Shown here: piece by piece, positions 1 through 64,000 of the stretch | How the letters are laid out: each line of letters starts with the position of its first letter | Numbering within the stretch: the stretch's first letter is position 1 | Source: Antedon mediterranea | Lineage: Eukaryota; Echinodermata; Crinoidea; Comatulida; Antedonidae | DNA: 64,000 nucleotides | Direction: 5' to 3' | Assembly (NCBI RefSeq): GCF_964355755.1 | Contig: NC_092677.1 | Span: forward strand, 22,354,101 to 22,418,100 | Notes under the pieces: model-generated | Databases searched by the model: none | Told to the model about the DNA's origin: nothing | What the model saw: the letters and a program-made list of their open reading frames with translations, nothing else | Position numbers and translations under genes: made by a program

Positions 1-321
1 AAACAAAGAAAACAAAACAAATACAACCTAGGCCTACTTCCAATATTATAATCATATAACAAAAAGGTGATTAAATATTTCTATTTTAGAAAACACATGA
101 TTTAAATAAAAGACAATCGATAACAGGTTGCTGACCTATTACACAAATTCGTTTAGGAGCATATAACACTTTAATGCATTTGACGTCATGGTATACTGCC
201 CTCCCAGATTGCTACGATGTTAAGATTCGTTTTCGATGAGAGAAATCCGGATAAATGACTCGATGTGCGTTGGAGTTTTGACAGATAAACCAATTCCGAT
301 AGGAAGTAAAATCTTTATGGA
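1..321. other. AT-rich flank, no gene seen
   Basis: No open reading frame, RNA gene or clear repeat end is visible before the composite repeat that begins with the CCTCCGCCAAGGAGG block. Confidence 0.5.
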
Positions 322-365
322 TTTATTTACCTCCGCCAAGGAGGTATATGTAATCGGTAGCGTGT

Positions 366-502
366 GTTTGTTACTTGGCAAAAAAGAAATTTGCCAAGTA
401 TAGTATTTACTTTGTTACTTGGCAAAAAGAATTTTGCCAAGTATAGTATTCACTTTGTTACTTTGTTTGTTACTTGGCCAAATTGAAAATTGGCCAAGTA
501 TG
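366..502. repeat. Tandem short hairpins (ACTTGGCAAA...TTTGCCAAGT)
   Basis: Three successive copies of a hairpin with ACTTGGC arms and an A/T loop occupy this stretch (the last has TTACTTGGCC arms). A fourth copy sits at about 1137-1169 beside a TTTG/TATG microsatellite. They are non-coding; the small ORFs crossing them are low-complexity. Confidence 0.5.
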
Positions 503-683
503 TTGATCTGTTTGGTTTGTGTGTTTGTTTGTTTGTTTGTCATCACTCTAGCGCTCACAGTTTTGATTCGAATGACTCCAAATGACTACCACACATGTCA
601 CCTGGTGAAAGGACGACACTGCCCAATTTTGGTTAAAATCTGGACCACGGTCCCAATTCTGGACCACTTTTAAAAATTATTTT

Positions 684-960
684 CAGACCTGCTAGTGTTA
701 AAAGATAGGACAGAATTATCAAAAGCCGGTGAGCAGTCTCAAATTAACAAGTGTACTAAAATTGCATTTTCTCGAGAAGTATTTGTCCAAAAAAACCTCA
801 TTTTTGTACAAGAGGCAAGAGTTATAATTTGTGATTTGTAATTTTAAAACATAAGTTGATTTAATATACAGGTTTTTTGATGCGAATAGTTTAAAAAAAC
901 TAATTCTTTCAAATTCACCCGTGTGTTTGTCGCGTTGCTGTTCTATTGTTAGTCTAGTGA
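684..960 (+). repeat. Dispersed module 'GCTAGTGTTAAAAGATAG'
   Basis: A block of roughly 270 bp starts with CAGACCTGCTAGTGTTAAAA, continues through AAGCCGGTGAGCAGTC, and ends near TTGCTGTTCTATTGTTAGTC. It recurs at about 1386-1640 and 2968-3250 (plus strand) and 4797-5010 (minus strand). No ORF is supported. Confidence 0.6.
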
Positions 961-1385
961 AGCTATTGTTAGTTGAACATAACCTTTACACCAAACTCGT
1001 ATACACATGATTGTAGTGAAATTAGCCTAAATCACAGCATAAGACACACTTTTGGTGAAAATTGGGTCAATGTCAGGAGGCCAATTTTGATTTGGCCAAG
1101 TATCGCGCTATGCGCGAAGGCTAGTTTGTTTGTTTGTTACTTGGCAAAAAAGAATTTTGCCAAGTATAGTATTTACTTTGTTTGTTTGTATGTTTGTATG
1201 TTTGTATGTTTGTATGTATGTTTGTTTGTTTGTTTGTTAGCACGATAGCGCCTACAGTTTTCAAGTTATCGTTCTGAATTTTTGGGTGTAGATAGGTATA
1301 TACTTTCAGACCATGCTTATTGAAAATCAACAAAATTTAAAAGTTTATTAATAACTTCACAAATAAAAAAAATGATATTATTTGC

Positions 1386-1640
1386 AGACCGGCTAGTGTT
1401 AAAAGATAGGAGACAATTTTCAAAAGCCGGTGAGCAGTCTCAAATTAACAAGTGTACTAAAATTGCATTTTCCCGAGAAGTATTTCATTTTTAGACATGA
1501 GGCAAGGGTTATAATTTGTGATTTGTAATTTTAAAACATAACTTGATTCGATGTACCGGCTTTTTAATACGAGTAGTTTAAAAAAAAAACCTATTTCTGT
1601 TAAAATCCACCTGCTTGTTTTTCGCGTTGCTGTTCTATTA
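1386..1640 (+). repeat. Second copy of the GCTAGTGTTAAAAGATAG module
   Basis: Same block order as at 684-960, with a short deletion and scattered substitutions. Confidence 0.6.
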
Positions 1641-1869
1641 TTATTCAAATTAATGTATTGTTAGTTGATAATTAGTTTTTTAGAACCAGCGTGTGTCCTT
1701 CCTTATTTCATTCTGTACATAGGGATATACTTACAGAACATGCCTATTGATTTTCAGGAAAATTTATATATTGGTCATGTCAGAAAAGCTTATCTTCTGT
1801 ACGATATATTAAATAGCACGCATTCTGTCTTCTTTTAACATGGACATATTCTTTGATATGGACCAACAT

Positions 1870-1985
1870 ATTAGTCGACTGGTCGAGCGGTTAAGCTTAC
1901 TCCAAGGGTTAAGTACTCCATCGGTTGAGGCAGGGGCGCCGAAAATCGGCACAGGTTCAAGACAACCCTCAACTCCTGGTCCATC
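1870..1985 (+). pseudogene. Class II tRNA-like (Leu/Ser-type) remnant, SINE head
   Basis: GGTCGAGCGGTTAAG resembles the D-arm/A box of a class II tRNA, and CACAGGTTCAAGACAACC resembles a B-box region, separated by an extended variable segment. The acceptor stem does not close well and no convincing anticodon loop is seen, so this is a tRNA-derived repeat rather than a working tRNA. A shortened relative lies at about 2562-2635 in the same sequence context, which supports a repeat family. Confidence 0.35.
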
Positions 1986-2967
1986 TTGATTTTAGAAAGG
2001 TCATTGTTACAATGACGAAGTTTGTTAAACAAATTATAAACCCCAGCAGGATTTGAACCATGTAAATCTAATTACCTAAAGCAAAAAAATGTATCATTCA
2101 ACATGCTCCCTATCAGTGGATATATTGTGCCAAGTACTTCACTCAGTTTCTGAGTGCTTTCATTTGTGTTTTTGTTTGTTTGTTTGTTTGTTTGTTTGCA
2201 CGATAGCGCCTACAGTTTTCAAGTTATCGTTCTGAATTTTTTGATGTAGATAGGTATATACCTTCAGACCATGCCTATTGAAAATCAACAAAAATTTTAA
2301 AATCCACCCGTTTGTTTTTCGCGTTGCTGTTCCATTGTTAGTCAAATGAGACTATTGTTAGTTGATAATTATTTTTTTAGTCATTTTTTTTTATTTCATT
2401 CTGTGCATAGGTATATACTTACTGTCAGAACATGCCTATTGATTTTAAGGAAAATTGATACATTTGTCATGTCACAAAAGCTTATCTTTCATGGATATAT
2501 TAAATAGCACACTCTGTATTCTTTTAACATGAACATATTCTTTGACATGGACCAAAATATTATTCGACTGGCAGGGGCGCCGCAAATCGGCACAGCTTTA
2601 AGACACTCCTCGACCATTATTCTGGTCAATCTTGATTTCAGAAAGTGCCGGGATTGTTTGTATTAAAAAATTATTTAAACAAAATTATTAACCCCAGCAG
2701 GATTTTAACATGTAAAGCTAATACATAAAGCAAAAAAATGTATATTTGAACATGCTCCCAATCAGTGGATATATTTTGCCAAGTACTTCACTCAGTTTCT
2801 GAGTGCTTTCATTTGTTTGTTTGTTAGCAGGATTACTCAAAAAGTAATAACAAGATCTTTACCAAAATGAATATACAGATAGATATGTGGTCAAGGACCA
2901 TTCCATTAAATTTTGGGACCATTTGGGACCATGGTCCCAATTCTGGACCACTTTTTAGTATACTTTT

Positions 2968-3250
2968 TAGACTTGCTAGTATTAAAAGATAGAACAGAAT
3001 TTTTCTAAAGCCGGCGAGCAGTCTTAAAGTAACAAGTAAACTGAAATTGCATTTTCTCGAGAACTACTTGTCTAAAAAATTTTGAACTGAATTTTTGTAC
3101 AAGAGGAAAGAGTTATAATTTGTGATTTGTAATTTTAAAACATAATTTGATTTAATGTGCACGTTTTTTTATGCGAGTAGTTTAAAAAACCTATTTCTTT
3201 TCAAATTCACTCGTTTGATTTTCGCGTTGCTGTTCTATTGTTAGTCAACT
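2968..3250 (+). repeat. Third copy of the GCTAGTGTTAAAAGATAG module
   Basis: Contains AAGCCGGCGAGCAGTCTTAA and ends near TTGCTGTTCTATTGTTAGTC. It is preceded by the ATTACTCAAAAAGTAATAACA block that also precedes the inverted copy near 5150. Confidence 0.6.
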
Positions 3251-4175
3251 GAAGCTATTGTTAATTGAAAGGCTTATTACATAACCATTACACCAAACTC
3301 TCATAAACATGCTTGTAGTGAAATTAGCCTAAATCACAAAGAGCATTAAGACACACACAAATATATATATATATTTTTTTACCGGAGAAGTCTTATGTAG
3401 GAGAATTTTACAATATGAGGTATGCACTCTCAGAGTGGCTTTCTAGTTGTAAAAGAAGTAAATGAAAAATAAAATCTACGAACGAAGATTAGACTTGGTC
3501 CAAGTCTGTATTTATTGTCATTTTTATGTTAGTCCACCAGTCGACGTTTCGATTTTTGTCTGGAAATACAAGCTCAAGTAGTATACGTATGAAACGCCAT
3601 ATGTGCAAATATTTATCTTTTTACTAATTTAGACATGATCAAGACAAAACTCCGTCTGGAACCCAGACTAGACAAAGATGTTCTGATAAATCCAACAATT
3701 AATGTTAATTGCCAAATGTAAAAGAAATATACAAGTCACCTAAATTCAACAAAAACTCCAATGGCTTTTTTTGGTTTATAATTGATAGACTGTATCTATT
3801 AATCGGCGTCACAGAGGAATTGTGCGACTAACTTTTCAATAATATTTTAATCAATAAATTAATTTTACCTAAAAAAAGGTAGTAAAGTAGTAGTCATTTC
3901 ACTTTTTACTCGGGGTACCCGAGTCTAGTACTTACTCATTTTCTCCTTCTCTTCCTCCATCTGGACACTATTGAGTAAAAAGTGCGATTTTTAAAGTACT
4001 ACTCCTCCCTTATTCGTTATAGTATTGAGCTGGGATTTGGCATGAACATACTACAGGGACATGTCCTCAAAGCTATAGAGCCGGATTTTTAATTTTTTGT
4101 TAATTAATTTGTTTAAGTAAGAAGCCACAATGTGTGACACACACCACAGCGTTATGTAGTTATATGGTTATATGC

Positions 4176-4247
4176 GGATTCTTGGCGTAGTGGTTATCAC
4201 GTTTGCTTAACACGCAGAAGGTACCTGGTTCGAGCCCGGACGAAACA
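4176..4247 (+). pseudogene. tRNA-Val(AAC)-like, degenerate acceptor stem
   Basis: TTGCTTAACACGCAG gives an anticodon stem-loop with AAC at the anticodon, and GGTTCGAGCCC is a good B box. The 5' acceptor arm (GGATTCT) does not pair with the 3' arm (CGAAACA), so function is unlikely. Confidence 0.55.
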
Positions 4248-4460
4248 TTTTTTTTTTAAATTTATGGTGAAAAGTACTGTATACGCAATATGATAATTAT
4301 ACAGAGTATATCTTATTTTTATTATTTTTTAAAATACTTATTTTGTGTAATCGGTAATTATCACTTTTACACATGTTTATTTTGCTTTGTGCTTATTACC
4401 ATTTATTTGTAATTTAAATGGATTAAAAAACTTCCTGTAACCCACATTTTTAATGTAAGA

Positions 4461-4531
4461 GGTTTCGTAGTGTAGTGGTTGTCAAGTCTGCTTAACACGC
4501 AGAAGGTCCCGGTTCGAGCCCTGGCGAAACC
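4461..4531 (+). tRNA. tRNA-Val(AAC)-like gene
   Basis: The acceptor arms GGTTTCG and CGAAACC pair perfectly. The A box TAGTGTAGTGG and B box GGTTCGAGCCC match eukaryotic internal promoters, and the TCTGC/GCAGA stem presents loop TTAACAC with anticodon AAC (valine). The T stem has one C-T mismatch, and the molecule is 1-2 nt shorter than usual. Because it sits inside a dispersed repeat with several decayed relatives, it may be a tRNA-derived repeat rather than a dedicated gene. Confidence 0.5.
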
Positions 4532-5228
4532 TATTTTCTTTACTTTCTAACTGTATACGTCTGTATACAGCTTCTTTCGCTGTACCCCGAGTATTGCACA
4601 TTCGTGCTTGTTTTTACTGTTATCGTTAATTTCCTTAAATTGGCCTAATGTTAAGCAAATAGATTAATAAATCTTGTAAAATGTTTATATTTTAAATCCA
4701 TAAAGTACATTCATTTTAAAACTACAAATCATACCTCCACCTACTGTAAAATACATAAGATTTTTCCGGAAAAAATATAGAGTATATATAATATACTAAC
4801 AATAGAAGAGGAACGCCAAAAAACCGGGTGAATTTGAAAAGAAATAGGTCTTTTCAAAACTACAAATCACAAATTATAACTCTTGCTTCTTGTACAAAAA
4901 TTAAGTTTTTTGAACAAGTAGAAAAAAAATGCAATTTCAGTTTGTTACTTTAAGACTGCTCGCCGGCTTTTGAAAATTCTTCCTTATTTTTTAACACTAG
5001 CAGGTCTGAAAATAATACTAAAAAGTAGTCCAGAATTGGGACCGCAATCCGGGTTACTTCCAAAATTTAATGGAGTAGTCCTTGACCACATATCTATCTG
5101 TATTTTGGTAATCATCATTTTAGTAAAGATCTTGCAATAACTTTTTGAGTAATCCTGCTAACAAACAACAAACAGACAGACACATGCGATTGATTACATA
5201 TACAGTACCTCCTTGGCGGAGGTAAATT

Positions 5229-5723
5229 AAACTTTGCTTCAACAATCATGTTTGTACATTACATAATTTGTATGTTTTCGTTGTTCAATTTAGTGGTGAA
5301 ATAATAAAGATAAGAAAATGGGTCATTGGATCAATCTATCTTCAGAAACACTACTTTAATGATCTAAACCTTGTATTACAATATAATGATATATTATAAT
5401 ATAAATACATAAATATAAAAATACAATATATTACAATCAAAAACAATTCAAATTGTAAATTAATGTTCAAACTGTTTTACAATAGTTTAATGAAAAGCTA
5501 TTTATTTGTTGTAAAATTACAAATTTATGAGGTGTCCACAATTGTATTTTTCAAAGGTTTAATTTAACTGAAATTGTCTATATAAAATATCGGTTACCAT
5601 AAAAAAAAATACAACAAAACAGAAAATACCTTCACCTGAAGTATTAAACAAACTATAGTATAATAAGTAATTGCCATGTTAAATGAACATTATGATAATT
5701 ATTTTAATGATTTAACGATAATT
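5229..5723. other. 3' flank of the cathepsin Z gene, AT-rich
   Basis: No ORF or repeat end is seen. On the minus strand this would be the 3' untranslated region and downstream DNA of the protease gene. Confidence 0.4.
5501..5506 (-). terminator. Candidate poly(A) signal of cathepsin Z
   Basis: The plus strand reads TTTATT, i.e. AATAAA on the minus strand, about 220 nt past the stop codon at 5724. It is one of several A/T hexamers here, so the assignment is tentative. Confidence 0.35.
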
Positions 5724-5834
5724 CTATACTATAGGATCAGCATATGCACAGGAATTTTCCACACCAAGATTGTAGTGGTCTCCAGAGCCACCCTTGTATG
5801 CACTGGTTACAAGACGAACCCAACCATTTTCAGC
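5724..5834 (-). CDS. CTSZ: Cathepsin Z exon 7 (C-terminus and stop)
   Basis: The acceptor TTTTAG precedes GCTGAAAATGGTTGG. The exon encodes [19 protein letters not shown] and continues to ADPIV, stopping at TAG (5724). The DPIV ending matches known cathepsin Z C-termini. 111 nt, phase 0. Confidence 0.9.
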
Positions 5835-8800
5835 CTAAAATAAAGAATATCAAGACAGTTACTAACATGTTTTACTATTATTTAATGATATGTTGTCGGC
5901 CGGGAATGGCAGAGAGTCATAGGGATCATTTCTGGATTTGACTTGCCCATTGTGGGGTGACATGGGTGCTGTTGGATTAGGCGTTGTGTTTGGGTATTCG
6001 GTAGGTGGTTTCCTGGAATTTCATGTGTGATTTACGCAAGAAATCTCAAGGGGTGGATTGTTTTGGGATATGTGGATTCCTGTAGTCGTTGCTTGGGCAG
6101 GTTGACTTCGGAATGAGTTTGTGTGACGTTTGGCCGTTCTGTGCGGGGCAATGTATCTTAGTTCGATAAGTATCTTGTTTGATATGATCATATTTTTGTG
6201 TATTTTGTACTTTGGTGTTCCTTGAGCACAGGAATTCGTGGAAATGAAATTTTTTTTAAATGCTGAAAAAACTAGTTGAAAGATAAACATTTCTAGATTA
6301 AAGATTAAATTACTACATTTACCATCTAGCTGCCTTTAAAATTCATAAAGAAAACATTATGTGTGTAAATTAAAAAGGAATTGTAAATTTATGGTTTTCC
6401 TCTACACACAGTTTGATGTTCAGAATGTGACCTACATACAGAAAAAGGAAAAATGATATTGCACAAATTATTTGATGTAAAAGAAATTTCTGAATGTTAT
6501 GTTGAAAAGTTAAAGAGAAATTCCAATACAATTAATTGTTTTTTTTTGTTTTAAATATTTAAAAGATGGACAAGATTGTAAATATAAAAAGGTGGGTGTC
6601 CCTCCGCAAAATACATATTATAAAAAATCTCAACGACCATGTTTCGTAAGTTGTTACGTAATGTCAAACCTCTTTTGTTGGGTACCGCAATGGTCGTTGG
6701 AGCTTTAATTAGTTACACGTGTATTCCTAGAACATAATTTATTTCGTAATTCACGGTTAGCTCAGTTAGTAAAACATGAGGTCATTGATATCAATGCTCA
6801 GTACAGTCGAGTTTGAATCCGCAAAATAAGGTATTTTTAATTATTCAAGCAAGTTACGTGGCGCGGCATGTGAAACGTAGTCTTGTCGACTAATATTTGC
6901 GAGTTCAAGACCCAGTAGATAACTTTTGTTTATTTATCACCAAACGCGAGTGTTGCCACACGCAAATTAAACAGTAGATATCAAACTCCTCAAGAATTTA
7001 CTGGATTTTATATGTTTAATGACAGGGTAACGATAATCACACAAAAATTACTCAGTCAATATCATCGTACTCGAGGAAATATACGATTTACACATACAGT
7101 AAATATTTAATAAATGGGTTATTTGCATAAAAATATACATGTTCTACACAATCCTTGAAATGGGCATTTATTCAATAACATTTTGAGTTAACATTTTTAT
7201 ACATCCTTATTTAATACTACAACCAATATTCATAGGATGAACACCTAGACAGAAGAAAAAAAAAGAATGACATTACTAAAAAGGTTAATATTCATATTAT
7301 ACTTACCCAAGGTTGCCCCCACGAGTTGCGAACTATCCAGTACTCAATATCATTTTCCACACCCCATCCAGCCACAGATATAATGTGGTTGATCTATGTA
7401 ATAAATAACTTTTAATTTTGATAGAGTTCTTTTGTTATTCTACATCTTTACTACTATTATGATTAGTAAAAGTATTTTATTATTATAAAATGAAGAAATC
7501 CTGATACTATATGACAAAGACACTGGGATTGCTAATCTTGCCAAAAATCAAGACAGTAAATGTGTACTTACATAATTAATAAGGTGAAATTCTGTATAAA
7601 TACTTCCACCTTGAAACTTTTCAAATGCATTGGTTGCCATGACACCACAGCTATTTAATAAAAAAAACTAAACATTAAAGTTTTACTTACTTCAACATCT
7701 TTGGAATATTCAATATAGATAGCGCCACCTTTGAAAGCTTCTAATGTAGGAGTGGCCATGATTCCACAACTGCAATAATAATATCAAGTATAATTTAATC
7801 AAATCAATACATACATGAAACAGCAAACATTAAAAGTAGCATGCTTTTAGGCAGGGCATGGGGGTTTACAGTACAGTAAACCCCATTAATCTAAGCGATC
7901 TACTCCCACCTATCAAAAACTCTCTGACAATCTAGTTAGTTCAAATTTACTTTATTATCGATTGAATATATACAGCAAAACTATTAATTTAGCAATATTT
8001 TATATTCGTCAAGGGATATAGTATGTCTCCAGATCACCGAGGGCTATATTTTTTTACCGTGCCCCGATGAAAGCCCAGTAAATATTAATTTTGTTCTATA
8101 TACCATACCACCCAATTTGGCTGGCTAGGCTAGGCCGAAGCAAACACAAACATGGACTTGGTTGGAGTAGGCCTAGGCCTAGTAAGTGGCACAGTTTTGC
8201 TACCAATAAGCAAAAAAAGGCCTGTAATGGATAATTTGTTGCTTCCAGATATGCAATAAATTTTCCCAAATCATACTTTATTTGTTTCTCCATATTTTAA
8301 CTGGCCGCTACACTTACTAAATCCTCTAAGTCAGCTCATACAAAAGTAAATCATCGTATGCTAAGGGCTAGCTACGCAATAGTCGTTTTGTGATCAGATT
8401 GCATTTAAAGAAGAAGGTAGAGGAAACAGAAGTTGTTTTTTTTATTGTTTATAATGTAATGTATAAACCTTAATTTAAAGAATATACATAAAAATAATTA
8501 AAAAAATATTAAGTACAATAATTAGCAATGCAATTAAATTGATACAAGTTTCAATTTTTTATTCCATATTTTATACAACCGGTAAATCAATTTATGCAAG
8601 TGCAGTGACTTACAAATCTAGGTGTAATCTAAGTAGTCCAGACTTGCGAGTTCTGAAAATTAAACTTTGTACGCACCTAATAGGGCCATTTGCATATATC
8701 TCAGCCTTCATCTTGTTTATACCACTGATAGATCCATAGTCACCAACTTTCCAAAGTGTGTAGTTTGATAGGGTAAAGCAGTCTCCAAAGGTTGAACACG

Positions 8801-11800
8801 TACCACATTGATTAAATTTTTCACATTCTGTAGACAAAAATTAAAAAACAAGCAATAAGATGACAGACCCTGACCGTTTTTTCCCCTCTGTAGATCGCAT
8901 TTCTTTCTACACTTGCAGCAGACATTCATTATTATATAACACCTAAATAAATTCCTGTCATTGGATTGGACAATTGTGGGTCACATGGCATGCAATAGTA
9001 CGCACTATTAAATGATCGTTTAACTGTTGTTTCACAATGCTGAATTTCTCTGTTTAAAAACAGTGTTTGGATTGTACTTTATAAGAAGAAACCATGTTAT
9101 AATCCTAAGTATGACGTTGAGATGGAATAAGCTGTAAAGTAAGTGGCCTTTTATATTATTTAGGTAAGTCATACTACTACAGAAAGCTAGCTTGGCTTAA
9201 TCCAACTTTAGATTTGTTATTAGTCTTGTAAGCAGCCAACTTTCATTTGACCTTGGACACATTTTTATTTATATGTGGATTTTTTGTTAGTTTATCTCTG
9301 GCTAGTCAAAACATTTTTTGTAAAATGAATATTGTATACAGAATCGATCCTTTTCATTTATAAAATGACAAAATAGATGGTTAAATTAAACCAAAAACCT
9401 GGCTGGCTGGGTTCAGTTAAATATAATTTTTTCGATGTGAACAACTATGAATGTGACATTAAAATGGCATATTCAACAACAAATTTGTTAAGAATTATTT
9501 TTACAGGGAGACAATACATGACCTACTTTGGTTTTTGGCTTGGTAATTATTGCAAGTTTCATCAGGGATGCCATTTTCGTGTGCATATTTGTAAACTCCA
9601 ATTTGACCACCACCTTCACAGGTTCCAGCACCTCCACAGTCAATGACATTCTGAACGGAAAGATAAGCACTCGGCCAAGCCCCTTTACGTTTTATGTTGA
9701 TACGGTCTGCAGGAAAAATAATGTATTATGTTCACTAATTTAACAAAATACAAACTATATGTGTACAGCCACATCAAAACCAGGCACTTGGTGAAATATA
9801 TATTTTTTTAGTTGATACTATAATGGTATTCCTCACAATATATCCTTCAAAATGGTGTTTGGATCATTTAAATCAAGCAAATATTCCCAGAGTTATGGCA
9901 ATAAATGTATATAGCATTTATACAACAATTTATTTGTAATTACTGAGTAATTAACAGTCAAAGTTTAATGACAAATCAGACAGGAAGTTGCCCCATGCTG
10001 TTGCAGATTGAACAATTAACACCTTAGCAACACTACCTTCTAGATAAACAATCATTCTGAAATTTGGCACACTTATTCAATATAGTGTTTTCTGATATTC
10101 ATGAAAATTTCATCAAAATCCGAGGTGGTTATCATAGTTAATTATGACGATTACAAAGTACCACTAATTTACGTAAAATCTGTCAAATTCATTTATAATA
10201 GTGTAGTGTAAGAATAATACAGTAGGCCTACTAGTAGGTATTCAGGAAGATTGCCTTAGCTTATTATTAGTTCTAAACAAATTTTAAAAAAACAGCAAAC
10301 ATTTTATTAATGAACTTTATTCAATTTTATTTCTCTTTTTACTTTATTTTATCTGCTTTTTGTTCAAAATGGCGCAGGGTACACAATGTCCCTCGTTTCT
10401 GGTCGGCAAAATTCAATTACCAGTATTTTATTTGTGAGTGATTTGTATTGTACTGGTTTTTAGTGTTAATGTTATGTATGTAAGAGAACCTCAACAGTTC
10501 TTTTCAGACTTAATATACGTGGTGTACCGCAAACTTTATATCAACATTTGATTTCGCCATGCAAACCTTCAAAAAATGTTATGTATTCTATTGTTGAACC
10601 AGCACCATAACAGATAGCCACACCCGTTAGCTTGAACAATGTTTTTAAGCATGATGAATAATGTGAAATTTAGCCAAGGTACCAGTATTTTATTTGTGAG
10701 GGATTTGTATTGTACTGGATTTTACTGTTGTTAATGTTATGTAATACGTCTATTGTTGAACCAGCACCTGGTCTGATCATGACAGATAGACACACCTGTT
10801 AGCTTGAACAATGTTTTTAAGCATGATGAATAACGTGAAATTTAGCCAAGGTACCAATATTTTATTTGTGAGGGATTTGTATTGTACTGGTTTTTACGGT
10901 TTATGTTTTGCACACACTCCCCACACACCCAACCCATCATTGGCAATTTTTAAGCATAATGAAATTTAACCAAATTGAAATAAATAAAATAGCCCAGCAG
11001 TAGGCCTAGTAAGTAAAGTAAAGCCTTCCAGGAGGCTTATTATTCTATAGAGAGGAAAACTCTATCTTATTTTAATTGGGCTAGGCCTTGTTGTTGTTAT
11101 TACTATTATTATTACTAGCTAGCTAGGCCTACTATGCCATGCAGCCTATCTAGGCTAGTAGCCCAGCGTAGTAGTAGGCCTAGGCGGATCTCCGCCTAGT
11201 CTAGGCTTATAGTACTAGGCCTAGGCTAGTAGAGCCAGGTCTAGCCTACTGTACCTAGCTAGGCCTAGGCCTAGTGCCAGTGGATTGAGAGTTACATTGC
11301 TAATATCAACTCTTACGATAAATAACTTAGCTAGGCCCTTTACTTTAGTATGTTATAACTTATTGTTATCAAGTCTGAGTCAGTACACGTCACTTTAGTA
11401 TTACTGTGTACAGTACTTAGATGAACTATAAAAAATATATTTTTCTCGACAAGCGTGTACTTTACTAGCGATAAGATTTTGTTGACCTGGAATTTTCCAT
11501 GCTGGATGGGTCATGTGACAAAATTAAACCAATCACATCGCTTCTTTCAGCGTGTTCGTAGCAACAAGGCCGTTTTTGTTTACACTAAAGGGTTCTATAA
11601 AATCGGTTTTTATTGGTCTATATCGTACAATCTGTGACATCACTCATTTATTTTTAGATTCATGAACAAAATACCTATCGAATGATACCAAGCTTTCAGG
11701 GGTTATCTACAAAATTACGGCGTAGGAATGACGAAAATAACTGCTTTTTTATAACGAATTACCACGTTCTTTCAATCGAAACACGAGGATAGAGGCTCAG

Positions 11801-14800
11801 ATTTATGTAATTTTTACCACCTTTCCATTTGAATTAGTTAATAAGATATATATTTTTGAAATCTACGGTAAATTTCCTATCAGATAATGGTAAAAAAACA
11901 AAATGGTCAAAATATGAGTTTCACACATTCAAATGCATTTTACACAAATCCCTATCTAGCGACAAGCGCCTGGTTTTGATGTGGCTGTACACATATATTT
12001 ATAATAAATTACATAACCTAATATAACAACATTGTAGAAAAGAAGGCATAGACATTCCAGATACGCAACACAATATAGATATACAATGAAAAGAATTCTG
12101 CATAGTAATATTATTCAAATTAGATGAAGTATTATAAAGTTAACATTGTTTTACCTGCTAATGCACTGGTTGTACCCATACCCCAACATGATCCACAGTA
12201 TTGTGGTATGTGTTGATTACGTGTTGTACTGCAGTAGTTGGTTCCATTCACGTTTCTCCAATCCCATTCTGTTGGCAGTGAATCTGACTTCAAGTACTCA
12301 TGTGGACGAAAGTGTGTCCTGATCAAAAAAACATCAAAATCAATTAAAAAATTGATTTTTTGTCAAGATTTCAATTTATTTTTCCAAATTGCATTTGATA
12401 AGATAGATAGTTAAAATAATGCACAAAATGGAGGGAAAAACAAAAAGAGCAATGCTTGGTTTTATGGCTAACCTTAAAAAAAGAACTAGAATTTAATTCG
12501 GCACTTTGACGAATTATAGGTGATCATTTTTATAATTTTATTGACATTAATATTTTTTAAACATGCACGTACTGTATGTTAACATATTATCGGAAAATGT
12601 TGATGTATGCCATCCTATTATATGCTATAGTGCTGAGTTGTGCCTATTTATTATATGCTATATACAATATGTACAGACTGTATATCTATATACAGTGTGG
12701 CATTGGTGAAATTACGGGACACACTCATTTTTTTGGTATGATGAAATTATCAACTTGAAGATGACAATATAGAAAGATAATGAATTGAGCAAATAAATAT
12801 AAGAATTGGAGGAAAATTTAGCACATAGAAGCGCGCCGCTCGTTTAAATTTGTATAACTTTTACTAAAGAAATGAAAAAACTACTTTTTAACTTTAACTG
12901 GCCATATGATAATGTCACAACATCTGATAGGCACAATTTTAATAAGAATTCATATCCATAGTTCATCAGCTTTCATAATAAGTTATTAAAATCAAGGTCA
13001 CCTTTAATTCTGAAGAGCTGTGAGATATTTAAATATACGCTGGAAGTTGAAATTACACGATATACGTTATTCAAGTTTTTACTCGTGATAACGTCATCAA
13101 TTAAACGCCGACAACTCATGAGAAAGATAATTAATTTAACAAGCACATACTGAAATTTTAGAAAAAATCGGCCTCAAATAACAGAGATGCGCGTTGAATG
13201 TTATAACCTACAAAAAAAGATAAAAATTCCTAATTTTTTAATTCAAGTGGCCATTTGATGACGTCACAACATTTTTATGTCAAATGTTCGAAGTCGGAAT
13301 GGACTCAAATTCGGTGAATGTACTAAGGATTGCGAGTAGAATGCGATTTATATAAAAACATTCGTATTTTTACGCTTTTTAAGTATGCCTGTTTTTGCGC
13401 AGTAATTTTGTGAAACACACAAATGGCCTAATTCATGCTCTAAATTGATCAAAACTTAATTTTGAGTTTTTAAAATTGTTAGCGCGTAATTTCATGCACA
13501 TGACCTTGGAACGCATCATAGGTTTTTATTTGCTAATATTTTTACCCTTGACGTAAAGTTTACGTATAGTGAATTTTATTGATATTGTTATAAAGAGTTA
13601 TGGCGATATCATTGATAGTTGTGATTTCACAAAATCGCGTATTAATGATTGAGGTTCATACTGAAAAGCTTTTAATGATTTATTAAGTTAAAGGGTGTCT
13701 AGAAAACTCAGATCTCAGATATATCCGAGTTTTCTAGATCTAGAAAACTCAGATCTGAGTTTTCTAGATCTGGAAAACTCAGATATCAATAAAATATCGC
13801 AATAAAAAAATGCCTTTTAAAACAGCTCCTTTTCCGCGAATACTTCGATCGTACTGTTGCCATTTCAGAATCAGAAAATTGCCAGAAATCAATGTATGTT
13901 TTATTCTATGTTTTTATTTGTAAACTGCAGTGTGGTTTTATAAAGAACCTGCTGTACATATCAAAATGGCGACGATATGAGTCCGTACATATAACATTTT
14001 ATTTTTTTTTAAACAATTCACAGTTTTGAAAAACATAAACCATATTTCAATTTTAATATGTAAAACACATATCTAAAATCGTCATCATAGCAAATATTAT
14101 TATCTCACTGTATTAAAAAATAGAAAATTATTTGTTTTTGTTTTAGTGAATGTATTGATTAGTGACCGAGATAATTTCTTTGATAGGCCCTATTAATATG
14201 AATAATAAGAATAATAATGAAATATTAATTTAACACTACCCTCTATAGTTTCTAATATTTTTGGGGAAAATGAAGCATACATTTTGGCAATTACTGTAAT
14301 TGTTAAATATAAGATGGCGAACATTTCCAGCGGCATATGACCGGGCTGCCAACAAATTGAGCCGCCGGTAATTTCTATGAAACGCCCAATTTTACGACAT
14401 TTTGCGTAGTGATTAGAGTGGTGTCCTAGTACATAAGTTCATGGTCTTTAGGTTTATTGTGTCATGAAAATAAATAATATATAATTACATTGGCCTAGGC
14501 CTACTACAATTTTTTTGGTTTGAAAAACAACACTACAGCATAGGAAAGTAGTCGTATTTAATAATTTAATTGTTTTAATCTTTCAAGGTAAAAATGCAGT
14601 GCACTCCATAATATTTTTCTCGTGTGTAGGCCTGCCACGTAAAATCATGTTGTCTCCAGGACTAATAAAAAGAGTATTGATATTCTTTGAATGAAATTAA
14701 ATAATTATAATTTTTTATTTACTATCTTTTAATATCATATTTTATTAAATTTTACAATGTTAATACACAAAATATTTTACTGAAATACGGTGTTTTTTGG

Positions 14801-16020
14801 TAATTATTTTATTTTACCAAAAAATAGAGTAGGCCTAGTTCATACAACCAACTGCCGCCGCCTGAGGTGGGCAAAATGTTTCCGCCATTTTTAGCTAAAA
14901 ATGAACATTTTCGGTGATGTTTTAGGCCTTATATTTTGGCTACAAACAAGTCAGATTTTTATGATTATTTCTTTAATTGTAAATAATAAATATATCGCCG
15001 TAGCTAAAGATACGGTACCGTATTCTAACTTCTGTTTACTAAAGGTACGGTAAAATTGCATTATGTCATAACCAGCCAATGGGGTGCCAACGTGTGTGAC
15101 GTCATCGTATGAGGACTTTGGATTTTTTTCATATCGCGAAAACAGTGATCAATCGCATTGTCTTTATGCTTCATTTATCGCTATTATCGCCGTCGTGTAC
15201 GACAAAAACTAAATGTAGCCTACATCTGTTATTATTATTGAAAAGCCAAAACATGTTGATTTTAATTTTAGAATACAGAAAACCGCTTCAAAAGAGGCCT
15301 AGGCCTACTTACTACGTACTATAACCTCATTATGAGTTCGTTTTTGTAGGGAAAGCGATGCCAGGCTGGGGCCAGCTGCATGTGTGCGCTGATTTCTGTG
15401 ACTCAGCCCTGGGGCTACTGTCTAAAAATCATAGTATTTGAGGGCCCCTTTATTGTCCGCATTTGCTTGTTGTTTATGGTCACCATTGTAAACAAAGTTT
15501 AATAAAAAATATAGGCCTAAAGGCCATTTGGAATAAAAATAGTAAACAGAAGTTAGAATACGGTACCGTATCTTTAGCCACAGCGTAAATATATACTAAA
15601 AACCGTGATATATAAACTTTTGAATATATAGGCCTACATCGTTATCCCTAATAATAGAAACTATTAGGCCTAAATAGAAACGAGAACCGGCGAAAGTTAG
15701 CATTTGGCGTTTCATAGAAAATAACGTTTTTCTGACGGTGGCTCAACTTGGCCTAATCCGTGACTCTGTGAAAAAAGAAATATCGAAAATAACAGTGTGG
15801 TCCGAAACTGCAGTAGCGCCGCCTAGCCTAGCTAGCTAGGCCTAGGCCTAGTAATAATAGTAAGACCAGCTGAAACTGAGTGAGGTTGGATCACTTACTT
15901 TACACCTTCTTCCAACCCAACGTCATACTTAGGATTATAACATGGTTTCTTCTTATCATTAAAGTACAAGCCAAACACTGTTGTTGTTAAACAGAGAAAT
16001 ATAATAGTTAATTTTAGCAT
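5724..16020 (-). CDS. CTSZ: Cathepsin Z (cathepsin X), papain-family lysosomal cysteine protease
   Basis: Seven coding positions joined by GT-AG introns: 16020-15899, 12318-12155, 9706-9527, 8827-8677, then either 7769-7691 or 7650-7572, 7393-7307 and 5834-5724. Total 894 nt, 297 aa, close to the vertebrate enzyme's length. Features in order: signal peptide (residues 1-17), short propeptide with the conserved Cys after [22 protein letters not shown], the family-specific HIPQ mini-loop before CGSCW (catalytic Cys), CEGG, NYQAK, CGTC, a YANGPI segment, the alternative segment, INH with the catalytic His followed by AGWG, RNSWG with the catalytic Asn, and the C-terminal DPIV. The HIP loop and very short propeptide separate it from cathepsins B and L. 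The family acts as a lysosomal carboxypeptidase. Phases match at every junction. Duplicated exon pieces and the alternative fifth exon are described separately. Confidence 0.93.
6639..6737 (+). CDS. Candidate 32-aa microprotein ORF, antisense in cathepsin Z intron 6
   Basis: An ATG ORF of 33 codons encodes a basic N-terminus ([11 protein letters not shown]) followed by a hydrophobic stretch ([13 protein letters not shown]) and a short polar tail (CIPRT), a layout like small mitochondrial or membrane microproteins. A TATAAAAAGG-like box lies about 50 bp upstream. The decamer CAACGACCAT overlaps the start and is repeated inverted inside the ORF. An ORF of this length is not rare by chance in such DNA, and no family is recognised. 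Expression and conservation are unknown. Confidence 0.22.
   Translation: MFRKLLRNVKPLLLGTAMVVGALISYTCIPRT
6748..6830 (+). pseudogene. tRNA-like remnant
   Basis: GGTTAGCTCAGTTAG resembles an A box and GAGTTTGAATCCGC a B box, but the arms do not close into a cloverleaf. A second weak tRNA-like stretch follows at about 6856-6930. Both lie in intron 6 of the protease gene. Confidence 0.25.
7307..7393 (-). CDS. CTSZ: Cathepsin Z exon 6 (catalytic His and Asn)
   Basis: The acceptor ATTACATAG is followed by codons for [11 protein letters not shown] (His is catalytic), a variable [10 protein letters not shown] strand, and RNSWGQPW (Asn is catalytic). The donor is GTAAGT. 87 nt, phase 0 at both ends, so it accepts either alternative exon 5. 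Confidence 0.92.
7572..7650 (-). CDS. CTSZ: Cathepsin Z alternative exon 5b
   Basis: 79 nt between the acceptor TTAAATAG and the donor GTAAGT. It encodes, after the shared Ser codon, [15 protein letters not shown] and then [11 protein letters not shown]. It aligns over its whole length with exon 5a and with the single corresponding segment of vertebrate cathepsin Z. The incoming phase (2) and outgoing phase (0) are the same as for 5a, so the two are interchangeable but cannot both be included. Confidence 0.85.
7691..7769 (-). CDS. CTSZ: Cathepsin Z alternative exon 5a
   Basis: 79 nt between the acceptor ATTATTGCAG and the donor GTAAGT. It encodes [15 protein letters not shown] and then [11 protein letters not shown]. 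Exactly the same length and phase as exon 5b, which lies 40 nt downstream in transcription. CGxMAT and GGxIYxE are conserved between the two; the last six to eight residues, just before the catalytic-His exon, differ completely. Confidence 0.85.
8677..8827 (-). CDS. CTSZ: Cathepsin Z exon 4
   Basis: The acceptor CTACAG precedes AATGTGAAAAATTT. Encodes [28 protein letters not shown] (with an NYT glycosylation sequon) and AEIYANGPI. The donor is GTGCGT. 151 nt. Confidence 0.9.
9037..9138 (+). pseudogene. Inverted, broken copy of cathepsin Z exon 1
   Basis: On the plus strand, opposite to the gene and inside its intron 3, ACAATGCT, TTTCTCTGTTTA, ACAGTGTTTGG, TTGTACTTTA, AAGAAGAAACCATGTTATAA, TCCTAAGTATGACGTTG and the donor GTAAAGTAAGT follow the order of exon 1. 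Deletions after the ATG and after TACTTTA destroy the frame, and an in-frame TAA appears early. It is an old duplication of the first exon including its splice donor. Confidence 0.75.
9527..9706 (-). CDS. CTSZ: Cathepsin Z exon 3
   Basis: The acceptor CCTGCAG joins to complete an Asp codon, then [50 protein letters not shown]. The donor is GTAGGT. 180 nt. This is the most conserved stretch relative to vertebrate cathepsin Z. Confidence 0.92.
10418..10960. repeat. Tandem repeat in cathepsin Z intron 2
   Basis: Three units start with TACCAGTATTTTATTTGTGA or a close variant at about 10418, 10680 and 10852. The units carry a GTTAGCTTGAACAATGTT block. The second-to-third spacing is about 173 bp; the first unit is longer and the third is truncated. 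Confidence 0.65.
10990..11290. repeat. Cluster of TAGGCCTA-type palindromes
   Basis: Dozens of overlapping TAGGCCTA, CTAGGCCTAGG and CTAGCTAGG steps fill this part of intron 2. Single copies occur through the whole window. No transposon ends are recognised around the cluster. Confidence 0.6.
12155..12318 (-). CDS. CTSZ: Cathepsin Z exon 2 (catalytic Cys)
   Basis: The acceptor TTTGATCAG is followed by [28 protein letters not shown] (an NGT sequon) and [27 protein letters not shown] holds the oxyanion-hole Gln and the catalytic Cys; HIP is the cathepsin Z mini-loop. The Trp is followed by Gly-Met-Gly rather than the Ala-His-Ala/Gly of vertebrate enzymes. The donor is GTAAAA. 164 nt. Confidence 0.93.
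13736..13771. repeat. Perfect 36-bp palindrome
   Basis: The stretch from AGATCTAGAAAACTC to GAGTTTTCTAGATCT is its own reverse complement, centred on the AGATCT at about 13751-13756. Partial copies of the same arms flank it (13700-13735 and 13772-13790). Confidence 0.8.
13806..14340 (+). repeat. Dispersed repeat, copy 1
   Basis: Runs from GCCTTTTAAAACAGCTC through GCCAGAAATCAATGTATG to AAGATGGCGAACATT. A direct copy with moderate divergence lies at 53750-54366. Confidence 0.65.
15899..16020 (-). CDS. CTSZ: Cathepsin Z exon 1 (signal peptide, propeptide start)
   Basis: The ATG at 16020 opens [17 protein letters not shown], a classic signal peptide, then [18 protein letters not shown]. The Cys is the propeptide Cys that in the family caps the active site. 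The donor AAA|GTAAGT leaves phase 2, matching exon 2. 122 nt. The near-identical copy at 22013-22135 has one extra A before its donor. Confidence 0.88.
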
Positions 16021-16160
16021 TGTAAAATAACAACGATACGACGACAGTTCACTAGACTTTTCGGTGGTGCAAAGAAGATGGAATAAAGGAAGTAAATTAG
16101 TAAAAACAAGTTAAATTAAATCATGTGACACAGTCACCTGACCAACACACCAGCTGACAT
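16021..16160 (-). promoter_or_regulatory. CTSZ: Putative promoter/5' UTR of cathepsin Z
   Basis: No clear TATA box. Read on the minus strand, the region holds CAGGTGAC and TCACATGA, two E-box-type motifs near each other. TCACATGA differs by one base from the core of the CLEAR motif used by TFEB on lysosomal genes. Inference only. Confidence 0.3.
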
Positions 16161-16259
16161 CATAGCCAGGAAAAGTGATGACTCATAGCAAAGAATATAT
16201 CATTCTTTGCTCATAGTGAGGTATTTATTATATTCAGAGCGTCATTCTGACGGAGCGCC

Positions 16260-16454
16260 ATTTATGTTTGTTTGTTTGTTTGTTTCTTTATTTCCATTCA
16301 CAAAAACATAAACATATAAATAATCATTACAAAACAAAAGAATGGAAAGGGGGAATCTCTGAAACCTTGTTACAAAACAGTATATAATTTAAATTAGAAA
16401 TATGAAAAAAGGCACAAGGGCATGCAAACAAAATGTAAGAATGCAAACAATCTT
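16260..16454. other. TTTG microsatellite and retrotransposon-like 3' tail
   Basis: (TTTG)n is followed by TTTCTTTATTTCCATTCAC and an A-rich stretch resembling the reverse of a LINE 3' end. No ORF. Confidence 0.3.
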
Positions 16455-16625
16455 TTTACTTGGGGTACCCGAGTCTAGGACTCGCTCATCTTCTCCTCCT
16501 CCTCTTCTTCTTCCATCTGGACACTATTGAACCAACTTGAAAGTCCTACTAGTTCTACGCGTCGTCTGACGGCCCTGAAACATGGCATGCATATACAGGG
16601 ACGTATAGGTGAACAAAGCTCAAGA
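16455..16625 (-). repeat. ACTCGGGG-family repeat, truncated and diverged
   Basis: Begins TTTACTTGGGGTACCCGAG, continues with the CTCCTCCTCCTCTTCTTCTT block and TCTGGACACTATTGA, then diverges. Confidence 0.5.
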
Positions 16626-16654
16626 GAGAACATTTTTGTACAATAGGCCTACTT

Positions 16655-17232
16655 CAACCGGATGAAAATTATAAGTGCAATTCTGGGCTCTATTTTCATT
16701 GAGCTCTGCCCCAGACATGGTGGGCTAGTAGGCCTACTGCTGGAGACTTAATATTTAATTTCATATTTAATTTCATATTTCAATGAATAGGTGCACTTTC
16801 CGGGGGGACAAGCTCTATTGTCCTGGTAATTGTCCTGGTGAGTCTTATTCATTCATTCAATCTTTTATTTCGGAAACTCTGGTCCATAGAAAGTAAATTA
16901 CATAGGCCTATAGGCCTAAATGAAATAGATAAAATAAACAAAATTACTAATACTCATCTCAGGATGGCATTCCATCTGGAGAGCATCTTCGACTTAACTA
17001 AGACATTGCTTATAATCGTCACGATTAAAATATTTTTGCTTGCATTAAGTCTACACATCAGGCCATATAGGCCTATTGATATTCTTAACAATTCATAAAA
17101 AGAGGGAATTCTACATTCCGTAATATATAGGCCTAGTTTGTTTCATATAATTTCAAATCATGTAAAGTACCATTTTTCAGGCGGGAGTCTATGCAGCTCT
17201 ATTTTGTTAAATTCTAAACAGTTTGGTATGCC
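16655..17232 (+). repeat. Dispersed repeat X, copy 1, left part
   Basis: From ATAAGTGCAATTCTGGGCTC through GGAGACTTAATATTTAATTT to CAGTTTGGTATGCC. The rest of the copy resumes at 18360 after the 10-bp-TSD element. A second copy without the insertion is at 21200-21600. Confidence 0.7.
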
Positions 17233-17242
17233 GTCGTGGTTG

Positions 17243-18349
17243 GGGTGTCACGAAACCTCAGACCACGAAAGCTCAGACCCCCTAAGACCTAAGATCACGA
17301 AAGCTAAGACCCAACACCTAAGAATTACAAATACTAAGATATACTACAGCTTAAAAACAATACTTGTTTATCCATACATAATTTTAAACACAGTAGGTTT
17401 CATTTATTACCATAAATATAATTTAATACTACCGCAAAACATAGATAAACTCACATTATTTTCGCCCGTTGAGTAAATGTATATTTTTTCTTTACAACAA
17501 ACAAACTTGACGGGTTGTTTGTTGGTATATATTTACTCCATTGTGTTGGTTCAGAGGATGTTTTTCTTACGCACCTGCCTTTCTTGTATTTTGACTCCAA
17601 ATTTGTTGACTAACTTTATCCTGAACACCACACTTTAAAATTAGGACTTATAAGTAGGCCTACTTTCAGAAGGAGAAACACATAATAACAAATAAATAAA
17701 TCCTTTAAATTGATGATTTTACAGATGTGTTTCTTTGTACTGTATACTGATTACTGTAATGACAATGACGTAACTCCTCGAGCTCCCCATGCTCAATGTT
17801 TTTGTTTCTATGGAGCGCCAAAAGAGCAACAATAATAGTACAAGTATAAAAACAGAAAGAAAACGAAACAAAAAAACTTATCATGATTTTTAAATTAAAA
17901 TTTATTTGCCAGTATTTATTTCTTCGTACTTGCATGATTATACTATTATCATTACAATTTTAATTTTACATTGTTCCATCCACACTGTAGATGGACTCCA
18001 CAGAGTTTTCAGCCCTCTATATAATTTTTGCTCTTTTGACGTTCCATAGAAACAAAAACATTGAACATGGCCCATGGGGTAGGCCTACTGTACTGTAGGC
18101 TAGTCATTTTGTGTGCGAGAAAACGTCTGTAAAATCATCAATTTAAAAATGTATTTGTTACTTTTTATGTGATTCTTTTTCATGAAAGTGCCAATTCTAA
18201 GGTGTGGTATTCAGAATAAATGTTGGGAGTTAAAATACAAGGCAGGTGCGAAAGATAAATATTTGTAATCTTAGGTGTTGGGTCTTAGCTTTCGTGATCT
18301 TAGGTCTTAGGGGGTCTGAGCTTTCGTGGTCTGAGCTTTCGTGACACCC
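17243..18349. mobile_element. Foldback MITE with 10-bp TSD (Mutator-like), copy 1
   Basis: Terminal inverted repeats start GGGTGTCACGAAA and carry repeated TAAGACC / CACGAAAGCT steps. The flanking direct repeat GTCGTGGTTG lies at 17233-17242 and 18350-18359. Long internal inverted arms (about 17550-17845 and 18010-18255) make it foldback-like. No transposase ORF. A 9-10 bp duplication with long TIRs is typical of Mutator-like elements, which is the basis of the name. 1107 bp. Confidence 0.8.
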
Positions 18350-18359
18350 GTCGTGGTTG

Positions 18360-18560
18360 TTATGCAAATGAGTTTGTGCACGTGTATTATGGGGAAGATA
18401 ATATGTTAGTCATTCGAAGTCAACACACCACACTGTCAAACTTTGATGCTGCATGCAGCATGTTTTTAATCTTTACATTAGAAGATTGTTCAAATCATGT
18501 AAATAAAACATTTTCCGGGCGGGAACCCAGCAGCTCTCGAAACTGAGAACTCACCCATGA
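18360..18560 (+). repeat. Dispersed repeat X, copy 1, right part
   Basis: Continues TTATGCAAATGAGTTTGTGC, GTGTATTATGGGGAAGATAA and the CAACACACCACACTGT block, matching 21460-21560. Confidence 0.65.
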
Positions 18561-18704
18561 GTAGGCCTACTAAAAATGAAGGAGCACATTGGTTTCTTTT
18601 TTAGGCTTTATGGCAGTCTATTTAATGAAAAATAATGCCATGCAACTTTGTTTCTGATTTTAAAAAAGGTCCACTTGTTTAGGCCTGACATTTACAACCT
18701 TAAC

Positions 18705-19048
18705 AAGCACGAATGTGCGATACTCGGGGTACAGAAAAAGAAGCTGTAATGAGGTCATAAGACCGGATGTAACGTCACATACACATCAATAACCTCGCTA
18801 CCAAATTCGGCTATACGGTACCATCTTCGAGACGTAAAATAGCTGCATCCGTTTTGAAATTTTAAAATCCGTCTCTATAGCTTTGAGGACATGCCCCTGT
18901 AATATATATTCATGCCAAATTCCAGCTCAATACTACAACGAATGGGAGGAGTAGTACTTTATAAATCGCACTTTTTACTCAATAGTGTCCGGATGGAAGA
19001 AGAAGAGAAAAAGATGAGAGAGCCCTAGACTCAGGTACCCCGAGTAAT
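18705..19048 (+). repeat. ACTCGGGG-family element, full copy
   Basis: Starts AAGCACGAATGTGCGATACT and ends GGTACCCCGAGTAA. TACTCGGGGTAC at the left and GTACCCCGAGTA at the right form short inverted ends. Inside are CATAAGACCGGATGTAACGT, a GTACCATCTTCGAGACGT block, CTCTATAGCTTTGAGGACAT and a GGAAGAAGAAGAG block. No ORF. Confidence 0.7.
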
Positions 19049-19114
19049 AAAACGAGATATACTCATATCATATTACGTATACAGTATATTTTACCATAAA
19101 GTTTAAGAAAAATA

Positions 19115-19186
19115 GGTTTCCCCAGGGCTCATACCAGGAACCTTCTGCGTGTTAAACAGGCCTGATAACCACCACACTACGAAACC
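19115..19186 (-). pseudogene. tRNA-Val(AAC)-like, decayed
   Basis: GGTTTCGTAGTGTGGTGGTT at the 5' end, then an anticodon arm opened to CCTGTTTAACACGCAG, and a damaged T loop (GGTATGAGCCC instead of GGTTCGAGCCC). Non-functional. Confidence 0.55.
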
Positions 19187-19367
19187 TCTTGTGGCGTGGG
19201 TTACACAAAGTTCCATTTAAATTACAAATAAATATGGTAATAAGCACAAAGCAAAATAAACATGTGTAAAAGTTATAATTACCGATTACACAAAATAAGT
19301 ATGTAAAAAAATAATAAAAATAAGATATACTGTGTATATCATATTGCGTATACAGTACTTTTCAAAA

Positions 19368-19439
19368 GGTTTCACCCGGGCTCGAACCGGGTACCTTCTG
19401 CGTGTTAAGCAAACGTGATAACCACTACGCCAAGATTCC
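19368..19439 (-). pseudogene. tRNA-Val(AAC)-like with intact T arm
   Basis: The T arm CCCGG-TTCGAGC-CCGGG is perfect, and the anticodon loop TTAACAC gives AAC. The acceptor arms GGAATCT/TGAAACC pair poorly, as in its relative at 4176-4247. Confidence 0.5.
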
Positions 19440-19516
19440 GCATATAACTACATGATGCTGTGGTGTGTGTCACACATTGTGGGTTCTTAATTAAACAAAT
19501 TAATTAACAAACAAAA

Positions 19517-19838
19517 AAGCACGATTGTGCGATACTCGGGGTACAGCAATGAAGCTGTAATGACGTCATAAGACGGGATGTGACGTCACAAACTATATGG
19601 TACCATCTTCGAGACGTCATATTGCTAGCTGCATCCGGGTTGAAAATAAAAAATCCGGCTCTATAGCTTTGAGGACATGTGCCTGTAGTATATTCATGCC
19701 AAATCCCAGATCAATACTACAACGAATAAGGGAGGAGTAGTACTTTAAAAATCGCACTTTTTACTCAATAGTGTCGAGATGGAGGAAGAAGAGGAGGAGG
19801 AGGAGAAAATCAGTCCTAGACTCGGGTACCCCGAGTAA
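19517..19838 (+). repeat. ACTCGGGG-family element, full copy
   Basis: AAGCACGATTGTGCGATACT to GGTACCCCGAGTAA. Contains AATGACGTCATAAG and GATGTGACGTCACA, two perfect cAMP-response-element octamers. Abuts the next copy head to tail. Confidence 0.7.
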
Positions 19839-20105
19839 AAAGCACGAATGTGCGATACTCTTGGTACTGCAAATGAAGCTGTAATGACGTCATAAGACGG
19901 GATGTGACGTCACATACACATCAATAACCTACCAAATACGGCTATATGGTACCGTCTTCGAGACGTCATATTGCTGCATCCGATTTGAAAATAAAAAATC
20001 CGGAGTAGTACTTTAAAAATCGCACTTTTTACTCAATAGTGTCCAGATGGAGGAAGAAGAGGAGGAGAAAATGAGTAAGTCCTAGACTCGGGTACCCCGA
20101 GTAAA
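19839..20105 (+). repeat. ACTCGGGG-family element, internally deleted copy
   Basis: Same ends and the same TGACGTCA octamers as the preceding copy. The block between AAAATAAAAAATCCGG and GTAGTACTTTAAAAATCGCA is missing. Confidence 0.7.
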
Positions 20106-20326
20106 AATATCTCACTTTCAAAAACAATATTTATTTTCAATAAAAAAAAAAACAAAAGAAAAAAATATTCCTAGAGGTTCGAACCCACTACTGAGAGCAC
20201 TCAAACCTGAGTATTACCCGTTACGCTATAAAGTAGTACACGACGAAACAGTTGATAATAGTTATACGTGTATTACATAATTCACCAGTACGTCATAATA
20301 TCATAAAACGTTGTTAAAACCAAAAT

Positions 20327-20399
20327 GACCAGTTAGCTCAGGCGACTGAGCGTCGTGTTGACAACACGTATGTCGTGGGTTCGATTCCCACGCTGGTCG
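20327..20399 (+). tRNA. tRNA with anticodon GAC (Val)
   Basis: A complete 73-nt cloverleaf: acceptor GACCAGT/GCTGGTC (one T-G pair), D arm GCTC/GAGC, anticodon arm TCGTG-TTGACAA-CACGT with anticodon GAC, 5-nt variable loop, T arm GTGGG-TTCGATT-CCCAC, discriminator G. The only flaw is a T-T mismatch at the top of the anticodon stem. GAC is not the usual animal nuclear Val anticodon (AAC, CAC and TAC are), so it may be a tRNA-derived repeat head or a transferred or decayed tRNA. Confidence 0.6.
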
Positions 20400-21199
20400 G
20401 TGGAATAGAGTTAAAGGTATGCGACCAACTGTGTTTGGGGTTCACAGAATTTACGTCCCCCTTTCCACCACACATTTCGAGAAGGCACTAGCAATGCATC
20501 TGGTGATGATGTGGTGGAAACGACCCCAAGGCTGTGGCAGGGCGTTAGTGCTGAGGCAGGGAGAGCACATTTTTTACTCTTTTTTTTTTGGCTTTCGATA
20601 CATGTATCTGATCTCGTAAATTTTGTGTTTCGCGCCCTCAATTATAATGTAAAAAAGAAATTAATTACCTTCGTTACGTGTTTAGAAGGGAATGTATGTC
20701 TCACCGTAGTTTGGTATTCCGTTCGTTGTTATGCAAATGAGTTTGTGCAGGTGTAGTGGGAAAGATGGTATTGTTAGTAATTGAACTGTTGAATTTTGAT
20801 TTTGTTAATAAATGTTGCTACATTGGTAGCGAAATGTCCGATTAATGCAACATATTGTATTAAAATATAATATGAATAAACGTTTATGGATGGTAGTTGG
20901 TGTGTATGGCCGCACCGTCCCAGAATAAACATATTTTAAACAGATAGTTTGTCTCCGATGATTTTTGTATGGAGTTAATGGAGAGTGAAATATGATCAAA
21001 TATAGAACATTTGCAAAGATGCCGATTTCCAGACCGATTTCGAAGCTTAGACTAATTCCGCCGCCGGGCTAGGCCTTAAGCATATAGGAAGTCGAGTTTT
21101 TTAAAGTAGAAAACTCCACCTAAACTTTTGAAGTCGCATCTGGATAGTTGACTTTTTAAAAAATATCATAAATGTCATAGGTGATTATATATGGTACGG
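20400..21199. other. No gene; fragment of repeat X
   Basis: 20700-20790 (GGTATTCCGTTCGTTGTTAT, ATGCAAATGAGTTTGTGCAG) is a third, short copy of repeat X. The remainder shows nothing recognisable. Confidence 0.45.
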
Positions 21200-21600
21200 T
21201 AATAAGTACAAGTATAAGTGCAATTCTGGGCTCTATTTTCATTATTAGCTCTGCCCCAAACATTGTGGGCTAGTAGGCCTACTGGAGACTTAATATTTAA
21301 TTTCATATTTCAATGAATCGGGGACAAGCTCTATTGTCCTTGTGAGTCTTATATAGTTTGTTACATATAATTTTAAATCATGTAAAGTGCCATTTTTCGG
21401 GCGGGAATCTATGCAGCTCTATTTTTTATTCTAAACAGTTTGGTATGCCATCGTGGTTGTTATGCAAATTAGTTTGTGCACGTGTATTATGGGGAAGATA
21501 ATTATGTTATTCGCGGTCAACACGCCACACTGTTAAGTTTTGATGCTGTTAATCTTTACATTAGAAGATTGAGTATCAGTATCATAACGGTTTTGACGCA
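21200..21600 (+). repeat. Dispersed repeat X, copy 2 (empty site)
   Basis: Matches 16655-17232 joined directly to 18360 onward. At 21450-21459 it holds a single ATCGTGGTTG where copy 1 has the duplicated target and the foldback element. Confidence 0.75.
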
Positions 21601-22012
21601 TAGTTCATTGTTTATACAAGTGGGGAATCCCCTTTTAGGACGCTATTTGTCTGTAGTTTGCAAAGGAGTGTGTAACTTGACTGAAAAACTGCGAACTTTT
21701 GATGTACCGGCGGTTGGAACCATGAACATTATAATATTAGAAAGAACAATATAAACAGGTCCATCCCAAATTAAACTCATAGAGATGTTGTTCAGGCCCT
21801 AGCCAGGGGAAATCTTTATGGTTCGGGAGAACCTCTTAGACGTTAGACTTAAACGCAAATGTGTTTACCGGCGGAAAAAGTAGCTGGCTGCGATCGTTTT
21901 GCCAATTGCAAGCGCGCTATTATTTTGAGTGTAATTTCTGGCCAAAGAGGTGCCATTTATCATAATAGTAATAGTAAGACCAGCTGAAACTGAGTGAGGT
22001 TGGATCACTTAC

Positions 22013-22135
22013 TTTTACACCTTCTTCCAACCCAACGTCATACTTAGGATTATAACATGGTTTCTTCTTATCATTAAAGTACAAGCCAAACACTGTTGTT
22101 GTTAAACAGAGAAATATAATAGTTAATTTTAGCAT
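22013..22135 (-). pseudogene. Recent duplicate of cathepsin Z exon 1
   Basis: Almost identical to 15899-16020, including the ATG, the signal peptide [17 protein letters not shown], the [18 protein letters not shown] segment and the GTAAGTGATCC donor. It also keeps about 65 bp of 5' flank, but the upstream E-box region is replaced. One extra A before the donor makes it 123 nt, so splicing to exon 2 would shift the frame. It could be an alternative first exon of a rearranged paralogue or a dead copy; the extra base favours dead. Confidence 0.75.
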
Positions 22136-23080
22136 TGTAAAATAACGACGACAGTTCACTAGACTTTTCGGTGGTGCAAAGAAGATGGAATAAAGGAAGT
22201 AAAAACAAGTTGAATTTTGAAATTATGAGGAATCAGATATACAGTAATTCGGTAAATACTGGCCAATGTAGTACAGTAGTATAACACTCCCGTAATATTT
22301 TTCGTATGCTGCGCATAGTATGCAAAGGATGGCCATCGGCGGCAGTTTTCAGCCGGTCCTCCAATACGGACAATGCAGTTATTTTTTAGGCCTAGGTTGT
22401 GTGATGTCTAGCATTAATTTGTTTGTTTTAAGGTTGTTAGAGTTTTTTTTAAATATATTTATCCGCTTCATCATGTGGAGATCTAAGACGGGATAAACCG
22501 CATGCAAGAAACAGGTTAGATTCACAGAATATTCTATTCTCGAATTTAATATCAAAACAATCAATTTGTTTAAAGGTTTTTGCTTTAACGAAATTATAAA
22601 GTTACTGCAAACATGATTTTAAACAACAAAATGTAAAAACAATGCATTTTACGATGTACAAACTAAACGCGCACGCGTAGAGTGTGCATGAAGCGCAAAG
22701 AGCACCAGAAGGAGAGTACTCACATAGTGACTTTTCTACAATCCGCCAGACTGGTGTTTCTTGTGTTTGTATTTTTGATTGTATTATATGTTTTATATGT
22801 CTTCTGGAAAATAAATGAATTGAATTGAATTGAATATATTGAAAGAGTTCCGAAATTCAATAGATTATATAATAATAATAATTTATTGAAACTACACCTT
22901 TACAACGGTGGCACCCGTTCATACACGGTGCGTTCTATATAGCCTACAGATAGACATTCAACAGATACAAATTAATAAATACAAACAGATACAAAATAAA
23001 ACTAGTCAACCGCCGACTCGATCGCTATCGTAGTCGTACGTCACTTATGCAATATACAATGAGTTAAAAATAAAAAAATA
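22136..23080. other. Intergenic, low-complexity pieces
   Basis: TGAATTGAATTGAATTGAAT microsatellite near 22817. At about 22870-22920, on the minus strand, GGTGTAGTTTCAATAAAT then (ATT)n looks like a retrotransposon 3' end with a microsatellite tail. No gene seen. Confidence 0.4.
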
Positions 23081-23869
23081 TTGTACCAAAATTTAAAAAT
23101 ATTAATATTAAAAACTCAAAACTGTAACTGGATTAGATCAGGGTTTTTAAAAATATATGATGTAATAAATAATAATGTGTTTAAACCTGCGATAGAGATA
23201 AAAAGAAGGTTAAGATGTACACAAAATTGGATCAGTGAATATTCATGTATATTGAAAGCCATTCCAAAAGAATGGAAATGTATTTTAAAATCAGCACATG
23301 ACATTAATGTAAATGATATACCTATTACAAACAATAAGGTCTTAAATATGACGTCTAGTCAATTATATAGATTCATAATAGATGCTCAATATATTACACC
23401 TACGGCACAGGTTAAGTGGGAATCCATATTTGGTAATATGCCATGGACAAAAATATGGGTAAAGAAAGTTTCTGGTCTTAAAGAAAAAAAACTGGCACAT
23501 TTTAATTTTAAATTGTTGCACAGAATATTGCCAACAAATGAAAGATTACATAGGTGGAGACTTGTAAATTCCCCATGTTGTGACACATGCAATGTTATTG
23601 AGAATGATAAACATATGTTAGTAGAGTGCATAACAGTAAAATGTTTATGGAGAGAGATAAACGAAATAATTAGAGCAGTAAGCATACATATTCCTGTTTT
23701 TTCTTTCAAAAGACTTTTATTTGAAACTGACAATAATTACGTAAATAAATTATACACTTTAGGAGCATTTTGTATTTATAAAGTAAAGATATTAAGTTTA
23801 TTGGAAAAAGAAAAAAAAATCAATCTTCTACAAATGTTTAAATCTGAAAAAAAGATAAGAAATATGTAA
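23081..23869 (+). pseudogene. Tx1/L1-type LINE ORF2, C-terminal fragment
   Basis: An open frame of 262 codons that matches the region after the reverse transcriptase of L1/Tx1-clade retrotransposons. Characteristic pieces are KLAHFNFKLLHRILPTNERL, then a zinc-binding CCDTC-x8-H-x4-C pattern (CCDTCNVIENDKHMLVEC) near residues 166-183, followed by LWREI. This is the zf-RVT-like tail of ORF2. The reverse transcriptase and endonuclease are absent: the copy is 5'-truncated close to 23080. It is open to its natural stop and followed by a long A-rich 3' region, so it is a fairly young insertion. It does not make a functional element on its own. Confidence 0.8.
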
Positions 23870-25120
23870 AGCTGCAGGTATACTGTATATGCTCAACCAT
23901 ATTAAGGAAAAAAATATGTCAATGAGATACCATGAATGATGAATCTATTATGTTTTTTTGTTTTTGTTTTTTTTCTTACTACTATATTGTATGTTTTGTA
24001 AATATGTATACCTTGATGGTGAAAAGTTTTTTTATAGATTGATGATAAAAAAAAATGATGAAGGATAAGAAGGTTTAGGTTTAAGTGGTGAAGTGTTTTC
24101 ATCAAAGCTTTCATATTATAGGTATATATATGTAATTTGCACATTCTTACTGCATGTGAAATTTTTAAATGATAAAATGGTTAAAAAGAAAAAAAAATGT
24201 CAAATTATTTTTAATGGATCATTAAACATAAATGTTGTTAAATGATAATGTATGTATAAAAAAATAATAGAATAAATAATAAGTAAAAAAAAAAAAAATT
24301 GAATGAAACTTTGATGGGTTATACTGTAGATGCAAAAAAGGATAATCTGTTGGAAATAAATTTTGTAAACATTTAAAGATCAAAAAAAAAAATCAATGTT
24401 AAAGGATGAGGAAAATATAATGTTAACAGTAAAAAGTTAGTAAGTAATTAGTATAACAGAGAATATGCATTGTTTAAATGAAAATATGTTTGCATAGATA
24501 AATCCAAAGAAAAATAAAATGGGACAAACCCATGGGATGGATTTATTAAACATAAACATATTATAATTGTATGAAATAAATATGCATGTAGATGAAAAAA
24601 AAACAAAAACAACTATGTAAGAAAAAATAAGCCCTGTTAATGAAAATGTGTTATAGATAATATGTATAAAAAGAGGAAACTATGTAATCAATGTGGTTAA
24701 AATAAAATAAAATTTAAGAAGTTATAGATGCAAAAAAAGGATAATCTGCTGGAAATAAAAGTTTTGTAAACATTAAAGATGAGAACAATATTATGCTAAC
24801 AGTAAACATTTAGTAAGTAATGAGTATAACAGAGAATTTGCATTGTTAAATGAAAATGTGGTAGATGAAAAAATCAAAAACAACTATGTAAGAAAAAAAA
24901 ATAAGCTTGTTAATGAAAATGTGTTACAGATAATATGTTTAAAAAGATATATGTAAACAGATGTTTAAACAAAGATTGTAAATATAATGATATGTATAGT
25001 GTATAGTGAAAAATATATGTAAAGAGAACAGTTGTATGGAAATAAAAGTGGGATGAACCCACATAAGATAAAAAAAAACAAAAAAAAAACTCAAAATAAA
25101 AAGATCTCTATACCGCAACA
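23870..25120 (+). repeat. 3' UTR and A-rich tail of the LINE, with internal duplication
   Basis: Non-coding, very A-rich. A unit beginning GATGCAAAAAAGGATAATCT occurs at about 24330 and again at about 24727, each followed by the GAGTATAACAGAGAAT-type block and ATAAGC...GTTAATGAAAATGTGTTA, so about 390 bp is tandemly duplicated. Ends in A-runs near 25070-25105. Confidence 0.6.
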
Positions 25121-25327
25121 AAACAAAAACATTACATGCTATCTGCGAGTTGTATAAGATTGTTTCGTATTTTCCATGATCTTGTTATATTAGGTATACT
25201 TTACACAATTTGTCAAGACTCAATAGAACATTATTACTGAGGGGAAGTGTATCCGTCCCCAGAACATATAACATTTAAAGAAGGCAGTAACGGCGTTCCA
25301 TACTCTTGCACCACCATGTGCTGGCTG

Positions 25328-25430
25328 TCCGGCCGGCGATTTTTTTTTCCGTACGAGAGTTCCTCCATCGGTTCGTTTCGGACTCAATCGACTCTTCGGT
25401 AAGCCACCGATGCTCACTGATGCGTGACAG
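25328..25430. repeat. Long inverted repeat, left arm
   Basis: CCGGCCGGCGATTTTTTTTT, CCGTACGAGAGTTCCTCC, ATCGGTTCGTTTCGGACTCA and TCACTGATGCGTGACA recur inverted at 27260-27371. GC-rich and CpG-rich against an A/T background. The small ORFs across it on both arms are the same reading by symmetry, not genes. Confidence 0.75.
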
Positions 25431-26397
25431 CAACCACAAAACGTGAGCAGCTTTTTTGCACGAGTGACAAATTTATACATACTATACTAGAGGCCTAATA
25501 CTATACTCACTGTAAATATAATAATAAATATTAATAGTAGTACTGAACGTCATTGTAATAATAATAATAGTCCTAGAATTTTAATAATATAATACTGTAT
25601 AGGCAGCCACAAACCAATGTATGTACCATCAGATTCACAAACAGTAACACACACACAGCAGCAGCACTTTGTTGGTCGTCACAAGCAAGGCCTAGCTAGC
25701 CTAGCCCTACGTACGTGTGCTGCTTCAATGTAGTACATTCCATCTACTGTCTACAGTAGTAGTAGATGTTTTTATCAAGAAAATTACAATTTTCTTCAGG
25801 TTTTTAAGTGTAACATTTGAAAAATTGTATACATTATAGGCCTAGTATTAGTAACATGTATTCTTGTAAGTTGTAATGTATAGAAACACATGCTTGCTTA
25901 TAAAGCGTTTAATATTGTGTTAACTTAATTAAAACTCCAAAGTTGCCTATTATTAAAAGTCTGAAATCTTTTTTTCAAGATTGGGGATAATTAATACGTA
26001 CACCTTTAACGTAAAATTTCCATTACCTTACAATATAAATATTAATTTAATAATATTATTTTAAAAGGTATAAAAAACATACACTGTGCATAGGAATTCC
26101 TACTGTACATAATCATTTTAAATTCAAAAGTAATACCTTGCATAGGCTTACACAAGCTAGGCTAGCTACAATACCATAAACGATAAGAAAAGAGCCTCTC
26201 GTTCGTGACAAAAGGTCGTTCAACTTCAAAAAATAATATCTGAAACGACCTACTATTGGGTCGTAGACCTAAATATCTTCAATATGCTATTGGGTTCTTA
26301 ATGTAATTACTAAGTAGGCCTAGTATTTATTAATTAATGTCATCAAAACTCGTATTAGTGTAGATTTATTTTACTATTGTGAGAGCCTGTGTGAAAG
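25431..26397. other. AT-rich spacer between inverted arms
   Basis: TAGGCCTA and GTAGTAGTAG repeats only; no gene or transposon end seen. Confidence 0.4.
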
Positions 26398-26400
26398 TAA

Positions 26401-27222
26401 GGGCCTGTTTCTGCTGCAACTGCTCAAAATACGGTATAAAAATACGGTATAAAATACGGTATTTTTTATACCGTATTTTTTAGTACCCCGTTTCTGCTAA
26501 CAATACTTCTTGGGTGGTCGTGTTAAATTTCATCTTTTTTACCCAAATTGCCATTCATTTATTTGATCGATAATTAAAAGTCGCAATAAAGGAAGTTTTA
26601 CGTCTCACTTTCAACAGCCTAGGCCTAGTGATAGAGATGTTGTGAGAGCACAGAAACATCGTAATGGGGACAATTAATTCGTTCCCTCCCCGAGTTATTG
26701 TATTTTGCAATGTTGTACTGCTTTCGCAGGCTCTTCAGCTTTGAGTTTACTTGCTTTGGAGACAAGTCTATTCCATACTCCTGCTTTTTTATTTTAGAAA
26801 TGTCTTTATAAATGTGGTTGTCCCTTTTATTACCTTTTAGTTGGCCAGACATTTTAGCTTCCCCACACAAATTTATTTAGTAAAACTGTGACGTCTTCGC
26901 TCCACATTTTCGCCGAATATATATATACACGTGTGTAAAACAGCTAACAGCGACAGAAAATAAAAACACGAATGTTGACCTTTTGTCATGTAAAAAAAAA
27001 ATACGGTATTTTTTATTGGCAGCAGAAACGGGTACAAAAAATACGGTATAAATTTGTAAATACCGTATTTTCTCCACAAATTTTGTGGGGAAAATACGGT
27101 ATACAAAATACGGTATATTTTTTATGAGCGCAGTTTCTGCTGCCAAAAATATACCGTATATATACGGTATTCAAAAAATACCGTATAATATACGGTATTT
27201 AGTTGGCAGCAGAAACAGGGCC
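26401..27222. mobile_element. Compact PIF/Harbinger-like element with TAA target duplication
   Basis: Terminal inverted repeats GGGCCTGTTTCTGCTGC...AACT, flanked by TAA at 26398-26400 and 27223-27225, the 3-bp duplication typical of Harbinger. Both subterminal regions are packed with TACGGTA/TACCGTA palindromic steps (about 13). A second, inner inverted pair GTACCC(C)GTTTCTGCT occurs at about 26483 and 27030. Contains one Myb/SANT-like ORF but no transposase. 822 bp. Confidence 0.8.
26625..26870 (-). CDS. Myb/SANT-like (trihelix) protein fragment of a Harbinger element
   Basis: An open frame of 81 aa. LKGNKRDNHIYKDISKIKK, QVNSKLKSLRKQYNIAKYNN and SGRERINCPHYD match the second half of the Myb/SANT-like DNA-binding domain that Harbinger elements encode next to their transposase (pattern ..nk.vye.Is..l...g...t..qc..KiK.LKkqY...k..n..SG..r..cp.fd). 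The N-terminal helix with the first Trp is missing, and the chain stops after VSVLSQHLYH, so it is a partial domain. It lies within an element with intact ends, where such a protein could bind subterminal motifs. Intact frame suggests recent activity. Confidence 0.6.
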   Translation of the reverse strand: MCGEAKMSGQLKGNKRDNHIYKDISKIKKQEYGIDLSPKQVNSKLKSLRKQYNIAKYNNSGRERINCPHYDVSVLSQHLYH

Positions 27223-27259
27223 TAAGCTCGCGGTTTGTAAATGTAAATTGTATTATGTT

Positions 27260-27371
27260 GTCACGCATCAGTGAGCTGACTTTACCGAATACCGAAGAGA
27301 GTCGATTGAGTCCGAAACGAACCGATGGAGGAACTCTCGTACGGAAAAAAAAATCGCGTCCGGCCGGCCGG
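27260..27371. repeat. Long inverted repeat, right arm
   Basis: Reverse complement of 25328-25430 with small indels; the GC-rich end CCGGCCGGCCGG faces outward. Possibly the TIR of an element of about 2 kb into which the Harbinger-like copy jumped. No flanking duplication could be identified. Confidence 0.7.
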
Positions 27372-27875
27372 CTGCTGCATGCTGCTGCTGCCTGCCACCA
27401 GAGCACGAAAGTACCAGCAGTTGGCGCACGAGGCCGATGAAACGTACGTATGATTATATTAAAATTCTATAATATTAATAATTGCTACCGCACTTTTGCA
27501 TCTCTCTCGAGTGGTTACGGTATATGGAATGACTGTGAAGTTGTATGCCCAGTTGATTAAAGTTAGAGAGAGGCCTTGTTGTTGTGTGCGAATGTACAGT
27601 AGCGGGGTCTGTTGGTCCTAGCTAGCTAGACCGCGCCGGTTTACGATGAAATCGGTCGCGTCTTAAGCCCGTAGCCAGGATTTTTACAGAGGGGTTCTTT
27701 TTTTCCCAAAAAAGGGCACTTCTCCCCCTTATGAGAATTACCCTCCGGTATATAACCTTCCCCACCCATTGACTGCTTTATAAGATTTAGTATCAAACGT
27801 ATATCAAAACACCACCAGTGCTGTTTTCCACCAGTGCTGTTTGTCACCAGCCACAAGAGAGGGTCACGAGTGTTG
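27372..27875. other. No gene seen
   Basis: Contains a short CACCAGTGCTGTTT(T/G) tandem at about 27811-27845. Otherwise nothing recognisable. Confidence 0.4.
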
Positions 27876-29896
27876 ACAAAGTGCGAGGCAAGCGAGGCAT
27901 GCCAAATATTTGTGCGAGGCATCATTTTATCATTTCCAAAAATGCGAGGCATATAGTTTACAATTTCAAAAAGGTGCGAGGCATAGCTTAACGTGCTATT
28001 ATGCTATATTATAGGCCTAATAATCAATCGATACAAGCGTATCTAAATAGATTCGTGTATACACTCATCATGTTGTTTATTTTTATGTAACGATTGTTTT
28101 TTCATTCAAGTCATATCGTGTCAAATTTTACTTTTACAAAAGTGCCCAAACTACGGTTCAAAAATCTGAACGACAGTCTTCAACTTTCGATAAACAATAA
28201 TTGTTATAGCGACACAATCATCAAATGACTGCAATGTTTGTTGGCATTTCGAGCGTGTTCACTCACATGTCTCTCGAACATAGCAGAGTGAAAATAATAT
28301 TTTGTCACACCCCTGCGCCTAGATCCGGTAGACCCGAGAGATGGAAAATCCCTCTTTACTATTTAGCAGGTAGCGGAATGATTCAGCCCTCAGCTCAGAG
28401 GATTGTGGTGCATTCCCCTCCTATAGCACGTGGTTTCAGCAGCAACGCACAGACTTCTCTCTGAGCGGTGTGCCAAAGACATTTTTGACATTCCATTCTC
28501 TAGGAACAACACGTGTACCTCTCTCGCAAATAAGGTGAACAGCGATTGCCAGGACAAGTTCAATAACTGGCGGTGAATAAAAGGTAACTGATATGCCGAT
28601 CCAATAACATGCCGCAAAGAAAAAAATTGCGACAGAATTCTGGAGCGCGTGTGAAAAAAGACTTACGTCCGACAATTGTAATACTAGGCCTAAAATTAAA
28701 CTTTAGCTAATATGCTTAGCCCTAACCTAGATAAGAGGCCTATGTAGAAAATAATTTAATCAATTTTGATATAATAATAATTGGTGTAATATTTAATAAT
28801 GATACACTATTCCTGTTTTAGTAAGCTAGGTATATTACGAACGATTTTTATTTATTGTTGTCCATGTACGTACTAATAAACCTGGCGCTAGTTTCCTTCG
28901 CTTGTATTTTTACTCCAAATTTGATAACTAACTTTATCGTGTGAATACCACACCTTAGAAGTATACCTCATGAGTACTTTAATGAAAGAATCACATAAAA
29001 AGTAACAAATAAATCCTTAAATTAATGATTTTACAGGCGTGTTTCTCGCACACTGTTCGCGAATTTCACTTATTCAATGTTCAATATTTGTTTTTCTGTG
29101 GAGCGCCAAAAGAGCAACGATAATAGAGGACTAAATAAAACTCAGTGGAATGCGTCAATTTCTCATGCATTTATTGGTGAAAAACACGTTTCATTTCAAT
29201 ATATTTGTTAATTTGTCAATAAAAATGTTGTAATATGTTACTGACTGATACTGTTCTGTTTTCAAAGAATAATAATCGATCCTAAATCAACATCACTACC
29301 TAGTCTAGACCTAGGACATCCTACTAAGGATATTATGAGGAATTTTTCTATTTTATTCTTTAAAAGGTTAACGAAACCGTGTACATTATCAACAGTTACA
29401 TTTTTCCTTACTGACAGTTGACAAAATCTATTGAAATTGTACTTGATTTTCACCAAATAATGCGTTAAATATAAATGGATTCCACAGAGTTTTTAGCCCT
29501 CTAATTAATTTTGCTCTTTTGGCGTTCCATAGAAACCAAAATATTGAACATTGAGTGTGCGAAATGCGAGAAAAACAACGTCTGTAAAATCACCAATTTA
29601 ATGGATTTATTGTTACTTTTATGTGATTTTTCTTCATTAAAGTAGGCCTACTAATTCTAAGCTGTGGTATTCAGGATAAAGTTGGTTAAAATACAAGGCA
29701 GGTGCAAAAGGAAACTAGCCTAGCGGGCCTAGGCCTAGGCTACTTCAATTTCGGTGATTTCCTGCTTTGCAATTTTGAGAAATGATAAAATCATGCCTCG
29801 CATTTTTTGATGATGGTAAAACGATGCCTCGCATAAATTTCTGACTTGCCTCGCATGCCTTCCCTGCCTCGCGTGCCTCGCTGCCTCGCACTTTGT
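27876..29896. mobile_element. TIR element with TGCGAGGCA subterminal repeats
   Basis: ACAAAGTGCGAGGCA at 27876-27890 and its reverse complement at 29882-29896. Five copies of GCGAGGCA follow inside the left end, and about as many precede the right end. No transposase ORF is seen. Target duplication unclear. Confidence 0.6.
28886..29720. mobile_element. Diverged foldback relative of the 10-bp-TSD family
   Basis: Ends GCTAGTTTCCTTCGC / GGAAACTAGC are inverted. Internal arms carry the same blocks as 17243-18349 (AACTAACTTTATCGTG, TGATTTTACAGGCGTGTTTC, GAGCGCCAAAAGAGCAAC and their inverse), but the GGGTGTCACGAAA ends are lacking. Nested inside the TGCGAGGCA element. Confidence 0.6.
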
Positions 29897-30388
29897 TACT
29901 ACAGTACAGATAAAAACTACTGCAACATTTGCCACGCGTAGGTAACGTAGTCTACGCGTGGCGGGTGCGTGGCGGTTGCGTGGCGTAGCATTCGTAGTGC
30001 GTAGGCTACGCGTAGCATTCGTGGCCTACGTTGTGATCAACTGTGTGTGGGAATTCCCCAAACTCAACTGTTTACTGTGTACAAGTACATCGTCGACGGC
30101 TAAGCAGGCTACGAAAAGTTCGAATAAATAGAAATGATACGATTGTTTCGCCAATACAATAATATCATCATCATTATTAAACATACTTGAAATTCAAATT
30201 TTTCTAAAGAAAATAGCAATTAAAATTGCTCAAAGCCTAGGCTAGACGCGAAAAGTCTAATTAACTAGGCCTACTGCTGACTGCTGTACATTCACCATCG
30301 CCGGCCAGGCAGTAGTAGTGAACAAAATGAATTGATGACGGGGGCCGTTATTATGACTACCTTCCATAGTAATAGTATTAGTAGTACC

Positions 30389-32030
30389 CAGGCCTCGAAT
30401 TTGGGGATTTTAGGGGCAAGGCCATTTGGCCTCCGGTTTTCGTTGATTTGAGGGGCACCAAGGCCAAATGGGAGGGCACCAAGGCCATTTGTTTTAAATC
30501 GAAGGGGCACCAAGGCCAAAATTAAAAAATATTTTAATAACTAGGCCAAAATTAAAAAATAGCTTGTTTCCGGTTGAGCGCCCGGGTGGAATTTTTTTCA
30601 AAAAAAAAAAATTCTACCCGCAAACATTTTTGGGGGAATTTCCCCTATTCATCAGATTGCGTACCGTAGTAGTAGTAGGAGAGGACTGTAATATTTATAT
30701 ATAATGAAATACAAAAAGATGTAGTGTATTCACGATCCATATAAATAATAATTATTAAGGTACGATGTTTAGCGTTCACAGTTGTTTCGTTTAGTTTCAA
30801 ACAATGCGATAAAAAAAAAAAAAGGCATGTGAAGCCAGGCCCAACAGGTAAAGACCCTACACTAAGGCGCAGCGGACGGAGAACACAGGTTACAAAAACA
30901 ATTTGTTTGTAGGCCTTCAACTATTCATACACAGAGTGTTAACCACGGTAAAAATCAAGCCAATGACATTATGTTGTAGAATATAAATTATTGTTATTTT
31001 CCGAGTTTCGATTTCTGAAGCTTTTTTGTTAGTATAATCCATATTCATAAGAATTCAAAACACGGACGGACGCCGACCCCTCTCTCTGTTTAGGCTTCTG
31101 CACGTGTATTGTGGACTATACCATTTCCTTGAGTTCGGTAAAAACGCGTTTGTTAATTTAGTGTACGACGTCGTTAAACAAGATTTTTCGATGATCTGTC
31201 GGCTGGATTATTGAGGTGGGTGCGATAAAATATAAATATAATATACTTCCAACGATCTTCGGGTTGAGGTACCGGTTTAACTTTAGTACTAAAAGTTGAC
31301 ACCCCTAATTTTACACGTATAATGGAATGGACTACACAATGCAGGAACGCACATGGTATTTTCATATCAGAGGGTGCGTGTACGTCAAAAGGAATTGTTT
31401 TTCCAACGACCGATCCTCTTCGTGTGAAATTTCTTATCAGAGGGTGCGTGTGCGTCAAATGGAATTGTTTTCCCAATGTATTGAATATCGCGTGTGCTTG
31501 ATCGGTTCGGCGGCGGGAGGATAGGCTAGGCTAGGAGTGCGTGTAATTTTTTTTTCAACGAAGGCGGCTAGCTCGATTGTTGAGGCGGGGGTGGTGCGAC
31601 TTTAATACTTTCAGTGACCTCCGATCGAGGAACGTTTTTAGCTTTATTATTAAAAGTGTACACCACTGTATTTTAATGTACTATCTATACCATTATTTAC
31701 CACGCACGGCGGCCGGGACGATATTGTTTTGGTTATATAAATATGTATGTTCGATGTTTTCTCTAAGTAAATGCGTTTTTTAGGGAAATCCCCTTTGCAA
31801 CGAAGACAGGCGATAGTTTTGCGTCTCGTCCGATATTCTTGACATTATTTTCTATCTACTTCAGTGGTTTTTATTGTGGTAAAACTCGGGAAGGGCACTC
31901 ACGGCCAACGCAAAAAAAAAGGGCAGGCCAGTAGTGGCCGTGGGTGCTATTAATTTTCGAGGGCATTGAGGCCAACTGGGAGGGCACCGACGGCACTGGC
32001 CGCGGTGGCCGCGGTAAAATTCGAGGCCTG
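30389..32030 (+). mobile_element. hAT-like nonautonomous element with 6-bp TSD, copy A
   Basis: Ends CAGGCCTCGAATTT and AAATTCGAGGCCTG, flanked by AGTACC at 30383-30388 and 32031-32036. Both ends carry GGCC-rich repeats (GGGCACCAAGGCCA on one side, GAGGGCATTGAGGCCA on the other). An internal 43-bp block (ATCAGAGGGTGCGTGT...GGAATTG) is tandemly duplicated near 31366 and 31435. No transposase ORF. 1642 bp. An inverted sister copy is at 37127-38847. Confidence 0.8.
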
Positions 32031-32034
32031 AGTA

Positions 32035-32879
32035 CCGTATATTTCGGTGTATAAGTCGCACTTTTGACACGCAAATTTGACCTCTAAATTAAGGGTGCGT
32101 CTTATACACCGAACATAAATGCCTCACCACACAGATTGTACATAGGCCTAGGCTATCACCTCGTTTGCTAGGCCTGAGTAGGCTAGGCCTAGCTACAGTA
32201 ACTAACTAACGTAACGGCAACCTGCTTCTGCCTAGTTTTCAAGTCATTTCAGCATGATGTACAGTTATACTAAATATGATGAAAAGATTTGTTCATTATG
32301 GCGCTCCGATAAAATTTTATTTGTAAACGTTTACGTCGTACGATTGGAATAGTATTTATTTATACAGTAGTTATACGCACGACCGCCGTACCCCAAGCGC
32401 AAGCCCTTATTTTGGTGGCCACATGGTGTACGGTATTCGACTAGTATATTCTCCAGGTGATTATAGCATGGACCTAGCGTACACACTTCTCGGATACATA
32501 GATACTAATCGAATACGATTGTCCGTGAAAACGCGCGCCCTCTCGAAATGATCAAGCGAGGCTAGCCCACACACGTGCGTGTTACACACACGGTCATGCA
32601 CTCGATGTTGCGGCGAAACTCATGAATAACAAGTTAGAAAGAACTTGTTGAGGCTGGGCGCGGCCGAGCCTAGGTAAGAAAAAACATAAATAAAGGATGC
32701 CGTTGTAGATATAACAAAATATATTATTACAATAATATTGATTACATTTTAAAAAAACATTGTTTTGATGAAATATAAGGTGCGTCTTATACATCGACGA
32801 TATAAAAAATACCGATATTTTACTCTCAGTTGGGGGTGCGTCTTATACACAGGTGCGACTTATACACCGAAATATACGG
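32035..32879. mobile_element. TIR element flanked by TA
   Basis: 27-bp perfect inverted ends starting CCGTATATTTCGGTGTATAA, each flanked by TA. Subterminal GTGCGTCTTATACACCGA repeats lie inside both ends. A TA duplication suggests a Tc1/mariner-pogo-type mechanism; no ORF. The hAT-like copy A landed exactly at its left tip (AGTACC target overlaps TACC). Confidence 0.75.
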
Positions 32880-34302
32880 TAGGCCTAAAATTGCAAGTTA
32901 ATTTTTTTATAAGTAATTAATACAGTACTCAGTATGTTTCATTTAAACAAAAAATATCCAGGTTTGAAACTGTCGTAACTGTACATCAAACTCCATTATT
33001 AGCTATTGTAACAACCTGCAGCAGAGGATCGGTGGAGGGTCAAGTTACAGGTCGTTTAGAACATCGTCATCAGCAGAGAGGAGGAGGATCGGAGGACACA
33101 ATGTGCTTGCCTGATCTTGTTGTTTTGTTTTTTTTTAGTCATGCGCGATAATAGTAGATAGTATTTAAATAAATGTAATTTTAGTTATAAATAAAAATAA
33201 ATTATAATTAACATTTTAGGGTTAGGAAATATGCAAGACTTTATTTAATTCACAAAATTGAAGGTTAAAATCAAAACATAAAAGTACAGTTCAGAGAGAG
33301 TATCCATCCGCGGATCATAAACACGTGGATATAAACACACTGGGCTAATGAATTACGAATGGAGTGATCCGTCTCGATTTCCGTTGGAACAAAAATAATA
33401 TCGTATTTGTATTCTTTTATTTTGACATTTACAGTATTTAAACAATTCATATTATCCCATAGTACTAAATAAGCGTAATATTTCATTTAAACGCATTTTT
33501 AAAACGAAACATCGTTCATTATAATTATAGCCTAGTAGTAAACAAACATAGTTCAGACAGTAGAGAGTTGAACTGCGCGATACAAACACGTGGCTGTCGT
33601 ATCGAGGAAATATCCTTCTGTCACCTAGGCTATACCACATTATTTCACATTTTCACGCCATGTACATATAACGCTTGTACACAGTATGGATTATCATACA
33701 GTCTAGTACTACTACTAAGTAGGCCTATAAGTACTATAGGCGTACCACATATTTTAAAATTAAACTGTCGGTACCGGTAACCCTACCTTTTTAGCTAGTA
33801 AGCTAGCTAGCTAGGCCTAGCCGGAGGCCATTTCACACAAACAGACGACGACCGCCGTACGTTGGCCGATCGGTGATAGATGTACACTTGTTCTTCTTTC
33901 ATAAAAATAAATGTCCCATTTTAACACAACCAACACACAGGTAATTAATACTAATATTAATACATTTATTATTACTTCACAGTAATTAACTCGCATTTTA
34001 AATTTGATGAAAACTAGTATTCAAATTCGTTAACAAATTCCGTGTGTGGTGCAGCAGCACAGTACACAATAATCTGAACATTGGAATTTCCCCTCCTAGC
34101 TCTCGCTTCGTAGGCTACGCGTAGACTACGCGTAGCATGTTAGCTTGCGTAGATTACGCCACGCGAAACCTACGAAGTTGCCACGCGTACGAAACGTGGT
34201 CTACGCGTCCAAATGTTGCAGTATTTATTATCTGTACTGTACCCCCTGACAAGACTAGACAAGTTATTTTTAACATTGACAAAATTCTACTACATTTGGC
34301 CA
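32880..34302. other. No host gene; interior and right end of the CTACGCGT element
   Basis: AT-rich with TAGGCCTA palindromes. CTACGCGT motifs cluster at 34110-34205. Small ORFs are not supported. Confidence 0.4.
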
Positions 34303-34312
34303 AAGAATATAC

Positions 34313-35405
34313 GGGTGTCACGAAACCTAAGACCACGAAAGCTAAGACCCCCTAAGACCTAAGATCACGAAAGCTAAGACCCAAGACCTAAGATTACAAA
34401 TATTTATCTTTCGCACCTGCCTTGTATTTTAACTCCCAACATTTATTCTGAATACCACACCTTAGAATTAGCACTTTTATGAAAAAGAATCACATAAAAA
34501 GTAACAAATAGAATTTAAATTGATGATTTTACAGACGTTTTTCTCGCACACATACTGTTTGCGAATTTCGCATGACTAGCCTACAGTAGGCCTACCCCAT
34601 GTTCAATGTTTTTGTTTCTATGGAACGTCAAAAGAGCAAAAATTATATAGAGGGCTGAAAACTCTGTGGAGTCCATCTACAGTGTGGATGGAACAATGTA
34701 AAATTGTAATGATAATAGTATAATCATGCAAGTACGAAGAAATAAATACTGGCAAATAAATTTTAATTTAAAAATCATGATAATAAGTTTTTTTGTTTCG
34801 TTTTCTTTTTCTGTTTTTATACTTGTACTATTATTGTTGCTCTTTTGGCGCTCCATAGAAACAAAAACATTGAGCATGGGGAGCTCGAGGAGTTACATTA
34901 CTAACTTCAACAGTATACAAAGAAACACGTCTGTAAAATCATCAATTTAAAGGATTTATTTATTTGTTATTATGTGTTTCTCCTTCTGAAAGTACTTATA
35001 AGTCCTAATTTTAAAGTGTGGTATTCAGGATAAAGTTAGTCAACAAATTTGGAGTCAAAATACAAGAAAGGCAGGTGCGTAAGAAAAACATCCTCTGAAC
35101 CAACACAATGGAGTAAATATATACCAACAAACAACCCATCAAGTTTGTTTGTTGTAAAGAAAAAATATACATTTACTCAACGGGCGAAAATAATGTGAGT
35201 TTATCTATGTTTTGCGGTAGTATTAAATTATATTTATGGTAATAAATGAAACCTACTGTGTTTAAAATTATGTATGGATAAACAAGTATTGTTTTTAAGC
35301 TGTAGTATATCTTAGAATTTGTAATCTTAGGTGTTGGGTCTTAGCTTTCGTGATCTTAGGTCTTAGGGGGTCTTAGCTTTCGTGGTCTTAGGTTTTGTGA
35401 CACCC
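34313..35405. mobile_element. Foldback MITE with 10-bp TSD (Mutator-like), copy 2
   Basis: Ends GGGTGTCACGAAACC and GGTTTTGTGACACCC. The direct repeat AAGAATATAC lies at 34303-34312 and 35406-35415. Same internal organisation as 17243-18349, in the opposite orientation. 1093 bp. A related unoccupied site, inverted, lies at about 39450-39505. Confidence 0.8.
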
Positions 35406-35492
35406 AAGAATATACTGTATATCACAAGAATGAGTAATCCGCGATTTTCCCTGTAACAGTAATATTGTCCATGTGGTAGGGCGCCGCCATAA

Positions 35493-37002
35493 GGCCAAAT
35501 AAAAAAAAATACTTGTTAAGCGTCACACCCTCATAAATGTTCAGGGGCGGGGGGACGGTTTTTTTTTTTTTACTTTTTATGGAGGTATAATTTTGCGCGA
35601 TGTACAAGATATATAGTATGTTTCAATTCAATGTTTTTTTAATAAATACACGTAGTCGGGAAGTTACTCCACAAAGCAGTCGGCGTGGAACGGTTGATTA
35701 GCCTACAGTTTAATTCGCCGGTTTTTTTAAATATTCTCCATGATTCATTCATACAGAGGAGATAAGAAAATCGCGCACAGCATGCAAAGCTAGCAAGCTG
35801 CATGCTAGGTTGTGATGTTCACTCAAGTGGAACTTGGGCGTACCGTCCACTCAGCATTAAGTACATGACAGTTCTGCTTGGTTGATTTTCAAAGCTGTGT
35901 GTTTTGTGTGCTAGGCTAGCTGCATTGTGCGATGTGAGCTTGTGTGTTAGCTAGAATATGCCCGATATTTCGCGAAAAAAAAAGGAATTTAGGGTGGGCG
36001 GACAGGTACGTCTGACGCTGGGCGGAAGGCCTTAAAATTAGCTTTAGACTCCGCCCTGCACAATTACATCCCTGTAGGCCCTAGGCTAATCCGTCCAAGC
36101 TGCCACCCCCGCCTCACTCATCGGCCATGGTCCGCCGTCTCTCGCTCGACTCATCTATCCAGGAAATTCCCTATCGCGAGAAGCATGATGTTGGTCTCAA
36201 TAATACTAAATAGTGGGCTGATTTTGAAAACAGCTTACGGCATTTCTTAAGTGAATTTTTATTCAACGTATTCATTCTTCTTTGATGAATCCTTTGCCAA
36301 TTGCTGTGTAAATCAGTATTTAAAGTTGTGATGCGAAAAGTGTGTGTAATTATTTCACAGGTAAACCAGGCATATAAGAAAACGCATCGCCGGGCCCAAC
36401 AGGACCTCGTGGTGTGCCGATCTCGAGCGCGAGATCATCGTAAACAAAATTGGTAGAGTCCATTATGTATGGGGTGTTTCCTATTTACGAACCTATAAAA
36501 AACGGGCTTCGACCACTGTGTAGGCAAAATATTTATTTCGTTAAATCCCTAAATTGATAATCGTGTATTCTGTAATCACGTGACTGATGATGTAATCCTC
36601 AGCGACGTACTAAATGCACGTGAATTAATGTGATTCGCTGTGCTATTCGCGTTTCCTTGACGTCAATCGGCGGCGTGTAAATCACCAAATTGCCGTTGTT
36701 GTCGACATAGAGCGATCGGTGGCTAGCTAGCGTGGCTAAGCTAAGAAGTACCTATTTTTCAAAAATTACACCAGCCTAGCAAACATTTGCTAGTTTTGAA
36801 ATTTTCAACTAGCAATTATGAAGAATCTACTAGCAAAATGCTAGTTTGCTAGCGTGAATTTTGAGCCCTGCTCTGGAGCTGGGCCGGGCCGCTGAACTTT
36901 CCGTTGTATGTGGGTAAAAAAAAAAAGAAAAAAAAAAAGAGAGGCGGCTGGATAATCAGGAGCGGGCGGTGACGCTTAACAAGTATGTTTTTTTATTTGG
37001 CC
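35493..37002. mobile_element. TIR element with TAA duplication (Harbinger-like by ends)
   Basis: GGCCAAATAAAAAAAAATAC, then TTGTTAAGCGTCAC, at the left, and the inverse GTGACGCTTAACAAGTATG...ATTTGGCC at the right; TAA lies on both sides (35490-35492 and 37003-37005). No transposase recognised inside. A GPTGPRGVP reading at about 36390-36420 is too short to call collagen. 1510 bp. Confidence 0.6.
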
Positions 37003-37126
37003 TAAGTGTGGATGTATCTGGGATGTATACAACTTTTTGTGACGGTTTCACTAATCAAAGGCTGGACCACCGGTAGTATTTTCATGATAACAAATCTTAT
37101 CAACTACACGCCAACATTATGTTAAA

Positions 37127-38847
37127 CAGGCCTCGAATTTTACCGCGGCCACCGCGGCCATTGCCGTCGGTGCCCTCCCAGTTGGCCTCAATGCCCTCGA
37201 AAATGAATAGCACCCACGGCCACTACTGGCCTGCCCTTTTTTTTGCGTTGGCCGCGAGTGCCCTTCCCGAGTTTTACCAAAATAAAAACCACTGAATTAG
37301 ATAGAAAATAATGTCAAGAAGATTTGTTTACACGACTCGGACGAGACGCAAAACTATCGCCTGTCTTCGTTGCAAGGGTATTTCCCTAAACGCATTTATT
37401 AATACACAAACAGTAAACAAAACATCGAACATTGCAATAGGGTAACCAAAACAATATCATCCCGGCCGCCGTGCGTGGTAAATCATGGTATAGATAGTAC
37501 ATTAAAATACAGGGGTGTAAACTTTTAATAATCAAGCTAAAAACGTTCCTCGATCGGAGGTTACTGAAAGTTTTAAAGTCGCACAAATCGAGCTAGCCGC
37601 CTTCGATGAAAAAAATATTACACGCACTCGACTCCTAGCTAGCCTAGCCTATCCTCCCGCCGCCGATCCGGTCGAACACACGCAATTATTCAATGCATTG
37701 GGAAAACAATTCTATTTGACGCACACGCACCCTCTGATAAGAAATTTCACACACAACGTCGTGTGAGAGTACGCGCGGAGAATCGGCGGATCGTTGGAAA
37801 AACAATTCCTTTTGACGTACACGCACCCTCTGAGAAGAAAATACCATGTGCGTTCCTGCATGGTGTAGTCCATTATACGTGTAAAATTAGGGGTGTTTAC
37901 CTTTAGCACCAAAGTTAAACCTGCACCTCAACCCGAAGATCGTTGGAAGTATATCATATTTATATTTGATCGCACCCACCTCAATAATTCAGCAGACAGA
38001 TCATCGAAAAATCTTGTTTAACAACGTCGTACACTAAATTACCAAACGAGTTTATACCGAATTCAAGGAAATGGTATAGTCCAGAATACACGTGCCGAAG
38101 GCTAAACAGAGAGAGAAAGGGGTCGGTGTCCGTCCGTGTTTTGAATTCTTATAAATATGGGTTATACAGTACTAACAAAAAAGCTTCAGAAATCGAAACT
38201 CGGAAAATAACTATAATTTATATTCTACTACATAATGTAATTGGCTTGATTTTTACCGTGGTTAACACTCTGTGTATGAATAGTTGTAGGTAAGGCCTAC
38301 AAACAAATTGTTTTTGTATCATGTTTTCTCCGTCGGCTGCTAGCTAAGTAAGGCTGAGTAGCTTGCTGTTGTAAGGGTTTTTATACCTGTTCCGGGCCTT
38401 ACTTGGTTGGCTTCACATGCCTTTTTATCGCATTATTTGAAACTAAACGAAACATTCAACACAGGACGGTAAACTATAAACACTGAACATCGTACCTATT
38501 TATTATTTATATGGATCGTAAATACACGTAATATTTATATGAAATACAAAAACATGTATTGTAGACAGTCCTACTACTACTCCGCGATCTGATGAATAGG
38601 GGGAAATCCCAAAACATTTTGCGGGTAGAATTTTTTTTTTTGGAAAAAAATTCCACCCTCAACCGGAAACAAGCTATTTTTTAATTTTGGCCTAGTTATT
38701 AAAATATTTTTTAATTTTGGCCTTGGTGCCCCTTTGATTTAAAACAAATGGCCTTGGTGCCCTCCCATTTGGCCTTGGTGCCCCTAAAATCAATGAAAAC
38801 CGGAGGCCAAATGGCCTTGCCCCTAAAATCCCCAAATTCGAGGCCTG
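37127..38847 (-). mobile_element. hAT-like nonautonomous element with 6-bp TSD, copy B
   Basis: Reverse-orientation copy of 30389-32030: begins CAGGCCTCGAATTTTACCGC, ends CCCCAAATTCGAGGCCTG, flanked by GTTAAA (37121-37126 and 38848-38853). 1721 bp. The long ORFs on it are the mirror of those in copy A and carry stops. Confidence 0.8.
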
Positions 38848-40987
38848 GTTAAATACTATTTGGATATTTAATTGTTCGTTTTATGCAATTTATTTAGTAA
38901 AAACTGCCGTATAAACAGTTTGCTTTATCAACCGGGCGCTACGATAGCGTGACCGGGCGTGTTGGTGTTTACGCGTTTTCACGAAGGATAGTTTAATAAT
39001 ATTCCTATATTTAACTTGTTTCTGGTAAAACAAATAAATGTTAATGACATTTAACATTTTGTCCTATTAATAACATGTATTTTATACTAATTTATATCAT
39101 AAAAACAATACTTAATTTACCGGGCGTAGAGTAGTACACGGCAATGGTAAAGAATAGGCCGTGCTGAGTAACGATTCGTTGATTTTTGGTGTTGCTGTGT
39201 TAGGCCTTTTTTGTGAACTAACTTAGCATGTTAGTAAATAATTGTCTGTAAAAGTGAATGTTACTAGTTTGTTAATAAATATGTATTATAAAATGGTTTA
39301 CAATTGCAAAATATATTATCATAATTCTATTTAATGTGACATATAATATCTATTAAATCAAGTCTTATTTAGTATGTATACATCCGCCCTTATGAGGGCA
39401 GGCATCACTCTCTGGTGCTCTCTGTTACAAATTTCTCATGCAAAAATCGCGGAATACTCATTCTTGTGATATATATTCTTTGATTTGGCCAATCACAGTT
39501 CTTTATTTTTGGTCATATTTTTGTGACGTGTTGGACCTGATAATGAAGCTCCGCCTACTTCACAATAACCTGAGTAACAAAAACATAAATGGCCAATCAT
39601 AATTCGGGAAATTTGCTTGATTATGAGAGGCTCTGCCTACTTCATCTCTTGTTATGGCCACAGCAGCGCGCGAGTGGTTTTTTTTGCTAACGTTGCCAAA
39701 AGGCATGTCTTTTTATGCTTGAATTTTTTTTATGAAGTCATTTCGTCCCAATTTCGAGTTCCCACAACCCACTAGCCATCTGGGCTTAAAGGAAGATACT
39801 TTAGGTAGCCCGGAGCTGTTTTTACTAGCCATTGTACGCCGGGCTAGCACTAAATCGAGCCCTGTCTAAAGTGAATAGTCCCGGGCCGAATCGTCCTGGA
39901 ACCTGCATTTCGGCCGCCGGTTATGGAATGACCAAATTCATGAAACGCCAAAAATGACAAAATATGGCATGATCATTTCGGCTGCCAGGTATGGCGCGCC
40001 AAATTTAAATAGCCAGAAATAACGGTGTACAGTATTACAGTGAACAAAATAACTTTACAAAGTCTATGGAACGCCACAGAGAACTACTGTATGGTCATTT
40101 AAACCAGCAGAGATCAGTTGTGCAATGGGCTAAATACAGTACATTTTTTTGTCGTAGATTTAAAGTTATATTATTTTACTGTCTGAATATTTTGGTCAAA
40201 ATGAGTATTGATTAAATGTTTATTTTTTTTATTATTTTACAGGTCCCAAAGATGCGTGTGCTTTGTAAAAATGTGTTTCTTTATGAATATAATAAATGTA
40301 AAACATACGAATAAAAGTGTTTTTGACTGGTACATAAAAAAACTTCAGCATCACCTCCTTCTTATTAAAAAAAATGATAGCTTTGCGATAAGGGAAGTTT
40401 CATTTATAATTTCAAAAACAAAATTCCCTAGGATGAGTTTTACAAGGCTCATTAAACATTAGTGCCTTGGTTTTAATACCTTGGAGTACAATGATCTTTG
40501 AAGCTGCCGCTAACGATAACCGTATGTATATCTCTGAGATTTTTCTTTGTCATTGTTGGACGCATTTCGTCATAAAATATTTGTTTAAAAAAAACGAATC
40601 CGACGCTAAACAGTTACTATGCGCTAAGCAAGTAGGCGTATCTTTTTTTTATATAATGTGGTCTTCTTTTTGCACACTTCATATTAAATTTCAATAAACA
40701 TGCGATGACGCACGATGCATTGTTTATTTGTTTGTCCAAATATCCAAGGAAGAGGGTTCGATCAAATACGCGGAGATTCTTTTTTTTCTCATTCAAATCA
40801 GATAGTAGCACACAGTTTGGTATACTGTGTACTTTCGTTTAGGTTGGCATATTTTATTCAGTTTGCCGCCGCATGACCAAAACACAAACGATCCTGCCAC
40901 GAGACAACATCGACACTGAACCATTTACACAGTTTTTCTCGGACGTCAATAGCATCTTTGCTACTGTGGAACCCTCTGTGCTCCAAA
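38848..40987. other. No gene recognised
   Basis: About 2.1 kb. CCGGGCGT repeats near 38930-39135. 39410-39510 shares sequence (inverted) with the flanks of the 34313-35405 element. The ORF at 40208-40462 is Phe/Lys-rich low complexity and is not supported. Confidence 0.4.
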
Positions 40988-41912
40988 CTAAGTAGGGCCT
41001 TCTACTGATTCTATTGATGATATATCTGGATCATCTGACACCATTGGTGTTGGCCCCGTTTTACGTATAAAATTATGCAGGACTGTTGCACACAGTACAA
41101 CTTTGTCCACGTTGGCCAGCTTCAGCTCCAGCTTACAATGAAAAATGCGAAACTTGTTGGCCAGGATGCCAAATACATTTTTAGAGATTCGCCTAGCACG
41201 GCTGTGGCGGTAGTTGTATATCCTTTTATCTCTGTCAAGTTTTTTACCTGAAACATAAATAATTCTAATTCTTTATGATGTGTTGGTGTCGACAAAGTCT
41301 TACTATATTTTTTTAGACCTGCCATCACAATAAATAATAGAATAAAAATCATTCTGTCTTATTACCTGGGTATGGTCTCATGACGTTTGTTTTAAGGGGG
41401 GAAATGCTTCGTCCCCTACAATCACAGGGGGCACTGGACCCAACTCTGGTATATCTGGTAAAACTTTAGGTGGTGGTATGCCTAAAGTATTTTCTTCTAA
41501 AACAATTTTTAATTGCATTTTAGAGAAAATACCTCCATCACTGCTAGAACCATAGTTGCCAACGTCTACACAGATAAAATTGTAATTTGCATCTACTATT
41601 AGGCCATTAACACAATGGAGTAGGTTCCCATGTAGTTGTAAAATAGGGAACCACAATTTCCAGGGGCTTTGATTGTTACGTGCTTCCCGTCAATAGCTCC
41701 GAAGCAGTTTTGGAAATTCCACCGTCTTTCAAAATCGGCTGATATGTCGGCCCATTCACCTTTAGTATGCAGGGCCATATACTGGTTGGAGTTTTTTCCA
41801 GATAGCATCTGCCACCTCCATTACTATCGCGCTTTTTATTGTGCTAATTCCTACACGGAAATTGTAATGCAGAGAGGTTTGTCTCCTGAGGCAAGGAATC
41901 TAGAAAAAGATA
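40988..41912 (-). pseudogene. PIF/Harbinger transposase (HARBI1-like DDE), frameshifted
   Basis: Two exons: about 41912-41366 and 41257-40988, with a 108-bp GT-AG intron. In order: [59 protein letters not shown] (first catalytic Asp), [19 protein letters not shown] (second), SDGGIF, VIVGDEAFP, RPYPG, then NYRHSRARRISKNVFGILAN (the catalytic Glu normally found in the RRvvEN motif reads K here), and ATVLHNFIR. These are hallmarks of the DDE_Tnp_4 family. Frame changes occur after LASGD, near GPAY (41785), after VLMA (41599-41602, GGCC for GGCCC) and in the C-run at 41396-41401. The 5' end is cut off next to a gypsy LTR. Such transposases need the Myb-like partner; none is adjacent. Confidence 0.8.
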
Positions 41913-41939
41913 TACAAAAAATATATAAAATCAATTTAG

Positions 41940-42074
41940 TGTTACAGGCTCGCTCGTTAGGCTGGAACCAACAATAAGAATATAACAAAACACGTTGTAG
42001 TTGTCGTCCATCTTTATTTATCTCCTTTCTTTTTCTCTAGAGGGCTCACTTCCGTGTGACAAACCCATCACACA
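41940..42074 (-). mobile_element. Short LTR of a Ty3/gypsy element
   Basis: On the minus strand it runs TGTGTGATGGGTTTGTCACA ... GAGCCTGTAACA (TG...CA ends, about 135 bp), immediately preceded by the purine tract AAGTGGGGG. It follows the RNase H remnant in the right order for a 3' LTR; integrase is missing. Only one LTR is seen. Confidence 0.55.
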
Positions 42075-42326
42075 CCCCCACTTAAAGAAAGTTTGATATG
42101 ATTAAACTGTTTTACTATAACATCTAAAATCTTTTCTCATACAGTAGTTATTTTAACAGGTCATTGATATGATTTTTCTTCAACTGCTTCTTTAAAATTT
42201 CACAAGTTCTAATGACTTTAAATCTGTGTATGCCATTAATGCATCACTCTATCACAACTAAAATATAATATTTAAATAAACACTTTTAAAGTCAACAAAA
42301 CTTTTAAGAATCATTTTATGTTTTAT

Positions 42327-42678
42327 CTAAACCTCAGCTACAACATTGTCCTTTCCTCTGATATGATGAATTTCCAGATTCATTTCTTGAACTGCTAAAC
42401 TCCATCGCAACAAGCGTTGATTTTTGTCCTTCATTTTTGCCAAGAACGTTAATGGGTTGTGGTCAGTCCAAACTACAATTGTAAACGGAGTAGATTCAAG
42501 ATAAACCTTAAAGTGCTTTAATCAAAGCTAATGTCTCCTTCTCAACAGTAGAATAACGCTTCTCATGCTGGTTGAATTTTCTCAAGAAGAAACAACCAGG
42601 CTTGTCAAAACCATTCTTATCTGTTTGTGCCAACACAGCACCAGAACCAACATCACTGGCATCGAATACGAATTTGGC
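42327..42678 (-). pseudogene. Ty3/gypsy RNase H domain remnant
   Basis: Minus-strand reading AKFVFDASDVGSGAVLAQTD, then KFNQHEKRYSTVEKETLALI, a frame break at KAL, then FTIVVWTDHNPLTFLAKMKD, RLLRWSLAVQEMNLEIHHIR, GKDNVVAE and a stop. This is the RNase H (RT_RNaseH) segment of gypsy pol, with the DAS and TDHNPL motifs intact. The reverse transcriptase upstream has been replaced by CR1-type sequence, with the switch at about 42665-42690, and integrase downstream is deleted. One frameshift and one stop: not functional. Confidence 0.8.
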
Positions 42679-44456
42679 CTGTCAACATGACCAAGTATTT
42701 TATGTAATAAAGTTGTAACTGCATCTTCTACCCCCCTTTTGGAACAGTAGGCAAATTGACATGGATCCAAAAGACTTGGTCTCGCTTAAAATCTCATTCT
42801 TAATTAATTTTTCGAAACATTTCATAGGTACAGCAGTTTGGTAATGGGCCTATAGTCATTGAGAGCTTCAGGTTTATTATTCTTTGACAATGACAGAGGG
42901 TGAATTAAGGATTTTTTTTTAAGGAATTTCAAATTACGCAGTGACCAACGAAAAAACTTGCGAGAGTTGCTCATTGCACTCTTTTAGCACCTTTCCACTG
43001 ACTTTATCCGGCCCTACTGCTTTCTTGATGTTAATTTTCCCAAACATGAACTTGACACAGGGTTGTCATGTAATCCGCTATCTACTATCTTGTTAATAGT
43101 TTGAGATCTATTTGCACTAAAGTCCTTGTCGTTTAACTCGTTGGCAATTTTTTTGCTATTTCCTGCTGTAATATTATTACCCATCTTATTTCCATAACCT
43201 GTCATGTTGCGCATACTATTCCATACCTGCTTGCTGTTTCCAGACTTGAACTTTTCCTTCACTTTTTTTCCATACCGTTTCTTACTGCGAGCTATTTCTT
43301 TTTTTAATTCCTTCTGTATTTTTCTCCTTTCATCGTGGTTAGCACATTTTTGCTTTCTTTGCACTACTTTCTTAATATTTCCATTTAGCCAGGGTTTATT
43401 ATTAGGGAACAGCTTAATTTTCCTTTCCTTAATAATACTTCCAACACAAAAATCAATGTATCCGGATATCGCGTCTGTCGCATCATCAATTGTGGCACCT
43501 TCCATAAAAATATTCCAGTCGGTTGACTCAAAACATCCTTTTAACTTTTCAATGTTTTCGTAGGACCACTCTTTTACAGACCTGATAATAAGTTTAATTG
43601 CCTTTATTCTCTGAACATATTTAGGCATCAGGTGAACAGACTTATGGTCAGAAGAACCAATTCCTGGTTTTATCACGCATTTATAAGTCTTAGTAACATT
43701 GCCATAGCATTTATCAAGAATGTTCTCACCTCTAGTAGGTTTGTCTACATACTGGTGGTAGTGTGGTACTGCTTTATTTAGCTCGCACTGATTAAAGTCG
43801 CCTGCAATGATTATAACCGCGTCAGGTGAGTCATTCTCCATGTCTCTTATCAGATCATGTAAATAATCAGCTGATTTTTTCACAATTGCTGAGGTGGTAA
43901 TGTATACGACAGTAATAAAAAATTTAGGAAATTCCCTTGGGAGATAATAAGGCCTAAGAGAGAGCGTAAGTACTTCGATATCTGGTGAACAGTATTGTCT
44001 GAAAATGCTCACATTAGAGCACCAGCGGTTATTTATATAAATGCATACACCTCCCCCACATTCCTTAAGCGCATCTGGTGTCCTATCTCCTCATACGCCA
44101 TCAATATGGCTGTAACTTTGAGTGTCCTTATTTGGTTAGAACCATGTTTCTGTCACAACCATTACATCTCTGTAGTCATTCAAGGTAGATACCTTTGTCG
44201 TGAGTTTATCCAGCTTCTCCCCGACAGATTGAGCATTGAACATTATAATCGAAGGAAGCGGTGGATTGAAGGTTCTATGCTTCAGCCTTTGACGAACGCC
44301 GCCTGTCCTACCCCGCTTCCTAGGCTTCCTAGGTTTAAATTCTCGTGTAAAATCATCCGCGAAAGCGGGCTTCCTGCTAGACAATGGGCTAACCTGCAGT
44401 GATTTTAGGGCCTGGCTACTGTACACCAATCTCCTTGATACTGCGCTTAAACACAC
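42665..44456 (-). pseudogene. CR1/Rex1-type LINE ORF2: endonuclease and start of reverse transcriptase
   Basis: Minus-strand reading SIIMFNAQSVGEKLDKL, VMVVTETWF, stop, SHIDGV, stop, ECGGGVCIYINNRWCSNVSI, YYLPREFPKFFITVVYI, IIIAGDFNQCELN, TRGENILDKCYGNV, GIGSSDHKSVHL, SVKEWSYENIEKLKGCFEST and KPWLNGNI: an AP-type endonuclease domain and linker of jockey/CR1/Rex1 non-LTR elements, with GDFN and SDH catalytic motifs intact. A frame change near 43035 leads to KKAVGPDKVSGKVLKECNEQ, LNDYRPI, MKCFEKLI and DPCQFAYCSKRGVEDAVTTL, the first blocks of the reverse transcriptase. The YADD region is absent: the copy ends in gypsy sequence. Two stops and at least two frame changes. Confidence 0.85.
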
Positions 44457-45003
44457 CTAGAAATCACAAAAATCCACAAGACAGGGAAACACAAGTCAAC
44501 GATAAAGTTTGTCAAACGTCAACAATATTAAAAAATCAATCCAAAAAGCGACTTCATTTATGCAGAGTGTGGACAAACGCGTCGCTAACGAAGCAGCGCC
44601 ATCAACAGATTCGTCAGAAACTTATAAAACCAAAACAAGTTTGGTATCAAAATGTTTGTCAAAAGTTATGCTTCAACACGGACCTTTGCGCAGGGTTTGA
44701 ACAAATATTTCATGCCCATAATGCATCTGACAATTGACATGTCAAGGTTCATATTACAATCAAAGGTAAACAATATGACGCGGCCCTCGTGAGGACATGG
44801 CCACAACTTTTCTCCGGTAGAAAAATCACATTTTTACATGGAAATATGACGATTTCAACACTGCAACTGATACATAATCTTTATTTATTATACATTTATT
44901 GTATACAAACAAGCTGTTATTTGATTGTCAATTGGCTGTATTTACAAAGGGCTTTCACACACGCGATGCTGGCTATACTAGCAGCAGCTGGAAGGATGAC
45001 AGC
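44457..45003. other. Region beside the LINE; one small unrecognised ORF
   Basis: 44509-44700 (+) has an open frame of 63 codons with a serine/alanine/lysine-rich, protein-like composition (KKSIQKATSFMQSVDKRV and later TKTSLVSKCLSKV). No family is recognised and no promoter or splice context is evident, so it is not called as a gene. Confidence 0.3.
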
Positions 45004-46141
45004 CAGCCGCGTAACAAGGGGGTCTTGTCAGGGGGGGCCAACAGGGGGGGGCAAACAGGGGCTGATCCTTCCAGACACCAAGTACTTGAGCCACAGCCCC
45101 CCCCCCATGGTGGGGGGGGGGGGGCTGTGGCGAAGCGAATTTTGGTAAATGACACCCTAGATCGTCGGAAATGTTACTCTCGCACATAAAATTCATGATA
45201 AATGGCGCCTCCAACTAGTAGTAGTTGGCCTTGAAATAACACTCCCATTTATGGCACAGCAATCAGCAAAATGATTGTACATTTTCCACCGTTAAAAACA
45301 CAGGTGACATAACATTTGAACACGTGAAAACCCAATCTAACATTGGATCCGCGCCTGGCAAAGGTAGTAATTTTTCCGGTTAGATGACTAAAAGATTGAG
45401 TATTGGAGCGACAGCCAACCACGAAAGTACGTTTGTTTTGCTGATCGCTAACGCGTTACATACGATTAGTAGGAGTGTATTTTTTTAAGGTGGCCTCACA
45501 TGCACAGCAAAGCGTCACACAATTGTGTATGAGATGCCCGCGCGTGTTCTATGAACCGGAACCGACACAAACACAAACAAATACGACATATTAATTCAAT
45601 GTATATTAAGATAAGCCATATACTCGTGTGTTTGAACTAAATAAACTATACCGTAGTCTATAAAAATTAAGTGTTACTTAGTAATTGTCCACTTTGTCTG
45701 TGATGATTTGAATTTTATAAGCATTTTAAGTTGAACATTTCGTCTTCCTGTAACTGTCATGCAACTAAATGTGTTGATAACGAGACTCTCTGTACCTAAA
45801 CTTTGCACCGTGGACAGTCAAAATGTGGCTTCGCAGCCTATCTCTTCTTAATGTTTTTTTACAATAAAAACACATTGTTCGTTCTTTTGAGAACATCGCG
45901 GAATGAATTTAATAATTTTATTCTATGCGAAAAGAAAGTGAATGCCTGTCCGGGAGTGAATGAAATGCTGTAATGCCCTTACAGGTAGGCAATTCGGCAA
46001 ATGCATGGCGGCTTAGATAAAAGACGCCAAAAACCACAGTCAACTGACCGCATGTTAATGTACTGATAAGCAGTGCGTCTTCCCACGAGTTGTCAGTCAG
46101 AATTTTGTGTATTTCATATCATCTTACTTGAATACTGTGAG
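45004..46141 (-). repeat. CAGCCGCGTAAC-ended repeat, copy 1
   Basis: Plus-strand start CAGCCGCGTAACAAGGGGG resembles a hAT-type terminus. The copy is inverted relative to 55836-61672, which is the same sequence with a 5.2-kb insertion. The segment 45541-46003 has no counterpart in the other copy. Contains very long G and C runs at 45027-45125. Confidence 0.65.
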
Positions 46142-47961
46142 GTAATACAGTAGAAGTAAATTGGTGCTTGAAAGCAGGCAGGGGAATGGGGAATCCCCTT
46201 TGGCGACGCTAATTGCTGGTTTAAGGAGCGCAATCGCGCGGCACTCCTTAAAAATGATGGACTGATCGCTTTTGGAAATTCCCATTTATTGTGTAAAAAG
46301 AGTGATGGTCACAAAGAGGAGACCTACGCAAGAAAGATCAAGTAATTCAGCAAGGAGTTGTTAATTAGAACTGCTTATATAAGCAGGCCTAGAATAACCA
46401 TAACACTCTCTACACTCCACACGTGGCGAATGTCCCCTACGAAAGCAACACATGCGCAGTGTAACTGAAATTAACTAACTTTTTCTGCGGGGCTAATACT
46501 ATAGTCTGAGACGGCAAATAATGTAAAAACAAATTTTCTTTGTAAAATATATTTGAAAATCGAAATACACTGGAAACAGCAGGATTACTACTAGCTATTT
46601 TTATGATACAATCTTGCTATTCAGTAATACAAGTAACATTTGCCTGCTGGCTATACTACAGAAAAGGCAAAAAATCATCATAATATGGCTAGGCCTATGC
46701 CTAGGCTAGTCTAGTTTGAAAGGGCACTTCAGGAAAAGGGGGGTTCGTTCGAACCCTACGAACCCATTTGGCTACAGGCTTGCGTCTGAAATCGGTCAAA
46801 TGAATGAGCTTTATTTTGATGTGTCAACATTGTGCAGCGAACTGGCGATCAAAATGGATCAAAATGTTGTCAAACACTTTCAACTGAATTTAAGCAAAAT
46901 TTTAGCGTAGATCGTGAATAAATTGTTAGGCTTGAGGAAAATACATGTTTTTAAAACTCTCTTTTCATAATTTTAATTAAATTTCGAGAGTTTATATCAG
47001 GTAGACAAATTTTTAAATAGTGAAATATTTCGAAAATGCAAAAACATGTAATCTGGCAGGGTAGTCGATTTGGACGTATTTTGACTGATAATGTGAATTT
47101 TGAAATGCCGACAAAGAGAGGGTTTTGCCAGAATGGGTCACATATCAATACAAATCAATTTTTAGCTGTTGGCCAAAAAAAAAATTGGGATGCTTGGTTT
47201 AGTACAGAGGCCAAAATGTCAATATGGTAAAAGTTAGGACTGTGTAACTTCTTGGTAACTACTGGGTGTATTGGAATATTTTTTTTGCCAAACTACTCCA
47301 GACATATATATCTATTCACTCTAACCCCTTTTCTTACCACTGTCTAAGAAATTGGCTATATGAATATCTATCAACCACTGGTCAGAAAGTGATTATTGTG
47401 GTCTCAAATTACTCGCAAAGTATATTTTTATATTTGTTCTAATGTAATAAAATCATAAAACCGTCAAAAACCCCCTAATTTTGACCTTTGACATATAGCC
47501 GGCACAAACATTTTTTGGCTTGGAGCATATTTCTATTCACTTTAATGGACAACTTTTGGCAAAAATGACTGTGAAACTTTATTTTTTACCATTGATCAAG
47601 GAAATAGCCATATCAATATCTCAGCAACCACTAGTCAGAAAGTTATAATTTTAGTCTCAAATTACTCGCAAAATATATACAACAGAAATACACAAAATGT
47701 TAGCTGGTACAAACATTTTGGCATGGAGCACACTTACATTTTTAACTAGCGAATGTTGTGTTTGCTAATATCAAAATACACTCGTATTGATATCACTCTA
47801 ATGAGAACAGTTGTGTCCAAAGACATATCATGACCACTGATCAAGAAAGTGACCATAGAAATATTTTGCAACCAGGTCACAAACAACTAGACAACTAAAC
47901 TAAATTTGTTGGCTTTCTTCTTACAAATCATATTAATTATTATTGTACACTTCCATTACAG
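46142..47961. other. No gene; tandem repeats at the right end
   Basis: Inverted GGGGAATCCCC-type pieces near 46190. Between about 47360 and 47860, blocks CCACTGGTCAGAAAGTGATT / CTCAAATTACTCGCAAAGTA recur two to three times with a period near 250 bp. ORFs at 46716 and 47036 are not supported. Confidence 0.45.
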
Positions 47962-48113
47962 AAGTATGGCTGAAATGTTGCAATGTAACATGGATAATGT
48001 GTTTGATACAGTATTAGGAAATCTTCAATTAATTCTTGATGAATTGCATGGAGGAGAAACCAGAAGACAAATCGGTGAACACTTTAAGCTTGAAGATTTT
48101 TGGATCAAGATAG
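47962..48113 (+). CDS. Candidate isolated coding exon, unknown protein
   Basis: A pyrimidine-rich tract and ACTTCCATTACAG acceptor precede AAGTATGGCTGAAATG. The frame reads MAEMLQCNMDNVFDTVLGNL, QLILDELHGGETRRQIGEHF, KLEDFWIKI, then a possible weak donor GTTTGT. The composition is that of a soluble helical protein: acidic, Leu/Ile heptad-like, and unlike the A/T-driven ORFs around it. No second exon was found nearby and no family is recognised. It may belong to a host gene with distant exons or to a transposon. A strong stem-forming sequence begins 37 nt after it. Confidence 0.35.
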
Positions 48114-48149
48114 GTTTGTTTTTTTATACCCTTATCTGCATAAATTATT

Positions 48150-48213
48150 ACAACTTGTAATCGGGAGATAAAGCCTGGTTTAACAAGTTGTAACCAGGCT
48201 TTATCTCCCGATT
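48150..48213. repeat. Interlocked inverted repeats (A-B-A'-B')
   Basis: A = ACAACTTGT (48150-48158), B = 22 bp from AATCGGGAGATAAAG to CTGGTT (48159-48180), TA, A' = ACAAGTTGT (48183-48191), B' (48192-48213), the exact complement of B. Both pairs are perfect. As RNA the order gives pseudoknot topology, or a 22-bp hairpin with an 11-nt loop. Confidence 0.85.
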
Positions 48214-48769
48214 TATTGCACGTTTTCATACAAGCATATTATATATGAATAATTCAATAAATCAAAATTACACCTTCTTTTGCGTATTTTGAGCCAACTT
48301 CAGATGTGACTCCAAACTCTGTTTTGCTAGCTCTACAGTATTTGGGTTTGTGGTATTATTCTATTTATTTATTCTTTTACAAAGAGAAACTGACTCTCTT
48401 ATTTATTATTATTTTTTTTTTTCCTCCTTCCTTTCTTCCTTTTCCCTTTTCTCTTATTTATATAAATATATATACATGTTATTGTTAGTACGAATATATA
48501 TTAGTAAAAAGATTCATCTGGATCACTGTATAGTATATTATTATTAATAATATATATTATTATTTAATCTATCCTTTATATAATTACATGATCGCAATTT
48601 AGAGACATACCCAAAATTATTTTTAGAGTTCAATTTTTAAAATTAATCCAAGGTTGATTAAGGTCAGGGAATGTGACTAAAATTGGCAATATATATATTG
48701 GCCTTTACATAATGCGTGATTGATTGAAATGCTTTTGTACTGTATATACACTTGCATCTAGTCCATGGG
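48214..48769. other. AT-rich, no gene
   Basis: A TTTCCTCCTTCCTTTCTTCC pyrimidine run near 48420 and AT-rich repeats. Nothing else seen. Confidence 0.4.
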
Positions 48770-49034
48770 CCAGACATTTTTTCGGTATCAAATTGGTGGC
48801 AAATGCTATCATACATTTTTGGAAAGCTTAGCATGTCTACGTTTCAGAAATCCATGATAGCAATGCCAATTGTACAGCTTAATAGTAATTTTTTATTTAA
48901 GATTATATAATACCGCCTATGAAAAATATGCAACACAAAATGTTGGGGTAGGGTGTAACATTTTTGCTAATAACTTGGGATTTAGTGAACAGATTTGCAT
49001 TTTGGTATCAGTATGTAGTGTATAGACTGCTTAA

Positions 49035-49762
49035 CACTTTCACCGCCAGGCATTCAATAAAGGAAGTACCCCTCACCGCCAGCCATTTTAGATAAATTTA
49101 CCTGTTTTTCAAAGCTCATAGCAAAGGTGTTTGTAATCAGAATAACATGCAATATACACTCAAATAATGAGATAGAAATAAACTTTCCAATGGTACCAAA
49201 CACTTTATTGAAATAAAACTGTAATATCACATAATTGTACAAAGAACTTGGCTCACTTTTAGCACTTTAGGCTCAATCGGAGAACAAAGCAGAGATAATG
49301 AGGTTTTTAGTCTGGCTGCACCGTCTGTCAGTGTCACGTTTCTCAACCTATTCTACAAACTAGTCTAAGCCAGGCTAGCTAAATTATCTCCAATTATTTA
49401 TTACATTTTATAAACCAGATTTAGGTACAAATATACCTTCATCATCTGGGGATAATAAATACTCATTTTCAGAGTCAGAGTCGGCAAATATTTCTGCAAT
49501 TGCTTCATCTGCAGTAAGCACATTATGTTGTTTACGGATAGGACGCGATGTAGGCCAGCTGGGTCATTGGCACTAGGGGTTAATAAAGTATCAAAATATT
49601 TGCGGTCCAGGTCGATTTGGATGTTGAAATTTCTATATGCGGTCCATATATACATGATCTAACAAATTGTGCAATAAAAAGCCAAAGACGGAAATTTCCG
49701 TCTTTGGCGGTCTGGCGCTGGGCATCGAAAGACGGAGATTTCCGTCTTTGGCGGTGAAAGTG
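49035..49762 (-). mobile_element. piggyBac-like element, TTAA target
   Basis: CACTTTCACCGCCA and its inverse TGGCGGTGAAAGTG end the element, with TTAA on both sides (49031-49034 and 49763-49766). The right end holds two near-perfect palindromes of AAAGACGGAAATTTCCGTCT type. A unit without the insertion (CTGCTTAGGTGTAATATA on the complement) is at about 63510-63530. 728 bp, nonautonomous. Confidence 0.85.
49408..49560 (-). pseudogene. piggyBac transposase N-terminal remnant
   Basis: An open stretch reading RPIRKQHNVLTADEAIAEIF, ADSDSENEYLLSPDDEGIF, then stop. The short basic patch followed by an acidic Ser/Asp/Glu-rich segment is typical of the N-terminus of piggyBac-family transposases. The catalytic domain is absent. 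Supports the family assignment made from TTAA and the ends. Confidence 0.5.
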
Positions 49763-50521
49763 TTAAGTGTACTATATTTTTGTAAGTAAATCCAACAAAT
49801 ATTGACGACATTAGAGGTCAGAAGGTCATTGAACTTTAATAAAAAATGAATTTTTTTCTAATATTAACTTATAACTTTCAGTTAAAAAAAATAAAAATAC
49901 AATAGATATTATGCAAACTGATGTTTTCATGAACATATAGATTCAATAAAGAAGAAAATTGAAATTAAAGATTAACAAAAATAAATTTTGTCGTTTTCAG
50001 TAATTTCTAATCGTTTACAATTATAGGGTAGGGTGTAACATTTTTGTGAATAACTTACAATTTAGTTAACAGATTTGCATTTTCTTGCTATCAGTATGTA
50101 GTGTATAGATTGCCTAATTGTAATATAATTTTAAAAAATGAATCCAACATTTAGTCAATGACCTTTAATCAAAAATGCAATTTCTTCTAAATTAGCTTAT
50201 AAATTTCAATTTTAAACACAAAAGTACAAGATATCTTATGCAAACTAATGTTTTCGTAAACCTATAGACACAATAAATAAGCAAATTGAATTTAACAGTC
50301 TTTCAAAATTGAATATGCTGTGCATTATAAAGAAACTTGTTCGTCATTAGTAATCGTTGACAATAATGGGGTAGGGGGTAACATTTTTGCAAATAACTTA
50401 AGATTTAGTGAACAGATTTGCATTTTCATGTTATACTTAAAGAGATCTTATGTTAATGTTTTTATAGACACAATGAACAAGAAAATTGAAATTAAACAAA
50501 TATTCTATGAATTTATAATTA

Positions 50522-51344
50522 CTAGAGGGTGAGCTTGCTTCGCTCACTCCCCCTCTAGGAAGTGTAGACGATGGTTCTCGGAATGATAAAAATGTTATCG
50601 ATTGGTTGTCTGGCATACCAACCAGCCAATCGTTTTGGGGTTTGGGTTTATATTTGGTCTATGACCTAAATATCATTTATGGCAGAAAAAATTTTTCAAA
50701 TCCCGTACTTGCACCGGCTCCAGATTTATTTACTCGGTCTTTCGCCGCTTTAATACGACGACCCCTTCAATTTCGTTTGGATATTAAATCCTTCTTTATG
50801 AGGATGGCCCGTCTGCTAACGTGTCCGCGTCGTTGAACACAGACATCTTGTTGCCGGTGCTTTTACGCCAGTTTTTCACTTCCAACCGAACTCTGAACTC
50901 AGGGCTTCCCCACAATGAAATAAGGTATTTTACTTCGGTTTCTCGCCAATGCGCACGCTTCGATGACATTTTAAATTAATTAATATAATAATATTAATAA
51001 TAATAATACTGTATAGTGTAACAACAAAAGGTATGATTTTTTCGCACGTTCACCGATCACAACAAATGGATCAGCTTGGCTATACGATGAGGAGCACATG
51101 TCACGATGTGATGTGGCGAATATTGTAATTTGATTGGCTAGATATCTAACCTAGGTCATATTCATCGATGCGTGACTTTCGTATTGTAAGCGACGTCCAC
51201 TAAACTCATACCTTGAGCTTTCGTAGCGTACGAAATATCAGTGTCGTACGAGGTGGCTTCCACTAATCTTTTCCTGGTTCAGACCTATGGATTTGTACGC
51301 CGCGTACAATACGAAAGCATAACTCCGTAGGTCTGAACAGGCCC
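50522..51344 (-). mobile_element. Harbinger-like fragment with one recognisable end
   Basis: The right tip CGTAGGTCTGAACAGGCCC is followed by TTA, matching Harbinger ends (GGGCCTGTTCAGAC...) and their TWA duplication. No matching left tip was found; the left boundary with the tandem array is around TAGAGGGTGAGC at 50523. Carries the Myb-like pseudogene below. Confidence 0.5.
50650..50969 (-). pseudogene. Myb/SANT-like (trihelix) protein of a Harbinger element, frameshifted
   Basis: The ATG at 50969 opens MSSKRAHWRETEVKYLISLW, then GSPEFRVRLE, the first helix of the Myb/SANT-like domain (W..E...LI.LWG). The frame stops at 50796. In another frame further down, RRIKAAKDRVNKSGAGASTG and FEKFF match the end of the same domain (KiK..kd...ksG.g...f.ff). 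So one gene is broken by a frame change. Distinct from the intact fragment at 26625-26870. Confidence 0.6.
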
Positions 51345-52321
51345 TTAAGCTCCAGTCCTACTGGAGCTTCCAAGATACACAGGTATTGATTGATGGAAAG
51401 TGCCTGTTTCCAGTCACCTTTAGGGTCAAATCTATTATTTTAACTGCTCCCTTGTATATAAAAGAGAGAAAATAGTTGAAACCAGGTTGTTGCAAGGTGA
51501 ACCCGGAAATTACTTTGACCCGAAGAATTGAAATTGAGTTGAAAATCTACTGTTGAAATCATAAATTTTGTTAAACTCTTTATAATATCTTCCTAAGATA
51601 GAAATATGGAAAAATAGCGTCGATGTGAAAACTAATGTTATCAAATCTACGTTTCGCGGTATATCTGTGATAGATAAGGTAGGTATCCAAGGCGGAGATT
51701 TGTACCGAAGTTTTTGCATTGTGCTCGCCTATGTCAGAATTAACCATAATTTATATATAGATTATTACCTTAATAATAATTTGTTATTAACAATTATAGG
51801 GTAAGGGGGTAACATTTTTTCTAATAACTTTGTATTTGCATTTTTTTGTATTAATATGTACTGTGTAGGTTGCCTAATTGTTATATTCATGTTGACAAAA
51901 TAAAACGTAACATATTGACATCATTGTAAGTCAAAGGGTCATTGAACATTAACAAAAAATACAATTTCGTCCAAATTTAACATTAATAAAGTTTCTGATA
52001 TTAATGGTAACCTTGATCAAAATGGGGAAAACTTACAACCACCTGTCGACTATGTCAAGATACATGGCACATACTTGCGATATGAAAACATAGAGATACC
52101 CAGTTCTTTCAAACGTATGTGGAAGCTCCACCGGTCTCTGAGGCTGTAGTGTAAATTTCCTAGAAAGTGTGAATTGCTAAACTGCAGCTAATATGAAAAT
52201 CTAAAAAATTGACATATTAATGAGTTTCAATAAACTAACTGTTTTCTTTAAATCGAGATGAAGGAAAATGTTATTGTCCTGTAATATTACAATACCGTAA
52301 CAGTTTTGTTTTAAAAACAAG

Positions 52322-52537
52322 CATGAATGGTACCATCTTCGAGACATGATATGGCTGCATCCGGTTTAAAATTAAAAAATCTGGCTCTATAGCTTTGAGG
52401 ACATGTCCCTTTAGTATACTCATACCGAATAAGGGAGGAGTAGTACTTTATAAATCGCACTTTTTACTCAGTAGTGTCCGGATGGAAGAAGCAGAAGAGG
52501 AAAAGATGAGAGTCCTAGACTTGGGTACCCCGAGTAA
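52322..52537 (+). repeat. ACTCGGGG-family element, 5'-truncated
   Basis: From TGAATGGTACCATCTTCGAG to GGTACCCCGAGTAATAA, followed by the tRNA-Val-like sequence at 52606, the same order as at 18705-19186. Confidence 0.65.
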
Positions 52538-52605
52538 TAAAACGAGATATACTGTATATCATATTACGTATACAGTATATTTCACCATATAGTTTAAGAA
52601 AAATA

Positions 52606-52676
52606 GGTTTCGCCAGGGCTCGAACCGGGGACCTCTGCGTGTTAAGCAGACTTGATAACCACTACACTACGAAACC
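52606..52676 (-). tRNA. tRNA-Val(AAC)-like gene
   Basis: Acceptor GGTTTCG/CGAAACC perfect; A box TAGTGTAGTGG; anticodon arm TCTGC-TTAACAC-GCAGA with AAC; T arm CCCGG-TTCGAGC-CCTGG with one mismatch. Best preserved of the family together with 4461-4531. A truncated relative (T arm only) lies at about 52873-52905, keeping the two-per-unit arrangement. Confidence 0.5.
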
Positions 52677-52905
52677 TCTTACACCACGAATGTGGGTTAC
52701 ACAAAGTTTTTTAATCCATTTAAATTACAAATAAATATGGTAATAAGAACAAAGCAAAATAAACATGTGTAAAAGTGATAATTACCGATTACACAAAATA
52801 AGTATTTAAAAAAAATAATAAAATAAGATATACTGTATACAGTACTTTTCACCATAAACTAAAAAAAAAAAAGGTTTCGCCCGGGCTTGAACCGGGGACC
52901 TTCGA

Positions 52906-53749
52906 CGCTACAGCAGTTTCACACCACTCTGTTATATGTTTGATTTCGCACCTTATTTTTTTTCTCACACTTACATCATACACTTTTGGGCCATTATGTA
53001 ACATGTTCACATGGTTTAGTCACCGTTAAATTACCTTGTTCACAATAAACAAGGCCATATAGATGGCTGCAGTCGCGTGCTTAGTGTTTACCGACCGACC
53101 AACCTACCAACTGACCGAAATTACTGAACATGTTTAAAAATGTTGAAATGTTTAAAAACAGTTATATTTTTTTAATTTACACGTGCGTAGCCTGTCACTT
53201 TTGACGTGCTCGTATAACGTAATTTCGAGTTGAAAAGTAAGTAAAAAAAACCAGAAATCTGGCAAAAAGAGTGCGCAATAACATTTAACGTGCAGTGCGC
53301 GCGCAAAAATCTGCGCACTCATGGCAATTTTGTAAACGCTTAAAATTGCCTGAAACATACTCTTATTTCATCGAAAATAAATTTTGAAAATTTTAAGCGC
53401 GCGTTACATGCGCTACGCACATAATTGTATTGCCATATGATGATTTATGCCCTGAAATTTATGAGTACCAAATTTTATTTAATTGTGATTAATGGTTGTG
53501 AAGATATGATTACAAACGTGATTTCGTTAAATCGTGCGTAGACCGCGTAATTTTTTATTGCGCACCGTGAAAACATAACCACATCGATTCCTGGCCATAA
53601 GGAATATACTGTGAAAAATTGACCTAGCTAGATTAAACTGATATCAAGATAAGGTCAGAAAGCTATAAAACGCATAGTGATACCGGACCGACAGACCGAC
53701 TGACCGACCGACATAGTGAACTATAGAGTCGCTTCCACGCGACTAAAAA
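52906..53749. other. No gene; CCGACCGAC repeats
   Basis: GTTTACCGACCGACCAACC near 53090 and GACCGACTGACCGACCGACA near 53690 mark a dispersed repeat. GCGCGC-rich bits near 53280-53410. No ORF supported. Confidence 0.4.
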
Positions 53750-54366
53750 TGCCTTTTAAAACAGCTCGTTTTCCTTGAATACTTCTTTCCAACTGGGGCC
53801 ATTTTAGAATCAGAAATTTGCCAGAAATCAATGTATGTTTTATTTTCGGTTTTTATTAAAAAAATAGAGTGGTTTTATAAAGAACTAACTGTACATCAAA
53901 ACAGCGACGATGTGAGTTTGTACATATAACATTTTGTTTTTAAAAACAATGCTGTTCACAGTTTAAAAAATCATAAATCATATTTCAATATGTAAAACAC
54001 ATATCTAAAATCGTCTATCATCATAGCAAGTATTGGTCTTATGGTAGCTCTCTCACTGTATTAAAAAATAGAAAATGATTTGTTTTTTTTTTAGTGTGAA
54101 TGTATTGATTAGTGACCGAGATAATTTTCTTTGATAGGCCCTATTAATATGGCGCAAGTTTTGAATAATAATATAATAAAATATTAATTTAACCTCTATT
54201 ACACCAGCTGAAAAAAAGTTCTTGCCTTTCAAAACTAAAAAAAATATATATTTCGTATAAATGTGTAATCGGATTTTATAACACTGCCCTCTATTTTCTA
54301 CATTTTCTGGGGAAAAAAAGGCATACATTCTGGCAATTAATTGTAAATATAAGATGGCGAACATTG
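53750..54366 (+). repeat. Dispersed repeat, copy 2
   Basis: Direct copy of 13806-14340 (GCCTTTTAAAACAGCTCG ... ATAAGATGGCGAACATT), with extra sequence at 54190-54280. Confidence 0.65.
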
Positions 54367-54548
54367 CATAGTGTGTTAACAGCGAGTTCAGTATCATTTA
54401 AAATGTTTTGAAAAGTATATTGTTGTTTAAGAAAAATTACTTTGTAAGTGGTCGAATCGTGTAGACATGATAACCAATGAAGCCGCATATAACAACATAA
54501 TGCTGTGGTGTGTGTCACATTGTGGCTTCTTAATTAAACAAATTGATT

Positions 54549-54799
54549 AACAAAAAAGCACAAATGTGCGATACTCGGTTACAGCAGCGAAAGAAACTGT
54601 AATGACGTCATAAGACCGGATGTAACGTCACATACACATCAATAACGTCGCTACCAAATACGGCTATACGGTACCATCTTCGAGACGTGATATGTCTGCA
54701 TCCAGTTTAAAATTTAAAAATTCGTCTCTATAGCTTTGAGGACATGTCCCTGTAGTATATTCATGCCAAATCCCAGCTCAATACTACGAATAAGGGAGG
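54549..54799 (+). repeat. ACTCGGGG-family element, left half (split by insertion)
   Basis: Starts AAAAGCACAAATGTGCGATA and runs to CGAATAAGGGAGG, where the family normally continues AGTAGTACTTT. The continuation is at 62915-63018, 8.1 kb away. Confidence 0.75.
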
Positions 54800-57294
54800 T
54801 AGTCCAGTAAAAATATGGTTGAACCTAGAACAAATTGCAACAGATTTTTAAATCTGTAAATGACGATTTAAAATCTTCAAATCAACAGTTTTTTTCTGGC
54901 AATACCGTAGTTAGCCTGGCAACGTTGTCCGGGATACAGCACCGTGTGCAATGATGCATATCCATATTTTCCGTTCGTGTATTTTGTATATCGTTCGTAA
55001 TTTATACTGCTAGTTTCTTTAGTTTTTAGTTTAGCAGAATTAAATTAGTAATATGAGATGATAATTTATTTGTCACGAATCAGGCAGTTCGAAAACGAAT
55101 TTTATTCATATTTTACAATAGCAGCAAGTTGTTGATATCGCCCTTGGATGCACATGAAACGGAGCCTCGCATGTGGGTGGTGGATTGACTCCGCCTAGCC
55201 TAGCTAGGCCTAGTAAAGGTTTGGGAGGTAGGCCTTCTAAATTCGGGGTTTTAGAACAAACAAAGTACATTTTAGGGACCTATATTTCAACAACATTAGA
55301 TTTTGAATAAATTAGTATTAGTGTCAACGCTTTGCGTATCTTTCCAGGCCGTCGATCATTCACTGACTATCGGGCGGCATACACGCTCTCGATATCGTCG
55401 TGTGTATATGTGACGTCGTAAATATAGAGGCTCCCGACGGCCGTTGAAATAGAATATTGCAATGGCGTGAGTAAATTTCGCTAATTTACGAAGGTATCTT
55501 AAAATTTCGTTTTTTCTCAAAATACTATACATTTTGTTTTTATTCGTATGGGCTTGTGTTAATTTGATACATTTAAATAACATGTGTGAATTTCTTGAAA
55601 ATCGAAAGTTATAGATGTGATATTAAACATTCTAATTAGCATATTTAAATTCCCATATGACGTCATATATTGTGTTAACTGAACTGAACATCATTTCCAA
55701 AGTTTACCAAAATCGGGCACCAGGAAGTGGTCTTCATCTTTTTAAATAAAAAAATATTGTAACGAGGCCATTGTCTGTGGGTCTATACGATATATGATAT
55801 GGCTTCAAATGAGTCAAATGAGTCACAGTAGTGTACAGTATGATATTCAAGTAAGATGATTATGAAATACACAAAATCCTGACTGAACACTCGTGGGAAG
55901 ACGCACTGCTTATCAGTACATTAACATGCGGTCAGTTGACTGTGGTTTTTGGCGTCTTTTATCTAAGCCGCCATCGCGGGCATCTCATACACAATTGTGA
56001 CGCTGTGCTGTGCGTGTGAGGCCACCTTAAAAAATACACTCCTACTAATCGTATGTAACGCGCTAGCGATCAGCAAAACGAACGTACTTTCGTGGCTGGC
56101 TGTCGCTCCAATACTCAATCTTTCACAGGCCCGTAACCAGGGGGATCGTACCCCCGCTGAACAGCGAGTTCCGCTTGTCCTCCCACTTTTTTTTTGCTGG
56201 GCATACTAACACAACACTACGATTGTTTACTACAGGCCTAGTCAAGCCTTAATAAATTTAATTAATATAAATCGACATAAGAATATAAAGTATATTTTAA
56301 CTAAAATATAAAAACCTAACACTAAATTTACAAGATAAATTCTATTTGATAACTGCTGAACATCGTGGTTCTGGAGCTAGCCGTACACAGAGCATAGTTG
56401 TTTTTCTTGACATAAGGGCAATTTCACAGTACCCTAGGCCGTCAGTAATAACTGAGAAATAAGCAAATAGCTCTTCATCAGGTTGTATTTGTCTGATTTA
56501 GTTTGTAATTTTTGATAAAGCACATGATGGGCAAACTACAAAAAAATTTTTATTAAGCTAAAATGAAAACTTTTGTTACAGCGGCCAAAAATGTCATGTT
56601 TTTAGACAAAATTGAGTGTCTCATTGCAAAAAATCATTTTTATGAAATGCAGTGTTGTTGTTTGTATGTATATATATTTATATGAATTATGTACATTTAA
56701 ATTGGTTGATCTACCCCCAAACGTATAAGGTATAAACAATGAGTGTGAAATGTATACATGTTTAACTTTTTTGTTGTTTTCATTATTGTAATTCTGTCCG
56801 TCCAAAATGTCCACTCCGACACGTTGGCTTATATCCAGAGCAAATAAGTAAGCAAGTCTACTGTTTTTCATCTATATACAACACTAATAAGATTAACCAT
56901 ACATTAAAACTTAAATAATATATTTAACTGACAATTTGGCTGAATGCTGGGGAATCGAAATCTGTCCGTCCAAAAAAATGTCCACTCCGACACCTCATAA
57001 ACTAGCATTAATTTTTATGTTAATAATATAAAAAGTTGAATATTCATAGCAAAAATTATAAGCTGACATACTACAATTAATATAATGTACATATAATGTT
57101 TCTAAACCCAAGTAATTCACTGTAATGCACTCTAATATGGTGTTCACATAATGTCCACTCCGACACACATATTTTATCAAAGTAAAATGGCTGATTTTTT
57201 AACAACTATGAGACAATGTTATTGTTATTTTATTTATATCTGTTTGTGTCATTGATATTTAAGTGAAAATAATCTTGTTTAACTGTGTTTTTAG

Positions 57295-57400
57295 TATTAC
57301 TAACGAGCCACCGGCACCTGCTTCGAGGCGGTATTTTAGTCTCTCAGAAAATAATTTTAAACTAGTTGAAGCCACCATGGCAAAAGTTATGAATTCCTAA
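57295..57400 (+). CDS. Possible terminal exon of the GGGCAATTTCACAGTA element
   Basis: The acceptor-like TGTGTTTTTAG precedes an open stretch reading SITNEPPAPASRRYFSLSEN, NFKLVEATMAKVMNS, stop. The composition is protein-like amid A/T-rich sequence, but no homology is recognised and upstream exons were not found. Another view is a chance ORF. Confidence 0.25.
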
Positions 57401-58076
57401 TAATACTGGTTGTTATAGGTGATCAATTTAAGTATTTAATGCAAAACGTTTTAACGACATCTTTTTATTTAAAGTAGGTACTGGTACCAAATATGACCAC
57501 AGTAAACTTTATAATTGCCAACTGATGGTTTTATGGTGTTTGGCTATGATAATACCATTATTTTTTATATATTGGATAAAACATTTGTTAAAATTCTCTG
57601 ACAAATTCAATTTTGATTTACTCAGATGATGTTTTGGACATGGTCATGAGTGTTATGGTTGTACATTTTTGTGACATGTACTATTATGCATAAAATAGCA
57701 AATTGAATTCATTGAACGTGCTTAATATTAACAAGTTTTTTAATTATTTATACTGTTTATTCATGTCCAAAAATGTCCACTCCGACACAAATTAACAATC
57801 CTTGTTAAAACTAAAAGACAGTTTTTATCATACTAAAGCTTAAAAAGTACAAAATGTTATAAACACTGTACACTTTAGAAGTGCCAACTGGTTGGTTTTA
57901 ATGTGTTTATGGAATAGTAAGACCATTATTTTTTTCATTTGGATAAAATGTTTGTTAAATTCTCTGACAAATTTAATTTTGTCTTACTCAGATGATGTTT
58001 TAGGCGTGGTCATGAGTGTTATAGTTGTACATTTTTGTTTTGTGTCAATTGGTATCATGTACTTATGGGCAATTCC

Positions 58077-60251
58077 ATGCAAACAGGGACATGACCAAAA
58101 AAATTCAAATTAATTAGTCAGCTCAAAATTTGTGTTTATGTTACTCTTTGAATATGTGGGAACTAGGTTTTTAACTTTTTCAATTCATTTATGACTTTTT
58201 GCAGCCAAAAAATTACGTTTATTCAATGTTGAATATATATTTTTTTTTAGGTGTGAAAAATAGGTAATTACGTTAACTGATTATTATTTTCCCAACAAAG
58301 CAATATTTATAAAGTAACATGTCTAAGTAATACGGTAGTACACTTAAGATATATGGAAAATATGATATAACTACAAATGTTGAATATCCCATATAGGAGT
58401 GCTGTGTATATTCTGTTATATATTAGGGTATGTAATGCGAGTGACAAAAAAAATGATGATTTTTTTTTATACCATCATGATGATAATTTTTTTTAATGAA
58501 ATTTTATAATTTAGCTATACTACTTTGAACAATTAAAATTTGACAAATAAAAATAAAAAATCCTCGTAAATACAAAATTGTTGAGACATTGAAAAGTGAA
58601 ATGCGAGTGACATGTAATGCGAGTGACGTTAAAAAATGGACAATGTAATGCGAGTGACATTACTAAACTCTTTTTTTTGTAAAGTAAAATAGTAATTAAT
58701 CTATCATTAGTTATGAATTAGTCCCAGAATTAGTATATACATTAATTTCATAATACAATGTGTGATTTGGCCCTTATTTGGAGGCACTACAGTATAATAA
58801 TTATAGCATTAGGTTTGTTGAGGGCACAATCCCTAGCAACGACCTTTTTGCAGTTAAATCATTTGAAAAATCAAATCATTATAAGAGCTCATTAAATAAA
58901 AAACACTAAATCTGGTGAGATTTAACAAATTTGGTACAATCTTTTGTGAAGATAAGAAGGTAAGAATAAGTTTACATTTATATTTAATCACAATTTTTAA
59001 GTTTTTTTTTCTTATATTGTTAGTGTTAATTATTTCAAATTCTATAATTTGAAAACACCGCATAGGCCTAAGGCTATAATAATTTATTTATATATTATTA
59101 TTTATATATTATTATTTACTAGGCATATTTTAAACCACCAGGTCTAAAGCATTGTAGTTTTAAAAACAAAATATATAATTGTTTATTATTTAAAAATAAT
59201 TTTAAATTATCATTCACATTTGCATCCTGCCTTTAGAAATGGCCGAACGACAGAGAAAGTACCTAGAAAAACTGAAAGCCGAGGGAAAATACACCTCATA
59301 CAGAAACAAACAAAATGAAATTTCGAAAAGAAGTAAAAAAGTAAAAGAAAAGAGAAAATTCTAGCTCTGCCACCAGCTTTGAAGAAGCAGAAGATTGATG
59401 CTCTTAAAGTTGCTAATAGAAAACGTGTGGCTATTAGTTCAGAGCAAAGAAGGCTGCTTTGGCATCAGACGGGCCATCACCTTTTCGAAGTGCTATGGCT
59501 TTTGCTAAAGCCACTACCAGGGCAAAAAGAATGCTTGATGCTGGTTTGCGAAGAACTTTGAGTTCCATAATTTGTAAAATGGCTGTTTGAATTTTCTATT
59601 TTCATTTTTAGTGACCGTATAAGTGTTCGGTTACTGTGTTTGTAAAAAATCAAGATATTCTGTTAGTGTTAACAATAGATGATGTCCTTTAGAACTTCAT
59701 CCAAATGAGTTGAAATAAAAGTTTTTACTTGAAAATTGATATAACATTCTTTGAGTGGTTTAATGTTGCATTATTTAATTATTGTCTACTTTTCTTTCTG
59801 CTTTGCTTAGTAAATACTAAGTTCATTTCTTACGGTAATGCGAGTGACAGTAATGCGAGTGACGGGACTTTTTTGTTAAAATGTAAAATATTTTTAAAAT
59901 CTATGTAATGTTGAATTTTTTTATTATCCTATTTTATACTTTAAAAGTACAGCAATTAAAAATATAAGATCTTTTGATTCATATATTTTTAGTTTAAGGA
60001 CACGTTCTTATCAAATCTAATCAAATTTTTGTTGTGTCCTTTTTGTGTAATGCGTGTGACAGAATTTCGCAATGGCGTCATTGTCGAAGTAAAAGACATA
60101 CAATTTTTTTTATAGTATTTTATTAAAGACTTGCACCTAAAGTATGTTCATATAAAACATTGACTTAAAAATCCAATTAGTATAGAAAGTACAAAGCTTA
60201 GACTAACAAAAATGACTGTAATGTGTAATGCGAGTGACCATGGAATTGCCC
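58077..60251. mobile_element. TIR element GGGCAATTCCATG, 4-bp TSD TTAT
   Basis: Perfect 13-bp inverted ends GGGCAATTCCATG / CATGGAATTGCCC, with TTAT at 58073-58076 and 60252-60255. It splits the second tandem unit of its host at GTACTTATGCATAA, which confirms the boundaries. Eight or so copies of TAATGCGAGTGAC (one reads TAATGCGTGTGAC) lie inside, one directly at the right TIR. Carries the basic-protein pseudogene 59239-59590. Confidence 0.8.
59239..59590 (+). pseudogene. Basic transposon-encoded protein, frameshifted
   Basis: The acceptor TGCCTTTAG precedes an ATG. Frame 1 reads MAERQRKYLEKLKAEGKYTS then an Arg/Lys-rich coil (EISKRSKKVKEKRK) to a stop. A shifted frame continues ILALPPALKKQKIDALKVAN, RKRVAISSEQRRLL, and a third reads ALASDGPSPFRSAMAFAKAT, TRAKRMLDAGLRRTL, ending at TGA. 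The three pieces join as one protein of about 115 aa broken by two frame changes. Lys/Arg-rich proteins with a 'sPF.s..a.aKA..rak..L' C-terminus are, from memory, encoded by transposons in marine invertebrates, but the family is not named here. Confidence 0.45.
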
Positions 60252-62914
60252 TTATGCATAAAATAGCAAATTTAATTCATGCTTAATATAATAACAAATT
60301 TTTTATTTATTTATACTGTTATTCATGTCCTAAAATGTCCACTCCGACACAAATGAACAATCCTTGTTAAACGACAGTTTTTATCATGGTAAAGCTTAAA
60401 AAGTACAAATGTTAACACAGTAAGCTGTAGAAGTGGCAATTAGTTGGTTTTATTGTATTTGTAGCTATATAATACAACACATTTTTTATTCGAGTCTAAT
60501 GTTTGCTAATTATTCAACATTTATTGTTAAAATTCTCAGAGAAATTCAATTTTTCCACTCATATGATGTTTATATAAAGCGCAAGTATATTTTTTATATT
60601 GATACTCTGTACTAGTAATTAAATATTAGCCAAATAAGCAGTGGGTTTTGTGTTATGATAAAAAATATTGAGATGTTGATTTCCAAATTTTTCCATAAAA
60701 TTCTTCCAGTTACTAAATTCCTACTATTACTGTGAAAATGTCCGGATAGTTGTAGCTTTATAATATTATTTTTTATTATATATAAACCTGTATGTTTCAA
60801 AATTAATTGAAAAATATGTAAAAAAAGGACTTTGAATTTTTGACCCTGTGAGACACTTGCGGCCTAGGTTACTGTGAAATTGCCCATAAAAGGGTATTCC
60901 CCTACACAGGTCTCTGCTGTGACTCACTTGCCTAGCCAGCTGCTTGATAGTATAGAGAAAGCATGCAGCTCACACAAGTGCAAGATGCAATGGTTGAGTG
61001 AATTCAGGGATCATCTTAATTCCATGGTTTGTTACCTAAACACCACATGATGGTGAATATGCCTGTTAAAGTCTCAATGATACGATCCCTTAATGTACCA
61101 TGTTGTTGCTAGGAGGCTTAAGGGGAGGGATCTAGCCTAGTTTCGTCCGTCCTCTGACAATTTAAGGTCGGCAATTGAAATTCGTGGGCTGGAAATTACA
61201 CCAAATTATATAGTTCATAAACAAAAGAGATTAGCCGGAAATGCGATTTGCGGCCATACATAGCCCTATAGAGAAAAAAAAATTTGAGGGTATGGTTACA
61301 CTAAACAACTTAACGATCCACCCCGCCGTCAAAACCTGGTTACGGCGCTGTTTCAGTCTTCTAACCGGAAAAATTACTACCTTTGCCAGGTGCGGATCCG
61401 ATGTTAGATTGGGTTTTCACATGTTCAAATGTCACCTGTGTTTTTAACGGTGGAAAATGTACGATCATTTTGCTGATTGCTGTGCAATAAATGGGAGTGT
61501 TATTTCCAGGCCAACTACTACTAGCCTAGTTGGAGGCGCCATTTATCATGAATTTTATGTGCGGGAGTACCATTTCCCACCATGGGGGGGCTGTGGCTCA
61601 AGTACTTGGTGTCTGGAAGGATCAGCCCCTCTTTGCCCCCCCTGACAAGACCCCCTTGTTACGCGGCTGAGGGGTTGTTAAGGTTTGTTATAAAGTAATA
61701 GTAAAGTAATCAAACTTGCCACTACTAATTACAGTATTTAATTTTTCGACAACAAGCAGTATTCAACTTCTTTGACAGAAAATGTCAGAAAAATGGAATA
61801 CAAACTTTGAATGCAAATGGGAGAACTATTAAATCTTTTACTTTGCCTTCATTAATAAATAAAAATTGCGTTTTAAGACAAAAGAAGCAAACAGTAGTGG
61901 AATAATCGGTAGTTAAAGAAAACATCTTAAAGAGCAAATTTGCAACATTTTTGTAACGCTCTGCACTTGCAAAGAAAGAGAGGGGTGAATTACATTCAGT
62001 CCAAAATTAACATGCTGTGCCTACATGTATGGTGGAAGTATTTTGACGGCACCAACTATTACATTTTCTGTATGCACTTTGGATAGGAAACTCTGATCCA
62101 ACTCCATATTTAGGATGGGGTCGAATTATTAAACCCCAGACTCATTACAGACTTAAGAATCTCTAAATATATATGAGATTGCAGTTATAAATAGATGCAG
62201 TTGCAGAAAATTAACTGGAATGTTCTAGTGCATGTTGTGTGTGAAGGGTGTTCGAATAAGATACCCATGATCTTAACCTGGATGTGTTAAATGTTCTACT
62301 ACTACTTTCCTACGATTTTTATATTTTTCCCTTAGAATATAAAGTTTAATATCACATTTATATCTACTCGCAATGCACTTAAAATCAACCGTTAAGGAGA
62401 TACAGAGCTTCAAAATGGTAAAGTAAATAGTGGCCATTTTTAATTTATGCAAATTAACCCACTTCCTGGTGTCCGATTTTGATAAACTTTGGAAATGATG
62501 TTAATTTAAACAAGGAGAATGTTAAGAAACTTTTTTTCCTACAGTTCCTAAATTGTTCACATAGTATAATGTCATTTTAGCAGATATATGATGTCAAAAC
62601 TACAGTACCATATGACGTCACAACTAACATATGACGTCATAGGTACGTCTATGTGAATTTAAATATGCTAATTAGAATGTTTAATATCACATTTATATCT
62701 ACTCGTAATGCACTTAGGTGGTCTAAATCCAACCGTTGAGGAGATATGGGGCGTTAAAATAGCAAATGGCGGCTATTTTGGATTTATGCTAATTAACCCA
62801 CTTCCCGATGTCCGATTTTGGTAAACTTTGGATATGATGTTTATTTGAACCATATTTACCAGACAACAATTTGTTCTAGGTTCACCCTATTTTTTACTTA
62901 TCTTTACTGGACTA

Positions 62915-63018
62915 AGGAGTAGTACTTTATAAATCGCACCTTTTACTCAATAGTGTCCAGAGGGAGGAGGAGGAGGAGAAAATGAGTGAGTCTATAGACT
63001 CGGGTACCCCGAGTAAAA
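62915..63018 (+). repeat. ACTCGGGG-family element, right half
   Basis: AGGAGTAGTACTTTATAAAT to GGGTACCCCGAGTAAAAA, the continuation of 54549-54799. Confidence 0.75.
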
Positions 63019-63790
63019 AATGCAAATATGATCACTAAATACAAAGTTATTAGGGATAATGTAACCCCTTGCCATATAATTGTTAATAGTAAATTAATAT
63101 TAACAGACATAATGTCCTCATAAATTCACAGAATATTTGTTTAACTTTAATTTTCTTGTTCACTGTGTCTATAGGTTTGGGAAAACATTAACATAAGATC
63201 TCATATATTTTTATGTTTAAAATTGAAATCTTTTTTTTTTATTAAAGATTGTTGACCTTTGACCTCTAAAAGACATCAATAGATGTTGGATTCATTTTTT
63301 TAAAAGCATATTAACTTCAATTTTCTTGTTTATTGGGTCTATATGTTCATGAAAACATAAGTTTGCATAACATCTATTGTATTTTTTGTGTTAAAAACTG
63401 AAAGTTATAAGTTAGTATTAGAAAAAAAATCATTTTTTATTAAAGTTCAATGACCTTCTGACATTTAATGGCATCAATAATTGTTGGATTTACTTTAAAA
63501 AATATATTACACCTAAGCAGTCTATACACTACAAACATGATACCAAGAAAATGCAAATCTTTTCATTAAATTATTAGCAAAAGTGTTACCCCTACCCCAA
63601 AATGTTGTGTTGCATATTTTCCGTAGGCGGCGTTTAATAATCCTCAAAAATGACTATTAAGCTGTACAATTGACATTGCTATCATGGATTTCTGAAAAGT
63701 AGACATAAAAAGCTTTACCAAAAATGTATGCTAGCATTTGCCACCAATTTGATACTTTCGCAAAAACACTGGACCTGACTAATCATTTAT
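63019..63790 (-). repeat. Inverted copy of the ~345-bp tandem array
   Basis: On the minus strand the array blocks reappear (CAAATTGGTGGCAAATGCTA, TCAGAAATCCATGATAGCAA, GGGGTAGGGGTAACAC). Two units are present, without the piggyBac insertion found in the other array. Confidence 0.65.
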
Positions 63791-64000
63791 GCTTGTTAAT
63801 ACCGAATCTAACAAATTGATGGTGTTGTGAAATAAGGTGACAAATGTTTCACAGAAGGCCTGCTATGAAAGGAAGGGGTGTGCGTTTATTTGAGGGAGCT
63901 GTTTATTTTGGCCAGGCGTTAATTTTTTTGGTGTGCAATATGGTAAAATGTATAATCAAAAGAATACAGTACCGCTAGATATGAACAAAAACACAATTAA
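63791..64000. other. Window end, nothing recognised
   Basis: No ORF, tRNA or repeat end seen. Confidence 0.4.

Follow-up and report, generated by a model that had tools for sequence, protein, structure and literature searches.

The cathepsin Z gene of the comatulid crinoid Antedon mediterranea contains two homologous versions of its fifth exon, lying side by side. They are best read as a mutually exclusive pair, so that each transcript would carry one of them and encode one version of the enzyme; the probability of this reading is put at roughly 80%. Judged from sequence, the gene most likely gives rise to two enzymes that differ slightly.

The gene lies on the minus strand of the window, the 64,000-nucleotide stretch of genomic DNA that was analysed. 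Exon 1 (15899..16020) is 122 nt long, ends in phase 2 and holds the start codon, the signal peptide and the start of the propeptide. Exon 2 (12155..12318) encodes the remaining propeptide, the HIPQY mini-loop and the active-site Cys (CGSCW). It is followed by exon 3 (9527..9706) and exon 4 (8677..8827), whose 3' end reads GGC CCT ATT AG, in phase 2, before the donor GTGCGT. Next come exon 5a (7691..7769) and exon 5b (7572..7650), each of 79 nt, encoding a 26-residue peptide and ending at a GTAAGT donor. The spacer that separates the 5a donor from the 5b acceptor (7651..7690) measures 40 nt and contains a run of eight T. Exon 6 (7307..7393) provides the INH motif with the catalytic His as well as the catalytic Asn (RNSWG), and exon 7 with the stop codon occupies 5724..5834. 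Every internal exon boundary of the gene has AG/GT.

When the exons are joined in silico with 5b, the product reproduces the protein P0001 exactly, letter for letter. P0001 is the NCBI record "cathepsin Z-like isoform X2 [Antedon mediterranea]", and 5b, the form in this isoform, is the sole version of exon 5 met in a protein record; the 5a protein was found in none. Under NCBI naming practice, the label X2 implies a further isoform of the same gene. A query with the 5a form is 95% identical to P0001, so a 5a isoform would sit hidden in the 90% cluster of P0001, which has three member sequences.

The identification of the gene as an echinoderm cathepsin Z, a member of papain family C1A, is sound. 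With the 5a form from exon 3 onward as query, the best matches of solved structure are the human cathepsin X/Z entries 1EF7 (E 1.1e-97) and 1DEU (1.6e-97), far ahead of the next family (1.4e-19). Relative to these human enzymes, the crinoid protein has an additional residue following the GG of exon 5, and the crinoid gene differs in offering two alternative exon 5 peptides. The HIPQY mini-loop, the CGSCW Cys and the catalytic His and Asn are all present in the predicted protein, the last three residues being the catalytic triad of the family. The mini-loop of cathepsin Z is described in PMC8777295. NCBIfam, a library meant for prokaryotes, gave no match for P0001.

The gene is likely the only cathepsin Z in this genome, to judge by sequence searches. 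A family search of the genome gave at least 52 matches, two of which are this gene. A tblastn search with P0001 on L001-L010 and four regions (L011-L014) found no second cathepsin Z; its matches are weaker and belong to other papain-family genes, and on L010 they are just the exon-1 copies of the window. Many papain-family matches lie close together at about 6.59-6.87 Mb of contig C7 of the genome (G000), which looks like a tandem array of cathepsin genes.

The earlier note on this DNA described two homologous 79-nt exons, back to back, with intact acceptors and GTAAGT donors, and this description is confirmed. The two exons, 40 nt apart and both with an AG acceptor, are identical at 47 of 79 nucleotides (59%), and their peptides at 12 of 26 residues. 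No single-base shuffle of 5b among 20000 reaches 47 matches. When the window is searched with each peptide, the only significant match besides the query itself is the other exon (E about 2.5e-6), the next matches having E values of 2.4 for 5a and 0.20 for 5b. The exons are neighbours and homologues, agree in length and phase, and have canonical splice sites, as is expected of a mutually exclusive exon cluster.

The reading frame also behaves as had been claimed. Because exon 4 ends in the AG of a Ser codon, either exon 5 restores the frame to exon 6, which opens with ATC AAC CAC (I-N-H). In silico, 5a alone or 5b alone gives a protein of 297 residues with one terminal stop. If both are included, a stop arises at codon 242, which is 139 nt ahead of the last junction; if both are left out, one arises at codon 226, about 29 nt ahead of it.

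The similarity extends past the exons on one side. The intron starts after the two donors (7543-7571 and 7662-7690) are identical at 22 of 29 nucleotides (76%), whereas the 20 nt preceding the two acceptors are not alike (7/20). Beyond the GTAAGT itself the intron starts match at 16 of 23 positions, a score reached by 19 of 63977 minus-strand positions in the window, the spacer included. The intron starts are thus more alike than the exons, with samples (16/23 vs 47/79) too small for a claim. Their identity may mean that the copy is not very old, or that splicing signals are under constraint. A tandem duplication of exon 5 together with the start of the following intron probably gave rise to this two-exon, presumably mutually exclusive cluster.

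How the joining of 5a to 5b might be prevented depends on the spacer. The earlier note considered 40 nt to be below the usual minimum for metazoan introns. This agrees with the papain-family genes of this genome, in which the shortest of 24 estimated introns measures about 158 nt and the smallest raw gap 136 nt; the estimates are rough, being derived from family matches in which in-frame read-through introns would be missed. Elsewhere, however, much shorter introns occur. In the myxozoan Ceratonova shasta, two introns of a partial cathepsin Z gene are 26-27 bp long, and myxozoan introns of 21-28 nt are reported to be spliced (PMC8777295). Splicing evidence is also reported for 15 of 22 human introns of 37-65 nt that were screened (PMC4463651). 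A length of 40 nt is therefore, on its own, no bar to joining 5a to 5b.

Even so, steric exclusion, as the earlier note proposed, is the best available mechanism, and the geometry of the spacer would fit it. In human clusters, steric interference is set at a branch point less than 50 nt from the donor (PMC5740500, PMC7969005), and in OGDH, exclusion is reported to be imposed by branch points that lie 25-41 nt from the donor (PMC7969005). A branch point anywhere in the 40-nt spacer would be less than 50 nt from the 5a donor, which makes steric exclusion plausible. If the branch point of 5b is there, it would be too near the 5a donor for U1 and U2 snRNPs to bind together; alternatively, it may lie upstream of the 5a donor, likewise excluding 5a-5b joining. 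Each transcript would then take 5a or 5b, 5b being the form in the NCBI gene model and 5a its presumed counterpart. Splicing slips would be lost through the frame shift, and double inclusion may also be lost through mRNA decay. Under the 50-nt rule of nonsense-mediated decay, a transcript that skips both exons would be spared, since its stop is so near the last junction.

Folding of the RNA at 7540-7800 revealed no structure around the exon pair beyond chance (z -0.20, with 77 of 200 shuffles folding as well). Exclusion of the docking-site/selector type would call for competing helices in the introns near the cluster; two 14-nt imperfect inverted repeats occur within 7300-8830.

Both exon peptides can be compared with those of other cathepsin Z proteins. 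Among 191 proteins, the exon-5 segment was located by pattern in 170, of which 163 fitted a single frame and the other seven, one urchin among them, were set aside. When similarity is ranked against the 162 other segments, 5a is 14th and 5b 10th from the bottom. The residue of 5a recurs in at least one other sequence at 25 of 26 columns, and for 5b this is true of all 26. The exceptional residues are in 5a: an Ile that 1 of 162 sequences has in the same column, and, in the insertion column, an Ala matched in none of the 162, of which just nine have any residue there. Both peptides therefore appear, from the alignment, unusual yet inside the range of variation of the family.

These data bear on the question of whether 5a is in use. 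It is conceivable, though improbable, that 5a has recently been lost or is rarely used, in which case only 5b would be spliced in practice and NCBI isoform X1 would differ elsewhere. That 5b alone was met in a protein record agrees with this idea, as do the rare Ile and the unmatched Ala of 5a. Substitution patterns agree with it too. Differences between the exons fall on codon positions 1, 2 and 3 in 11, 9 and 11 of 26 cases, without a third-position excess, and the dN of 0.51 and dS of 0.82 indicate mild constraint only. Positive selection on the pair is not shown by these values. On the other hand, 5a has intact splice sites, ranks slightly above 5b in family similarity, and like 5b has an open frame and conserves 10 of 10 chosen family positions, the choice having been made with the alignment in view. 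Neutral simulation, for which a start from 5b was assumed, retained all ten positions and the open frame in 494, 28, 0 and 0 of 20000 runs at 10, 16, 24 and 32 substitutions, the last being the real difference between 5a and 5b. Neutral decay of either exon is thus unlikely, and selection has probably acted on both over much of their history.

The exons could also be alternative without being exclusive, with double inclusion or skipping serving as a regulated unproductive outcome that sets the level of enzyme. Some animals splice very short introns, both outcomes shift the frame, and the stop after double inclusion lies 139 nt from the last junction. Nevertheless this is a distinctly unlikely reading, because it does not need two divergent yet intact coding exons and because even the shortest papain-family intron estimate of this genome is several times the length of the spacer. 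An artefact of assembly or haplotype, in which the exons are alleles or a mis-joined repeat, is very improbable. The contig given for P0001 (28587047) and the one that holds the window (28582174) are unequal in length by about 5 kb, which may reflect two assembly versions or haplotypes, but with an identity of 59% the exons are far more different than alleles would be, and the flanking exons read the same in the NCBI protein. The mutually exclusive pair remains the preferred reading.

The age of the duplication can be approached through the echinoderm sequences. Both exons encode the extra residue after GG, as do the brittle star, sea cucumber, urchin and sea star sequences of the alignment; the three hemichordate rows lack it. 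With seven named echinoderms, 5a shares 10-16 and 5b 8-14 of 26 residues; for instance, L. pictus shares 16 with 5a and 14 with 5b, Amphiura 13 and 13, and Asterias 12 and 8. The two exons share no more with each other (12/26) than with some of these echinoderms, a weak signal that would fit an origin before crinoids split off. Since a coral sequence (P0123) shares 16 residues with 5a and 15 with 5b, however, 26 residues cannot date the duplication. No other named crinoid is present among the 120 matches listed of 3520 proteins found. The Amphiura filiformis protein P0004 is also named "isoform X2", so two or more proteins are probably annotated for the brittle star gene.

The choice of exon had been expected to yield two proteases of different specificity, with the divergent last residues placed immediately before the catalytic His. 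The last residues do diverge strongly, but they are not directly before the His: the Ile and Asn of exon 6 intervene, and the His is the third residue beyond the exon-5 border. The last five columns of exon 5, moreover, vary widely across orthologues. Five S2 positions are given for the cathepsin Z of C. shasta (PMC8777295), and these were mapped onto the crinoid protein by counting residues from the catalytic His, with a correction for the additional echinoderm residue, rather than by alignment with the C. shasta protein. On this mapping, two flank the catalytic His in exon 6, and the first pair and the last one are in other exons. The equivalent of papain 133 is the sole S2 position in exon 5, and corresponds to Gly208 in either form; should the mapping be wrong by one residue, it would be residue 209, which is Ile in 5a and Val in 5b. 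A switch of S2 specificity is rejected as stated, with four of the five positions outside exon 5 and the fifth a Gly in both, and the broader case for two specificities is weak.

The two enzymes would then have their catalytic residues, mini-loop and, by the mapping, S2 lining in common, and would differ in a short helix turn and in the stretch leading to the catalytic His. The differing turn, at model residues 213-217 (NAFEK or PTLEA), may border the S1' side, by papain numbering. From its position, a change in prime-side specificity is possible; the choice of exon could just as well affect stability, dimer contacts or inhibitor binding. A bolder and rather doubtful proposal is that the duplication is old, that the two predicted carboxypeptidases from an apparently single-copy gene differ at the S1'-side turn, and that C-terminal trimming would vary by tissue or stage.

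The best-known mutually exclusive exons are those of channels, contractile proteins and receptors. Alpha-tropomyosin has a steric-interference pair, which is also cited in the OGDH study. As proposed for the crinoid gene, alpha-tropomyosin and exons 4a/4b of OGDH are reported to involve two homologous tandem exons in either-or use, with a branch point that must fall close to the upstream donor or ahead of it. OGDH intron 4a measures 118-131 nt in birds and mammals, against the 40-nt spacer here (PMC7969005). The crinoid gene differs from both in encoding a cysteine protease. Human mutually exclusive clusters likewise consist of homologous exons, with a length that, like that of the crinoid exons, is not divisible by three in 60% of clusters, and 9% have the steric-class geometry that the crinoid pair appears to share (PMC5740500).

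Exon-swap splicing is thus known from other genes, and no description of it for cathepsin Z was met among the papers listed by the searches. The word cathepsin is absent from the main text of PMC5740500, and that of a 2026 review of cathepsin Z/X (PMC13257197) has no use of "splic" or "isoform". The earlier view that no case had been described in cathepsin Z holds for the literature titles and abstract openings listed, none of which describes alternative exons in this gene; it must be qualified by the existence of an NCBI gene model with an isoform X2. If the pair is used as proposed, the active-site framework of a lysosomal protease would be tunable by splicing within the catalytic domain, and the spacer, at 40 nt, would offer an extreme natural case for testing how small the distance between donor and branch point can be.

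The window also contains copies of exon 1. A second copy with its flanks, at 21963-22216 on the minus strand, is about 93-96% identical over 250-270 nt to the region at about 15.85-16.12 kb. Its coding part is identical for 122 nt and has one more A before the donor, and because of this A it would be joined to exon 2 out of frame. Use of this copy (22013-22135) as an alternative first exon is unlikely, as the 123-nt reading followed by exon 2 stops at codon 48. A decayed, inverted copy is located within intron 3 (9044-9145, plus strand; 88% identical over 109 nt). Long open frames at 23081-23869 (plus strand) and 43014-44012 (minus strand) resemble, by eye, pieces of retrotransposon proteins.
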